DNA of 64,000 nucleotides from Labia minor (Eukaryota > Arthropoda > Insecta > Dermaptera > Spongiphoridae), in contig OY720344.1 of NCBI GenBank assembly GCA_963082975.1, positions 94,555,228 to 94,619,227 of the forward strand, read 5' to 3'. Shown in pieces: positions 1-64,000 of the stretch. Numbering within the stretch: position 1 is the stretch's first letter; every line of letters begins with the position of its first letter. A program made the position numbers and the translations under genes. The notes under the pieces are model-generated. The model was not told where the DNA came from and searched no databases. It saw nothing but the letters and a program-made list of their open reading frames with translations.

Positions 1-510
1 TTGGAATGTCTCCACTCGACAATCTTGCAAATTTGAATTGGATTAATTAACACACATATTATATTTAAATTAAATTTAATTAATTATAAATTATAAATTA
101 AAATTAATAAATAATATTTATTAAACCAGCGTATGTTTGGCTCTTTGTTGATGGCACCACGTCACGTGCTGTTGGTACTTTCAGTGATTCAATCAAGCTG
201 AAATTCTATATATAGCAGTTTTATACAATTTTTAATCATGTGAAGAACTATCAAACATATATCTTTATTTTTACTGGCAGTTTAAAGGAACAAATGAAAA
301 CGTGGTAGGAAATGGTTTTCTTCCGAATAAGCTACATTTCTCAAAAGTTGATAGAAACTACGAAGTTTGAATGTACAAAATTTCATTATTCTAGCTCAAA
401 CCGTTTTTGCGTAATCTTGTCTACATACACACATAACCACACACAGAGAAATTTTTCATATCTACCATAAATATTGTCATAAAATGGCCAATATTTTTAA
501 CGAGAAATGA
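1..510 (-). mobile_element. Family C Helentron-like repeat, copy C1 (cut by window edge)
   Basis: Reverse-strand copy of the repeat seen intact at 12050-12720. It shares the terminal hairpin region (AATGTCTCCACTCGACAATC at the left edge), the segment near 140-260 and the motif TTTTTGCGTAATCTTGTCTAC next to a short CA tract at 425-446, which replaces the long TA/TG array of C2. The shared core is present but has lost about 10 bp between its two boxes. Family assignment by similarity is firm; the Helentron label is inference. Confidence 0.7.
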
Positions 511-559
511 ATTTCTTTTATCTGTTGCTATATTATTCATTAACCAAGGTTCGATGCGG

Positions 560-1606
560 AATGTTTAGAAGTAACAGAGATTAGAAAAAAAAGTCAAAAT
601 ACAATGGGTTTATAAGCAAATGCGAAGTAGATAGATTAGAATATATTAATAGCAGGAAAATAGTGACAAAAGTCATTAAAAACAAAAAAAGGAAAATTTT
701 AAAAAATAGAATATTAGAAATAGAGAAAAGTAGCCGCAACAAGAATAGTAAAGATCTATACATGGGAATTAAAAGTATTAAAAAGGGTTATCAGGCACTG
801 TAGACTTAATTAGAGATGCTAATAATAATTTAAAAACAGACGCGGGCGATATTAAAAATATATGGAGCAACTATTTTGAAAAATTATTAAATTCGAATCT
901 AGGTAATAGATCAGAAACCTTAACGGTAGACTCAGCAGAAATTAATCTCGAAGAACCTACATTACAGGAGGTAGAAATGACAATGGGAAATTTCAAAAAT
1001 AACAAAGAAGGGGGAATAGTGGGATTTCAGCAGAATTATTAAAATATGGAGGAAAACCTTTAGTAGAGTGTATGCATAAATTAGTTTTTTCGATCTGGCA
1101 TAAGGAAAAGATTCCTTTAGAATGACAGGAGGCAGTTATTATTCCACTCTTTAAGAAGGGTAATAGAACCAACAGGGGAATTTCTCTTTTGACGACATCG
1201 TATAAGATTCTTTCGAATATTATCTCAATGAAATTACGACCATGTGCAGAGGAAATATTAGGACAATATCAGTGTAGATATAAAAATATTTTAACAACGG
1301 GTTCAGGCCAAAACGATCAACTGTAGACCAGATATTCTGATTAATAACGAGGAACTGCATGACCTCTATGTATCTCCAGATATAGTTAGAATTATAAAAT
1401 CGAGAAGGCTGCGGTGGGCAGGACATGTGGCTAGAATAGGGGAGGAAAGAATGACCGAGTGGGAAACCCCCGCTTGGAAGACCAAGGACGTGGTGGGTGG
1501 ATTGAAGGGTAGTGGCTTAGAATAGGGACACTTGGAGAAGTGTGGTTGCTGCGGCAAAGAACTTTCGAATTCCGTAGAGCTACAGAGATAGATAGATAAA
1601 TATATT
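560..1606 (+). mobile_element. Non-LTR retrotransposon (LINE) remnant
   Basis: Decayed coding sequence of an endonuclease/reverse-transcriptase LINE. Readable pieces in order are DIKNIWSNYFEKLLN near 850-890, an RT stretch around 1020-1250 (AELLKYGGKPLVECMHK, SIWHKEKIPLE, TSYKILSNIISMKLRP), FRPKRSTVDQIF at about 1302-1337, and the C-terminal IKSRRLRWAGHVARIGEER at about 1396-1450. The part between the last two pieces is missing. Stops and frameshifts are frequent, so it is dead. It ends in a short GATA tract (1587-1600), as do the other copies here. This protein type is widespread in arthropod non-LTR elements, often annotated as craniofacial-development-protein-2-like; the clade is not certain. 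Confidence 0.8.
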
Positions 1607-1664
1607 ATTCATTAAGCTAAAACCTCTTTCAGCTTGTAGATATAAAAATATTTTAACAACGGGT

Positions 1665-1885
1665 TCTATCGAACCCGTAGTTTGACGCCACCGGATAAAG
1701 GTATTCTATGATCCGTAAAAAGGGCCAACTCAACTTTAATTTTGATTTTCTTGATCGGATCCCTGATTTCTATTTATCAAACAGTTCCTCGAATTTTTAT
1801 CCTGGAGACTGGATGGACTTGAACCCGGGACCACGAGGATGTGAGTCAACTGCGTTGAACCACAGACTACGTGGTATCTTTAATT
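1665..1885 (-). mobile_element. tRNA-derived SINE, reverse-strand copy
   Basis: Read on the minus strand this has a tRNA-like head with a B-box (GTCCCGGGTTCAAGTCC, minus strand) and an A-box-like region, followed by a body. It shares the head and a body motif (CCGATCAAGAAAATCAA) with the better SINE at 35323-35600. It is diverged and probably old. Anticodon arm pairing is broken, so it is not a tRNA gene. Confidence 0.6.
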
Positions 1886-1889
1886 TTTA

Positions 1890-3105
1890 ATAGTATTTAT
1901 TTTAAAAAAATAAGGCCCGACCTCCACCCCTTCCAATGTATTTTTGCTGTCATATACTTAAAATATTTTTTTAAAAAAGTATATAAAATTTACTATATTG
2001 TTACTAAATATATACGATATAGTATATTATAAATTAAATGGAATTAAATTCTTGTATAGTTTCTTCATAATAAATTTTAAAATTTACAATAAACAAATAA
2101 TGGATATAAATGCTTGTTATTTTTTTTATTTCATTTATTTGTTTTTGTTTTATTTTTGGTTTTCAGTCTTCATTCAAAAGAATTTTATTAAACAAGACTC
2201 TTTATTGCATGCTTCCAAGATTTGCCTCTTTGCTAAAATTCATTTATTAGTGATAAATATGCTTGTGGAAATGGTAATATTTACTCATGCTCCTTTTTTA
2301 TTTTTGTTTTCAATATAATAGTTCTTAATTCATAACTCTACATGACAAGCAGCAAACGAATCCCTTTTGGTTGTGCTATCTCAAGACCTTCTTCCAAGTG
2401 GAATGGTTAATAAACATGAATGAAAGTGGATTCAAAAGGGACCTTAAATCACAGCCTGTTTTGCGCCAATACGTGCTTGATTGGGTTGTTGAGCTAGGCT
2501 TAAGTAAACCACTCGGGTGCTTGCTTAACTTAATAGTATTTGCAGTTCACTCTCCTCCTTCCTCCACCTCCATTCACGATTCATTTTAATTGAACCAAAA
2601 GTTTATTACAGAAAATTCTCCATTCCCTTCCTAATCCAATTAACAATTGTTCAATGGATAACATTATCCAAGAAATCTTTCTTTCTATTTTCCGTTCAAT
2701 CTGCTAACATGCCGCTTGAAATTATTAATTCAGTAAACATGTCACGAAACATATTATAAAGAGGAAAATATTGTTTTCCATAAAACATTCAACATTATAT
2801 ATTTCTAGAGGCACTGAGAGAAAAAAAGTGAGAGGGTAAAAGTTTTAAATATTAAATTGTATTCTTTGGTCATGACAGTTAAGTTTTTACTTATTGGTTT
2901 AAAAAAATGTCTTCTATGTCTCCATCCTACTTTTGTTATGGTTTTCCAAATGTCTGCTGAAGTTCATGAATATTTTATTCCCGGCCCAGTCTCAAATAAA
3001 TTTCCATAGTTGACGGTCGATTTCTTAAACGGATATAAAAGGAAAAAAGAATTATTTTTTTTTTTTGGATTTTAATTTTCATCTTATTAACACTGAAATA
3101 TCATT
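1890..3105. other. Gene-poor AT-rich stretch, no repeat recognised
   Basis: Mostly low-complexity AT sequence. The stretch at 2395-2510 has balanced composition and an open frame of 72 codons (2371-2589), but it matches no family I know and has no convincing splice sites. I leave it unassigned; it lies about 5.4 kb upstream of the arrestin start. Confidence 0.5.
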
Positions 3106-3233
3106 ACTTTCCCGCATACTTCGTATAAGGGAAGTATTGGAATCGTCAAAAATTTCGACTTCGAGATTTCGATAGATCTTGACGTTTTAGACCTCCCTGA
3201 GTCGGAAAATACCATTTTTCGAATTATGTCTGT

Positions 3234-3284
3234 GTGTATGTATGTATGTATGTATGTATGTATGTATGTATGTATGTATGTATG

Positions 3285-3313
<29 letters not shown>
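3234..3313 (+). repeat. (TATG)n microsatellite, about 20 units
   Basis: Perfect tetranucleotide array that forms the internal microsatellite of family B. Copy B2 has a short version and B3 an intermediate one, so length is variable. Confidence 0.95.
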
Positions 3314-3315
<2 letters not shown>

Positions 3316-3614
3316 TGTCTGTAAGCAAATTTACTCAAAAACTAATCAAGCTAGGACTTCGAAATTTGGTACACCGATATTATTCACAGTTTGTAGATTT
3401 CTATCAAAATTTCGTCAAAATCGGTTAACCGGAAGTGGTACTTTACCTACCCTGGTTGCGTTTACCTTTCAAGTAAAGTACCAGTTTGCTTCCAGATATT
3501 TGCTTCATATTTTGTATATAGATTTAAAAATATGAAAAAAATTGAGATACCAAATTTCATCATGATCTGACTACCGGAAGTGACATTTTACCTATTCAAG
3601 TAGCGTTTCTTTTT

Positions 3615-4150
3615 TACCGACCGACGATAGTAAGGGAGGTATTGTTTTCACACCAAATTTCACCTATGGATATTTTTAGGTACATATCTCCACGAATCAT
3701 GCATTTTCTTAACAGAAAAAAGTATTTTTAGCATGATGTCTGTCCGTCCGTCCGTCCGTCTGTCCGTCCGTCCGTATAGATGTATACAGCCTGAACGGCT
3801 CAACGGATTTTGATGAAATTTGGTATATTTACTTAATACATCAGTAGGATGAATTGATCAACTTTTGGTGCAAATCCGGAAACCGGAAGTGCTAGTATTG
3901 CCGATCGAAGAGAGGAAGTGAAGGGTTATTTTCATATCAAATTTCACGTGAGGACATATCTCCACGTGTTATGCACTGTATTGGTTTTATCCACGAGAAA
4001 AATCATCTTCATTAGTTTTTTCTTAATTTAAAATTATATGACGTCACCCAGCACTTCATGACGTCACAGCCAGCCCTTATATATTATAAATAAAATAAAA
4101 TTAAAAATATTTATATTATATCCATATCTGTTTTTTTTACATTTAAAATA
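3615..4150 (+). mobile_element. Family A repeat, copy A1, 3' truncated, nested in B1
   Basis: Starts with TACCGACCGACGATAGTAAG, then a (GTCY)n array at 3738-3776, the core boxes at 3815 and 3883, and the CRE-like TGACGTCA segments near 4040-4070. The usual 3' end (GTCGGTCGG and the GACCTGGCCACAGGTC hairpin) is missing. Sequence beyond about 4150 runs into a TA array and then the B 3' end. Confidence 0.8.
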
Positions 4151-4174
4151 TCAGTTAACCGGAAGTAGCAATTT

Positions 4175-4209
<35 letters not shown>

Positions 4210-4353
4210 GTTACCAAATATCAAATTTGACACCAATAAAAACTAATACGAACTGGCTCTTTATCAATACCAAGTTTACACATTCTAAATATTCATTCAC
4301 AACTCTTTATACCTATTTATATGCGGGAAAGTCTAGGGGAGGACACTCCCGCT

Positions 4354-5120
4354 TATTTTTTTCATTAATTTATAAAAAAAACAAAAACAAAACGACATCA
4401 AAAATAAAAACTTTCTATAACAATAAACTTTTTAGGTTTTTAATGAATTTCCAAGATTTATAATTTAAATAATGGAAAAATTTGTGATAAAATAAACAGA
4501 AAAATCGGTTTTCTTGAAATATTGAAGTTAGGAATATATTAAATTAATTTTTTAATATAAATACAATAAGAATAAAAATGACATTTTATAATTTGTAGAA
4601 TAAAACTTGTTCTATTTTATATTTATAAATATTTATTCTTAAGGGAATGAGAAGGGGAATTGAGTTTGCTATCCCTGATGATGAAGGGTAAATTTATCAA
4701 AGCTTGAGTTAGCACTCTTGAAAGAATGAGCAGCATTGAGAAAATTTTATTTATTCATTCTTTTTAATGAAAATCAGACATTTAATTAATAAATATCAAT
4801 TTTATAAATCGAAAGAAAATTACTAAACTTTCTAATTCTAATTATTTATTAATTTTATTACAAAAGAAACAATTTCTTAAAAAGTATAAAATTTGATTTA
4901 TCATATTATATAAGTAATTAGACTCATAATATCTATTTATCTCTCTATCTCCGTGATTATATAATTAAGACAATAAAACCCAAGATCTAAAAACACATAT
5001 TCCAAGTTTCGAAATTATTATACCAGGAAATAATGAATCTCCAATCCTTTTCAGTTGTAACAATTTCAAAAATTCCATTTACTCAACCTATATATTTATA
5101 ACTACATTAAACATGTATAT
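4354..5120. other. AT-rich stretch without recognisable features
   Basis: Low-complexity AT sequence. I see no repeat match, splice pattern or coding signal. Confidence 0.5.
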
Positions 5121-5595
5121 ATCTATCTATCTCTCTGTGGCTCGAAAGTTCTTGGCCGCAGTAACCCTATTTCTCCAAAAGTTCCTATCCTGAGCCAGAA
5201 CCATCCTTAACTCTTACACGACCCTTCCTACATCGTCCTCCCATCGTGATCCAAGCTGACGCTTCCCAATCTGTCTCCCCATCAATATATTTTTCGCCAT
5301 TCTTTCCTCTCCCATTATAGCCACCTTCCATGCCCATTGCAACCTTCTTGATTTTATAACTCTAACTATTTCTGGAGATGCATAGAAGTCATGCAATGCC
5401 TCGTTATGCAGTCTCAGCCATTCCCTGATGACCTCCTCTTTCTTTGACCCATAAATGTTGCGAAGATTCCTATTCTCAATATTTTAAATTTACTCTCGTC
5501 TCCCAGTCATAGACCATGCCCCACAGTCATATAATACAACCGGAAAAATAATTGTTTTATATATTTTAATTTTGATCCCTTTTGATAATAACTCT
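5115..5595 (-). mobile_element. LINE 3'-end fragment, reverse strand
   Basis: Minus-strand translation gives the same LINE C-terminus as at 1390-1600: readable blocks include EEVIREWLRLHNEALHDFYAS and EIVRVIKSRRLQWAWKVA with MGEERMAKNI. The 3' end is marked by CTATCTATCT at 5118-5133, the GATA tail of the element. Stops between blocks show it is inactive. Confidence 0.75.
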
Positions 5596-5599
5596 CACA

Positions 5600-6420
5600 A
5601 TATATTCATGATAAGTATTTAGAGTAATCAGTCGATTACCAATAATTTTTTAATGAAGTCAATTTCATATTAAGTTACAACACATAGACATAATTCAATT
5701 AGAATCTAACAAAAACAAATGAAATTGGGATGGTATAAAATGTGTGGTTCAATGAACTAAGATCGAAGTTTTATATCAAACGATTGTAATGTAATGTAAA
5801 CAAACTTATTTTTAAAACTTGCATGAATAAAAAATTCTTTGAAATAATGTTTCATGTTCATTGTATGTATTAGATGTCATTTGTTTCATATAATATAAGA
5901 AATTGACTAAAAACGATGTCTTACATGTCAGAAGAGAATCTCCAAAGGCGTGAAATATAAATAAGAAAGTTTTGAACATTTATTTTATCATTTAATATTA
6001 TTTGACGGGTAATAAGAAGATATATATTCTCAATGTTTTTACGTCATATCTATTTATTATCCTTGCATTTTTGTGTTTTAAGCACATAATTGGATGGACC
6101 CGATGAGTTATTACTTTACCCGAGTTTCTAGAGACTTCGGATCCAATGTTTTATTAAAACTAACTATGGGGAAGTTTAATACCCCAAGTTTCCTATCCTT
6201 GACAGTCATCCAAAGGTCATTCCTTTTTAATATTCCTATCTTTAATAATTAGAAAGAAAATTCGATCGATCGATACCAAACTTCAAATTCTTCTTACCTG
6301 CCTCTTTTTAACTTAAGTTCGTTTTTTTACCTCTTACAATTTCTTGAAAATTTTCTATATATCCAATTTCATTGATTATCATAAGAGAAAAATAGACAAG
6401 ATAAATATAAAATTTTTTTC
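5600..6420. other. AT-rich stretch without recognisable features
   Basis: No coding or repeat signal seen beyond short A/T runs. Confidence 0.45.
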
Positions 6421-6926
6421 TAAAATAACGTTTTTCTCATGGACTAAAGATAATAAAATAATTTTTCTATAAGCCTGACCAAGTTTATGGATGAATTGCT
6501 TCATGACAACGAAAAATGTTGGGCGCATTTAGTTTTGTTTATTTATATGAAACATCAAGTCAAATTTTTGTAATAATAAAAATTTTATTAAACACATAAA
6601 CTGACAATTTTTTTTATTATGCAATAAAATTGATAGATTAAGGGTTAAGAAATTAATCTTTATTTTTTTCACTGTAAAATATATTTATATCAAAGTATGT
6701 AACAAATTTTAAAAGAATTATTATTTTCTTAAATTTACATATTATCACTCAAATCCAAAACATTATTATTAATTATAATTCAATTATATTTCTTCCATAC
6801 CTTCTAGGGATTCATTGAAATATCTATAAAAATTTTCAAAAGTCTATCTCAATTTAAAGTTGATGAAAAATCGATTTCAATTTGTCATAAGAGCGAACAG
6901 ACAGACATGAAGTGAAGTTGATATCA
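6421..6926 (-). repeat. Family F interspersed repeat, copy F1
   Basis: About 500 bp closely matching, in reverse, two blocks at 56149-56330 and 56990-57328. One end has GAGCGAACAGACAGAC (a short GTCT tract on the reverse strand) and the other has GTTTATGGATGAATTGCTTC. No coding capacity. The GTCT tract suggests kinship with the microsatellite-bearing families, but the 78-bp core is absent. Confidence 0.7.
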
Positions 6927-7800
6927 TTGTATATAACAATTTATAAATATGCTATAACTGACACGTATTTATTTGACTATAATAATTTTTTAATTTTTTA
7001 TACAAAATTTTTTGTAAAATGTACTCGACACGGACTATCGAACTATTTACATTGTGCAAGGTCTAGCGTTTTCAGATAGCATCATTTTTTATAAGGGCAG
7101 TGATGATTTTTAAGACGAAAACATCGATCATAACAAGCAAACGTCTAAATGCACGTGTTTAAAACTTTGCAACACGGTATCTTAAATGATCTATAATATA
7201 TAACAAATACAAATAAATTTTTTCAAAATTGATGAGCCTCTCGTAATTGTATTGTTTATATTTATTATTAATAATATTGTAATCGTTATTATTGATATAT
7301 GTATGTAAAAGTTTATTAACAATTAAATTTTTAAAATTTTCTTAGTATTATTATTTTTATTGTAGATTTTAAATGTACAAATAATACACAATAAATACAT
7401 TTTTTGTATTTAATAAATTTTCAAAAAAAAATTATATTCTGTTTAAAACGTACATTATGTATTCGCTTGATACATCTAAGAGCGGCTTGTAAGGCCTAAA
7501 TAATTAAAAGAAAACTATTGTTCCTAAAAATCGAAAGTGGAATTAAATGGAATGGGATGAATCCTTAATATCTATTTAATTTTGCTCGAAGGCCTAAAAA
7601 GAGGGATTAATAAAAATACTATAGATAATACTTCACTTCTATTGCACCTTGAAATTGGGTGTAAAAAGTTCTTTTTGAGATATTAAAGATTAGGGATAGA
7701 TAAAAGATCGCTAAATAAAACTGTAATCAAATTTTAACGATATTTTAATAACAAATTTATTTAAATGTAAAAAGATTGATTATATTTAGAAGAATCTAAA
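6927..7800. other. AT-rich upstream flank of the arrestin gene
   Basis: No repeat or coding signal recognised. Composition becomes markedly more GC-rich from about 7860 onward, at the putative 5' end of the gene. Confidence 0.4.
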
Positions 7801-7990
7801 TATATATATAAAAACTTAAATCTAAAATTTAATAGGCATAGTTCAAAGGTTGGAATAAGTGCACTTATCTATTTGACCACAAGGATTGGGAAAGGGAATT
7901 CGCCATCTCGCGTGTCTTGGATGATCGCACTACTGCAGATTGATTGATATCAAATGCACCGCTTTCAAGTTATAAATTTGAACGGACCAA
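7801..7990 (+). promoter_or_regulatory. Putative promoter and 5' UTR of the arrestin gene
   Basis: A TATA-like TATATATATAAAAA lies at 7801-7814 in a generally AT-rich context, so its weight is small. Composition rises to near-balanced from 7865, as expected for a 5' UTR. An upstream ATG at 7954 opens a frame that overlaps the arrestin start in another frame and would end in exon 2. The arrestin frame has a stop (TGA) at 7979-7981, so no upstream in-frame start exists. The transcription start is unknown. Confidence 0.25.
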
Positions 7991-8040
7991 ATGCGAGCGA
8001 AACTGGCCGATCAAGGCGTCGGCAGGCCAAAAGACGGCAG
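7991..8040 (+). CDS. krz: Non-visual arrestin, coding exon 1 (N-terminus)
   Basis: Encodes residues 1-16 (MRAKLADQGVGRPKDG) plus two bases of R17. The donor CAG|GTAAGG at 8041 is strong. Joined to exon 2 it reads [12 protein letters not shown], which places arginine exactly where arrestins have the G-T-R before VFKK, and the split codon AG|G fits the phase of exon 2. An in-frame TGA at 7979 makes the ATG at 7991 the first possible start in this frame. The exon sits in a local GC rise. The N-terminal extension is not conserved between arrestins, so this rests on phase, donor and the R17 fit rather than on similarity. It is too short to appear as a distinct open frame. Confidence 0.65.
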
Positions 8041-8388
8041 GTAAGGGCGGCAAAACAACAAGGCTCTTCAGAGCGTTCGGTCCGCTTTTTTATGGAGATA
8101 TATAAGGGTGGTAAGGGAGGGAGGTGGTCAAACTTATTAATTTATTACAAAAAAATAAATATTTAAAATTATAAATGAAATTAACTTAAAATTCTCAATA
8201 TAAATTCCATAATTACTTAACACTAACATTTATTATATTACTTAATTTAATTAATATATAAACATAGTAAGAGGGCGGTAATTCAAATTAATTTGAATTT
8301 AGGTCCCATGCGGAACCACATTGTGTTTAATTTATATATTATATTAAAATATAATATAATAATAATGTTTATTAATTTATATATTATA

Positions 8389-8940
8389 CTAGCTGATCAG
8401 AGCGCCTTCGGCGCTCTTCTCATCTAGACAGGGCCCGAAGGAATACATTGTATTTCGTTGAAAGTCTATATGTAAAAGGTTTTCATCCATTCTGTTGCAA
8501 TCAGTATATTACATTATATTATCAGATCCTTTTATGTTCTTATTTAAAAGATATTTTAATTTAATCAGGAAATTAATTATATATTACTATTGTATTTGTT
8601 ATATCAATCTATCTATCCCTGTGGCTCTACGGATCTCGAAAGTAACCCCCCCAAGTCTGAGCTATAACCATCTAACTAATCTAACTCCTACCCTGTCCCA
8701 TCTGTCCCACGTCCCTTCCTACATTGTCCCTCGCCACGTTCTTGGTCTTCCCAATCACACAGGACGTTTCCCAATCGGTTTTTCCAAATATATTTCGCCG
8801 ATCTTTAATCTACCATTCTAGCCATGACCCCTTCCCATCCCTATTTTATAACCTTAATAACCGTTATATCTGGAGATGCATAGAGGTCATGCAATTCCTC
8901 TTCCTTATTAATTTCAATCCCCATCTTATTTCCTAGCTCA
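8389..8940 (-). mobile_element. Composite hairpin-ended element D1 carrying a LINE 3' fragment
   Basis: On the minus strand it ends with hairpin AGAGCGCCGAAGGCGCTCT, six bases, then CTAG followed by a host T. This resembles a Helitron 3' end (hairpin then CTRR, insertion at A|T). Inward is a 200-bp AT-rich module, a GATA tract (8605-8616 on plus as CTATCTATC), then LINE C-terminal sequence to about 8940. Two other loci (20638 and 26683) have the same order. No TC-type 5' end was identified. Confidence 0.5.
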
Positions 8941-10116
8941 ATTCAATCATACATTACGTGTACACATAAGTGTCGATTAAGTGGGAATTTTTTTTTTGAT
9001 GTTCAATTGTTTTTGTTTATAATTCTAAATTACCAAGTGTCGGTTAAGTAAGATATTTCTTTATATAAAATATGGAGAAGATTTATAAAAGTTTTGCACT
9101 TTCAGGACCGATAAATATAATCAAAATTCCCATAATCTTTATTTAATGATTCAATAAATTTATATTCAAATTGAAAAGAAAATCGATTAGCACTTAAATT
9201 CTTCTTTAATTTGCTTAATTTGAAATTTAAGATGTTTTTTATTGTCTCATACGATTAAAACGGATTTTCTATTCTGATGATGCATAAAATCTGGACCAAG
9301 CTAACATTCCCATTTGCTAATTTATAAATTAATTAAATTTTAATGAAATATAAATTGACTTTTCTAAAATGTTTCATTTTTATATTTATTTGTAAATATT
9401 TTCCTGTCACTTTTGTACAAAAGAAAAATGATTTCCAGTTGCTCGGATAATTTATTAAATTAATTCTTTAATAAGAAATGAAATGAAATTTTCATTTCAA
9501 CTCTTTTATTAAAAAAAAAAAACTTATAAAGCTAATCACCTCGGAAATTGAGATTGTCGATTACTTTTTTATAATTTAATGAGATATAATATTATCTGAA
9601 ACCCATCCAACATTCCCTTGTGAATTTTCCTGTATCTTTTAAGAGTAATTCGCCGGGGCGAGAGAATGAGATCATTCAAGAAGATAATCCCTCAAGGGCC
9701 ATGATAAAAGGAGCCGATCACTTTGAACAATTCAACCAGGTCTCAAAATTCGTGAAAAGTTATTTTTTCTTTTTCTTTTATAAAGGATATTAAGAGAAAA
9801 ATGGATAATATATTTAATTATATAATAATAATTGTATGAAAAACTACAATAAAAGTAATTATTTAAATATTATATATAAATTATTTAAAATTAATTGAGA
9901 ATTTGATTCCAAATATAATTAAATCAATACATACGATTGATTTAAGAATTATTAAAAATAGGACATTGATAAGAAAATTAATATTTATTTTCAATACTTA
10001 TTTTGGTGAAATAGCATCAATGATCAATTTTATGGTATCAATACATTTATATTTTTTATATAATAATTATAATAATAATTAAAAATTTAATTTAATTTTA
10101 AATTTCAATATTTTTT

Positions 10117-10532
10117 CCGACCTGACCAAGAAAAACGATGTTTTTCAATTTTTTTTTTGTTTTATTTTTCAAAATTCAAGATAGCTGAGACGTGTACGAT
10201 GTCAGCTGAACGTGTGCGAAATATTTTGCAAAACCATATGGAAAGCTGTGTGCAATGTGGGTGCCGCATTTCCTAACGTTAGACCAAAAATTGCTTCGAA
10301 AAACCATTTCTAACGACAATTTGGCGCTGTAGGCGTAATCCAAACAAATTTTTGCGTCGATTCATAACTGTTGATGGGACTTAAATTAAATTAAATCAAA
10401 TTTAATTAATTAGAACACCGTTATGAGAAATGTATCAGTGTTGATGGAGATTATGTTGAAAAATATAGCAAAAATACTTGAAAAACATCGTTTTTCTTGG
10501 CCAGGTCGGAATCTTTTCAGACAACCCTCGTA
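10117..10532 (+). mobile_element. Internally deleted mariner-like element
   Basis: Inverted terminal segments CGACCTGACCAAGAAAAACG (10119) and its counterpart ending near 10515, with a right tip ACAACCCTCGTA at 10521-10532. Broken transposase pieces are on the plus strand: a block ending NPNKFLRRFITVDGT (about 10337-10380), the region that carries the first catalytic Asp motif of mariners, and a C-terminus YEKCISVDGDYVEK (about 10424-10462). The region between them is deleted. Dead element. Confidence 0.7.
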
Positions 10533-10689
10533 GATATAAAAAGTATGAAAAAAAATATTTTTCAAACTTGAATTAAAATGGCTAAATAATATTATCTTGG
10601 TTCTATTTTTATTTTTACTCAATTATTAATTACTACTATATTTTAAGTGAAATATTTTCCGACAATGAATATAAAATTAATACTTTATA

Positions 10690-10935
10690 AACTACTCCGG
10701 TTTCCGAATATACACCAAAAGTTAAAGAATTCATGTACTGATTCATTAAGAATGCTTAATTTTATCAAAATCCGTTGAGCTTGAATAGCTGTACACGTGA
10801 TGTACACGTCATGCTAAAAATACTTTTTTCTGTTAACAAAATGGATAATTTGTGGAGGTATGTAAAAATCTCCACATGTGAAATTTGTTGTGAAAACAAT
10901 ACCTTCCTTTCCTATCTCCGGTGGGTAAAAACATC
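10690..10935 (-). mobile_element. Degenerate family A copy (A8) without microsatellite
   Basis: Reverse-strand match to family A from the start (GGTAAAAA end at about 10930) through ATCTCCACATGTGAAATTTG and the segment GTACACG. The (GTCY)n array, present in the other long copies between CATGATG and TATAGATG, is absent here (10788-10815). The copy stops just past the CCGG box near 10698. Confidence 0.6.
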
Positions 10936-11005
10936 GAGACAAGTTTATTTTTTTTCGTATATTACTATTTTAAATAAATTAAATATTTATTAAATAATTA
11001 TTTAT

Positions 11006-11006
11006 T

Positions 11007-11038
<32 letters not shown>
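11006..11038. repeat. (TA)n microsatellite
   Basis: Perfect AT dinucleotide run within AT-rich intron. Confidence 0.9.
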
Positions 11039-11040
<2 letters not shown>

Positions 11041-11707
11041 ATAAAAAATTAAGGAGGTAAATGTTTTTTGTATTTAATTTATCTGAGAGCTGAGATTTTA
11101 AATTACACTATTTTATTTAAAACGTTTTAAAATTTAATTTATTTTCAATGAATCAAATATTTGTTTCAATTCAAAATTTAATTTAATGGAATTGAAAGAA
11201 TGTTTTTCTTGTTTTTTTTTAAAATTCTTTTAAATAATCATCTTTTCTTGCAATGTGCTTATTATTATTATTTTCTTATTCTATATAAGCTGTGTTTCAT
11301 AAAAAGAAAGAATCCATTTTCTAAAATGTTTTGTTGAAGTCTACTTTAGATTCAGCCTATTTTTTTCCTCTGGTCGTGTGAGCAGGGGCTCTGAGTTTTG
11401 GGGGTGGCGATGGTTCTCTATTTGGTGGGTAGCATCTTTTAATACTCTCCCAAGGTTTCAAGATTCCTTTTATATTTATTCTTTTTGTTGTTGAGGAAAT
11501 TTTCTCGTGTGACTTCCAAAATGTGAACAACAAATTGAAAAATAAAAAAATACAATAAAAGAAATTTGCAGCCACTATGTTGACTTGGTATTAGATTAAA
11601 CTTTTTGAAATGAATTAAATAATAAGAAATAGTTATTTAATTTATTTTGTTTAAACTTTTCATGAAAAGACAATTGTTATTTATCTACGATAAAATTAAT
11701 TAAAACA

Positions 11708-11975
11708 CAATTATCTATCTATCTCTGTGGCTCTACTGATCTCGAAAGTTCTTCACCACAACAACCACCATCTAATTATTATTCTCTCCCTAATTTCCTT
11801 ATCTACCTTTATTTCATTAGCCCACCGCACCTTTATTTTACTCACTGGCCTTTTCATAATTGTTTCTCTATATACTAACTTCTCAATAGGTTTTGCTTTA
11901 CCTATTCGACTCATCCTTTTATGATTTGTTTGGAGATGCATAGATATCATGTAATTCCTCGTTTCCGTCTTTCAT
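11708..11975 (-). mobile_element. Short LINE 3'-end fragment
   Basis: Begins on the plus strand with TATCTATCTATCTCTGTGGC, the reverse complement of the LINE 3' end with its GATA tail, and contains TGGAGATGCATAGATATCATG, the reverse of the LHDLY-encoding block. The intervening sequence is strongly diverged or deleted. Confidence 0.65.
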
Positions 11976-12049
11976 TTGTGCATCTTTATTAGTTGCATTA
12001 ATTTTAATAAAATAATTTCAAGTCTATATTTGAATATTTTAATTATTTT

Positions 12050-12176
12050 TACTATGTTGCCAGAGATAGTATTGCGATTACGAAAATTTTCGATGTTGGG
12101 ATTTTGATGTTTTTATACGTTTTGAAGGTCCTTGAGGCCATTTTCACTAAGGTTGAGAAGCGCGCGCGCGCGTGTG

Positions 12177-12207
<31 letters not shown>

Positions 12208-12720
12208 ATATATATATATATATGTGTGTGTATATATATATATATATATGTATGTAGACAAGATTACGCAAAAACGGTTTGAGCTAGAATAATGAAATTT
12301 GGTACTCGGGTATTATTCAAAATTCGTAGTTTTATATCAACATTTGAGAAATGTAGCCCATCCGGAAGTGGATCATTACCTACCCCGTTTTGATTTTTTT
12401 CCCTCTAAAGTGACCATAAAAATAAAGATATATGTTTGATAGTTTTTCACATGATTAAAAATTGTATAAAACTGCTATATATAGAACTTCAGCTTGATTA
12501 AATCGCTGAAAGTACCCGAATTAATTTTTTAACTCTGCAAACCACGCGCCAGCATGTGATGTGGTGCCATCAACAAAGGGCCAAACACGCGCTTGTATAA
12601 TAAATATTGTTTATTAATTTTAATTTATAATTTAATTAATTAAATTTAATTTAAATATAATTTATGTTATTTAATCCAATTCAAATTGTGAGATATTCGA
12701 GTGGAGATTCAGATTTTTTA
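12050..12720 (+). mobile_element. Family C Helentron-like repeat, copy C2 (most complete)
   Basis: Order: GAGATAGTATTGCGATTACG at the 5' end, a mixed CG/TG/TA array at 12162-12250, the shared core (GAAATTTGGTA at 12294, CCGGAAGTGG at 12362), a body with ATATGTTTGATAGTTTTTCA, and a 3' end with ATATTCGAGTGGAGATTCAG. Copies C1 and C3 match the body and the 3' end. ORFs called across the TA/TG array on both strands are artefacts. Confidence 0.75.
12162..12250. repeat. Mixed (CG)n-(TG)n-(TA)n microsatellite
   Basis: GCGCGCGCGCG followed by alternating TGTG and TATA runs. Alternating purine-pyrimidine throughout, so potentially Z-forming or cruciform-forming. Confidence 0.9.
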
Positions 12721-13662
12721 TCTTCAAATTATTGTATTACTTCATGAATGGAAAGCTCCTTATCTTCGTTATCCAATTTTATGAACAGGACCAAAGATCC
12801 ATTTTTCCATTTCGATATTCTTAATATTTTCGCATTATTCTAAAATTGTTATCTTTTGTTAATATTCTCTATCTTTTTAAATAGAATATAAATTCTTATT
12901 AAAATTAAAAATATATCTATACTTTGAAAATGTATTATATTCCAATTTATTGATTAAAAAGAATAATTAATTATATTGGGAGAAGTGATTTCAATTTAGG
13001 ATTAATTTTCGTCATTGAGATCGAAAAACATCAAATTACTTGTAGCGCAACCAATTTGAAATCAGATGAACTCATTTAGAAAGATAAAATGTGAGATTGG
13101 ATGTCCCTGAGGGAAAATACATGATTGGGAAAAAAACCAGTTAAAAAAAATATGGAATAATTTTTTCCTTTTTTTAACTCATGAAATGTTTTATTAAAAA
13201 ACAAAGCGTGCTGCAGTGCGCGTTACACAACTTTCACTTACCACACTACTTTTTTTTGTAATTATCTCTTGATGTGTCAAATTTCATTATAATTTATAAT
13301 TATTAACAATATGGGAGTGTGAATTATGCAAAATAAAAAAAAAAAATATTATAGGTCTTTAAAAGAAGCCTTTTTGAAATCCAATTCATTATTCTTGATA
13401 TTAAAGATATTTATGATTGTCATTGATAAAGCGAGTTTAATCAAAATCATATAATGATCATATAATTAATCATCAATTCTTAATTTAAATTTATAAGACG
13501 TCACAAATGAAGTCAACCATATTAAAGTTTGCCTTTTGCCATTATTTTTTTATTTGATATTGTATTCATATTTTTTATATTTAAAATATTTTAAAATTTT
13601 TTATTTAACTTCAAAATAAAATTAAAAATATTTATTTAATAATATTTTAGAATCAAATTACG

Positions 13663-13689
13663 AAATATATATATATATATATATATATG
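13663..13689. repeat. (TA)n microsatellite beside a family-like junction
   Basis: A TA run preceded by ATCAAATTACGAAATATATA. A similar TTACGAAATATATAT junction occurs at 20135-20150, and related sequence at 25660-25680 (reverse), so this belongs to dispersed 3' halves of an A-related repeat. Confidence 0.5.
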
Positions 13690-15735
13690 AATCTCTCACC
13701 AAAAAAAATCTAAAATTTATTTGTCTTGCAAACATTCTAAGTTTCTAATTTTAAAAACAATTTTTTAATCTGTTTCTTTTAATTTTTTGTTAGTTAATTT
13801 TATGTTTTTTTAATCTAATTTTGTGTTTATTTTTTTTTATTAAATTACTAATTTATATTTATTTATTTATTGTTCTTTTATTAATTCATTTTTAGATAGT
13901 TTTATAATTTTTAATATTTTTTCACTAAAACACATTATTTAAATTTTATTAATATTATTTATTAATATTGAGGACCCCAAGTTCCATTCATTTTAATCAA
14001 ATTGACGCAATAATTTAACATTTAATAATTGTAATAAATAATATTTTTTCAAGGGTCGAGCGATAACTCGGTGTTCCAGGTACTTTATATATATATACTT
14101 TCCGCTTTTATGTTAAGCTGAGCATATCACTTTCAAGACAAAGTACTTTTGGAATAATTTTTTTGGGATTAAGGCACCTTAAAGCTTGAATTCAAATTAT
14201 TTATTGATCGCAATACTTAAGTTTATATATATAAGTAAATGGAATTAAAAATTAATTAATTTCTTTTCATGAAGAATTTTATCAGAATTAAATAATAGTT
14301 TTTTTTATTCTTAAATTAATTTGTTTTTTAAATCTTGTCTAAAATATATAAACTTTTTTTTGTTTGTTCTGATTGGTACGGCTTGGAATCGCTTTAAATT
14401 TCAATTAGATTTTCTGTTTACATTTATCGATTTCGAAATGAATTTTAACATGATAAGAGCTAGATTCCATGATCAACCGGTGGTTTTGTTGGAAGTGAAC
14501 AGGTGCATGGATCGTTTCCTCTGGATTTTCAAACTATTTGTGTAACTAGAGGAAATGGGGAATTTGTACTGTGGTTATCATTGTTTTCTAACATAAAATT
14601 CAATTTGAGTTGATTTAATATTTAATGCCTTGTTTAATTAGGACTTGATGAGGAACAAGGTAATTTAACAGAGGTCGGCAAACTATTTTAAAAAGTCATC
14701 CACTAATTCCATGAAATCACGCTCATTACATAGTCCACCATCTTATTAATTATAACGGATTGAGTTTCTACGTCGATTGTAATTAAAGTTTCTAAATGTT
14801 TAGATATATTATTCAATTATATCATAAAATTACAGATGTAAGTTGTAATACCTAAGCTTAGTTTATTACTCTATATATTTAAATTAATGAAGAATTAATT
14901 AATTAATTTATATATATATATATATATAGGCATTAGTCATTTATAATCTTAATTCAAGATTAAAAGATAAAGATAAATGTTTGTAGACATGTTATTTAGA
15001 TAGTAATTAATGCAGAATTATTGTAACTAAAATTATATAGATAGGTTGGAATAATGCAGTGTTTCAATCCCATCAATATCATATATTCTACCTAATAGAT
15101 TGTTCAATAATTATTCCAAATGCAATCTATTATTGGAAATAATAGTTGAAATTTATGTTTGGGTAATGAATAGAAGGAGTACTTATAAAGGAAAATTTAT
15201 ATAAATCTCACCTTATTATATATATGTATAATACATATATTTTTCTAATTTTGAAAATTGTACACACGATTTTTATGAAATTGGCGTATTATTAGAGTTT
15301 TTGGTGTGAAAATTCGATCTAGGTAAGTCTCATTTATGAAAAAAAAATAATTTTTTTAGTTTTTTTTCTATATTAAAGTAATTAATTTTAGGATTCTATA
15401 AATATTCAAAACAAAACATTATAATTATTTGAATTTTATTGTTAATATTATTAACATATATTCGTCAATATATATTGTATATTTCTTTAATTCAATATTA
15501 AAATTATAATTAAAGAAATATATAAATTATTTGAAATAAAATAATTAATAAATATAATTTAATAATAATAAATTAATTAAAATTAGAATTTGGAGAATAA
15601 ATTAAATAATTTAAAATTTTAATTATTAGAAATAATAATAAAAAAATGTTATTATATTCTAAAGTAAGTATATACTTTTGAGTGTGAATGGCTAGAATTA
15701 TTATTCATTTTTTTATATTCATTGTCGAACATACA

Positions 15736-15995
15736 TACGAGGGCTGTTCAAAAGAAAAGGTGAATTTTTAATTTTCGCTAGCCAGCCATTTTGGATTAGT
15801 ATTTTGTTTTTCACAATTGAACAAATTAGTCACGTTTTTGTTTGTTCTTCGATTTTTTACTTAAAAAAATGAATCAAAGAATATGTATTAAATTTTGAGT
15901 TAAAAATGAAATAAAGTGCTCTGACGCAGTTAAAATGTTGACTGTGGCATTCGGCGAGTCTACTTTGTCTCAAAAGAATTTTTAAATTAAATTTA
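15736..15995 (+). mobile_element. 5' end of a mariner-like element
   Basis: Begins TACGAGGGCTGTTCAAAAGA, a typical mariner terminus with TA. An ATG at 15869 starts MNQRICIKF, a stop, then VKNEIKCSDAVKMLTVAFGE and STLSQKNF, recognisable as the N-terminal helix-turn-helix region of a mariner transposase. The remaining transposase and the 3' end are absent. Pseudogenised. Confidence 0.7.
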
Positions 15996-16032
15996 TTTAT
16001 ATGATAAAAAAGTTAGGATTAAAGTCTTAGAG

Positions 16033-16239
16033 CAATGATTCTCAACCACTGTGCCGCGGCACTTTAGTGTGCCACGAGATTATGAGGCTGTTAAACATTT
16101 CCGACTTTTTTTCTAAATTTTTCCAATATGGTTCTAAAAAAAAAGAAAACTTTTACACTTATCTTTTTCTATGTGTGCCGCCAAATTTTTAAACCGTTAA
16201 AAGTGTGCCGCGGTAAAAAAAAAAGGTTGAGAATCACTG
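16033..16239. mobile_element. hAT-family MITE (207 bp) with 8-bp target duplication
   Basis: Terminal inverted repeats CAATGATTCTCAACC and CAGTGATTCTCAACC (reverse of the right end) flank the element. Direct repeats TCTTAGAG at 16025-16032 and 16240-16247 are the 8-bp target duplication typical of hAT. Internal GTGCCGCGGCAC and GTGTGCCGCGG motifs recur near both ends. No coding capacity. Confidence 0.85.
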
Positions 16240-16319
16240 TCTTAGAGGATAGCTAATTTTTTAATATCCCAGGGATAGAACTGCAATATTCTTTAAACTT
16301 AAATAATACATTTTTAAAG

Positions 16320-16600
16320 TACCGATTGGCGGCTCGGTGAACCCGATACTATTTATTAAAACTTGTGTTTTTCTTTTTTTGGGGGGATTAATATTTAAAG
16401 AGTTATTAATAATTGATGATTATATAGATTCAATTTACAATTTACTAGAAATAGTAGGAAGTCGTGACGGAAAGGGGTTCCTTATTTCCCATTCCCTACC
16501 TTCGACTCAACCATTCATTGGGTCAGGGAATCGGGGGGTTAACGCCCGAATAATTTCTAATAATAAAATGAACAAAATAAGATATACCTGTGCTTGAACC
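16320..16600. other. Unassigned higher-GC segment with a strong hairpin
   Basis: Contains GGCTCGGTGAACCCGATACT at 16330-16349, related to GGCTCGGTGAATCAGGTACT at 20272, so part of a dispersed repeat. It then has a balanced-composition stretch with stem GACTCAACC/TTGGGTC around 16505-16522, flanked by ATTCCCT/AGGGAAT. The 86-codon open frame here has no recognisable family. Confidence 0.4.
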
Positions 16601-17703
16601 TTAGGAATTTGCAACTGATGCCCTTTTTGGATGTTTTTGTTTATCTCATTTTCCAAAAATGAAAATTTTTCAAATTTTTTAATTAGTTGAAGATTGATTA
16701 TTTACATATTCCCTCTTTTCTTCAACTCCACGAATGAGAGGGTAGTTAATCATGTAATAATGACAGTATAAAAACAAAATCAATAAACAAAATAATTAAA
16801 TACAATACACGCATTTTTTTTAAAGCTTATTATATATCCTTGATAAAGGAGATAGATTAAAGGTAAAAAAAACCATAGTAAGTATTCATATCTTTTAATT
16901 ATAAATAAAAAGATCATGATAGCTTAGCACTGTTCATATTTTGTTTTGCTCTTGCTAAGTTGGAGAGCTTTAATAAGTAAATATATTGAGCTTGTACTAT
17001 TTTTAACCCCTTCTCCTCGTGTGTATATATATATATATATATTAATTAAAGTAATCAACAAGAATCTTTTTCTTTTCTTTGGTCAGAGACATGAAAACGT
17101 TCTTTTTTTACTTTATTTAAGGGGAATGGGAAGTAACTTTATGAGAGAGAGAAAAAAAAAATCCATTTCCAATTTATGAATATTGAATATTAATATTTTC
17201 TTTATACACATCCACTACCGCTGTATTTACTTTATGATTTCATCAAAGGAATTGAAACATGAACGAGCATAGAAGCGTTCATGTGGAAAAATCTTTCTTG
17301 AATATTTTTTCGAAATCTATTTTTCTTCTAATATAACTGGAGAAAAAATCTTTAGAGCTCAAGAAAGAATATTTACAAAATAAAAAATTTATTTAAATTT
17401 ATTAATCTAAAAATCTACATTCATTTTATATAAATAATAATAATAATTTACTTCTATTATTTTTATTTACAACATTATAATCAATTTTACTTGATTTGAA
17501 AACAAATAATACTGGATGCTTCAAAAGTAAATGGAGGATAAATGATAATAAACTATAAAATTTCTAATCCTCATTTAACATCTATTTTCTTTCGTTATTC
17601 ATTTAAATTATTTTGTATTATACGATCTCTTAAAGAAAACTCTTAAAAGAAAATATTATATAGTCATAAAAATATAGATTATCATATGGAATATATATGT
17701 ATA

Positions 17704-18206
17704 TGAGGGCAGGTCAATAAGTCGGTGAGATTTTGAATGAAATTCAGGTTTTTGGATTAAAAATGATGCTATTTTTCAACGTAATCTCCTTTGATCTTTA
17801 TACACTTAGTACAACAATTCTCCATTGTTTTAACCCTTCCAAAAAATAAGATTTGCCGAGAACATCAAAATAGATTTGTTTGTTAGATGATTTCAAATCT
17901 CTTTCCGCCCAGCCATTTCTTCAGGTTTGGAAGAAATAGTCACTCCGGACTAACTGCGGAGAATATGACGGATGTGGGAGCAATTCGTATCCCAATTCAT
18001 GGATTTTCATGGAAATTCACTTTTTCCATTTTCTTAAATCACGAGGGAGTCTGTTATTAATGGATGTCAAACAAAAACTATAAGACCCAAATGTATCAAA
18101 TTTCGACAGTAGTCAGTTGATAGTTGCCTACAGATAGGAGTAGTGTTGCCATTTCTTTTAAAAGACTGGAAATTCAAAAAGTCACGGACTTATTGACACG
18201 CCCTCG
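17704..18206 (-). mobile_element. Internally deleted mariner-like element (503 bp)
   Basis: Flanked by TA. Termini TGAGGGCAGGTCAATAAGTC and CGAGGGCGTGTCAATAAGTC (reverse of the right end) are long inverted repeats. On the minus strand the transposase tail is readable: WLGGKRFE near 17910 and CIKIKGDYVEK near 17780, matching the mariner C-terminus. The catalytic middle is missing or scrambled. Confidence 0.8.
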
Positions 18207-18358
18207 TATATATATATTTTTTTTTCTTGATGTATTAGGAAGTTTTTGTTGAGGAAAATCAATCTGGATATTCATGAATAAATAATTTTAATTAGTTACA
18301 TATATATATAATTGTATACATAAAATTATATTATAAAGAGAATAGTTTTATCTTAAAG

Positions 18359-18498
18359 CAGTGGTTTTCACAATGTGCTACATGTACAACTTGTGGTGGT
18401 ACCTACAGTACAGTTACCTTTAAAAATCATTTTAGTGGTACTTGAAATTTTTGATGGAGGTTTCTGTGAATCCTTCTTCAAAAGTTTGAAGACTGCTG
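18359..18498. mobile_element. Short hAT-like MITE (140 bp)
   Basis: Ends CAGTGGTTTTCACAATG and (reverse) CAGCAGTCTTCAAACTTTTG are imperfect inverted repeats starting with CAG, typical of hAT. Flanking octamers TCTTAAAG and TATTAAAG match at 7 of 8 bases, a slightly decayed target duplication. Confidence 0.6.
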
Positions 18499-20019
18499 TA
18501 TTAAAGTACTTTAAATTAAATATTTTCTTTTTAATTGTGCCATATAATTTTTTTAAAAGTATAATTATAAAATTTAATCTAATAAAATCACTAATCGTAC
18601 ATCACACTTTTCATATATTGTAAAGCTTATTATTATTCTCCATCTTTCTTTAATTCAAGAATAAATATATAAATAAACAGAAAAGTAATCTAATTTCATT
18701 ATTATTTAATATAAAATATTTTAAATTAATAGTATTATATGTTTCTCTCTGTCTCTTTCTTTCTTGGGAGAATTGAATATTGATTTGATTTAGAGGTTTT
18801 TTTTCTATTTGATTTTTTCATTTCTTATGCTCCATTTGAGATTGATTTTATTTTTCTTGAGCTACTCTCATCGTTGCAAATTCCAAACTAGATAGATTCG
18901 ATGAAGCAGCAAGGAAGAGTTTTTCCAAAGTGGATTCTCGGGTCAACTTGGGAATAGAGGTTGAATATTGATTTATATTTGGGTTGCGGTTTTGTTGAAA
19001 CATTTGAGGGAGAAAGAGAATGAAAGAGATAGAGATACGGGTGGGATTATCTCCAGGAAGCTTTGTAGAACAAATAAATATTCCAATCACGATCAAGTAA
19101 TGTATTTACCAAAGGCAGCAAAAGAATCAAGTCCTGATGAAAAATGTCTTCCCCTCCTAAATGCCCAAGAGAAACATTTGTTAAAAACATTCATTTCGAT
19201 TTAAAATCAAATGACCAAAAAATTCTGATAAGTTGCTAGATGGTTAATTTTCGATTAGTATATGATAGAGAACAATAAATATATAATCATAGAATGTAAT
19301 ACATACGAAATAGGATTTCCATAATTATAGTATTCCCTTTGGAATATTATGCTAATAATGAAAAGTCATTAGCAACATCAAACTATTTATTATACTTTGA
19401 GATTAATTTAATAATATTTTGCTTAAATACTTTAAATAATTGAATATTAATTACATATTGCTTATCCTATATTTTCAGTAAATATAAATAAATCGATATT
19501 TTTTACTTGAGAAAATTGTTTTAAAACTTCAAATAATAATCGTCTATTGACGACAGACCGAATATTAGACAGGCTAGTAGATCTCTTATTCACATCTGCT
19601 ATAGTTAAAGGGTTTAAAAGCATGTTCTAGCTCATATTGCATATTCATAGTCATTTTGCATCGTCATATTGCAGGTCTTTCCAGGGATAATAATAAATTG
19701 ACTGGGTTGATTAGTATATACATATATCTTATTATAAATACCTATAGCAAATAGATAATCAATCAATTTCTTCTTTTGCATAACCCAGAAATGATTTTTG
19801 GTGTAAAGTCATTGATAAAAATTCATGTATACATATTCGGTTAATGTCGATAATGAATATGGAAATTCTTGTAATAGTTCTATCGATCCCCACATTATAT
19901 TAATAAAATCTCTAATAAGTATGTATTTTTGTTTTAATATATCTTATCTTATAATACTAACAAAAAATTCACACCATAGATAATTTTTATATAGAAAAAT
20001 CGATCTGTAAAGGTTTCAG

Positions 20020-20310
20020 ACTCGGGAAAAATCATTTTTATTAGTTTTTTCTTAATTTAAAAATAGGGAATTTAAATGACATCAGCAACTATCCTTAAAT
20101 ACAAAATATTATAAATATAGATAAAATCAAATTACGAAATATATATATTATGTTATATCCACGGGCCATACTTTTCTGTCTTTCTGTGCATTAATACGTA
20201 CGTTTAAGGTTTAAGGTGTGTATGTTTTATGACTAATTTTTTTAATTTATCTTTTAAATTATTTGAACTGCGGCTCGGTGAATCAGGTACTACTATATTA
20301 ATTAAAGATA
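20020..20310 (+). repeat. A-related repeat 3' half
   Basis: The part at 20030-20100 resembles the family A segment before its TGACGTCA sites. It is followed by TTATATCCACGGGCCATACT, which recurs in reverse at 25620-25650, and by GGCTCGGTGAATCAGGTACT at 20272. No coding content. Confidence 0.5.
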
Positions 20311-20637
20311 TAAATATTTTAAAATTTCTCATTATTAATTTATTATTATTAGATCATAGTTTAGGATATTTTGTGTGTAATAAGATATAATTTAATTATA
20401 ATTTTACAAAATATTATTTCAATTTGCATATACCATATATTATAAAAATATAAAAACTAAAATATGCTTATAAAAAAATATAGGTATACTATACCAATAT
20501 ATATATATAATATTTTTTCTTATTTTTTAAATATTATATAAATTAATTATTATCATAATATTATATATTTATATTTATAATAATATAAAATAATCAAATA
20601 ATAACAAAAAATAATCATCCTCTATTTTAAATATTAA

Positions 20638-21080
20638 CTAGCTGATCAGAGCTAATTCGGCGCTCTTCTCACCTAGACGGGGCTCCGCCCCTGTACCCCC
20701 GAAGTAATACATAATATTTCGTTGGAAGTCTGTATGTAAAAGGTTTTCATCCATTTTGTTTCAATCAGTATATTACATTATATTATCATATCTTTTTGTG
20801 TTCTTATTTAAAAGATATTTTAATTTAATCAGTAAATTAATTATATATTACTATTGTATTTTTATATCTATCTATCTATGTGCCTCTACGGATCTCGAAA
20901 GCAACCCAATTTCTCCAAGTATCCCAATCCTGAGCTATAACCATCTAACTCCTACCCTGTCCCATCTGTCCACGTCCCTACATTGTCCACTCACCGCGTC
21001 CTTGATCTTCCCAATCCCACCATATATTTACTTTGCAACATTTCCAGAAATGGAACACCCGCAGCTCAGCTCAGGAGTTA
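20638..21080 (-). mobile_element. Composite hairpin-ended element D2 carrying a LINE fragment
   Basis: Minus-strand end GCTCTGATCAGCTAG then T. The hairpin is partly mutated here (GAATTAGCTCT). A second GC-rich stem GGGGCGGAGCCCC is at about 20680-20692. Then the same 200-bp module as D1, a GATA tract at about 20868-20878, and a LINE C-terminal remnant that is shorter than in D1 and D3. Confidence 0.5.
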
Positions 21081-21251
21081 CTTAAGATTCTAATTTCTTT
21101 TTTATTTTTCATCTCTCATTTGAGGTACCCTTCACCTCAGAAAAATTTGGTGACCTTACTCCTTGTATTTTAGGCTCTGGAGTTTTTTGCGTACGGACGG
21201 ACAGACTGTCGTATTAAATATATAGATGTTTGTGAAAAAATTATAACAATT

Positions 21252-21265
21252 GGGGGGGGGGGGGG
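21252..21265 (+). repeat. Poly(G) run of 14
   Basis: Uninterrupted G tract, unusual in this AT-rich region. It follows CGTACGGACGGACAGACTGTCG at 21191-21212, which resembles the GTCY-bearing repeats. Confidence 0.9.
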
Positions 21266-22163
21266 TTAAAGGACACTAGTTTAAATAATTATTTGTATCT
21301 ATACAGTTGGACATTGTACTAATTATCCTCTATTATTTCCATTGTAAATATTATTCAAGAAAGTCGAAAATATAACTTGAAACACGAAGAAGCTTCAGTC
21401 AATATTTGAGTCTTATTTTTTTTTCAATGGAGTCATAAAAAATATTTCTAGTACAAACTCATACTGTGCTAATATTTATTCATGTATTTTTTTTTTTATT
21501 CAAATATAATAAAATAAAGATCTTAGTTTATAATTAATTATGTATCTATGTAAAATTGATATATTTAAAATTTATATTTTGTCGTGATTTTTTTTTTGTT
21601 TTATTTTACGAACGCTCAATCATTCTTTTATATTATGTTTGTTGTTTGTCAACAGATGACAAACATTTGTGATAGATTCTCTACGGTTCCAGTTAAAAAG
21701 GGAACATTGATTAATGTTAGAACATTTATAAAACAAATAATGTATACCTATCGTTAAAACATCGAACATTTTGGTCAAATTAATCATAAATCATAACATA
21801 ACTTTATATCATTATATAATGAAGATGATCCAATTTTCAACTTTATATATTGGTAAATGGATAGTATAACCATTTTAATTATGATTCTAAAATGTAAACA
21901 GGGATTAAAATTTTGTTTTATAAACATGAAAATTATATAAACATTTTTTAAGGATAATTGCGAATGAAAACAGTCGGTAAGATTTAATATTAATTTATTT
22001 GGTTGCTTTAAACACATTTAAGTAATTAAATTATCATCTACCCTTTCATCTCATATTTAGAATCTCATAAAAAAATATAAAAAAATAAATTAAATAAAAG
22101 TATATATAATATTATATTTTTTTCTATCCATCTATAAAATTTAACTATTTATCTAACATAATA

Positions 22164-22770
22164 CACCTATCCCCCGATTTACACGGTACTTGTTTTACAC
22201 GTTTTCGCTTTTACACGGTTTTCCAAATAAGTTTTTTTTTTTGTTTTTATCGCACTCTACTAAATGCTACTGTGTACACATCTCATGGGGAATTCCGAGC
22301 TTATGTGCTGACTTGCTGCACATGCACACTGTGTCTGATTTCTTCGCATAAAATTAAAGTTTTATCTACGGAAAATTGTATTTGAGTGAAAGTTTCACAG
22401 TTTCAGAAAGATTTAATTTTCCATATTCCAACCTTCGATTCCGAAAAAAGAATGAGAGTAATTTCTGATAGTGATGAAGGATAATAAAACACCTTTGGTT
22501 TTATTTTTTGTTCTTCTGTTTAATGTATTGTAATTAAATAAAAAAAACAGTGTTTCCGTAATATATTACATATTTTAACCTGTCAATGCATTTTATTTTT
22601 ATTTCTGTGTACACCTAAAAATATTGAAAAAAATCACAACTGTTAAATAGCAAAATTATGCATTTTCTGCAAGCTTTTCGATTTACACGGTTTTGACTTG
22701 AAAATTTTCAATTTTCGATTTACACGTTTTTCTCAGGAACGTATCTACCGTGTAAATCGGGGGATAGGTG
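22164..22770. mobile_element. pogo/Tigger-like non-autonomous element (607 bp)
   Basis: Near-perfect inverted termini CACCTATCCCCCGATTTACA and its reverse at 22751-22770, flanked by TA duplications at 22162 and 22771. TTTACACG and its variants repeat several times inside both ends, suggesting subterminal binding sites. The ends resemble pogo-type CACCTATCCC termini. No intact transposase. Confidence 0.75.
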
Positions 22771-23084
22771 TATTCTAAAAATCGTAGTTTTCCATATCTA
22801 TACTTCTTAGTCTTTTATTCTCTTTTATATGACCTTCAATTATTATAGTTTTTTATATCAATAATCGATCTATGTCCCATTTTAGGGTAAAATCATTTTA
22901 AGTGTTTTATTTCTTAATTAAAATAATTGATTTATTGATTCAGTTTATTTTTATTCATAATTATTTGCCAATTATGATACAAAAGTAATTGCATGATATA
23001 CTGTGGAATTAATTCATTTTGTGAATTCAATTTTAAAATAAAATGGAACTAATTTATTTCTTTGATTTTTATTAACAATCCAAG

Positions 23085-24130
23085 GTAATTCACTTATAGT
23101 ATGTATGATGGATTTTGATAAAACTTTACCAGTAGATTCCTTTTTTGATTCCAAACCAACTTTCCTTAAGAAGTATGTGGCGGTCGCTTCTAGTTTACGA
23201 GATAAAAATTATTCAAGTTTGTATATAAACTAATTATGAATGAGCAGCCAACTAATAATGTTTTATTGACTAATTCACCAATTATTAACTTATTCACTAA
23301 TTTTCGGTTTTTATAAGTTCGGTTTGGATATAAGAAGATTAATAAATTAATTAATTAAATAATTTTCCTAGAGCCATCTGGTGGTCAAATAATAAAACAT
23401 GGTAGCTAAATAGAATATCATTGGATTTATATGCAAGGAAAGTTGGTTTGGAATCAAAAAATCGGGAGTGTCCTCCCCTCGACTTTCCCGCATATGAATA
23501 GGTAATTAGGTTATTATTATTATGTTTTAACAACAATAAAAATAAACAAACTAATTAATTTAAATTATAAAGTAAAATGGTTTAACACTATTATATACAT
23601 TTATAATTTACACCTAACGCTACTTGTATAGGTAAAATGTCACTTCCGGTAGTCAGATCATCATGAAATTTGGTATCTGAATTTTTTTCATATTTTTAAA
23701 TCTATATACAAAATATGAAGCAAATATCTCGAAGCAAATTGGTACTTTACTTGAAAGGTAAACGCAACCAGTGTAGGTAAAGTACCACTTCCGGTTAACC
23801 GATTTTGACGAAATTTTGATAGAAATCTACAAACTGTGAATAATATCGGTGTACCAAATTTCGAAATCCTAGCTTGATTAGTTTTTGAGTAAATTTGCTT
23901 ACAGACATTACATACATACATACATACATACACACACACAGACATAATTCGAAAAATGGTATTTTCCGACTCAGGGAGGTCTAAAACGTCAAGATCTATC
24001 GAAATCTCGAAGTCGAAATTTTTGACGATTCCAATACTTCCCTTATACGAAGTATGCGGGAAAGTAAAAAGGAATCTACTGGTAAAGTTTTATCAAAATC
24101 CATCATACATACTATAAGTGTATAATTACA
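23085..24130. mobile_element. Foldback composite carrying family B copy B2
   Basis: Left arm 23085-23146 (TATGTATGATGGATTTTGAT and beyond) is repeated inverted at 24070-24130. A second inverted pair is TTGATTCCAAACCAACTTTC at 23144-23163 and its reverse at 23439-23458. Between the arms lies family B copy B2 plus about 270 bp of unrelated sequence (23170-23436). Confidence 0.65.
23462..24066 (-). mobile_element. Family B Helentron-like repeat, copy B2
   Basis: Complete reverse copy from the 3' hairpin (GGGAGTGTCCTCCCC at 23464-23478) and CTTTCCCGCATATGAATAG to the 5' palindrome CCTTATACGAAGTATGCGGG at 24041-24060. The microsatellite is short here (about 23909-23940). Core boxes are present in the same spacing as in B1. 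Confidence 0.8.
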
Positions 24131-25617
24131 GGATATGATATGAAACTAAATAAAAGCGTGTAATTATAGATGTATTTAATAAACAAACGATTTCTAATTG
24201 TAAGTTTACTTTATTTTTTTTTATCTATATATCTATATTTAATTCAAAAGAATTAGTATACATGTTAAATTACTGCTTTTTGTAATGATAAAATGTAGCC
24301 TAAACTTCACAAAGAGGAAGGCAGGAGTTTTTTCTAAATAAATTCTAAAATTCTACTACCATTATAACAAGGATGAAAAAAATATTGATGAAATTTAGTT
24401 TATGATTTATGTCATTTTAATTTATCTTATATCTTAATTTAATTTATTAAAAACGACATCTCGTATAAAAAAGGATAAAAAACTTGATAAATTTTTATTT
24501 GTTCCATGCCAAATAATAAACCGTGTGGTAACATTCCTGTCTATCTATCTTTCTGTTTTATTCTCTCTTTTTCCTTACAGTTCAATTATTTCCAAAAGGG
24601 ATTTTGCCCTTTTACAATTTTCAAGTTTACTAGTCATATAATATCTATCTAGTAAGAATTATATAATTTCTATTCACTTCTCTTTGAACGATGATTTATT
24701 CTCAAATCCAATGTGTGGAAAATATCGGAGAAAATTCATATTTCGGTTTGAAAAATAATTAAAAGATTTCATAATTCTCCTTTTGCACAGAACAATTCAT
24801 ATAAGCATTTAGCTCAATGTTTTCAATCCATAAGAGACTTAAATTAATAATTATATAAAATAATATTTATCTTTTTATATCTACTTAATATATCAAATAA
24901 TTATTTTATTATTATAAGAGAATAATTTAATAATCCAGCAGTGTGTGAATTTCAAAATTATTTTAACATATAAATTATTTTAGCATAATAAATCAATAAT
25001 TTTTATTCATATATATTTAACTACTACATTATAAGCATTTTAAAATATTATCTCATAACAGAATTGCTATAAATCAAATAAATCAAGTAAAAAATAAAAT
25101 AAAATATTTATTTATTTTATTAATATTGTTTATTTTTTATTATAGAATAAAGTGTATACTTTTTGTCCTGATAAGTGAAACAGAAAAGCTATTATTTCAA
25201 TGATGAGATTAAATAAATACAAAAACATTTATTTAACAAATAATTTATAATTTCATTTCAGATGAACATTTCATTAAAAATTAAAACTAATTGTATAGTT
25301 TTATATAAATTGTTAACAATAATAATGATTAAAAATATTTTTGATATGCACATTATTATTAAAAATATAAGAATAAATCAAAAATATATTCTAAATTTAT
25401 TGAAATTTGAACTTTTGTCTAAGACTATATATATTTCAGCCACTCTGTACTTTAAAAAATTATTCCATATGAACTATGAATATTTAAGATTAAGATTATT
25501 ATTTAAAATAAATAAACGACAAAATATTTTAAACAAATTCAAATAATTTAAAAGAAACAAATTTAAAAAAATAAAACGTATATGTTAATGCAAGACATTA
25601 ATTAATTTGACATGAAT

Positions 25618-25870
25618 GAAAGACAGAAAAGTATGGCCTGTGGATATAACATAATATATATTTCGTAATTTGATTACAAAATATTATTAAAATAAATATT
25701 TGTGAATATTAATAATTTGTATTTGTCCGGCGTTGCCCGGCACCATTTTTTTAATTATTATAATTTAAATTAAGAAAAAAAACATCAAAGATAATTTTTC
25801 CCGACGCTTTCTTTATAAAAATTATCTATGATGTGAATTTTAGAAAAATCCTTAGAACGGTTTAATATTT
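25618..25870 (-). repeat. A-related repeat 3' half, reverse copy
   Basis: Shares AGTATGGCCTGTGGATATAA (reverse) with 20157-20180. Also contains CCGGCGTTGCCCGG at 25728-25741, a motif also seen in copies A4 and A5 (near 42348 and 49268). Confidence 0.5.
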
Positions 25871-25891
25871 CAAAAATACAAATATATATTA

Positions 25892-26362
25892 AAGGGTGTC
25901 CCAAAATTAACGCAAGATTTGAATTAAATAGAAAACACAGTTTTTAGTTTTTAATGATTCATAAAGTACATAGGATAGGGTTATTTATGAAATAACACAT
26001 CGGGCAAATGGCCTCCGCGGCTTTGCATACACATACGCACTCGTTTGTCGAAATTTTCCATGACCGTTCTGCATAAATGTGGCTGAATTTCGTTGATGCA
26101 ACGTTGAATCTCCTCCTTTAATGCACGCGTAGTTGTGGGCTTATTGACGTAGACCTGTGATTTTAGATATCCCCATTTTGGGGGCTGGAGGCATAATTGG
26201 ACCATACTTTTTTGAAAATGAGGCTGGTCAAGCAGTGACTGTTACTGTGAGGAAGAGGGGGTGGAGAGTGATTATGTTGAAAAATAGACTGAATTTTGTA
26301 AGAATCAAATAAACTGTTTTTGAGCTATAGCCATTTGTCTCTTACTTATTGAATGGCTCTCG
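25892..26362. mobile_element. Scrambled Tc1/mariner-superfamily remnant
   Basis: The minus strand of 25984-26180 encodes a transposase C-terminus: WGYLKSQVYVNKPTTTRAL, then EEIQRCINEIQP and MENFDKRV, ending GGHLPDVLFHK. The plus strand immediately right of it, from about 26186, encodes GGIIGPYFFENEAGQAVTV, a central piece of the same protein type, in opposite orientation. Further right, 26262-26285 reads ESDYVEK-stop, a mariner tail. The left tip AAGGGTGTCCCAAAATTAAC and right tip (reverse) TACGAGAGCCATTCAATAAG differ, so at least two elements are joined. Confidence 0.7.
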
Positions 26363-26682
26363 TATATATATAATATACTATTTCTTTAGTTAAATTATAA
26401 CTTTAATATTCATGACAAGAAACCTAAGACAATATAATTGAAGAGTGAATTTTTGTATATTTCTATTGAATTGATTCAATATTTCAACAATAAATGTTAA
26501 AAAGTTAAATATAATCTATTATTTTATTATAATAATTTTTCTAAAAATTGTTTTTATATTAGAAATTTAAATATATTTATTCAAAATCTTATTTTATTCT
26601 TGACATTTTTCTAATAGATTTCATGTCATTTATAGTGAAGGAAGAAATATTGACAAAATATATATATATATATATAAATATA

Positions 26683-27400
26683 CTAGCTGCCCCGAGCGCC
26701 TTCGGCGCTCTCCGCACCTAGACGGGGGCTCCGCCCCCTGTACCCCCCGAGTAAAAGGTTTTCATCCATTTTGTTTCAATCAGTATATTACATAAAACAT
26801 TCATTTCTTTTTGTGTTCTTTTATTTAAAATACATTTTAATTTAATCACTAAATTAATTATATATATTATTATTGTATATGTTATATCTATCTATCTATG
26901 TGACTCTAAGGAACTCGAAAGTTCTAGGCCGCAGCAACCACATTTCTCCAAGTGTCCCTATCCTGAGCCCTTGTCCCATCTCTCTTACGTCCCTTCCTAC
27001 ACGTCCTTGGTCTTCCAAGCGGACGTTTTCCAATCCAAAATCTTTTTCCTCTCCCATTCTAGCCGCGTCCCCTGCCTATCGCAGCTTTTTCGCTTTTATA
27101 ACCCTAACTATTTCTGAAGATGCATAGAGGTCATGCAATTCCTCGATGTGCAGTCTCCGCCATTCCCCGGTGACCTCATCTTTCTTTGGCCAATAAATGC
27201 TGGAAAGAATACTCTGGATCTACTCTCATCTCCCAGGGTCATAGACCTTGCGTCCCACCCATATAATACAACAGGCAAAATAATTGGTTTATATATTTTA
27301 ATTTTGATTCCTTTTGATAATAATTTTGATGAGATAAGCCTCTTTACTGCATGATAACAGGCGTTTCCCGATTACAACTTCGATTTAAATATATATATTC
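26683..27400 (-). mobile_element. Composite hairpin-ended element D3 carrying a LINE fragment
   Basis: Best-preserved hairpin end: minus strand GAGCGCCGAAGGCGCTC, then GGGGCAGCTAG and a host T, plus a second stem GGGGGCGGAGCCCCC. Inward are the common module (shortened here), a GATA tract at about 26886-26900, then LINE coding remnants on the minus strand, including KKDEVTGEWRRLHIEELHDL and the tail with RDTWRNVVAAA. Stops interrupt it. Confidence 0.55.
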
Positions 27401-28374
27401 TTCTCAAATATTATTATCCTTCGTGATTACATTCAATTTTTCTACATATTCAAATTCTACATTTTGTATATAGATTTTGTTACTAAATATTTTTTCTTAT
27501 CACCATCAATTTCAATCTGAATTAGAAGAAAATTATAAATTACCTCCTCTTCCAGCCCATTTACCTATCCAGGCATCTTAATTTCTTAACACTCCGTTTT
27601 TTTAAATTTAAAATTAAAGGAGATAAATAGTTTTAAATTATATTCGAATGGTCTATTATATTCTATATATCAGTATTTTTTTCTGAATTTAATACCAACT
27701 TGATTTTCAAAATGTTCCATTCGTTATCCATATGATTGATTACATGTGTTAAAATTTAAAAAAATTCAAATATTCTAATTTTTAAATTTTAATACAATTG
27801 AATATTATTTTTTATTAATATCATATCAAAAAAGAGAATTTATTAAAAAGAAGCCTATTAATAAAAAAATATAATAGAATACAATAATTTTGATTTAAAA
27901 CAAATTTTAATTTTTAAAAAAATACTCAATATAAAAAAGACATAAATTTAAAACATCTCGTAATATCATTTGTCTAAAAAACATATTTTAATTAACCAAG
28001 AAATCATTTTTGCACTTAAAATATATTTGTAATTAATAATTGAAACAAAAACAAAAATAATAAAATTTTGTCATTTTAATTGAAGTTTTGAAAATATTTT
28101 TGTATTGATAAAAGTTTAAAAATAATATATTCAGTTTTTTTAAGCTTTCACTTTCAAATAGAAAAGAAGAAATATTCAATTATATAGAAAGAATAAATAA
28201 AAATTAAGTTAAATATGATCTAAATATTTTATTAAATAAATTTAAATGAGAACTTTTAGAATAAATTATTTAATTTAATTGATATTTAAATATTAGAATT
28301 TAAAATAAAAAGTGAAATATTATAATAATTTTTAAATTCTGAGCAATATGCAGACAAAAACCTTTTTTTTATAT

Positions 28375-28460
28375 ATAGATAGTCGAGCTGGGGATGGCAA
28401 TATGGGTTTTTCCAAAAAGAGAAAGTTACCTCTCCCCCCCCACCCCACCCCCGAGGCCCT
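28375..28460 (+). repeat. C-rich tract
   Basis: CTCTCCCCCCCCACCCCACCCC around 28431-28452, one of few strongly C-rich tracts in the window. No element boundaries recognised. Confidence 0.5.
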
Positions 28461-28714
28461 AGTAGGGATTAATTTAATTATTTATTATATTTCAAAGGAA
28501 TATTTTAATATCATTTTAAATGAATGAATGAAAATTCAAATTTTATATAGTTTTTTATATATGTTTATTTATGCTCAAAAAATTAATTGACATAATTATT
28601 AATTTAATAATAAAATTTAATTTAATAAAATAAAATTTAATAATAAAATTTAATTTAATAAAATATTAAAATAATAAAAATTAATAAATTTAAAAAAAAA
28701 AATATATAATACTT

Positions 28715-29080
28715 AAAGAAAAAAATGTGCCTTTGCAAGTTTCGAACTCAGGGTTGCACCCTGCACCCTGAGTCATAAGAAAACGCGCTAGCTCGCTCGG
28801 ATAGCAACCGCTTTTGTTTGGAAGCTTCTTATAAGGGTATATATAAGATTTCAAATTTTTGCCACCAGCGCCTCTATGAGCTAGTATGGTAACTAAACTA
28901 TTTTTAATTAATTAGCATTTCCTGGACACACCTTACCAATTAGCGGTTTTCTAAAGGAAGTCTGACATGCCCTGAGACCTACTGAATATACATAAAAAAT
29001 TTCATAAGAATCGGTCAAGCCGTTTCGGAGGAGTATGATTTCAAAGTTTTGTGACACGAGAATTTTATATATAAGATTAA
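28715..29080. mobile_element. SINE-like element with tRNA-like head and conserved tail
   Basis: On the minus strand at 28740-28800 there is an A-box-like GAGCTAGCGCGTTTTCT and a B-box-like GAGTTCGAAAC. To the right, AATTTCATAAGAATCGGTCA AGCCGTTTCGGAGGAGTA (29000-29034) resembles the reverse of the family A AAC-GGCT/GATGAAATT motif and the tails of many arthropod retroposons. Boundaries uncertain; it may be two elements side by side. Confidence 0.4.
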
Positions 29081-30697
29081 AAAGTATATTAAAAATATAA
29101 TATTATAATATGAATTTATTCCCAAATTGAAAATTATTTTTAAATTGAATTTTTTAATAAATATATAAAAAATATTTTTTTAAAAAAAAGCAAGTTCATT
29201 TTTAATAAAATTTATAAAAATACTACTCGTATATTATTATTTTTTTTATCTGTGATTTTGTAAAATAAATATATAATTTATACAACCGATATTCAATATA
29301 ATTGATTAATCATAAATAAAAGGCTAGTATATTTACTCTATAATTGATTATTCCAATTCTTTTGTTTATAATGGAATTATATCTTATATAGAGTACTTAG
29401 TTTAGTAATGAGTTTTTCCGTTAGGAATTATTATTAGAATTAGTGATTTGCTTACATTTTTAAGTAATCAACACTTTTTTTATCTTTATTCTCATTATAT
29501 TATATTAATATATTAATAAATAATATAAATAAATTGAATAGTTCATTTTCTATTGAACATTTCTTTTTACGATTTTCTTTTTATAATCAAAAGAAAAAAA
29601 TATTAAATTGTAGAGTGTTGGATATCGTTAAATGTTATAAGAAAGGAGTTTACAATCTGTGGCCCTTAACGATTTTCAAACACTAGTACATCTGAATAGG
29701 TTGAATAAAAATATGCGACATTGGTTTTGATACTGGTTAGAAGCACATATGCTACTTCTTTTAAGAAAAATTGTTTAGATTTAATCTCCAGGTTAAAAAC
29801 ACCTGATAACTTTAAACTTAAGTGAAGTAGTATGTACTATAGTAACACATAAAATGATTACACTAAATGGAGAGCACTTTAATGGCGGTTGTCACTGCTG
29901 AACTGGATGGTTCCTCTGTATATGCCAAATAATAAAATTAAATTTTAATTTATATAAATGGGAAACTGGGTAGTTAAATTGTGGGTGTTGAATTTTTAAA
30001 AATTAAAGCCCCAAATAATAATAATTCGCAAATTAGATTAGGCGAATGGGTTTATTTAACATGTAAATATTATATTAAAATTTTTCTTCTTTATGCTATA
30101 TATTTAACAAATAAATGATTGTAACGATTTTACTAAAAAAAAACAAGTCAATTAAATGGTTAACTTCTTCCATTTTTAATGATAACCAGAAAATAACACG
30201 GCTTATAAGGGTTTATTTAGATTGTAATTATGGAAGGGGATTTTACTTACTACTTAAAAAAAAACTTAAACATCGATATTTAATAATTATCAATTTTTTA
30301 TATTTTAAATTTATATATAATATTAATAATAATAAAATAAAATATTTAAATTTCTATCTTAAGACTGATGGCTTCTTATAAAGATAGGAGACCATCACGA
30401 ATTATTAGTATATAGTAGATAATTTGTAAATTTCTATACGATTAAGTTCGAATTAATATATTATAATTATTAAAATATGATAAATTATATTTATTTTTCT
30501 TTATTAGTTTATATAACTCAATTCTATTCATAATATTATACATTTTATATGATTCCTTTGATGGCATTGCTATCATAAATCATAAATGGATTTATTTATA
30601 CCTTAAAGTTACGCTCCCCCGCTATTTCAAGAGTCCAACCATGAAATAGTACCTGGAATTGCTGCGACAATGAACTTCCAAGTTCTGTTAAACACAA

Positions 30698-30699
30698 AT

Positions 30700-30730
<31 letters not shown>
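30698..30730. repeat. (TA)n microsatellite 70 bp before arrestin exon 2
   Basis: Perfect TA run in intron 1 just upstream of the exon 2 acceptor region. Confidence 0.9.
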
Positions 30731-30736
<6 letters not shown>

Positions 30737-30800
30737 TATATAATAATAAGATATATTAAAGATTATAGTGATTATTAATTTATTTTTTAATCTGTTTTAG

Positions 30801-30892
30801 GGTTTTCAAGAAAAGTTCTCCAAATGGCAAAATTACCGTTTATCTAGGAAAAAGAGATTTCGTTGATCATATTACACATGTGGATCCGATTG
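30801..30892 (+). CDS. krz: Non-visual arrestin, coding exon 2
   Basis: Acceptor TGTTTTAG|G and donor ATTG|GTATGT. Encodes the last base of R17, residues 18-47 ([20 protein letters not shown] and [10 protein letters not shown]) and the first base of D48. This is the arrestin beta-strand I region. K20 and K21 are the phosphate-sensing lysine pair, and D36 of the KRDF motif is a polar-core aspartate in the family. Arrestins bind phosphorylated, active GPCRs at the plasma membrane and mediate desensitisation, endocytosis and scaffolding. The D48 codon joins correctly to exon 3 across a 14-kb intron. Similarity is unmistakable and no stop interrupts it. Confidence 0.95.
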
Positions 30893-31047
30893 GTATGTAT
30901 ATATACTATATTTATTATATTTTGATATGATATTATCTAAAAGTAAAAATTTTTATTTATTACAATATCTTAACATCTTATTCTATCTATTATTATATTT
31001 TTCTTAACGTCAAAGATATAATAAAAAATATAGAAAGATATAGAATA

Positions 31048-31912
31048 AGGTGGGGTAAATATCGGCACGAGGCAAGGGTCCTCACTCCCATTTCTTTAAT
31101 AGTTAAAACTACTGACAGTCTTGGCGTAGTTCTAAATGACTTTGTTCGGTTCGAAACCACAATAATAGAAGACGCATCGTAATTCATTAGCATGTTGGAA
31201 GCCATTTGTATACAATGAGCTAGGTTATGTTTTTGTCACATTCCATTTAATATATATTTTCTAATGATTTATGTAATAGATTTCACTTTTCGAACTATTT
31301 TAAATCTTTGATTGAAAGCTGATACCCTTAAATAAATATTTTAAATATTTATTTTGTCTAAAGTAAACAGTAAAAAAAATTGACTTTGATGAAAATACTT
31401 AAATGGGGCAAAAATCCGCAGTGTCGGCCATGATTCTTTTCCCTTCAATGGCACTCAAATTTCTTCTATTTTCTACCTTATTTTTCTTGATGTAAATCAT
31501 ACAAAAGGAAAACAAAAACGAGCCCGTTTACGGCTTATTTATTTATTTCAGGCATATAAATTACGGAAATAAGGCCTTTCAATACGAGAAATTGCATTAA
31601 AATTGAGATTCAGCGGTCGTTTATGAAAATAATCTGAGCGCCAAGATATTCTAACCTACTATTGGAATGTATATATAATTAAAACAAAAATAAATAAATA
31701 GACATTTAATTCGGGGTAAAGGTCCGCAGGTGGGAGATTCTGTTTAAATGCCTCTACTATTATGTAACTGATTTGGAAACTAATAAAATCACGAAATATG
31801 GTTAAATTATCGGCATCTCAGTGTGTTCAGGATGTTTCAGCCTCTATTTCGTATCTTTCATAAGAAGGTCTAAAAAAAATCCTAAACAAAAACTGCGGAT
31901 CTTTACCCATCT
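31048..31912. mobile_element. pogo-like non-autonomous element with repeated subterminal motif
   Basis: TA-flanked inverted ends AGGTGGGGTAAATATCGGCA and (reverse) AGATGGGTAAAGATCCGCAG. The same motif recurs internally at 31404 (TGGGGCAAAAATCCGCAGTG) and 31712 (TCGGGGTAAAGGTCCGCAGG). A short frame near 31550-31620 reads GLSIREIALKLRFSGR after a stop, which looks like the N-terminal helix-turn-helix of a pogo/Tigger-type transposase. No intact gene. Confidence 0.6.
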
Positions 31913-32738
31913 TATATTTTTATTAAGCAAATTTAAAAACAATAATTAAGATACTTTATTGGTCATAATTTTGATGATTGATTAATTTATAATAGAATAA
32001 AAATGAATTCACTATAATTAATGTATTATAAAAATATTTATTTATTTATAAATGTTATTGAAATCTATTGATTAGGTGATAATTCTTATGTTTGAATTTT
32101 CTTTATTCTATAATTCGACGCATTTGGGTCTCGATTTTATTTTATTCATTCAAGATTATTTTTAGCGATAATTTGACAGTGGATTTTAATTAGTCAAAAG
32201 AAACCGGATTTCAGGTTCTTGTCTTTCGAGACAATTCGTGCAAATTCGTCTAGTCAATATGGTAGTTCTTCCGGTGCAATTAGATCAAAATATGATCCCT
32301 GGCAGCTTTTGTATAGAGTCTAGGAGTGGGGTGGGGGCTGAATTGAGGAACTGAATCTTCTGGTGCATGACTGGAACGTGACCTTCTTGCGTGACCAACA
32401 TGACTCCTAGAATAAGGCACACTCCGCCACTTTTTGACTTGTATTTTAAAAATATTATAAATTTATTGCTGATTAACAAAATTTATTATGAAATTTGATC
32501 AAGCTGAAAGATTTTCAACAAATATGAAGTATATATTTTCATACAATTAATATTAGGAAAAAATAAAAAAAAAAAAAATACGTATAAAAATATATATTGA
32601 AATCATTTTGCAATATTTAAAAAAACTCATAATTTTATTTTTTTTTACGTATAACTAAAATAAATTTATTAGTTAGTTATTTTAATTTATATATATTTAA
32701 AATAAATTTAATAAAATTTCCTGAATTAAATTAATTTT

Positions 32739-33378
32739 TACCGACCGACGATAGTAAGGGAGGTATTGTTTTCACACCAAATTTCACATGTGGAGATTTT
32801 TACATATCTCCACGAATCATGCATTTTCTAAACAGAAAAAAGTATTTTTAGCATGATGTCTGTCCGTCTGTCCGTCCGTCCGTCTGTCCGTCCGTATAGA
32901 TGTGTACAGCCTGAACGGCTCAACCGATTTTGATGAAATTTGGTATATTTACTTAATGCATCAGTGGGATGAATTGATCAACTTTTGGTGCAATTCCGGA
33001 AACCGGAAGTGGTAGTATTAGCGATCGACGATAGGAAGGAAAGGGTTATTTTCACACCAAAGGAGATTTTTTTATAAATCACCAAGAATCATGCATTTTG
33101 TATAGGTTTTATCCTCGAAAAAAATCATATTTATTAGTTTTTTCTTGATTTAAAATGATATGACGTCATCCAGCCATTCATGACGTCACAGCCTGGTCTT
33201 GCATATATATTATAAATAAAATAAAATTAAAAATGTTTATATTTATTATTTATGTATCCATATCTGTTTTTTATTACATTAATAGATATATGAAAATTAT
33301 TTGAAATTGTTTCTGTAGCTGGAAATTAATTTATTTCAAACAGTCGGTCGGTTCGGACCTGGCCACAGGTCAACTTAT
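32739..33378 (+). mobile_element. Family A Helentron-like repeat, copy A2 (complete)
   Basis: Starts TACCGACCGACGATAGTAAG. It has (GTCY)n at about 32859-32895, core boxes at 32935 and 33003, a CRE-like TGACGTCAT segment at 33161-33188, and a 3' end with GTCGGTCGG, then hairpin GACCTGGCCACAGGTC at 33357-33372 and AACTTAT. CCGACCGAC at the 5' tip is inverted as GTCGGTCGG just before the 3' hairpin. Confidence 0.85.
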
Positions 33379-33469
33379 TTTTATTGCTCTTGAGGATCTA
33401 AGCTCATTTAAGTGAGTAAATTTACCCATTAGAAAATGATTAACATTAAATATTAAATTATAATTTTTT

Positions 33470-33550
33470 AGATTTTTTCCGGTTTGAACCCTTTACCTCA
33501 GGTTCATAAGTTCAACTTTTTACTGATAAGCTACGTGCTTAACAAATTTT
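33470..33550 (-). mobile_element. tRNA-like SINE head, reverse strand (fragment)
   Basis: Minus strand AAGGGTTCAAACCGG resembles a B-box, with a possible A-box near 33525. It abuts the left of the palindrome at 33635. Weak, fragmentary call. Confidence 0.3.
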
Positions 33551-33634
33551 TAAAATTAGTTAAAAATTATTATTAATCAAAGAGAGAATTTAATTTAAAC
33601 TATTAATTTATAATTACCAATAATATAATTTCTT

Positions 33635-33999
33635 TTTGGAAATTCAACCTGAAAACTTTTTTTATAACAATTTTCAAACTAAAATTAATAATAAAATTAA
33701 AAAGGTTAAAAGAAAGTTATTGAAATTACACGATTTTATGTTTCAAGATAATTTTTTTATCAACTTAATGGTCATTTCGACACTTAAAGAAAGTTATTAA
33801 AAACGCAGGGTTTTATGTTTCAAGATGTCATATTAATATTAATACCTAACTGTCGAAATGTTCATTAAGTTGAGAAAAAAAATTATTTTGAAACATAAAA
33901 CCGTGTGATTTTAATAACTTTCTTTTAACCTTTTTAATTTTATTATTAATTTTAGTTTGAAAATTGTTATAAGAAAAGTTTTCAGGTTGAATTTCCAAA
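33635..33999. mobile_element. Foldback element: 365-bp near-perfect palindrome
   Basis: Arms of about 150 bp: 33635-33783 (TTTGGAAATTCAACCTGAAA onward) and its reverse complement at 33851-33999, with only scattered mismatches. The spacer 33784-33850 carries a partial direct copy of the arm (AAGAAAGTTATT...TTTTATGTTTCAAGAT). No coding capacity. Long-arm foldback MITE of unknown superfamily. Confidence 0.75.
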
Positions 34000-35322
34000 T
34001 AGATACAACAAGAGTGGTCAGTCCAATCTTGAAATATAATTATTCTTTTCTCTAACTTAATTTGAATTATAGTCTAGAAATTGTAGAGAATCATCATTGG
34101 AGACATTTTGAATTTGCTGATAGATATAAACTAATTTTAACAAATTCATTATCTTCTAATAAATATAAAAAAATAACATTAAAAATTAATAAATACTAAT
34201 AAATATTAAAGAAAGAAAACGGATTTTCGAAAAAATTAATTGATGTTCTAGTTCTAATAAAAAAGTTATTCTAATTTGAATACAATAGATATTTATTTGG
34301 ATTCTTAGAAATTAATATTGTGATTTATTTATAATATCGATAATTTTTTTTCTTCTTTATATATATTTATCATATATACTTACATGTTAGGAATGAATAT
34401 GCAATATATATCTAGAGGATGCGTTAACCTAAGGGAGCGACTTGATATTTTAATATTTACTTCACTTCCCAGAAGGACTGTAATTGAAATTTCTCAAGTA
34501 TCTTTTTAATGTTAATTTTTCAATTATAAAAATTCAATTACGAAATAAAAAATGGTTATTTCTCTAATATTTTTAATATGATAAATAAATAAATAGCTTT
34601 AATTCTCTATAAATGTAACTTTTTCATGTTGAATAACCTGATCTGGACATTATATATATTTAAATATAATAAGTTGGTAGATTAGTATACTAACATTTTT
34701 CAGTTTAAAAGTCGTAAAAAATGATCCATCTTAGTATTCTCAGCAAATTCCATCTTCACCCTCCGATGTCTTCCTGAATATCATCAGATAGCTCAAACTT
34801 TGTTAGAGTGGTGTAAAGGCTGCTCTTATTTCACTCCCCTCTCAATTTCATGAAAAATTCCAGGATACGTGCCTGCCTTGTTAATATCAACTTCACACAC
34901 TCTTCCCTTCCGTAAGCCCTTCTCTCTCTTCTCCCTCTTTCTCTCTCTGGTTTTCTTCCTTTCCGTTTCAAAATTCATAAATTGATAAAACATGTAATAA
35001 ATTATCATCCTTAATTTATGTTGAATTATTTTTCTTAAAGAAAACTTTATTTTTGTAAAATTGTTAATGACTATAAATTTATTCAAATATATTATTCTTA
35101 TATATATTTCTTTAATATTAACTTAATTTATAGTAAAAGAATAATTTAATTTATTTGAGTCTATATTTAAGAGGGAATTTCTTATTTTTTTTTTCATTTT
35201 TTCTGAGAAGCATTGAGTCTTATTAAAAGAAAGTGAATTTCAGTTTTGAGAGGTATTTTTTTGAATGCCTTTGAATCATTATATCTCATTGAAACATTTA
35301 ACTAATAATCATATTAAACAGA

Positions 35323-35600
35323 TAAGGCACCACAAGGTGAGAGGTTAGCGTAGCTGCCTCACATTCTCGTGGTCTAGGGTTCAAGTTCCGGGCCTGGCAA
35401 GAGAATTTCTCTAGGTGAGGTCTATGGGACGGAGTCAACTCAGCCTCCGGGATCAAAATTGGGAAAGCGACTTGATAGCGCCTCCGATCAAGAAAATCAA
35501 GGTAAAGGTTGTTAGAACACGTTCTACTGATCGTAGGTCACCTAGTTGATATAACCGAGTTGATAGTCCTTGCGTAGGACGTACAAAGTCAGTTTTTTTT
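35323..35600 (+). mobile_element. tRNA-derived SINE with 13-bp target-site duplication
   Basis: The head carries an A-box-like GGTTAGCGTAGCTGCC and a B-box GGTCTAGGGTTCAAGTTCC. The body has CCGATCAAGAAAATCAAGG, and the element ends in a T run. Direct repeats CATATTAAACAGA at 35310-35322 and 35601-35613 bracket it, the mark of LINE-mediated insertion. A more diverged copy is at 1665-1885. Pol III promoter boxes are present but the head cannot fold as a functional tRNA. Confidence 0.85.
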
Positions 35601-36424
35601 CATATTAAACAGAATTCACTATTCAAGTTTATACTAGATATTTGGACATATAAAAAGAATTCATTCATTTCCTAATAGTCAAAATCGAAAAAAATATTAT
35701 TTTCCCTGAATGAATATAAGATAAGAATCCAGATGATACTTTACAAATCTTTCATCAAGAGACCTTAGGTTTTCATACCATTGAGCACAAGTTTTCTTGC
35801 ATAGATTTATTTGCTAAGCTTTTGGCAAATTCTATGTAACTTATCTTTTTTTATTGTTGAAAATATTTCATTTTTTGTGACAAATTATAAATCCCCATTT
35901 ACAAATAAAAAAATATGCTAGTACATAAGTTTTTTATACTATTGATACTAAATAAATAATATTGTATTCTGTTTGGAAAATATTTAGTTAGAATTATAAA
36001 ATCAAGAAGAAAATAATGGCCGAGTTACGAATTTCAAAGGTATAAAAGCTAGTCAAGTAAAGAGAAGAGTGGGCAAAAGTAGGATATAAGGAAATTGGAA
36101 AAAGATAGGAATTATATAGAGGTATCTCAGGATAAGGACATTTCGAAGAATTTAGTTTTAAAGTCAATAACTTTTGAGTTACAAAGCTCTCTCTATATAT
36201 GTATATATTTAGTGTCTATTTAGAGATAGAATTAAGAAAATTAGCAAAGAATTTTGAAACTATTTTAATGAATTAATTAAAGAATTATTTTCACCCCAGA
36301 GACTTTCAAAATATGCGACCCAACTTTTTTTTATCTTAAATGAAAATATATATTATTTTTTTTAGCTAAATCTATAGAAATGTCTTCAACGATATATGTC
36401 TATAAGTATAATAATTTGATTTTT

Positions 36425-36842
36425 TACTACTTCGTCAGAGATAGTATTGCGATCTCGAAAATTTTCGATGCCGAGATTTTGATTATTCAAAATTAGTAGT
36501 TTTCTATCAACTTTTGAGAACTCTCATTCGGAAGAGGACCATTACCTATCAAGTTTTCATTTTTTTTTCTCTAAACTGGCCGTAAAAATAAAGATATATG
36601 TTTGATAGTTTTTCACATGTTTAAAAGTGTATAGAATTTCAGCTTGATTGAATCGCAAAAAGTTCGGGATTAATTTTTTGGCTGCAAATCACCCACTAGC
36701 AAGTGATGTGGTGTCATCAATAAAGAGGCAAACACGTTCTGATTTAATTAAAATTAATTATTAATTTTAATTTATAATTTATATAATTAATTAATCCACA
36801 ATTCAAATTTGCGAGATAGTCTAGTGGTGACACTCCATATTT
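36425..36842 (+). mobile_element. Family C repeat, copy C3 (core deleted)
   Basis: 5' end CGTCAGAGATAGTATTGCGA, then a jump from the sequence before the microsatellite straight into the second half of the core (CAAAATTAGTAGTTTTCTAT). The array and the first core box are therefore missing. The body and the 3' end (GTCTAGTGGTGACACTCC) match C1 and C2. Confidence 0.75.
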
Positions 36843-37050
36843 TTTTTTTAAAGAAAATCTACTATTTAATTTCTAAGTAAGTAACGAAAATTCATAATCA
36901 CCAAGGATGCTTGCTTATAGTCATTTTAACTTTTTAAAGAATATATAAAAATAGGTCGCACCTAAATTGTTAGAAAAATATCAATACTGAAATTTGATTA
37001 ATTTAATTGTAAATAAATTAATTTGTTTATTTAAGTCAACCACTGTATAA

Positions 37051-37691
37051 AATAAGTTGACCTGTGGCCAGGTCCGAACCGACCGACTGTTTGAAATAAA
37101 TTAATTTCCAGCTACAGAAACAATTTCAAATAATTTTAATATATCTATTAATGTAATAAAAAACAGATATGGATACATAAATAATAAATATAAACATTTT
37201 TAATTTTATTTTATTTATAATATATATGCAAGACCAGGCTGTGACGTCATGAATGGCTGGATGACGTCATATAATTTTAAATCAAGAAAAAACTAATAAA
37301 TATGATTTTTCTCGAGGATAAAACCAATACAAAGTGCATGATTCGTGGTGATATATAAAAAAATCTCCTTTGGTGTGAAAATAACCCTTTCCTTCCTATC
37401 GTCGATCGCTAATACTACCACTTCCGGTTTCCGGAATTGCACCAAAAGTTGATCAATTCATCCCACTGATGCATTAAGTAAATATACCAAATTTCATCAA
37501 AATCGGTTGAGCCGTTCAGGCTGTACACATCTATACGGACGGACGGACAGACGGACAGACGGACGGACAGACATCATGCTAAAAATACTTTTTTCTGATT
37601 AGAAAATGCATGATTCGTGGAGATATGTAAAAATCTCCACATGTGAAATTTGGTGTGAAAACAATACCTCCCTTACTATCGTCGGTCGGTA
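37051..37691 (-). mobile_element. Family A repeat, copy A3 (complete, reverse)
   Basis: Near-identical to A2 in opposite orientation, from the hairpin GACCTGTGGCCAGGTC at 37059-37074 to GTCGTCGGTCGGT... at its 5' tip near 37690. Contains (GTCY)n in reverse at 37538-37572 and both core boxes. Confidence 0.85.
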
Positions 37692-38119
37692 ATAATGGAC
37701 GAAAATTTGTTATTTATTTAATTGAAAGATATTTTTAGTGATGCAACTTTTGTTATTTTCGAAACAATGAAAGTCCATGGATTGGTTTCCCATCCACCGC
37801 ACTCGCCAAACCTGTGAAATCGTACTATAAAAATGATATTGGAAAGTTGGGAGATAACTATAATCGATGTATCACGCGCGAAGGCATCTATATTGAATAA
37901 TAAATTCGAATTTAGACAAAAAAATGTTTTTATCTTATTTATGTAGAATAAACGGGTTTATTGAGTGGCTTACTAGTTGACCACACAATTTAATGACCAG
38001 TATATTAGACCCCATTTTATTTTATAAAACAAAACCACGGATGCAATTTTATCAAATAAAATCATTCTTTCTCTTTTATATTCTTATATAAAATATACAT
38101 TAAGCATAATACAATAAAT

Positions 38120-38561
38120 CAGAGGTTCTTAAACTGTGGTCCGCGGACCCCTGGGGGTCCGCGAAGCCTTTACTGGGGGTCCGCAAAGCCATCGTACAGG
38201 TGCACGATAAAATGATGAGTCAGTTAAAACTTTATTTAATATAAAAGGAGCGATGGCATGGCTTTGTGAGGAAACAGATCAAATACCCAAATTCAACGAA
38301 ATGTGCAAGAAAATTATTGCTACCGTTTCCATCTTCATATTTAGCTGAATTTTCTAATAAAATCTGTTCTACAATATGCAAAAAAATCGTTATTCACCAA
38401 TCACTGTTAGAAATATTCACCATATATCCTTGTTCTTATGAGATCTTAAGCCAGAAATTAACTAATAAAATGACGTAAAGTACCTAAAGTTGGGATGGGG
38501 TCCGTCAAAAAGAATTTTCTCAAGTGGGGGTCCGCGGAGTACATAAGTTTAAGAACCTCTG
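38120..38561 (+). mobile_element. hAT remnant (442 bp) with 8-bp target duplication
   Basis: Ends CAGAGGTTCTTAAACTGTGG and (reverse) CAGAGGTTCTTAAACTTATG, with GGGGTCCGCGG motifs repeated near both. Flanking CAATAAAT at 38112-38119 and 38562-38569 is an exact 8-bp duplication. The plus-strand frame 38266-38478 contains KLLLPFPSSYLAEF, recognisable as part of the C-terminal dimerisation region of hAT transposases. The rest of the transposase is deleted. Confidence 0.85.
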
Positions 38562-39195
38562 CAATAAATGATCTTTTTTAAAGAGGATTTCATTTGACCA
38601 TATAATCCCGTTCTTCTTTGTATTATTTTGCCATGACATTTCCTTTATTTGCGAATTGGTTATCATCCAGCAGGTGGATATTTCCTGAAAATATTATTTG
38701 TTGGATGGATTGTTAGCTTTGTGTCTCAATGCATTGGAGAATATCTCTGGGGAACATGATCAGATAGTGTTTTCCATTCGGTTGACGTTGAAGCCCTTCA
38801 CAATGCATTCATGCAGCATTCATTTCCCGCCTTTATTGCTCTTCCGTTGAATATTAATTAATCATATTCTCCACGTTAACTTACTTACGCATATGGACAC
38901 TATTCACCACATACATAGTTTTTTTTTATTCTATTAGAAAAAACAACACTTTCATTCATTATTCAACACATTTCAATAATAAATAAATTCTACAGGTTCT
39001 TTTTGTTTGTTTTTTTTGCTCGAATTTATTCTTATAATAGAATTAAAAAATTCTATTCTAATTTTTGAGGGCATTGAACGCTGATTCATTTTATTCATAC
39101 TATTTACTTGCCGATTGTAATATTGGTATAGGTGTGAATTTAGCAATCTAAATCAATTTATATAATATATTCCGCCGTGGGAGATAATCCCTTTT

Positions 39196-39342
39196 TACTT
39201 TCCCGCATACTTCGTATAAGGGAAGTATTGGAATCGTCAAAAATTTCGTCTTCGAGATTTCGATAGATCTTGACGTTTTAGACCTCCCGAGTCGGAAAAT
39301 ACCATTTTTCGAATTATGTCTGTGTGTGTGTATGTATGTATG

Positions 39343-39373
<31 letters not shown>

Positions 39374-39821
39374 TGACTGTGAATAAATTTACTCAAAAAC
39401 TAATCAAGCTAGGACTTCGAAATTTGGTACACCGATATTATTCACAGTTTGTAGATTTCTATCAAAATTTCGTCAAAAACGGTTAACCCGAAGTGGTACT
39501 TTACCTACACTGGTTGCGTTTACCTTTCAAGTAAAGTACCAGTTTGTTTCGAGATATTTGCTTCATATTTTGTATATAGATTTAAAAATATGAAAAAAAT
39601 TCAGATACCAAATTTCAACATGATCTGACAACCGGAAGTGACATTTATCTATACAAGTAGCGTTAGGTGTAAATTATAAATATATATAATAATGTTAAAC
39701 CATTTTACTTTATAATTTAAATTAATTAGTTTGTTTATTTTTATTGTTGTTAAAACATAATAATAATAACCTAATTACCTATTTATATGCGGGAAAGTCT
39801 AGGGGAGGACACTCCCGACTT
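39196..39821 (+). mobile_element. Family B repeat, copy B3 (complete)
   Basis: Uninterrupted copy: 5' palindrome, (TATG)n at about 39330-39370, core boxes at 39419 and 39487 (the second with one substitution), body, then TATGCGGGAAAG and hairpin GGGGAGGACACTCCC at 39802-39816. It shows that the 600 bp in B1 are an insertion. Confidence 0.85.
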
Positions 39822-41827
39822 TTTATATCATCGAATTACTTTCTTTTTATCTTATAATACCTCTAAAAACTAGAAACCTCATTAAATTATTAAAGCTTTG
39901 GTGGTTGTTTTTATTTATAACAGAATTTTGTATATTAAACCACATATTGATATTTGTTATTTTAAATTTATTCAAAAAATACAAACATATACTCAACGTT
40001 TCGATTGCTACTTCTGCAATCGTTATCAAACGACTGCACTGTTCGAGTGTCGAGTGACAATAGCTTATGTATTAGTAATTCATATTAAACTAATAAATAA
40101 ATGAATCAAATTAAAATAATGCTTTTTTTTATTTCCACCAGTTAATTCATTCTTCAATGTATGGTAGAGTAGATATGAATTATAAACTTTTTGTAATTAT
40201 AAATAAAAAGTTTAAGAGTACTTTGATCCCCAATGTTGATTATCTATTCTGAAACTTAGCAAGCTTCCCTATTTGTGGTCTCTTGTGTCATTGTTCACTT
40301 AGATAATTAATTAATTCCGCTGTTGCATCTTATTCAACTCTATTTAATATAATTAATAATTGTATTTAGTTCCATTTATCGTTCTCTTACATTATCTTAA
40401 GATAAGTCAGTCACGTTTGTTTCCTCACAATATCACAATGAAATGAATATGACACATTTTCATTAAATAACACCACCCATTATTTTCAATATGTCCCTTT
40501 TCTGTCTTTTTCCTCATTCCATTCTCTCTCTTTCTACTATCTCATTCCCTTCTGTCTTATCTTTTATTAATTAGAGCCTTAATTATTTTAAAGATGCAGT
40601 AATTTCTCTATCATTATTAGATCATATTTTACTACGCAAATCTAATTACAAGCCTTTATTAAGTAAATCTTAACGCTTCATCTTTTTTTTTTAACAAGAC
40701 ACGTGAATAAAAATATTATTTCATTATAAATTACTATTTTGCGACAGGAAAGCAATTTAATCTGGTGATAGATCTTAACTTTTCGCCATGTATGTTTAGT
40801 TAACTTCTGTTAGATAGCTCCTAACATTAAATTAAAAGCGATAAATTAGATCAGGTTTGCCTTTGTGGTTCATAAAAGTCCTCGTTAATGAATTTCTTTA
40901 TTATCATATATTTTTATTATGAAAATTAAATAAGTAAAAAAGAAAAATTCTTTTTTTTTTATTAAATCCATATTTTAAATGGTTATGAAAATAAATCCTT
41001 TACCAACATGTGAAAAGAGAAATAGAATAAATTATATGAAATGAGATTTATGTATATGTATATCTTATATATATATATATATATTATATAACATTGTAGG
41101 TGTGTGTGTATACATATTATACAATTACTTGTTGATCATTGAGAATTTAAGTTAGTCATCTTTTCCAACAAATGCATCAGACTTTTATATTAAATTTGCT
41201 TTTTCCATAAAAGTTGTAATAAATTATTTTAAGTACATTTTAAGTTTTAGTATAATGATAATAATAATAAATTCAAATTAATCTGATTTCCAACTATATA
41301 TCTTTTATACATTAATAAATTAATATCTTATACATTATAATGACATGTTATTCTTCCTTTCTTTAATTATTTTTATTTCTATTTATATTTATATTTTTGA
41401 AGTTTATAAGGAAGTTTTTAAATTTTCTTATTTATCGTATTTTTTGCTCTTCGAAATATTAATCCGAGAAAAATTAATTTCTACGTTTTTTGATTAGATA
41501 TCAATAATAATAATATATGGTATATATGTTGGTTTAGATTTCCGTGAGTTAGTTTATTATTATTATTATCCCTGATAAATTTGATAATAATAATATTAGT
41601 ACCTATCTCTCGACCCTTTAAAAATATTGATATACAATTTTTTAATTATTTATTACAATTATTTAATGTTACATCATTAAATCAATCTGATTAATATGAT
41701 TGGAACTCAATAATACATAAATATATATTATTATGTTGCTTAGTTCATGAATATTTTTTTTTTGGGTGAAAGACTGATAAATATAGATCGTAATTTAATT
41801 ATAAAATATTATTAAACTACATATTTT

Positions 41828-42538
41828 TACCGACCGACGATAGTAAGGGAGGTATTGTTTTCACACCAAATTTCACATGTGGAGATTTTTACATATCTCC
41901 ACGAATCATGCATTTTCTTAACAGAAAAAAGTATTTTTAGCATGATGTCTGTCCGTCCGTCTGTCCGTCCGTCTGTCCGTCCGTATAGATGTGTACAGCC
42001 TGAACGGCTTAACGGATTTTGATGAAATTTGATATATTTACTTAATGCATCAGTGGGATGAATTGATCAACTTTTGGTGCAAATCCGGAAACCGGAAGTG
42101 GTAGTATTAGCGATCGTCGATAAGAAGGGAAGGGTTATTTTCGCACCAAATTTCACATAAGGAGATTTTTTTACATATCACCACGAATGTATTGGTTTTA
42201 TCCTCGGGAAAAATCATCTTCATTATGTTTTGCTTAATTTAAAATTATATAATAATTATATTACCCATCTTCATTATGTTTTGCTTAATTTAAAATTATA
42301 TAATAATTATATTACCCAGCCCTTCATGACGTCACAGCCTCGGGTAACGCCGGCAACGCCTGCTACTTCAGCTATATATTATAAATAAAATAAAATTAAA
42401 AATATCTATGTTATGTCCATATCTGTTTTTTTATTACATTAATAGATATATTAAAATTATTTGAAATTGTTTCTGTAGCTGGAAATTAATTTATTTCAAA
42501 CCGTCGGTCGGTTCGGACCTGGCCACAGGTCAACTTAT
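41828..42538 (+). mobile_element. Family A repeat, copy A4 (complete, with internal duplication)
   Basis: Complete from TACCGACCGACGATAGTAAG to the GACCTGGCCACAGGTC hairpin near 42517-42532. Core boxes at 42024 (one substitution) and 42092. It carries an exact 51-bp tandem duplication at 42215-42316 and the motif CGGGTAACGCCGGCAACGCC near 42338. Confidence 0.85.
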
Positions 42539-45124
42539 TAGCTTTATTTTGAGATTAAATTAAAAACGAACTAACCATTTTAATATATTTTAAGTATAAA
42601 AAAATACAAATATATACAAATTTTGCTAGTATAATAAGATAAGATCTCATTTATATTATTTATAATTTATTCTAAAGTGTCATCATTTTAATTAATATAA
42701 TATAATTTAATATTATTAGATCAAATTTATTAAACAATTTATTTGAAATATGATATATTTTAATTATAATTTTAAAGGAATTTAAAAAAATAATATGTGG
42801 ACAATTTCAGACAAGATCAGAAAGATAAAAAGATAATATATACCAAATAAAATAAATTTTAGATTAATATTTAAATTTTACACTAACAAACCGTATTTGA
42901 ACATAGAAAATATCAATCAATTTTTTGCATCAAACCCCATGAATAATTTAGTATACAAAATTTTATAAGAATTTGTGTTAAATGCTCCTTACTTTTCATT
43001 TAAATAAAAGAAATATTATTTAAACTTTTTTCATTTATAATTGTTCATGTTGCTAACTTCATGGATATATATATATTTTTGTGAGGGATTAATAAAATAT
43101 ATTTAATAATTTGATTCTAAAATATTATTAAAATAAATATTTTTTATTTTATTTCTAAATTAAATAAAAATTTTTAAAATATTTTAAATATAAATAAAAT
43201 ATTAATACAATATCATTTAAAAAAAAAGCCGGGAGGCAAATTTCAATAGAGATGACATTGTGACAGTGATAGTACTATTTTAAATTTAGAAAATACTGAT
43301 AAAGTTGATTTTTCCTGAGGCTGAAACCAATACAGATCGATTTTTCTTTATAAATATATATATATAGATATAAATATATCTATATATATCTAGATATATA
43401 TAGATATACATTTTTTGCTAGTATAATCAGATAAGATATATATATATATATATAATTACTTTTTTAAAAAATTAATTAATATGTATAATTGATGATACGC
43501 CATTCTCAAACGTGTAATTTATAAATTGAAAATTTTACACACCTTTTCTTGTAAATTCTAGTCCTCTTTTTTGTTTAAATGTTTTTCTATTTAAATACCT
43601 TCTTCATCACTGTTTTCTTTTATAAATTGGATAAAACCTTATTTTATTAGTTAAATAGAATTGTTAATGTTTAAACTGTAAAAAAACGGGCCATGTTAAC
43701 CTAATAAGCTTTAATGAACAAAAACATTAATAAAAAACTATGCCAAGTTTGTTTTTGTATTCGTTACGATTCCAGCTTAAAATATATTCGTTTAAAAACT
43801 TTGAACAGGTATAGATGAACGTTCATAAACTAATAAAAGTAAAATAAAAATATTTATTTAATGTTTGTATGTACTTGAACTGGATAATCAAATGACTAAT
43901 AAAAAATTAAACTTAAAAGACCTTCACCTTCTCCCAGGAAATGTTATGAATAATTCTAACACATCATCAATTGCAAATGAAAATAAATGTTTTTTTTTTT
44001 CATGACTTTTTATTAATTCTTTGATTCAAATGATTTTTTCAAAAAAGTAATTTTCATTTTTATAATGATGTTAGAGATAAAAAACAAATAAATTTATTCT
44101 TTTATAAATAAATAGACTATTTTCAAACTTTGTTGGTAGATTATTATATGTAGTATACTTAAAAACTTTTAATTAGCTTCTAGAAACATAATGGTTAAAA
44201 TATAATTCACTATACCATGTATATAATACAAGCTTTTGTTTTTTTTCTAGTATCTTATCTTACTGAAGTAATATAATAAATAAATTAAGAAATATATAAA
44301 AAGTTTATTTGAAATTAACGATAAAGGATAGCCCATCAAAACTTTAGGTTCAGTCCTTCACCTCTTTAATAGCATTTGAGTGCAATTAATTGTCAATAAA
44401 ATATAAATATAGTATATATTTTTAATTTTGTTGTTAGTTATATTATAAGCTTGAGTCCAAGGCATGGTCTATGACTTTAAAGAACGAGAATCATTTAAAA
44501 TAATTGAAAATTAAAATCTTTGAAAATTTTTTTGCTTCAAATCACAGTGGTAAACAGATTAGAAGTCATAAAATGGAAAAAGTTATCATGATCGGGACAC
44601 AAAGTTCGAATGGACGACAAAAGGCTAGATAAGTTTGTTTATAGTAAACCAATTGAGATTGCTTGTGGTTGTAAACATTAGAAATTTTTTTTTAATTTTT
44701 ATAAATAAAACCATCCCTTATATTTTACTTTTATTTCCCTATATATAGGTTCGTTTAGATTTCCTTGAAGGTTTTGATTATTCAAAGTGATATTTGAATC
44801 TCGATGTTTCACCGTTTTGGCTCCATCCTCAATTTAGATTTGCGAATAAAATAGTGAATTTCTGGTTCTTGTTTGTTTGATCAATTGGTGTTTTGGGTTC
44901 AAGTATTGCCTCTGCTACTGACAACATAAACTGTGCTCCGACCGGTACAACTAAATGAGGGCATCTAAACTTCAGTTTGAACTATACGTGTACCTGATTG
45001 GAAAATTTTCGCATATATTTCTATATGATAACTAAACTAACCTAGAAACCCCTTATAATGATCTAAAATTAAATTGAGAGTTGTTAACAATTTTTTTTAA
45101 TTTTTGCCATTTTTTACTTTACAG

Positions 45125-45315
45125 ATGGGGTAGTTCTTATTGACCCAGATTACGTGAAAGATCGGAAGGTTTTTGGTCATGTACTCGCAGCTTTTCGCTA
45201 TGGCAGAGAAGATCTTGATGTGCTTGGACTAACCTTCCGGAAAGACCTGTACCTGGCTGCCGAGCAGATCTTCCCCCAAGACGCTCCACCTTCGAGACCT
45301 CTTACAAGGCTTCAG
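45125..45315 (+). CDS. krz: Non-visual arrestin, coding exon 3
   Basis: Acceptor TTTACAG|AT, donor CTTCAG|GTATAC. Completes D48 and encodes residues 49-111, ending in RPLTRLQ. Contains the highly conserved block [20 protein letters not shown] (residues 70-89) that defines the arrestin N-domain. Ends in phase 0. No frameshift or odd residue seen. Codon use is balanced compared with the AT-rich introns around it. Confidence 0.97.
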
Positions 45316-45367
45316 GTATACTTTTTTTTAATTGATATCCTAAATATTAAATAACAATTTCCTTTTC

Positions 45368-45403
<36 letters not shown>

Positions 45404-46235
45404 AATAATTTCTTCTTTTAAATTATTCATATATAATTTATTGATTTTTTAAATTTATTTCGGAAGTGATAAAGTTACACTTCTTTCTTTATGATTATTT
45501 AAAAACTATAATTTTAAAAAAGTTGAAAATATTTTCTTAACTTAACTTACAAAATTTAGAAACAGCTTAAGGCTTATGCGCTCACTTAAGCAATGCAAGA
45601 TTATATTATTATTCGTATTTTATTTATTTAGAAATTTCCAAGTTTTGAAATTGAATCTCTTTTTATCTTCAATTTAAGCTTAATGAATTTTATTTATCAA
45701 CTTCCATAGATCTCTAATTGGTTAATAAAATATGCTTCTTGCGCATTGAAATTAAAAAAGAAAACATTTTATAAGTCATTTTTTTTCTTTATAAAAGAGA
45801 CGATAAAAAGGATTTGCAGTCAAGTTGTTCTGAATAGTGATTTTGCTGTTGTTGCTTAGTAGAAGCTTTTAAGAGAACAAATGAAGATGTTCAAAAATAA
45901 AAGGCAAGAACAGAATACATCCTTTAATCTTGACTGGTTAAAACATTTCGAAAAGAATAATATTTCTTCTAGCAAAGTATAAATAATTCAAGTAATAAAT
46001 AAATAAATAAATAAAATAATTGATTTTATATTTAATTTGTTCGATTGAAAAGAAAGAAGAAATTTTGTGAAATGTTTATAATATAATTTTTCATGGTTGC
46101 ATAATTGACAGGCGTTACTTTAAATTTACTTATTTTCAACAATGACATTATTCAAATTTGAATTTTTTTTTATTGTGTTTCATAATTCTCGATAATGTAA
46201 ATAAATAAAAGCTTTTACTAAAATATTTTTTTTAG
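45316..46235 (+). other. Arrestin intron 3 (920 bp)
   Basis: The shortest intron in the gene. A (TA)n run at 45371-45401 lies just inside the donor side. Otherwise AT-rich sequence with nothing assignable. Confidence 0.9.
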
Positions 46236-46550
46236 GAGAGATTGATGAAAAAACTTGGGCCCAATGCACATCCTTTCTATTTCGAACTCCCACCTCACTG
46301 CCCTGCTTCAGTTACACTTCAACCAGCACCAGGCGATACCGGCAAACCTTGTGGAGTGGATTATGAATTAAAAGCATTTGTAGGGGAATCCCAGGATGAC
46401 AAACCCCATAAACGGAATAGTGTTCGACTTGCAATCAGAAAAATTATGTATGCCCCGAGTAGCCAGGGAGAGCAGCCGTCAGTTGAAGTGAGCAAAGAAT
46501 TTATGATGTCTCCTAATAAATTACACCTGGAAGCTTCACTCGACAAAGAG
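46236..46550 (+). CDS. krz: Non-visual arrestin, coding exon 4
   Basis: Acceptor TTTTTTTAG|GAG and donor AAAGAG|GTAATT, phase 0 at both ends. Encodes residues 112-216, from [20 protein letters not shown] to [10 protein letters not shown]. Includes [19 protein letters not shown], where R175 corresponds to the polar-core arginine (R169 of vertebrate beta-arrestin 1). The polar core holds arrestin inactive until receptor phosphates disrupt it. Closes the N-domain and reaches the inter-domain hinge. Confidence 0.97.
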
Positions 46551-46780
46551 GTAATTAATTGCTATTTTTTATTTTAATAGAAAAAAATGTCTTTTTTTAA
46601 AATATTCTACATAAAAAACGGATTTATACTAAAATCATTATTTATATAAAGAATCTATCAGGAATATTGACAATATTATTTATTTACTTATTAATTTAAT
46701 TTAAGTGTTTTATTATTTATGCATGGATATAATAAATTTAATTAAACGCTTTTTAAAGAATTTACTCTAAATGTCTAAAT

Positions 46781-47185
46781 CAGGGGTGGCCAACCCGCGG
46801 GCCGCATGTGGCCCGCCGTAAACATTTTTGCGGCCCGCGAGATTCATCACACTTTTATGTTCTGCGCCCTCATGAAACAAATATCGCACTAGTGAAATAA
46901 ATATGATTTCATTTTTTTTATTTCGTTGTTTCTTTTTTAATTTTTAGTATTATATATTTTTTACAATGTGCATTCAGTATCATCATTATTATTATATTAT
47001 ATATGTTTATATGTAAAAATAATAGTAAACATAATAAAAATTCAATATTTTTCAATTTGTCACACCAAACAATATCTATAATGGGTCTAAATCTAATATG
47101 TGTATGTATAATTTTATATGCGGCCCGCGAAGTTATGATGAATTTTCAAAGTGGCCCGCAAGATCATTTGGGATGGCCACCTCTG
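46781..47185. mobile_element. hAT-family MITE (405 bp) with exact 8-bp target duplication
   Basis: Ends CAGGGGTGGCCAACCCGCGG and (reverse) CAGAGGTGGCCATCCCAAAT. GCGGCCCGC-type motifs recur near both ends. Flanking GTCTAAAT at 46773-46780 and 47186-47193 is a perfect octamer duplication. No transposase coding left. Inserted in arrestin intron 4. Confidence 0.85.
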
Positions 47186-49098
47186 GTCTAAATAATCATG
47201 AAATTAATCTACATGAATATTTTCAATTATTTTGAAAGTTAATATTAATTTGTTGAAATTTATATTTACTTTAATAATAGTGAATTCTATTAATAAATTG
47301 GGGTCATTTATTTTCCATTATAAATTTTTATCATTTTTTTATTATTAAAATGTATACATAAAATTTAAATTCATAAGAAAAAAAGAGATATTTAACAATT
47401 AATTATTTCATAAAGGGCAAATTATACAGAGGGGATCCCTGTGGGGATTCAGAGCTAAGAGCTATCTCTTTTTTCATTTACATTTTTATTTATAATTTAA
47501 TTTTAAGTATAATGTCATCTCTATATATTATATTCATTGAATACCATATTATATAAAATATTTTACAAGATAAAAAAAAACATATATATTTGCATTTTTT
47601 TTAATAATATACATAATATTTCAATGGAATAACATTTTCGTTGATTGATTGGCAATGGTTTGATAACAAATCCAGTTTGACCTAAATTTCAATTTTCAAC
47701 GAAGCAAAATAAATATTATATCCATCTCTTTATTAACGAAATTCCTCTATTCAATTCAATAATTAAACATTCTTTTCTCTTTTCCTTTAAAAATATTTTG
47801 GATATCATTTTTTTTTATTATATATATATATATAGGCAATCCTTTTCTATCAGTAAATTCAATTGGAATTCTTCTTTTCAATAATAAACAAATAATTTTA
47901 TCAAATGTTCTCAATTATTATTTTATTAAATATAGTTTATAAAATATCAATAATATAATTTTATTTATTTATATTAATAATTGAATAAATTCTTAATTTT
48001 TCAAAATTAATTAATTTTTTGTTTGTTATTATTAAAACGAAAAGAAAAAATAATAATGGTAGTATATATATATATTCTTTTTTAATTTTTCTAAGTCATT
48101 GGAGAGTTCATCTTTTAATTAATGTGTGCAGAATGTAGTGGACTTTGAAATCCACATGAAAAATAAAAAAATATATTTGATATCGTTAATTCTCCTTCAT
48201 TCTTATAATATTGAATTTTAAATAGATAATCTTATAAATAAGAAAGGCCAAAAGTGTCTATACTTTTCTTTTGGCAATTTCCTCTCTAGCAAACTTTCTT
48301 AATAAAATTTTCACTAAACCCAATTACATTCATTAACTTGTCTTAGAATATGTGCTCTCTGATTTAATTATACACGGTCCTTTATATAGATATAGACATT
48401 TAAAGTTGGCCAGTATTAAGAAATTCTTGCTAGCCTTTAAAGAATTGTAATTTCACAGAGAATTAAACTTCAACATTAGGATGATGTATATATAAATATA
48501 TATATTTGATAAATGATAATATATAAGATAATCTTTAGGATTCAAGCCAAAACTTAATGTCCCAAAACAGTATTTTTCTATTAATTCTCTTTATTGTTTA
48601 CTAAAAAAATGAAAAATACAAATAACTCTTTTAATTAAAAATAAAACATATTCTAACGTTAGATCTACCTCAAATACATAATTTGCTTTATAGATAATAT
48701 GGTATAATAAATAAATAATTAATTTAAAAATATCCCATTTTTATAATTTGGATTTCAATGCAATCTAAATATGATTTATAAGTAAATTGTTTTATAATTA
48801 TATATATATATATATTATTTTATAAATTTATTAGTATAAAAAATTAATTCTAAGTTTGAAAATTTAACATGAAATTTTTTTTTACAATTTTTAATTTATA
48901 ATAGAATCTGGTCACAAGGTAATAAGTTTCAATATAATTTTTTTTTAATCTTCATATGATTATTTCGACATTAAGGTCTTTATAAGAAGTCTGTATTATA
49001 CTGAATCTCATAATAAGAATAATAATTAAACCCGAATTAATGGAAATCTCATTTAGAATAATAAAATATTTTTCTTATTTAAATCAAAAGAGATAGTA

Positions 49099-49758
49099 AT
49101 AAGTTGACCTGTGGCCAGGTCCGAACCGACCGACGGTTTGAAATAAATTAATTTCTAGAACAATTTCAAATAATTTTAATATATCTATTAATGTAATAAA
49201 AAACAGATATGGATAGAACATAAATATTTGTAATTTTATTTTATTTATAATATATAGCTGAAGTAGCCGGCGTTGCCCGTGATCATAATAAGGAGGCTGT
49301 GACGTCATGAAGGGCTGGGTGACGTCATATAATTTTAAATAAAGAAAAACATAATGAAGATGATTTTTCCCGAGGATAAAACCAATACATTCGTGGTGAT
49401 ATGTAAAACAATCTCATGTGAAATTTGGTGTGAAAATAACCCTTCCCTTCCTATCGTCGATCGCTAATACTACCACTTCCGGTTTCCGGATTTGCACCAA
49501 AAGTTGATCAATTCATCCCACTGATGCATTAAGTAAATATATCAAATTTCATCAAAATCGGTTGAGCCGTTCAGGCTGTACACATCTATACGGACGGACA
49601 GACGGACGGACAGACGGACGGACGGACGGACGGACAGACATCATGCTAAAAATACTTTTTTCTGTTTAGAAAATGCATGATTCGTGGAGATATGTAAAAA
49701 TCTCCACATGTGAAATTTGGTGTGAAAACAATACCTCCCTTACTATCGTCGGTCGGTA
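49099..49758 (-). mobile_element. Family A repeat, copy A5 (complete, reverse)
   Basis: Reverse copy with hairpin GACCTGTGGCCAGGTC near the left end, GTAGCCGGCGTTGCCCG at 49263-49279, a CRE-like TGACGTCA pair at 49300-49330, core boxes, a (GTCY)n array at 49592-49640 and the 5' tip GTCGGTCGGTA at the right end. Closest in structure to A4. Confidence 0.85.
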
Positions 49759-50609
49759 AAAATTATTTTTAATATATCATTTGAAATTGGCTATTCTTGG
49801 ATGGTGAATGGGATAAAATATTTTAAAATTTTTTTTTAATATGACAATAAAATAAAATAAATATTATATAATGAAAATGACTAAGAAAAATATAAAAATG
49901 TAGAGAATCAATTTATTAGAAGATCGAAAATTTGATGAAATATCTTAAATAAAAGCTAATGAATTCCAATTGATAGTTCAAACTCGTTTGCTAGAGTCAA
50001 ATTTATTGTTGTTTCAATGACAATCATTTTACGAGGGTCCTGATTCAATTCAATAACTGATCCTGAGGGTCAATTCGTTTAAGACACTGGCAATTTTCTT
50101 TTTAATATCTCCATCAAAACTCATCTGACAGGAATAACACCGTAAATTGAAATAATATTCTCCCTCAATAATTAAATGAAATATTTTAAGTTTATTGTTT
50201 AAATTTAGAGATCAACTTTTTTAGATAGATAAGCTTATGAAGTAAAAACATTTGAAAAACGTCAATTAAAATGACTAAATTTAATTACAATAATTTAAAT
50301 ATTTCATTTGTTTGTTTTTTTTTATTTATTTTTTTTTACTCTATTATTTATAATTACCGGTAAAAATGAGTTCATATTATACACACCAATACCTCACTTT
50401 GCGTTGGGGTTACGTATCACCTTGATGTACAAAAAAAAAAACGACGCAAATTGAAAAGGTGCAAAGTGAAATAAGATTTTCTATAGCAAACCATGTAAAG
50501 ATAGAAGATAGATTTCAAGGTTACGAAAATCCTACTTTTTAAAAAGAAAATTGAACAAAGTAAAGATTTAAAAAATAAAAATAAAATTTTATTATATACA
50601 TACAAAAAA

Positions 50610-52610
50610 AATAAGTTGACCTGTGGCAAGGTCCGAACCCACCGACGGTTTGAAATAAATTAATTTCCAGCTACAGAAACAATTTTAAATAATTTTAATA
50701 TATCTATTAATGTAATAAAAAACAGATAGGCATATAACATAAATATTTTTAATTTTATTTTATTTATAATATATATGAAGACCTTAGAGCGAAACAGTGG
50801 TAAGCCACACTTTTGCAGAAAATTGTTCTATTGCATTTATCATATGGCGGGAACAATATTAAACCACTAAAAAAGTTATTTTGACTGTTTCGTAATAAAT
50901 GGCACTGCTATCGCTAAATCATGTTGTTGGTGTTGGCAAAATTACTTCATTTTCTTACGTGAAGCATGGTAAGCCACATTAATATGGCGTCGACTTCTGG
51001 TTTATGTCTTCGTTCAAGAGCAATTATTCGTGAAAATAACAGTTCTAGTCCTGAGTTTTTTGAGGAGAGTGATGACAGTTGTGTCGACAAAGACTTTGTA
51101 CCAAATAACGATAATATGTCGACAGATTCTTCTGAGATAGGTTATAGTTTTTTATTTTTTGGCTTACCACGTTTTTATGTAAAAATATTTTGTAAATAAT
51201 TTATGCAAAAGTATTGTATGCCATGTGGCTTAAGATGTTATTGCCCAACAACGAGCAAATATATTCACCAGAAGGTTGGCTAGATGTCATTCAAAAATCA
51301 AACCGAAAAAACCCATTTATAGTAACAAAAAGACTTTTATTCTTATGAGCCTCTGTTGGCGAATATAAACAAAAAAGCACGCTTTTCTGATAAGACAAAC
51401 TTGGAATTTTCAGGAACGTATAGCTTTTGCTTTAAATCAGAGAATATTGGATCATTTTTTGTTAAAAACACAGTTAATGGAGAATACAGGAAAATTAATG
51501 TCTTAAAACAAGGTAGACCTGTAATGATAACCTTGTCAGATATTAAAATTAAATACAACGAGCCATTAAAAATAGCAGAAAAGAAAATTAAAAATGTACA
51601 AACATTATTTATTGCCTTATATACCTCCAGCCTATCAATCATTTTACACTCAATTAAATGTAACTGTTGATACTGTAGATGATGAGGTTGAAATTTTAGA
51701 TGATTAATAAGTATTGCATTCTTTTCTTTATTTTGTTTTAATTTAGATAAAGCAAAAACACGTGAAGCTACATTTTATGTAAATTCTATTTTTTTTTTTT
51801 GTGAAAAAAAAAATAGTAGATAAAGATGTTGAAATTTTAGATGTGTTATAGATGTATTATATTAGTTATCTTAGTTATTTTTATCATCCGTTTAGTTTAG
51901 TTTTAGCAAAAACATGTTAAGCCACATTTTTTCAAAATAAATTCTAATTTTTGTAGAAAAAATGTTTTATTTAAAGAAATAATAGTTGCTGTCTTTTTCC
52001 CTTTACTGATATTACATATTGAGCAAATTTGAAATATATGCAGTAAACCCAATGTTTTCTATCTTTTCTCTAAACTTTAAACTGCAATATCTCAACATTT
52101 TGATTTTGTGGCTTTGTTTCGCTCTAAGGTCTTCATATGTAAGACCAGGCTGTAACGTCATGAATGGCTGGATGACGTCATATAATTTTAAATTAAGAAA
52201 AAAACTAATAAAGATGATTTTTCTCGAGTATAAAACCAATGCAAAGTGCATGATTCGTGATGATATGTAAAAAAAATCTCCTTATGTGAAATTTGATGTG
52301 AAAATAACCCTTCCCTTTCTATCGTCGATCGCTAATACTACCACTTCCGGTTTCCGGATTGGCACCAAAAGTTGATCAATTCATCCCACTGATGCATTAA
52401 GTAAATATACCAAATTTCATCAAAATCCGTTGAGCCGTTCAGGCTGTACACATCTATACGGACGGACAGACGAACAGACGGGCGGACAGACATCATGCTA
52501 AAAATATTTTTTTCTCTTTAGAAAATGCATGATTCGTGGAGATATGTAAAAATCTCCACATGTGAAATTTGGTGTGAAAACAATACCTCCCTTACTATCG
52601 TCGGTCGGTA
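50610..52610 (-). mobile_element. Family A repeat, copy A6, split by a DNA transposon
   Basis: The 3' part is at 50610-50776 and the remainder at 52135-52610. Removing 50777-52134 plus one ATAT restores a continuous family A copy with the same length across the junction as A2 and A3. The GTCY array at 52460-52492 is short and impure. Confidence 0.85.
50777..52134 (+). mobile_element. DNA transposon (about 1.36 kb) with TIRs and ATAT duplication
   Basis: Inverted termini GAAGACCTTAGAGCGAAACA at both ends, with GCCACA repeated just inside. ATAT occurs on both sides (50773-50776, 52135-52138). The plus strand has remains of a transposase-like gene. An N-terminal frame starts near 50984 (MASTSGLCLRSRAIIREN) with an acidic stretch ending FVPNNDNMSTDSSE. 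A C-terminal frame at about 51350-51600 includes RKINVLKQGRPVMITLSDIK. After a frameshift near 51600 it continues LLPYIPPAYQSFYTQLNVT and ends DDEVEILDD-stop near 51706. The middle of the protein is missing. A 4-bp duplication is reported for Sola elements, but I do not recognise the protein and leave the superfamily open. Confidence 0.75.
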
Positions 52611-52992
52611 AAAAGGGATATTTTCAATTGAATAATTTTAAAAAATATTCTTATTAATTTTATACTCTTATATTATTAATAAATTTTTATTTTTTAATTT
52701 GGAAAGTATTCTATCTATTAATTTTTTGCTTAAATTAAAAAATAAATTAAGTTTTGAAGTCAAATATGATTGATATAAAATAATTAAAATTATTCAGACG
52801 TGTAACAAAATATTGAACATCTTCATATTCTATTAATACAAACAAATATGTATTGCTTTTCTAATCAAATGACCCGGGGATTCGATTTTCTGCATTCAGG
52901 AAACAAAAAAATCCTCCCCTATTTAGTAACTTTTCTAATATTTTTTATAATTTTTATAATTAAATCTAGTTATAAATGCCCTTGATATACAG

Positions 52993-53052
52993 GAGCAGAT
53001 ATGTGTTAGTGGTAGTGTTAGTATCAATGATTTTTTGGAGCGTCGGAACAAA
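52993..53052 (+). CDS. Candidate 60-nt cassette exon between arrestin exons 4 and 5
   Basis: ATACAG|GAGCAG acceptor and AACAAA|GTAAGT donor (consensus-quality) bracket exactly 60 nt, open in the phase needed between exon 4 (phase 0) and exon 5 (phase 0). It would insert EQICVSGSVSINDFLERRNK between SLDKE and LYHHGEN, at the inter-domain hinge. The polypyrimidine tract is weak, and no known arrestin isoform with such an insert comes to mind. It may well be a chance pair of sites. Confidence 0.25.
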
Positions 53053-53476
53053 GTAAGTCCAAAATCTTCCAACAAAATCCCATCATTAAATAATTTTTCT
53101 TAATAATATATATATATATATATATCGTACGTATATATATAAATTGATTTAATTTAAATTATTTTTTAACGCTTATTAAGTAATGCACATATTAGATTTT
53201 TTTAATTAAAATTTCTAATAAGGTTCATACAACCGAACTTCTAATAAAAAACATTGGTTAAAAAATAACATTATAAATTCGTTTATTTTTTTTCAATTAA
53301 ATTTTAAAAATTATAAGGGATATCATAGGTCAGTAAATTTAAAAAAATCAAATTATTTTGGTGGATATAATTTTTATATTTATATAAATTTTGAAATAAT
53401 TTAGAGAAAGAGATAAATATATAGAATATGGAAGTATCTGTCCAATTAAATAAGGAATTTTCTTTTTCTTTGACAG

Positions 53477-53634
53477 CTCTACCACCATGGGGAAAATATC
53501 GCTGTTAACGTCCACATTGCCAATAATTCTAATCGCACAGTGAAGAAGATAAAAGTTTCGGTACGACAATTTGCGGACATTTGTCTCTTCAGTACAGCAC
53601 AATATAAATGTACAGTGGCTGAAGCGGAAACAGA
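53477..53634 (+). CDS. krz: Non-visual arrestin, coding exon 5
   Basis: Acceptor TTTGACAG|CTC, donor ACAGA|GTGAGT. Encodes residues 217-268 ([20 protein letters not shown], then [20 protein letters not shown] and [12 protein letters not shown]) plus two bases of E269. This is the first part of the C-domain. It ends in the variable acidic loop. The split GA|G codon joins either exon 6a or exon 6b to give glutamate. Confidence 0.97.
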
Positions 53635-55290
53635 GTGAGTTTCAAATGCCAAAAGTTTGGCGTTTTTGATTTTTTCCACATTATTATTATTATTATTTTA
53701 CAGATTACCCAACAACTTAATATCTAACTTTTTTTTCTTTTTGGCTCCCTTTAATAACTCATAAGTTGTTTTCATGTCATTGTTCCTTGATTGAACTTTT
53801 TTGCCTTTTTGTTCTTCGGTGGATATTCCTTCAGCAGCTGCTCACTTCGATAATTGATTATTATTTTTTTTCTTTCTTCCTTAAATAATTTTTCTCTGTG
53901 TGTATCTACTATAATAAATATATAGAAACTTTGCGTTAATTTGATAAAATCTTCTTAATGATATTTCTTTGATGATTCTTTTCTTTTGCCTTTTGTAATA
54001 AGTAAACAAAACAATTTTTTTTACGATATTCTTCAGAATATATTGATATATTAAATTATAAGGAAAACCATTTAAATATCAAATATTTAATTAGTTAATA
54101 TATTGTTCATGTAATCAAAATTATTCTCGAAATAAAAGAGAAAGCCATGCGAGGAAATTTAGCCGGATGGATAACATTGAATTTTTCTATTTAAACAAGC
54201 TTCACGTTATAAGTATATAGTTAAAAAAATAATTATAAATTAATAATTTATTAAAAAATTCTCTTATTTAAATAAAGTACATATATTATATACTTCCTAT
54301 ATAGTTCTTGTTCTAAAAAAATTAATTAAAAGAAAAAACACCTTTTCTTTTGAAAAACAAAAAAAAAAGTTAATCATCTTCATTATTATAAACATTCTTT
54401 AACGATAGGTAGAAACTACCTTCAAAAATATATTTTTTTAATCAAAATATACTCTCTTTCCATATTTCTTTAAAAAAATAATTAATTTTGCTATTCTTAG
54501 AAATATATATATATATATATAATAATTCCTTTATACTTTTTCATAAAAAAAAATATTTAAAATTATTATTTGCTTTTAAATATATATTCTTTATTTAAAT
54601 ATACATTCTTATTTGCTTATAAAATTTATTTTTCAAAAAAAAAATGTTAATTAAATTTATCCAAAAAATATATATATTTAATTTCTCATCCCCTTTATTA
54701 ATTCTATTAAAATTTTTCATAAGAGATGGAATGTCTAGTATTTAATTCTCTATTTATTGTTTCAAATATTTTTTATTATATTTTAAGAAATATGGTAAAT
54801 TTACTTTTTTAGTAATGGTTATCTCGTGACAAAATTTTTCAGAAAAGATGAAGTTTGTTGAATAAAATTCGCTATAAATTGTTTCATATATATATAAAAT
54901 TTTTCTATATTTTTTATAGTTTAGGGAATCTGGCTTTTTCACTTTTTTAATATTTATATATTTATGAATGTATTTAAGCGAATCAGAATGAGTTGAAACG
55001 TGAAGAGTTTGAAAAAACTCATCAAAAATTTTTTCGATTGAAAAATAAAAAAACTAAAATACATAAAATAATGGAATAAAATACACAATTATATTTTTTT
55101 ATTTTTTTAATTAAATTAAACCATTCGCAAATTATTCATATAATATTATATATGAATGATATTAAGAAGATTTATCAAATTTAATGATTAATCCATTTTC
55201 TCCTAAGGTAATAGTACCTACTGGTGCTATTTATGGCAGCCAAGTGATTTCTAGTGTTTTTCCTCTGACATCCCAAAGGTCGTGTTCCAG
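53635..55290 (+). other. Arrestin intron 5 (1.66 kb)
   Basis: AT-rich with several A/T homopolymers and a TA run at 54506-54522. No repeat family or conserved element recognised. Confidence 0.85.
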
Positions 55291-55437
55291 GACGGATGGC
55301 TGCCCCGTGTCCCCCGGCTTCACCCTCTCTAAGGTTTTCAGCGTAAGGCCTTTGCTGGCCAACAACAAAGATAAACGAGGCTTAGCGCTCGATGGACAAC
55401 TCAAACACGAGGATACAAACCTGGCCTCGTCCACCAT
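55291..55437 (+). CDS. krz: Non-visual arrestin, alternative exon 6a
   Basis: Acceptor GTTCCAG|G, donor ACCAT|GTGAGT; 147 nt. Completes E269 and encodes [40 protein letters not shown] and DTNLASST, ending with two bases (AT) of the next codon. D303 (LDG) and D310 (HED) correspond to the polar-core/gate-loop aspartates D290 and D297 of beta-arrestin 1. R298 replaces the tryptophan found in exon 6b; arginine is also what vertebrate beta-arrestins have here. The next residue would be Met or Ile rather than Leu. Same entry and exit phases as exon 6b. Confidence 0.93.
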
Positions 55438-55604
55438 GTGAGTCTGCAAGGGATTCAACCCTTAGCGCGTTGTTTTTTTTATCTTCACTTGATCGAATCC
55501 CTCTTAGATTATTGCTCATCTTGTAGTGTTGATTGTGCTGGTAGTTTTTTTTTTCTTTTGGTCGCACTTTATGTAAAATGTTAAAATCGATTGCTAATGA
55601 ATAA

Positions 55605-55605
55605 A

Positions 55606-55640
<35 letters not shown>
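55605..55640. repeat. (TA)n microsatellite
   Basis: Perfect TA run about 170 bp after exon 6a. The two flanking ORFs on opposite strands are produced by it. Confidence 0.9.
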
Positions 55641-55644
<4 letters not shown>

Positions 55645-56148
55645 CATTATAATAAAAAACATCTCTATTCAATGCATTTAGTTTTTAATATTTTTTATAT
55701 AAATATAAATTTATTTAATTTTTATATAGGAGTAACTGATGATATTAATTATATAGTAATATTGAGGAGAAAAAAAATATTTTCAAAATTAATTTCTAGT
55801 AGATTTTATGATATTGTTGTTGCTTTTTTTTGTGAAATTTTCAAGGCATAGATTCCATGTTTAAGGCTTTATATTGTTTCTTAAATTGTGCTTTAGTAAT
55901 CGAATAATATATATATATAATATATATTATATAAGTTTACATTCATTTATATTTAAATAGATAACAACCTTTATTGTTTAGGTAACCAATTTTATTAAAG
56001 AATATTCATCCTCCGTTGTAAAAAAAATACAGGAGAACAGTTATATTATCTTTGGGAAAGATATAATACTCCCACTATGTTTAATTGTATTATATAATAT
56101 TCGAGTAATGGAATATATATACATATATATTAGTTTTTTTTTTCTTAA

Positions 56149-57328
56149 CTTCACTTGGCGTCTGTCTCTTTGTCTGTCTGTTCGCTCTTTTGACAAATTG
56201 AAATCGATTTTTCATCGACTTGTTATTGAGATAGACTTTTGAAAATTTTTATAGATATTTCAATGGATCCCTAGAAGGTATAGAAGAAATATAATTGAAT
56301 TATAATTAATTAGCAATTAATTACTTTTAGTAACTAACTCTTTTTGTATTGTTCCAATTAATTTTTTTCAACGGATTTTGAAACATAAATATTGATTTCA
56401 AGATAGATTTTCATTTTGAACGTATTTAAAATTATTTCATAACATTAAAATTAATGATGAATTCTTAATAATCAGTTGTATCGCCGATGAGGAGGGTTTT
56501 CTTCCCCTCAGATGGTATAGAGAAAATTTTTTTTTATATATTGTATATGTCCCCGATAGAAAGGAATCAAACAATAGAATAATCTTTTTTTTATGAAGAC
56601 AATATATATATATATATATTTATAAAATCTCATATTAATAAAAATAAATATAATATAATAATTATTATTCAATAATACCATTTACTTAACATAAATGCAT
56701 AAAATCAATTTTGGAAGATTAATATATTTTTTTGTTTTATTCAATTTGTAAATTTTCGTATAACTTCATCCAACTTTCCAATGGACTAAAAAATATAAAA
56801 TAATTTTTCTATTAAGCTTGACAAAGTTTATGGATGAATTGCTTCATATTCAAAGAAAAACGTTGGGCGCATTTAGTTCTATGCTATTAACTTCCTTTAT
56901 ACAGCTATAATTAATATATATATATACTAAGATACATACAACACTAAAACACTTAATTAACAAGTAACACTATTTCTTCAAATATAATCAACCATTTTAG
57001 ATTTGATTGATAATATGTAAATTTAATAAAAATTCTTTTAAAATTTGATACATTTTTTGATATAAGTACATTACAATGAAAAATAATAAAAGATTAATTT
57101 CTTAGCTCTCAAACTATCAATTTTATTGATAAAAAAATTTGTCACTTTATGTGTTTAATAAAATTTTTATTATTACAAAAATTTGACTTGATTGTTCATA
57201 TAAATAAATTAAACTAAATGCGTCCAACGTTTTTCGTTGAATATGAAGCAATTCATCCATAAACTTTGTCAAGCTATAGAAAAATTATTTTATTCTTTTT
57301 AATCCATTGGAAAAACGTTATTTTATAA
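56149..57328 (+). repeat. Family F repeat, copy F2, rearranged
   Basis: 56149-56330 and 56990-57328 match copy F1 (6421-6926) collinearly. The intervening 660 bp includes, at about 56776-56880, an inverted copy of the right end (57215-57315), so the last 540 bp have 100-bp inverted ends. No coding content. Confidence 0.65.
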
Positions 57329-58631
57329 AAATTTTTTATATTTATATTATTTTTAAATAAACATAAAAAGTTAAAAATTAATTAATGTTAACATAAATAT
57401 AATATAATACAAGTTAATGAGCCCTTTTGAAATAAAATATGACATATATAAATTGATTAAAATTTATATAATGAAATAATTAAATTGACAATTTTATTAA
57501 GTCCTGAATCTTAGAAATGAATAAGAATTAAGTGTATAATTAATTTATATTTAATTTCAAATGTACTTAACAAGATTTTAGCGAAAATTGAATTATTCTT
57601 AAATAATAAAGAGATTAATCGTTATAATAAATATACTTATTTTATATTAGATTTTGTCTTGTTTTTAGTCATAATATAAGATGAAAAGAAAAATTGAATT
57701 GAATTCAGAATTTATTTATCTTAGAAAAAATTATTTTACACATCAAAAATATAAAAGAATAAATAAATATATGATAAAACAATGATAATGATAATATTTA
57801 TAAAGAAAATAAAATGGGTAATTAAAAAAAAGAGAATATATCCCTGTATTCATATATTATAATCAACGATTGTATAAAGCCAATCATTTGAATGAATGAT
57901 GCTTGATTATTAATGAAAATTAAACAATAAATATATTTTAAAATAATATAAATCATAGGCCGGCGAATATAATAATTGAATGTTTATATACAAGATCATT
58001 TGTTTTAGAATTGCATTAGTAGGTTCAATTTATATTTTAATTTATTTTGTAGGTATTAATATATAGACTACATGTATACATTACTGTTATAGTTTTAAAT
58101 GACATAGATCTGGACAGACAAAATATATTTTGAAGGGGATGAAAGGTTCAGCAAATTGTCTTTATAGGTTTTGTCATATAAATAAAGTTTTATACCTAGC
58201 TCCATTTGAGCAATATAAAAAAGTTTTATTAAAACTTTTTGAAATCATTTTTATATATTTATATAGGATTCGGATTGAAATACTTTATAATGATTTCGAA
58301 TGCGCTAGTAAAAGTTATCTTTTTGTTTTTTAAAAAGAGTTGTTTCTCAATTTGAACTGTAACTGAAACTTCACATTCATTAAAAAAAACGCCTAAAAGT
58401 TATGCAACTATATGCATTGGTACATATTTAAATAAAAAATATTTAATAATTAACAAAAGCGAATTTTAAATATTGGTTTAATATTTACTTTTATTGTTCT
58501 ATATAAAAATGAAAAAGGATTTTTATAAATAAAAAGAAAAATCATCAAAATATATAATAAAACAATTTGATTATAAACGAATTATTATATTTATATTTAG
58601 TTAAATTATCTATTGATTTAAAAACTAAACT

Positions 58632-58735
58632 TAATCAAGGGCGTAGTTCTGTGGTTATAGGAAGAATTATTGAACTTAAGTATGAAGGTTCAAACCTCAC
58701 CAGGTTCACAAAAATTTAAAATATATAATTGTTAA
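58632..58735 (+). mobile_element. tRNA-like SINE head (fragment)
   Basis: GGGCGTAGTTCTGTGG resembles an A-box region and GAAGGTTCAAACCTCACC a B-box, 40 bp apart, followed by an A-rich tail. Diverged from the SINE at 35323; not a foldable tRNA as far as I can see. Confidence 0.4.
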
Positions 58736-58829
58736 ATTAAATTAAAATAAATAAAACAAAAAAAGCAAGGCTAATTAAATAGTAATTAAATAATATTTGA
58801 AAATCCCATTAGTTCTTTAGATCTGACTT

Positions 58830-58864
58830 TTTACCGACCGACGATAGTAAGGGAGGTATTGTTT
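58830..58864 (+). repeat. Short 5' fragment of family A (A7)
   Basis: TTACCGACCGACGATAGTAA and the following GGGAGGTATTGTTT match the 5' tip of family A exactly, then similarity stops. A 5'-only fragment of this size suggests abortive insertion or deletion. Confidence 0.7.
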
Positions 58865-60443
58865 AAAATAATTTTGAACTAGTTAGAATTTAATTCAATT
58901 ATTAAAGTTATCAATACAAGTTCTAAGAATATATATAAATATGTTATTTTTTTACCATAAAACAAATGCATTTGAAAGAAAAATTGCTTTTTATTCAGTT
59001 TCATATAAATAAATTAAAATTAAAATATTGAATATATCATTATACAAATAGTTACTGCTTAATATAAATTACTCCTTTATTTAGAAGCTATTGAATACTC
59101 CTAGCATTTGGACAGGGCAGCCTCTATCAAGTTGAAGCCTATGTGGGTAGTGGTGTTGTATGATCAGTACAAGTCTAGTTATTGAAAAGGTAGGATTCTA
59201 TTTCCCTTTCCTAAACAAATAACCTAATTAATTTTAACAATCAATTATTTTAATAATCAAAGAGATCTTTTTTTTACTCAACTGCAAATATTTATATACT
59301 ATTTGAATTTTATCTTATTAAAATTACTTAAATATTTATTCATTAGCGAACGATTATAATACTTTACTATAACTCACCCATATGGTGGAGGAATTAACAT
59401 TAGAATATGGTTGTTATATCTCATAATATAAATATGATCTTTCTGTTAAAGGGATTTTATTAATAAAATAATATTTTATCTTGAATTGTTTGGTTTTTGG
59501 TGTGACAAACTTTCTTCTGTAGGTGTGTATGTTTTGTGGGGTGGACCTTTTCCTTTCAGGAAGGGACTTTCTTCACACACAACAGCATGTGCACAACAAC
59601 TTCAACAACAGTGTGACACGGAGCCCTTCGCTTTTTTTATTTTTATTTTTTAATTTCATTCAATTTTTGAAATATTATTTTATTGTTCATATTTATTTTT
59701 CTTTTATTTAATAGCTCTCTCTGTTTTTAATCTGATATTCTCCTATTTTCATTAATTTTATATAAATTATTATATTATATATATATATTAAATATTAATT
59801 TATAGATAGATATAATATATATATATATATATCTATATATCTTTATATATATAAATATATAGTTTGATACTTTAAATTATAGTTTCATTTACTGCATTAT
59901 ACGATGTTGTTCTAATACAGTACAAAGGCAAAATGTATTTGAAAATTAAACCAACCTCGTTCACAAATTGATAAGTGAGAAAAATAGTGGGATTTGAAAT
60001 TATAAGAATAAGTTTACAAAATTACTTCATTGTCATCCATCCTTTATTGATAAATCTATTAATTTAATTAGTTATCCTGATTTATTCTTTTAATTTGTTT
60101 TATGAATAAAGAGATATTCATCAATGAGATCAATTTTATGACCAGGGTAATAGATTCAAATATATCAAAAAATTTTTATGATAAATACATTTAGTTAATA
60201 GGTGTCAATGGATAATGAATAGCAAAATTAATGGATTTAAGTATGAGTGATTTATATATCTGAAGTATTATATCTAAATTTCCATCTGGTTTATAATATG
60301 TACATATATTCTAATAACAATTCATTATTTGGATACTTCATTGTGATACACATTACGTTTGTAATTAATAATTTATTTTGTTTACATGGGCTAGAGAGTG
60401 GGAATGGTAAATAAAAACTTCTAAATTGTTCAATTGGATTTAG

Positions 60444-60447
<4 letters not shown>

Positions 60448-60495
<48 letters not shown>
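60448..60495. repeat. (TA)n microsatellite, about 24 units
   Basis: Longest pure TA array in the window. Confidence 0.95.
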
Positions 60496-60500
<5 letters not shown>

Positions 60501-60610
60501 AATTATTTTTTATGTTCAAAACTAAAAAGTATTATGGTTACTTAATAACACATCATATAGATATTCAGCATTCTTCCTCATTCCTTAATAATCGAGATGA
60601 TTGTGGTGTA

Positions 60611-60706
60611 GGAAAAAAGTAAACGCCAAGGTGTGTGGCGCTATTGTCGGGCATAGCACTTAATCAACCGGTTAATTGCCCGACAACCTTGCGTTTATTT
60701 TTCCCC
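60611..60706. mobile_element. Small foldback element (about 96 bp)
   Basis: Outer arms GGAAAAAAGTAAACGC and (reverse of right) GGGGAAAAATAAACGC. Inner arms TGTCGGGCA and TGCCCGACA. AACCGGTT lies at the centre. No target duplication resolved. Confidence 0.5.
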
Positions 60707-60772
60707 ATCACTATACATTATAATAACTTAAATAAAAAATGGTTATTTAGAATATTATTATATATTATATAT

Positions 60773-60932
60773 CAGGCGTGGCCAAACTTTTGATATTTAG
60801 AGCCATATTGAAAAATTAAAAATGTTTAAGAGCCAAATCGGAAAAAAATTTTATCTTTTTTTTTGTGTCGACTTTAAATTTTTTAATTGAGCCACAATTA
60901 ACTCAAAAAGAGCCACGGTTTGGCCCTCGATG
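60773..60932. mobile_element. Degenerate hAT-like MITE
   Basis: Starts CAGGCGTGGCCAAACTTTTG and ends ACGGTTTGGCCCTCGATG, with AGAGCCA motifs repeated between, as in SPIN-like hAT MITEs. Terminal repeats are imperfect and no octamer duplication is visible. Confidence 0.5.
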
Positions 60933-61199
60933 TTTTAAAGGTTTACTGAAAAATATTTATATAATATAAAATTTCAACTTTTCTTTTTTCTTCTTTAATT
61001 ATTTATTATTAACTTTTTGAAAATTTCTAACATGATAGGGAAGAATTTGTATTTGAATTTGTTTTTTTGGATAATGGATGATTATTATTATTATTAAATA
61101 ATTAAAAAGGATGACATTTAATGATAAAAACGAAAAATATATTTATAAAAGGAAAGCAATCGCTTGATTAGTAAAGTTGTGGTTGTTTATCTTTGTAAA

Positions 61200-61443
61200 G
61201 AGTGAGGGGGGGAGGGGGATGGACTTTTGTGAGAGGTTGTTTGTTTTTTTGGGTGATCAGTTGATGTCTGTAGTGTGTTTAATGGAAGTGCGCAGTTGAG
61301 TAGTTGGAAATGGGGTCTGTGCCCTGCCGGAAAAGGCTGTGGCCCCTTTTGGCGGCCGGAGCTCGCTGATCAACGTGTGAACGAGGTTCGTGGTCCCGGT
61401 GGGTTGGAGGTCCCTTCTGAGGTGGGCGTGGTGGGTGTCGTAG
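61200..61443 (+). promoter_or_regulatory. G-rich flank of exon 6b, possible splicing control region
   Basis: G-rich runs GAGGGGGGGAGGGGG at 61205-61218 and repeated GGG tracts at 61401-61450. Four G-triplets at 61424, 61433, 61443 and 61448 have loops of 6, 7 and 2 and meet the usual quadruplex pattern across the acceptor of exon 6b. There is no clear polypyrimidine tract before the acceptor. A regulatory role is inference. Confidence 0.35.
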
Positions 61444-61587
61444 GGACGGGTGCCCGGTGGGGCCCGGCTTCACCCTCAGCAAGGTGGTGATGGTGCGGCC
61501 GCTGCTCGCCGACAACAAGGACAAGTGGGGCCTGGCGCTCGACGGACAGCTCAAGCACGAGGACACCAACCTCGCCTCCTCCACGCT
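61444..61587 (+). CDS. krz: Non-visual arrestin, alternative exon 6b (GC-rich copy)
   Basis: Acceptor GTCGTAG|G, donor ACGCT|GTGAGC; 144 nt. Completes E269 and encodes [39 protein letters not shown] and DTNLASST, then CT of a leucine codon. Identical to 6a at 42 of 47 aligned residues, one codon shorter, same phases. Has W in KDKWG, as I recall for insect kurtz. Third positions are almost all G or C, in sharp contrast to exon 6a and all other exons. All differences are substitutions compatible with function; there is no stop. Either copy completes the gate loop. Confidence 0.9.
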
Positions 61588-62458
61588 GTGAGCCTCACTC
61601 TATGCTCCTTCTCTCTTTTGAGTTCTCCAGCCTCTAGCAAATGACTCTTTTGCAATCCCAGCCCCCTCCCCCGACACACAAACACCTTAATTAGCCATTC
61701 CTTTTCATCTTCAATATACATTAATGGAACGTTCAACATCCAATCCGATGATCATGCGCTTCGTTCGAATTAACGAAAATATGCTCCTAGCGACAATATC
61801 AATGTTATATTTTATTAATAATAATAAATTCTTACATTTTCTTTTTATCTCCCCACTCTTGATTAATTTCATCTGTTCATTATCATTACTGCTTAATGAA
61901 AAAAATGCCAATTTATTTTATATTTCTTCTTTAGAACAACTTCATTTATTCATTATTCTTTTAATAAATAATTAGTTTCAACTTTTTATTTTAAATCATA
62001 TACAATTTATTTCAACCAAATAAATATCATCAATTATATATTATAAATCAGTATAGATTAGAATATTTTTAAATAATAGTTATCTTTCATTTAATTTTCA
62101 GACGCATATTTTATAAAGAGAGTCACAATTGGCCAAAAAATACCTAAATTTTGTCATAATCGTGGGAATAGAAATAGTAAATAATGATATACCAAATTAT
62201 TATTTTAATTTTTTAAAATATTGATTTTTCCAAAATATCTTCCTACACTCTTATTTAAAATTTTAAACTATGTAAATCTATAGAGAACAATCAAATATTT
62301 TAAAAATTTACTTTTTATCTCTTTTAAAGTCAAATAAATTATTAAATTTTATTATAAATATTTATATTTTTTTCTTGTTTTTAAATTATTTAAAAGAGAG
62401 GGTGATGCTCTAAAGAAAACCAGAACTAAAGTAACCTTGATTGTGTGCTACATATATA
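61588..62458 (+). other. Intron downstream of exon 6b, first part
   Basis: The next arrestin exon (expected to follow SST-L) is not found before the window ends. The stretch 61590-61720 is pyrimidine-rich with CAGCCCCCTCCCCCGACACA. The rest is AT-rich, nothing assignable. Confidence 0.7.
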
Positions 62459-63009
62459 TATTGTGACAAAAAAATTTCCGGAATTTTGTTTTTGTCGATA
62501 TTCGTGGTGTGGTGGTGCATCATGAATACTTTCAGTAGAGACAAATTGGCAAGAAGGAGTATTATGTGACTGTTTTGAGGCGTTTGCGTGAACGGGTCCG
62601 TCGTTTTCAGCCGGAATTGTGGACAGACAATTCGTGGATTTTGCTCGAAGATAACGCGCCATCTCATCGAGCCACGATTTTGTGAACGCATTTAAGGCAA
62701 AACTCGCGATAAATACCATCGACCAGGCACCATACAGTCCAGAACTGGCCCCGTGTGACTTTTTCCTCTTTCCAAAACTAAAATTGCCACTCCGGGGAAC
62801 GCGTTTTGACTCCGTACCGAATGCAACGAGAGAGCTGAACGCCATCCCGGCCAACGCCTATAAATAAATGTTTCGAAGATTTGAAGAAGCTTTGGAATAT
62901 GTATATTGCTTCAGAAGAGGCATATTTTGAAGGAAACAAAATAAATATTGAAGAAGATTAACTATTTTGCGTTTTATTTAGAAATTCCGGAAACTTTTTT
63001 GTCACAATG
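62459..63009 (+). mobile_element. Mariner-like element (551 bp), internally deleted
   Basis: TA-flanked inverted ends: TATTGTGACAAAAAA(A)TTTCCGG at left and (reverse) CATTGTGACAAAAAAGTTTCCGG at right. Plus-strand transposase remnants: HHEYFQ-stop near 62515, then EYYVTVLRRLRERVRRFQPE, LLEDNAPSHRATIL (carrying the second catalytic Asp motif, 62641-62682), a stop, YSPELAPCDFFLFPKLKLPL (third motif) and, after another frame break, the tail ASEEAYFEGNKINIEED-stop at 62962. The N-terminal third is deleted. Overlapping minus-strand ORFs are shadows. Confidence 0.85.
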
Positions 63010-64000
63010 TAATATTTCTGTAAAATATTAATTGTGATAAAAGTGAATTCGAGCGTCTGGGTGTATCAATTTATTATTTTAACTTTTTGTAGTTTATCAT
63101 ATATTTGAACAGATTATAATTAAAACATTCCCATTTAGATAATATATTAGAGGTATTTGTAAAGTTTTTTAAGACAAAAATATATCATTATAATAAGATA
63201 ATGGTTTCTCTTTGAAACATTTAGTATATTTTAATCTCTTCTCTCGTATCTCTTTTTCGTTGAATCTCTCTACTTACAAATCTGACTTCAAATAGGAGAA
63301 GGAGCTTGTTATTAACGCATGCTTTATGTAAGTGTAAATATGGATGGGGGCTTGCATGCTTTGCTTTAATGTTCTTGAAATGCAGAGAGGATCAATCATT
63401 AAATTTTATTTTATTTTCCATCTTTTTATTAAAATGTCTAAATATATATATATATATATTTAATATAATTATAACTAATGATATTAAATATTTTTTTTTG
63501 TTAAATTCAAAACAGGAAAAAAAGATATATACTTTTTAAATTTAATTTATAGAATATGAATTTCTGTGAAAAATAATTAGTAGTATTTAAAATTTACAGA
63601 TATTTATAAAAATAATAATTATTTAGAATTTTGACGTGATTTTAAAAAATTAAATAAATTTAGTTAAGAATAAATTGATGAATAAATAATGTTACCATAA
63701 TCAAAAGACAAATTAGAAAGGTTAGTTTTTATAGAAATTACATTAATAACAATTTTTTCGCCTTTGATTTGCTTTCCAAATGAAGGAGAGAGACAATATT
63801 TTTTCAAAATTTTTTTTGTTCAAATATATAAATGAAATATATATAAACATTATTATTTTAATAAAAGAACACTATAATTTCTTTCCCCTACAAAATATTC
63901 CTATAAATTTTAATTTAAAAAAAAAAAAGATTTAATATATTAAATATTTTGAATAAATCCTCCTCCTCAAAAAAAAAAAATATAAAGCATTATAATTGAT
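63010..64000 (+). other. AT-rich intron sequence to window end
   Basis: No arrestin exon, repeat family or other coding sequence recognised. A TA run at 63442-63460 and several A runs are present. Confidence 0.7.

Follow-up and report, generated by a model that had tools for sequence, protein, structure and literature searches.

The window, a stretch of 64,000 nt of the Labia minor genome, holds a beta-arrestin (kurtz-type) gene in which a single coding exon is present in two copies, 6a and 6b, lying on the same strand and spaced by 6,006 nt. The coding exons located in the window are the following:

30801..30892, + strand: beta-arrestin coding exon, N-domain (100% identity to termite and locust beta-arrestin in tblastn; GT-AG sites)
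45125..45315, + strand: beta-arrestin coding exon, N-domain (tblastn, splice sites)
46236..46550, + strand: beta-arrestin coding exon, N-domain to start of the C-domain (tblastn, splice sites)
53477..53634, + strand: exon 5 in the numbering of the earlier note, common to both isoforms (tblastn, splice sites; ends GA/gtgagt)
55291..55437, + strand: exon 6a, Arg type, 147 nt, leaving AT; the type of the first copy in 40/40 double-copy proteins elsewhere
61444..61587, + strand: exon 6b, Trp type, 144 nt, leaving CT; Trp is found in the second copy of 36/40 double-copy proteins elsewhere

The earlier note had described two homologous exons here that both take up the GA/G codon from exon 5, leave two bases over and encode both gate-loop aspartates, and each of these points was borne out. 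The next exon begins with C about 200 nt beyond the window end, which completes the junction codon as Ile in the case of 6a and as Leu in the case of 6b. A single set of downstream exons follows both copies, and their splice sites are all GT-AG. The pyrimidine tract at the acceptor of 6b is weak (0.39 vs 0.61–0.83). A motif search for the start-codon exon was empty, and searching the window against Rfam and for tRNA genes gave 0 matches each. The assignment to the beta-arrestins (non-visual arrestins) is based on the Arrestin_N and Arrestin_C domains, whose Pfam matches above cut-off are those of the near relatives P0001, P0104 and P0125, on the two gate-loop aspartates and on the beta-arrestin C-terminal motif IIFEDFARLRLK, located past the window end. 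With exon 5 spliced to either copy, beta-arrestins are the top PDB matches. The duplicated exon encodes one strand and the greater part of the lariat/gate loop in the arrestin C-domain. Exons 6a and 6b are homologous neighbours of equal phase within one gene, the arrangement that defines duplicated alternative exons.

The two copies have 43/48 residues alike, with dN 0.10 and dS 2.1; this dN/dS comparison, proposed in the earlier note, agrees with its interpretation. Both are considered to be under selection because this identity persists despite saturated synonymous sites. In 20,000 simulations of random mutation, each given the observed number of nucleotide changes, not one retained 43/48 residues together with an open frame, and the highest count reached was 35. 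A degenerate 38-nt pattern of the lariat loop matches exactly 6a and 6b (0 matches in 100 shuffles), and a repeat finder independently pairs the two exons (76% over 152 nt).

An assembly artefact or the fusion of two paralogous genes, named in the earlier note as what could undo its proposal, is very unlikely for this pair, as is a contaminant, to the point that hardly any weight is left to it. The GC content of 6b (0.70, the top value among 144-bp stretches of the window) does stand far above its surroundings. However, there is no N in the window or in the DNA examined past its end, the contig measures 126 Mb, and the only DNA matches to the exon pair in the whole genome (604 Mb) are 6a and 6b themselves. 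The genome has one beta-arrestin-type locus and three other arrestin loci that are much more divergent. The single set of downstream exons and the presence of the same pair, in the same order, in other species likewise contradict a chimeric origin.

The search for the pair in relatives, also proposed in the earlier note, covered 242 proteins among the matches listed, with 145 named species among their sources. Both copies are present in 40/242; the first always has Arg (40/40), and the second has Trp in 36, Cys in 3 and Phe in 1. The exon pair is ancient, with the Arg type first and the Trp type (few Cys or Phe) second in insects, malacostracans and ostracods; since both copies recur in that order in these groups, the pair is older than their split. 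Single-copy proteins are far commoner among the matches listed (135 Trp, 65 Arg). The residue that follows is Leu in 130/135 single Trp copies and Ile, Met or Val in 59/65 single Arg copies, a junction mark that the window fits. Many listed species show single-copy proteins alone, so the pair may have shrunk in some lineages. Drosophila kurtz was absent among the best 120 of 3,694 matches of a protein search with a sandfly query, and no paper describing the arrestin exon pair was found in the open-access literature searched.

Two trees of the copies were built. In the first (94 rows, one for each type in each species, leaving out identical sequences and all Anopheles except A. arabiensis), 2 changes suffice for the Arg label and 2 for the Trp label, vs shuffled means of about 28. 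The second comprised 37 first, 37 second and 13 chelicerate copies with the window's two, leaving out the Arg/Trp column and Cyprideis, Bemisia and Ladona, which form long rows in the first tree. A clade joining second copies and 6b was not rejected (p-AU 0.73) and its likelihood is slightly above that of the free tree, in which 6b sits beside first-type copies. With 43–44 columns, neither tree proves that the copies are orthologous. This placement away from the second copies, the weak acceptor tract and three residues unusual among Trp copies (V, M, VRP) would fit 6b being a relic no longer spliced in Labia minor. The chance of this is slim, as its frame is open, the Trp, the aspartates of the gate loop and the Leu codon at the junction are retained, and the low dN stands against a saturated dS.

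The use of the two exons can be followed in isoforms annotated elsewhere, which contain 6a only, 6b only, both, or neither. Single-Arg-copy and single-Trp-copy proteins are both seen in 17/145 named species among the matches listed, upholding the proposal of two isoforms that differ in the receptor-activation region. Double-copy records occur among these matches in 39/145 named species of many orders, and records with neither copy are two, from sandfly; Bradysia, Phlebotomus papatasi and Zootermopsis have all three kinds (Arg single, Trp single, double). The expectation that one copy is chosen is thus supported as alternative use but not as strict exclusion, against which the annotated records with both copies or neither speak. 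Loss of frame on double inclusion, a mark of strict mutual exclusion, does not occur: the two exons together (147 + 144 nt) keep the frame through a sense joint codon, ATG, which qualifies the earlier note's argument against their joint inclusion. Nor are the copies too close or their splice-site types incompatible.

A stricter reading, that the exons are mutually exclusive through a dedicated enforcing mechanism and the annotated doubles are gene-model errors, draws support from the species with both single forms and from the absence of doubles among the 30 listed records on 1.2–5.9 kb contigs without species name, vs 40/212 with species name. The latter result leans, with caveats, towards one copy being used at a time. 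Some doubles are also odd, as P0008 with foreign sequence between the copies, or P0014, P0034 and P0037, which are partial or have abnormal ends. We regard this reading as unlikely, though worth keeping in view, given the 6 kb spacing, the GT-AG sites, the lengths in multiples of three, the sense joint codon and the many orders with doubles, including the Lygus UniRef entry P0029, presumably derived from transcript data. In addition, two tests for RNA folding or pairing, as competing docking and selector elements would show, gave results no better than shuffles: the GC-rich 6b flank folds with z +1.6 (94/100 shuffles as good), and pairing of the 6a acceptor region with that of 6b does not depart from the shuffled mean (−36.6 vs −36.3 kcal/mol, 128/300 shuffles as low).

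As a separate observation, stronger raw pairings of the 6b acceptor are found elsewhere, the best (−63.6 as a raw value) at 46271, inside an exon.

The opposite extreme, in which both copies are normally included and the predominant protein carries a tandem of two lariat loops, has a small chance of being right. The doubles and the preserved frame would allow it; against it stand the far more numerous single copies, which account for 30/30 of the short-contig records, and the duplication of a structural strand that it implies. The structure predicted for a double-copy termite protein (mean pLDDT 52) has an unstructured first copy, which is no evidence on this point because the single-copy control is also predicted poorly (mean pLDDT 56).

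The Arg (6a) or Trp (6b) site corresponds to beta-arrestin-1 R285 and arrestin-1 R291. The earlier note held the gate loop to be identical in both copies, but under its definition as bovine arrestin-1 residues 291–307, given in the available text of PMC12733242, the Arg/Trp difference is its first residue. In the portions of the literature consulted, R285 is a receptor-contact residue touching receptor loops and helix VIII, and its mutation in beta-arrestin-1 nearly abolished glucagon-receptor binding. Mutation of arrestin-1 R291 relaxed phosphorylation selectivity with more binding to rhodopsin, so that the two mutant results, as described there, diverge in direction. No paper testing Trp at this site was found among those consulted. 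Other arrestins of the same genome have Arg (on C4), Phe (at C1, 17.6 Mb) or Trp (on C9) at the equivalent position; as the site varies among them, and 3/40 doubles have Cys and 1 has Phe, Trp is not indispensable there.

These data make it probable that one-copy splicing of an ancient, constrained exon pair yields two arrestins that differ around the lariat loop, with a shift in receptor engagement. The pre-mRNA would usually take one copy, and the resulting two arrestins would be identical except around the lariat/gate loop, the main change being Arg to Trp at the R285/R291 equivalent. Because the swapped site contacts the receptor and bears on selectivity for phosphorylation, the receptors or phosphorylation states that the arrestin engages are likely determined by splicing. 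Exclusion would not be absolute, since frame, splice-site type and distance permit both copies or neither. A bolder and more tentative version, which we consider possible but doubtful, is that pancrustaceans make two functional classes of beta-arrestin from one gene through a splicing switch older than the split of insects, malacostracans and ostracods and retained ever since. In it, R285 to Trp would toggle the arrestin between phosphorylation-dependent and more permissive, receptor-core-driven binding, and the tandem-loop form would add another regulated state.

Non-visual arrestins are encoded by two genes in vertebrates, beta-arrestin-1 and -2. Here too one animal would have a pair of closely related non-visual arrestins, but from one gene, and the arthropod pair differs at a site where both beta-arrestin-1 and -2 have Arg in alignments. 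Splicing also makes isoforms from one arrestin gene in mammals (ARRB1 long/short, retinal p44). To our knowledge these variants gain or lose residues elsewhere than in the lariat loop, and none swaps the loop or residue 285. Two ARRB1 isoforms were reported in 1993, according to a reference title, and the available text of PMC9624432 gives a single beta-arrestin orthologue for Drosophila. Insect Dscam, Mhc and nAChR alpha6 likewise have homologous same-phase tandem exons, alternatively used, that swap one protein region. The arrestin pair differs from them in having only two copies, 6 kb apart, in keeping the frame on double inclusion, which is annotated elsewhere, and in showing no enforcing feature in the tests run.

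A conserved exon swap at a receptor-contact and selectivity residue amounts to a substitution that nature has tested over a long time. With it, one can test directly whether splicing decides an arrestin's choice of receptors and its dependence on phosphorylation, and studies of insect beta-arrestin should state which isoform was used. From one insect gene, two sorts of protein that switch off receptors may be made.

Both copies of exon 6 lie exactly at the coordinates of the earlier note, in one beta-arrestin (kurtz-type) gene. They are distinguished by the residue before the GLALDG motif (the Arg/Trp site), which is Arg in 6a and Trp in 6b. The coding exons are listed below; L003 is the stretch directly past the window end (C1:94619228-94629227).

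30801-30892, upstream coding exon, GT-AG sites, phase consistent
45125-45315, upstream coding exon, GT-AG sites, phase consistent
46236-46550, upstream coding exon, GT-AG sites, phase consistent
53477-53634, upstream coding exon (exon 5, the last shared one ahead of 6a and 6b), GT-AG sites, phase consistent
55291-55437, + strand, exon 6a, 147 nt
61444-61587, + strand, exon 6b, 144 nt
L003, start at 200, first downstream coding exon, reading C then GTTGCCGAT
L003, about 2,740-2,877, second downstream coding exon
L003, last downstream coding exon, ending in IIFEDFARLRLKGVETEA then stop

The three exons past the window form a single set and no further arrestin exon is found between 6a and 6b (tblastn with proteins of three relatives), showing that the duplication is limited to exon 6. 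The gene spans >37 kb here; a motif search for its start-codon exon gave no match. The contig (126 Mb, in an assembly of 604 Mb and 71 contigs) has 0 N bases in the window and in L003. As a DNA query against the genome, 6b matches two places, itself and 6a (76%). The first 251 residues of the protein have 96% identity with locust and about 95% with termite and planthopper/leafhopper relatives, which marks it as an insect protein. The intron separating 6a from 6b carries an inverted repeat (56806-56878 / 57212-57284; 73 nt arms, 92% complementary, 333 nt apart) that resembles a small transposable element. Farther downstream, between 6b and the following exon, the intron has broken transposase-like frames (62539-62961) with apparently mariner-like motifs.

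6a and 6b have both long been under protein-level selection. Aligned after leaving out the extra Thr codon of 6a, they are identical at 43/48 residues, 22 of these 43 being encoded by different codons, and changes at codon positions 1, 2 and 3 number 8, 3 and 24. The dN/dS comparison proposed in the earlier note yielded (NG86) a dN of 0.10 against a dS of 2.13, a rough value only because it is saturated. In 20,000 random-mutation runs with an equal number of changes, no run retained an open frame together with 43 identical residues. GC content in the window (mean 0.26) reaches its maximum at exon 6b, with 0.70 over 144 bp at 61395-61538; exon 6a (0.56 at 55288-55431) is one of the two next-highest peaks. 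For GC3, 6b stands at 0.98 and 6a at 0.67, compared with 0.37 in the shared exons and 0.24-0.36 in the downstream ones. This composition may possibly reflect splicing signals or a GC-biased conversion of one copy by the other.

The pair recurs in insects and crustaceans. Three protein searches gave 861, 1,882 and 3,694 matches, whose best 120 each comprise 242 distinct proteins. Classified by the residue ahead of GLALDG (a stricter pattern missed one copy in four proteins), these best-listed proteins are Trp-only (135), Arg-only (65), carry both copies (40, "doubles") or none (2). The first copy is Arg in all 40 doubles and the second is Trp in 36, Cys in 3 (lice) and Phe in 1 (ostracod). Doubles occur in 39 of the 145 named species of this set, including termite, bugs, beetles, mayfly, dragonfly, Hymenoptera and flies and, among crustaceans, the decapods Penaeus and Scylla, the isopod Armadillidium and the ostracods Darwinula and Cyprideis. 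Chelicerates (13/13 rows, 10 species) and springtails (both rows) have a single Arg copy among the best-listed matches, although a Trp copy may exist in both groups since top matches alone are considered. In the alignments to the best PDB matches, the vertebrate beta-arrestins also have Arg. Arg is thus likely the ancestral state and the Trp copy derived; judged from these sequences, the latter arose before insects, malacostracans and ostracods separated. A protein search of the genome identified, besides the beta-arrestin gene, arrestin loci at three other places, all more divergent:

C4 18.45 Mb, divergent arrestin locus, Arg at the Arg/Trp site
C1 17.6 Mb (L014, C1:17615340-17615846), divergent arrestin locus, Phe at or near the site
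C9 45.5-45.6 Mb (L026, C9:45636722-45636940), divergent arrestin locus, Trp at or near the site

The site is therefore not fixed across all arrestins. The codon split with the next exon provides a second mark of type: it reads AT+C after 6a, giving Ile, and CT+C after 6b, giving Leu. Among the best-listed proteins, the residue at this position is Leu for 130/135 single Trp copies and Ile, Met or Val for 59/65 single Arg copies, so that 6b has two marks of the Trp type. In trees of the short exon peptide the Arg and Trp types cluster. When the Arg/Trp column is left out, the free tree sets 6b beside first-type copies, and one clade of second copies plus 6b is not rejected. Such peptide trees are weak and the assignment of type rests on the two marks.

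The earlier note proposed that one copy is chosen. This is supported as a major mode; strict exclusion is not supported, given the species with doubles. Single-Arg and single-Trp proteins are both seen in 17/145 named species (best-listed proteins), accompanied by a double in Bradysia, Phlebotomus papatasi and Zootermopsis, the latter with all three forms listed from contigs of equal size. Thirty records (25 lgn, 5 jgi) stem from contigs that measure 1.2 to 5.9 kb; since the gene exceeds 37 kb here, an uninterrupted arrestin frame on contigs of this size suggests that these records are mRNA assemblies. They include 0/30 doubles versus 40/212 among species-named records (Fisher p 0.006), a comparison in which several of the 30 look chelicerate (no double expected), 13 named rows being so too, and in which clustering at 90% identity means that a double may represent shorter members and a short-contig double may hide behind a named one. 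Named doubles are partly odd or partial models (e.g. relatives' protein records P0008 and P0034). Taken together, these records point to single-copy use as a major mode; they do not establish strict exclusion, and double inclusion is possible. No feature enforcing exclusion was seen: 6 kb separates 6a from 6b, GT-AG is found at every splice site and each exon length is divisible by three. Two RNA structure tests (6b-flank fold; pairing of the 6a and 6b acceptors) were null. Given the weak pyrimidine tract at the 6b acceptor (0.39 versus 0.61-0.83), 6a may be the default here and 6b would require activation. Note that two sandfly records (P0166, P0167) skip both copies, joining VESE to IADPTQ in an arrestin without the lariat loop.

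Exon 6 encodes a strand of the C-domain together with most of the lariat loop, which the accessible part of PMC10447241 places at residues 274-300 of beta-arrestin-1. Counting residues in the alignments places the Arg/Trp site at R285 of beta-arrestin-1, equivalent to R291 of bovine arrestin-1. In the accessible parts of the papers cited here, the gate loop (291-307) begins with R291 (PMC12733242). That paper reports that the substitutions R291A and R291E increase binding to active rhodopsin by 20-30% when it is phosphorylated and more than twofold when it is not, with reduced selectivity; R291Q acts similarly. R285A nearly abolishes glucagon receptor binding, R285 being in pi-cation contact with a receptor Trp (PMC10447241). 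R285 is among the residues contacting every one of different receptors (PMC10866553), adopts ligand-dependent states and belongs to a site tied to ERK (PMC7519161). The R291 and R285 mutant results reported there do not run in the same direction and the substitutions are Ala, Glu or Gln, none being Trp.

Among the titles and abstract openings listed from an open-access library, which for some queries were part of the matches, none describes the exon pair; subscription articles and bioRxiv preprints have little coverage there. The accessible part of PMC9624432 holds no such description and arrestin, kurtz and krz are all absent from the main text of PMC3303723. The exon pair in arthropod beta-arrestin is real and conserved and, as far as searched, undescribed: a familiar type of gene architecture at a new site of evident functional bearing. 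Since its isoforms are already in public annotation, the novelty is in recognising a conserved exon pair and what it swaps. The 6a and 6b proteins may differ in which receptors they prefer or in how far they depend on phosphorylation.
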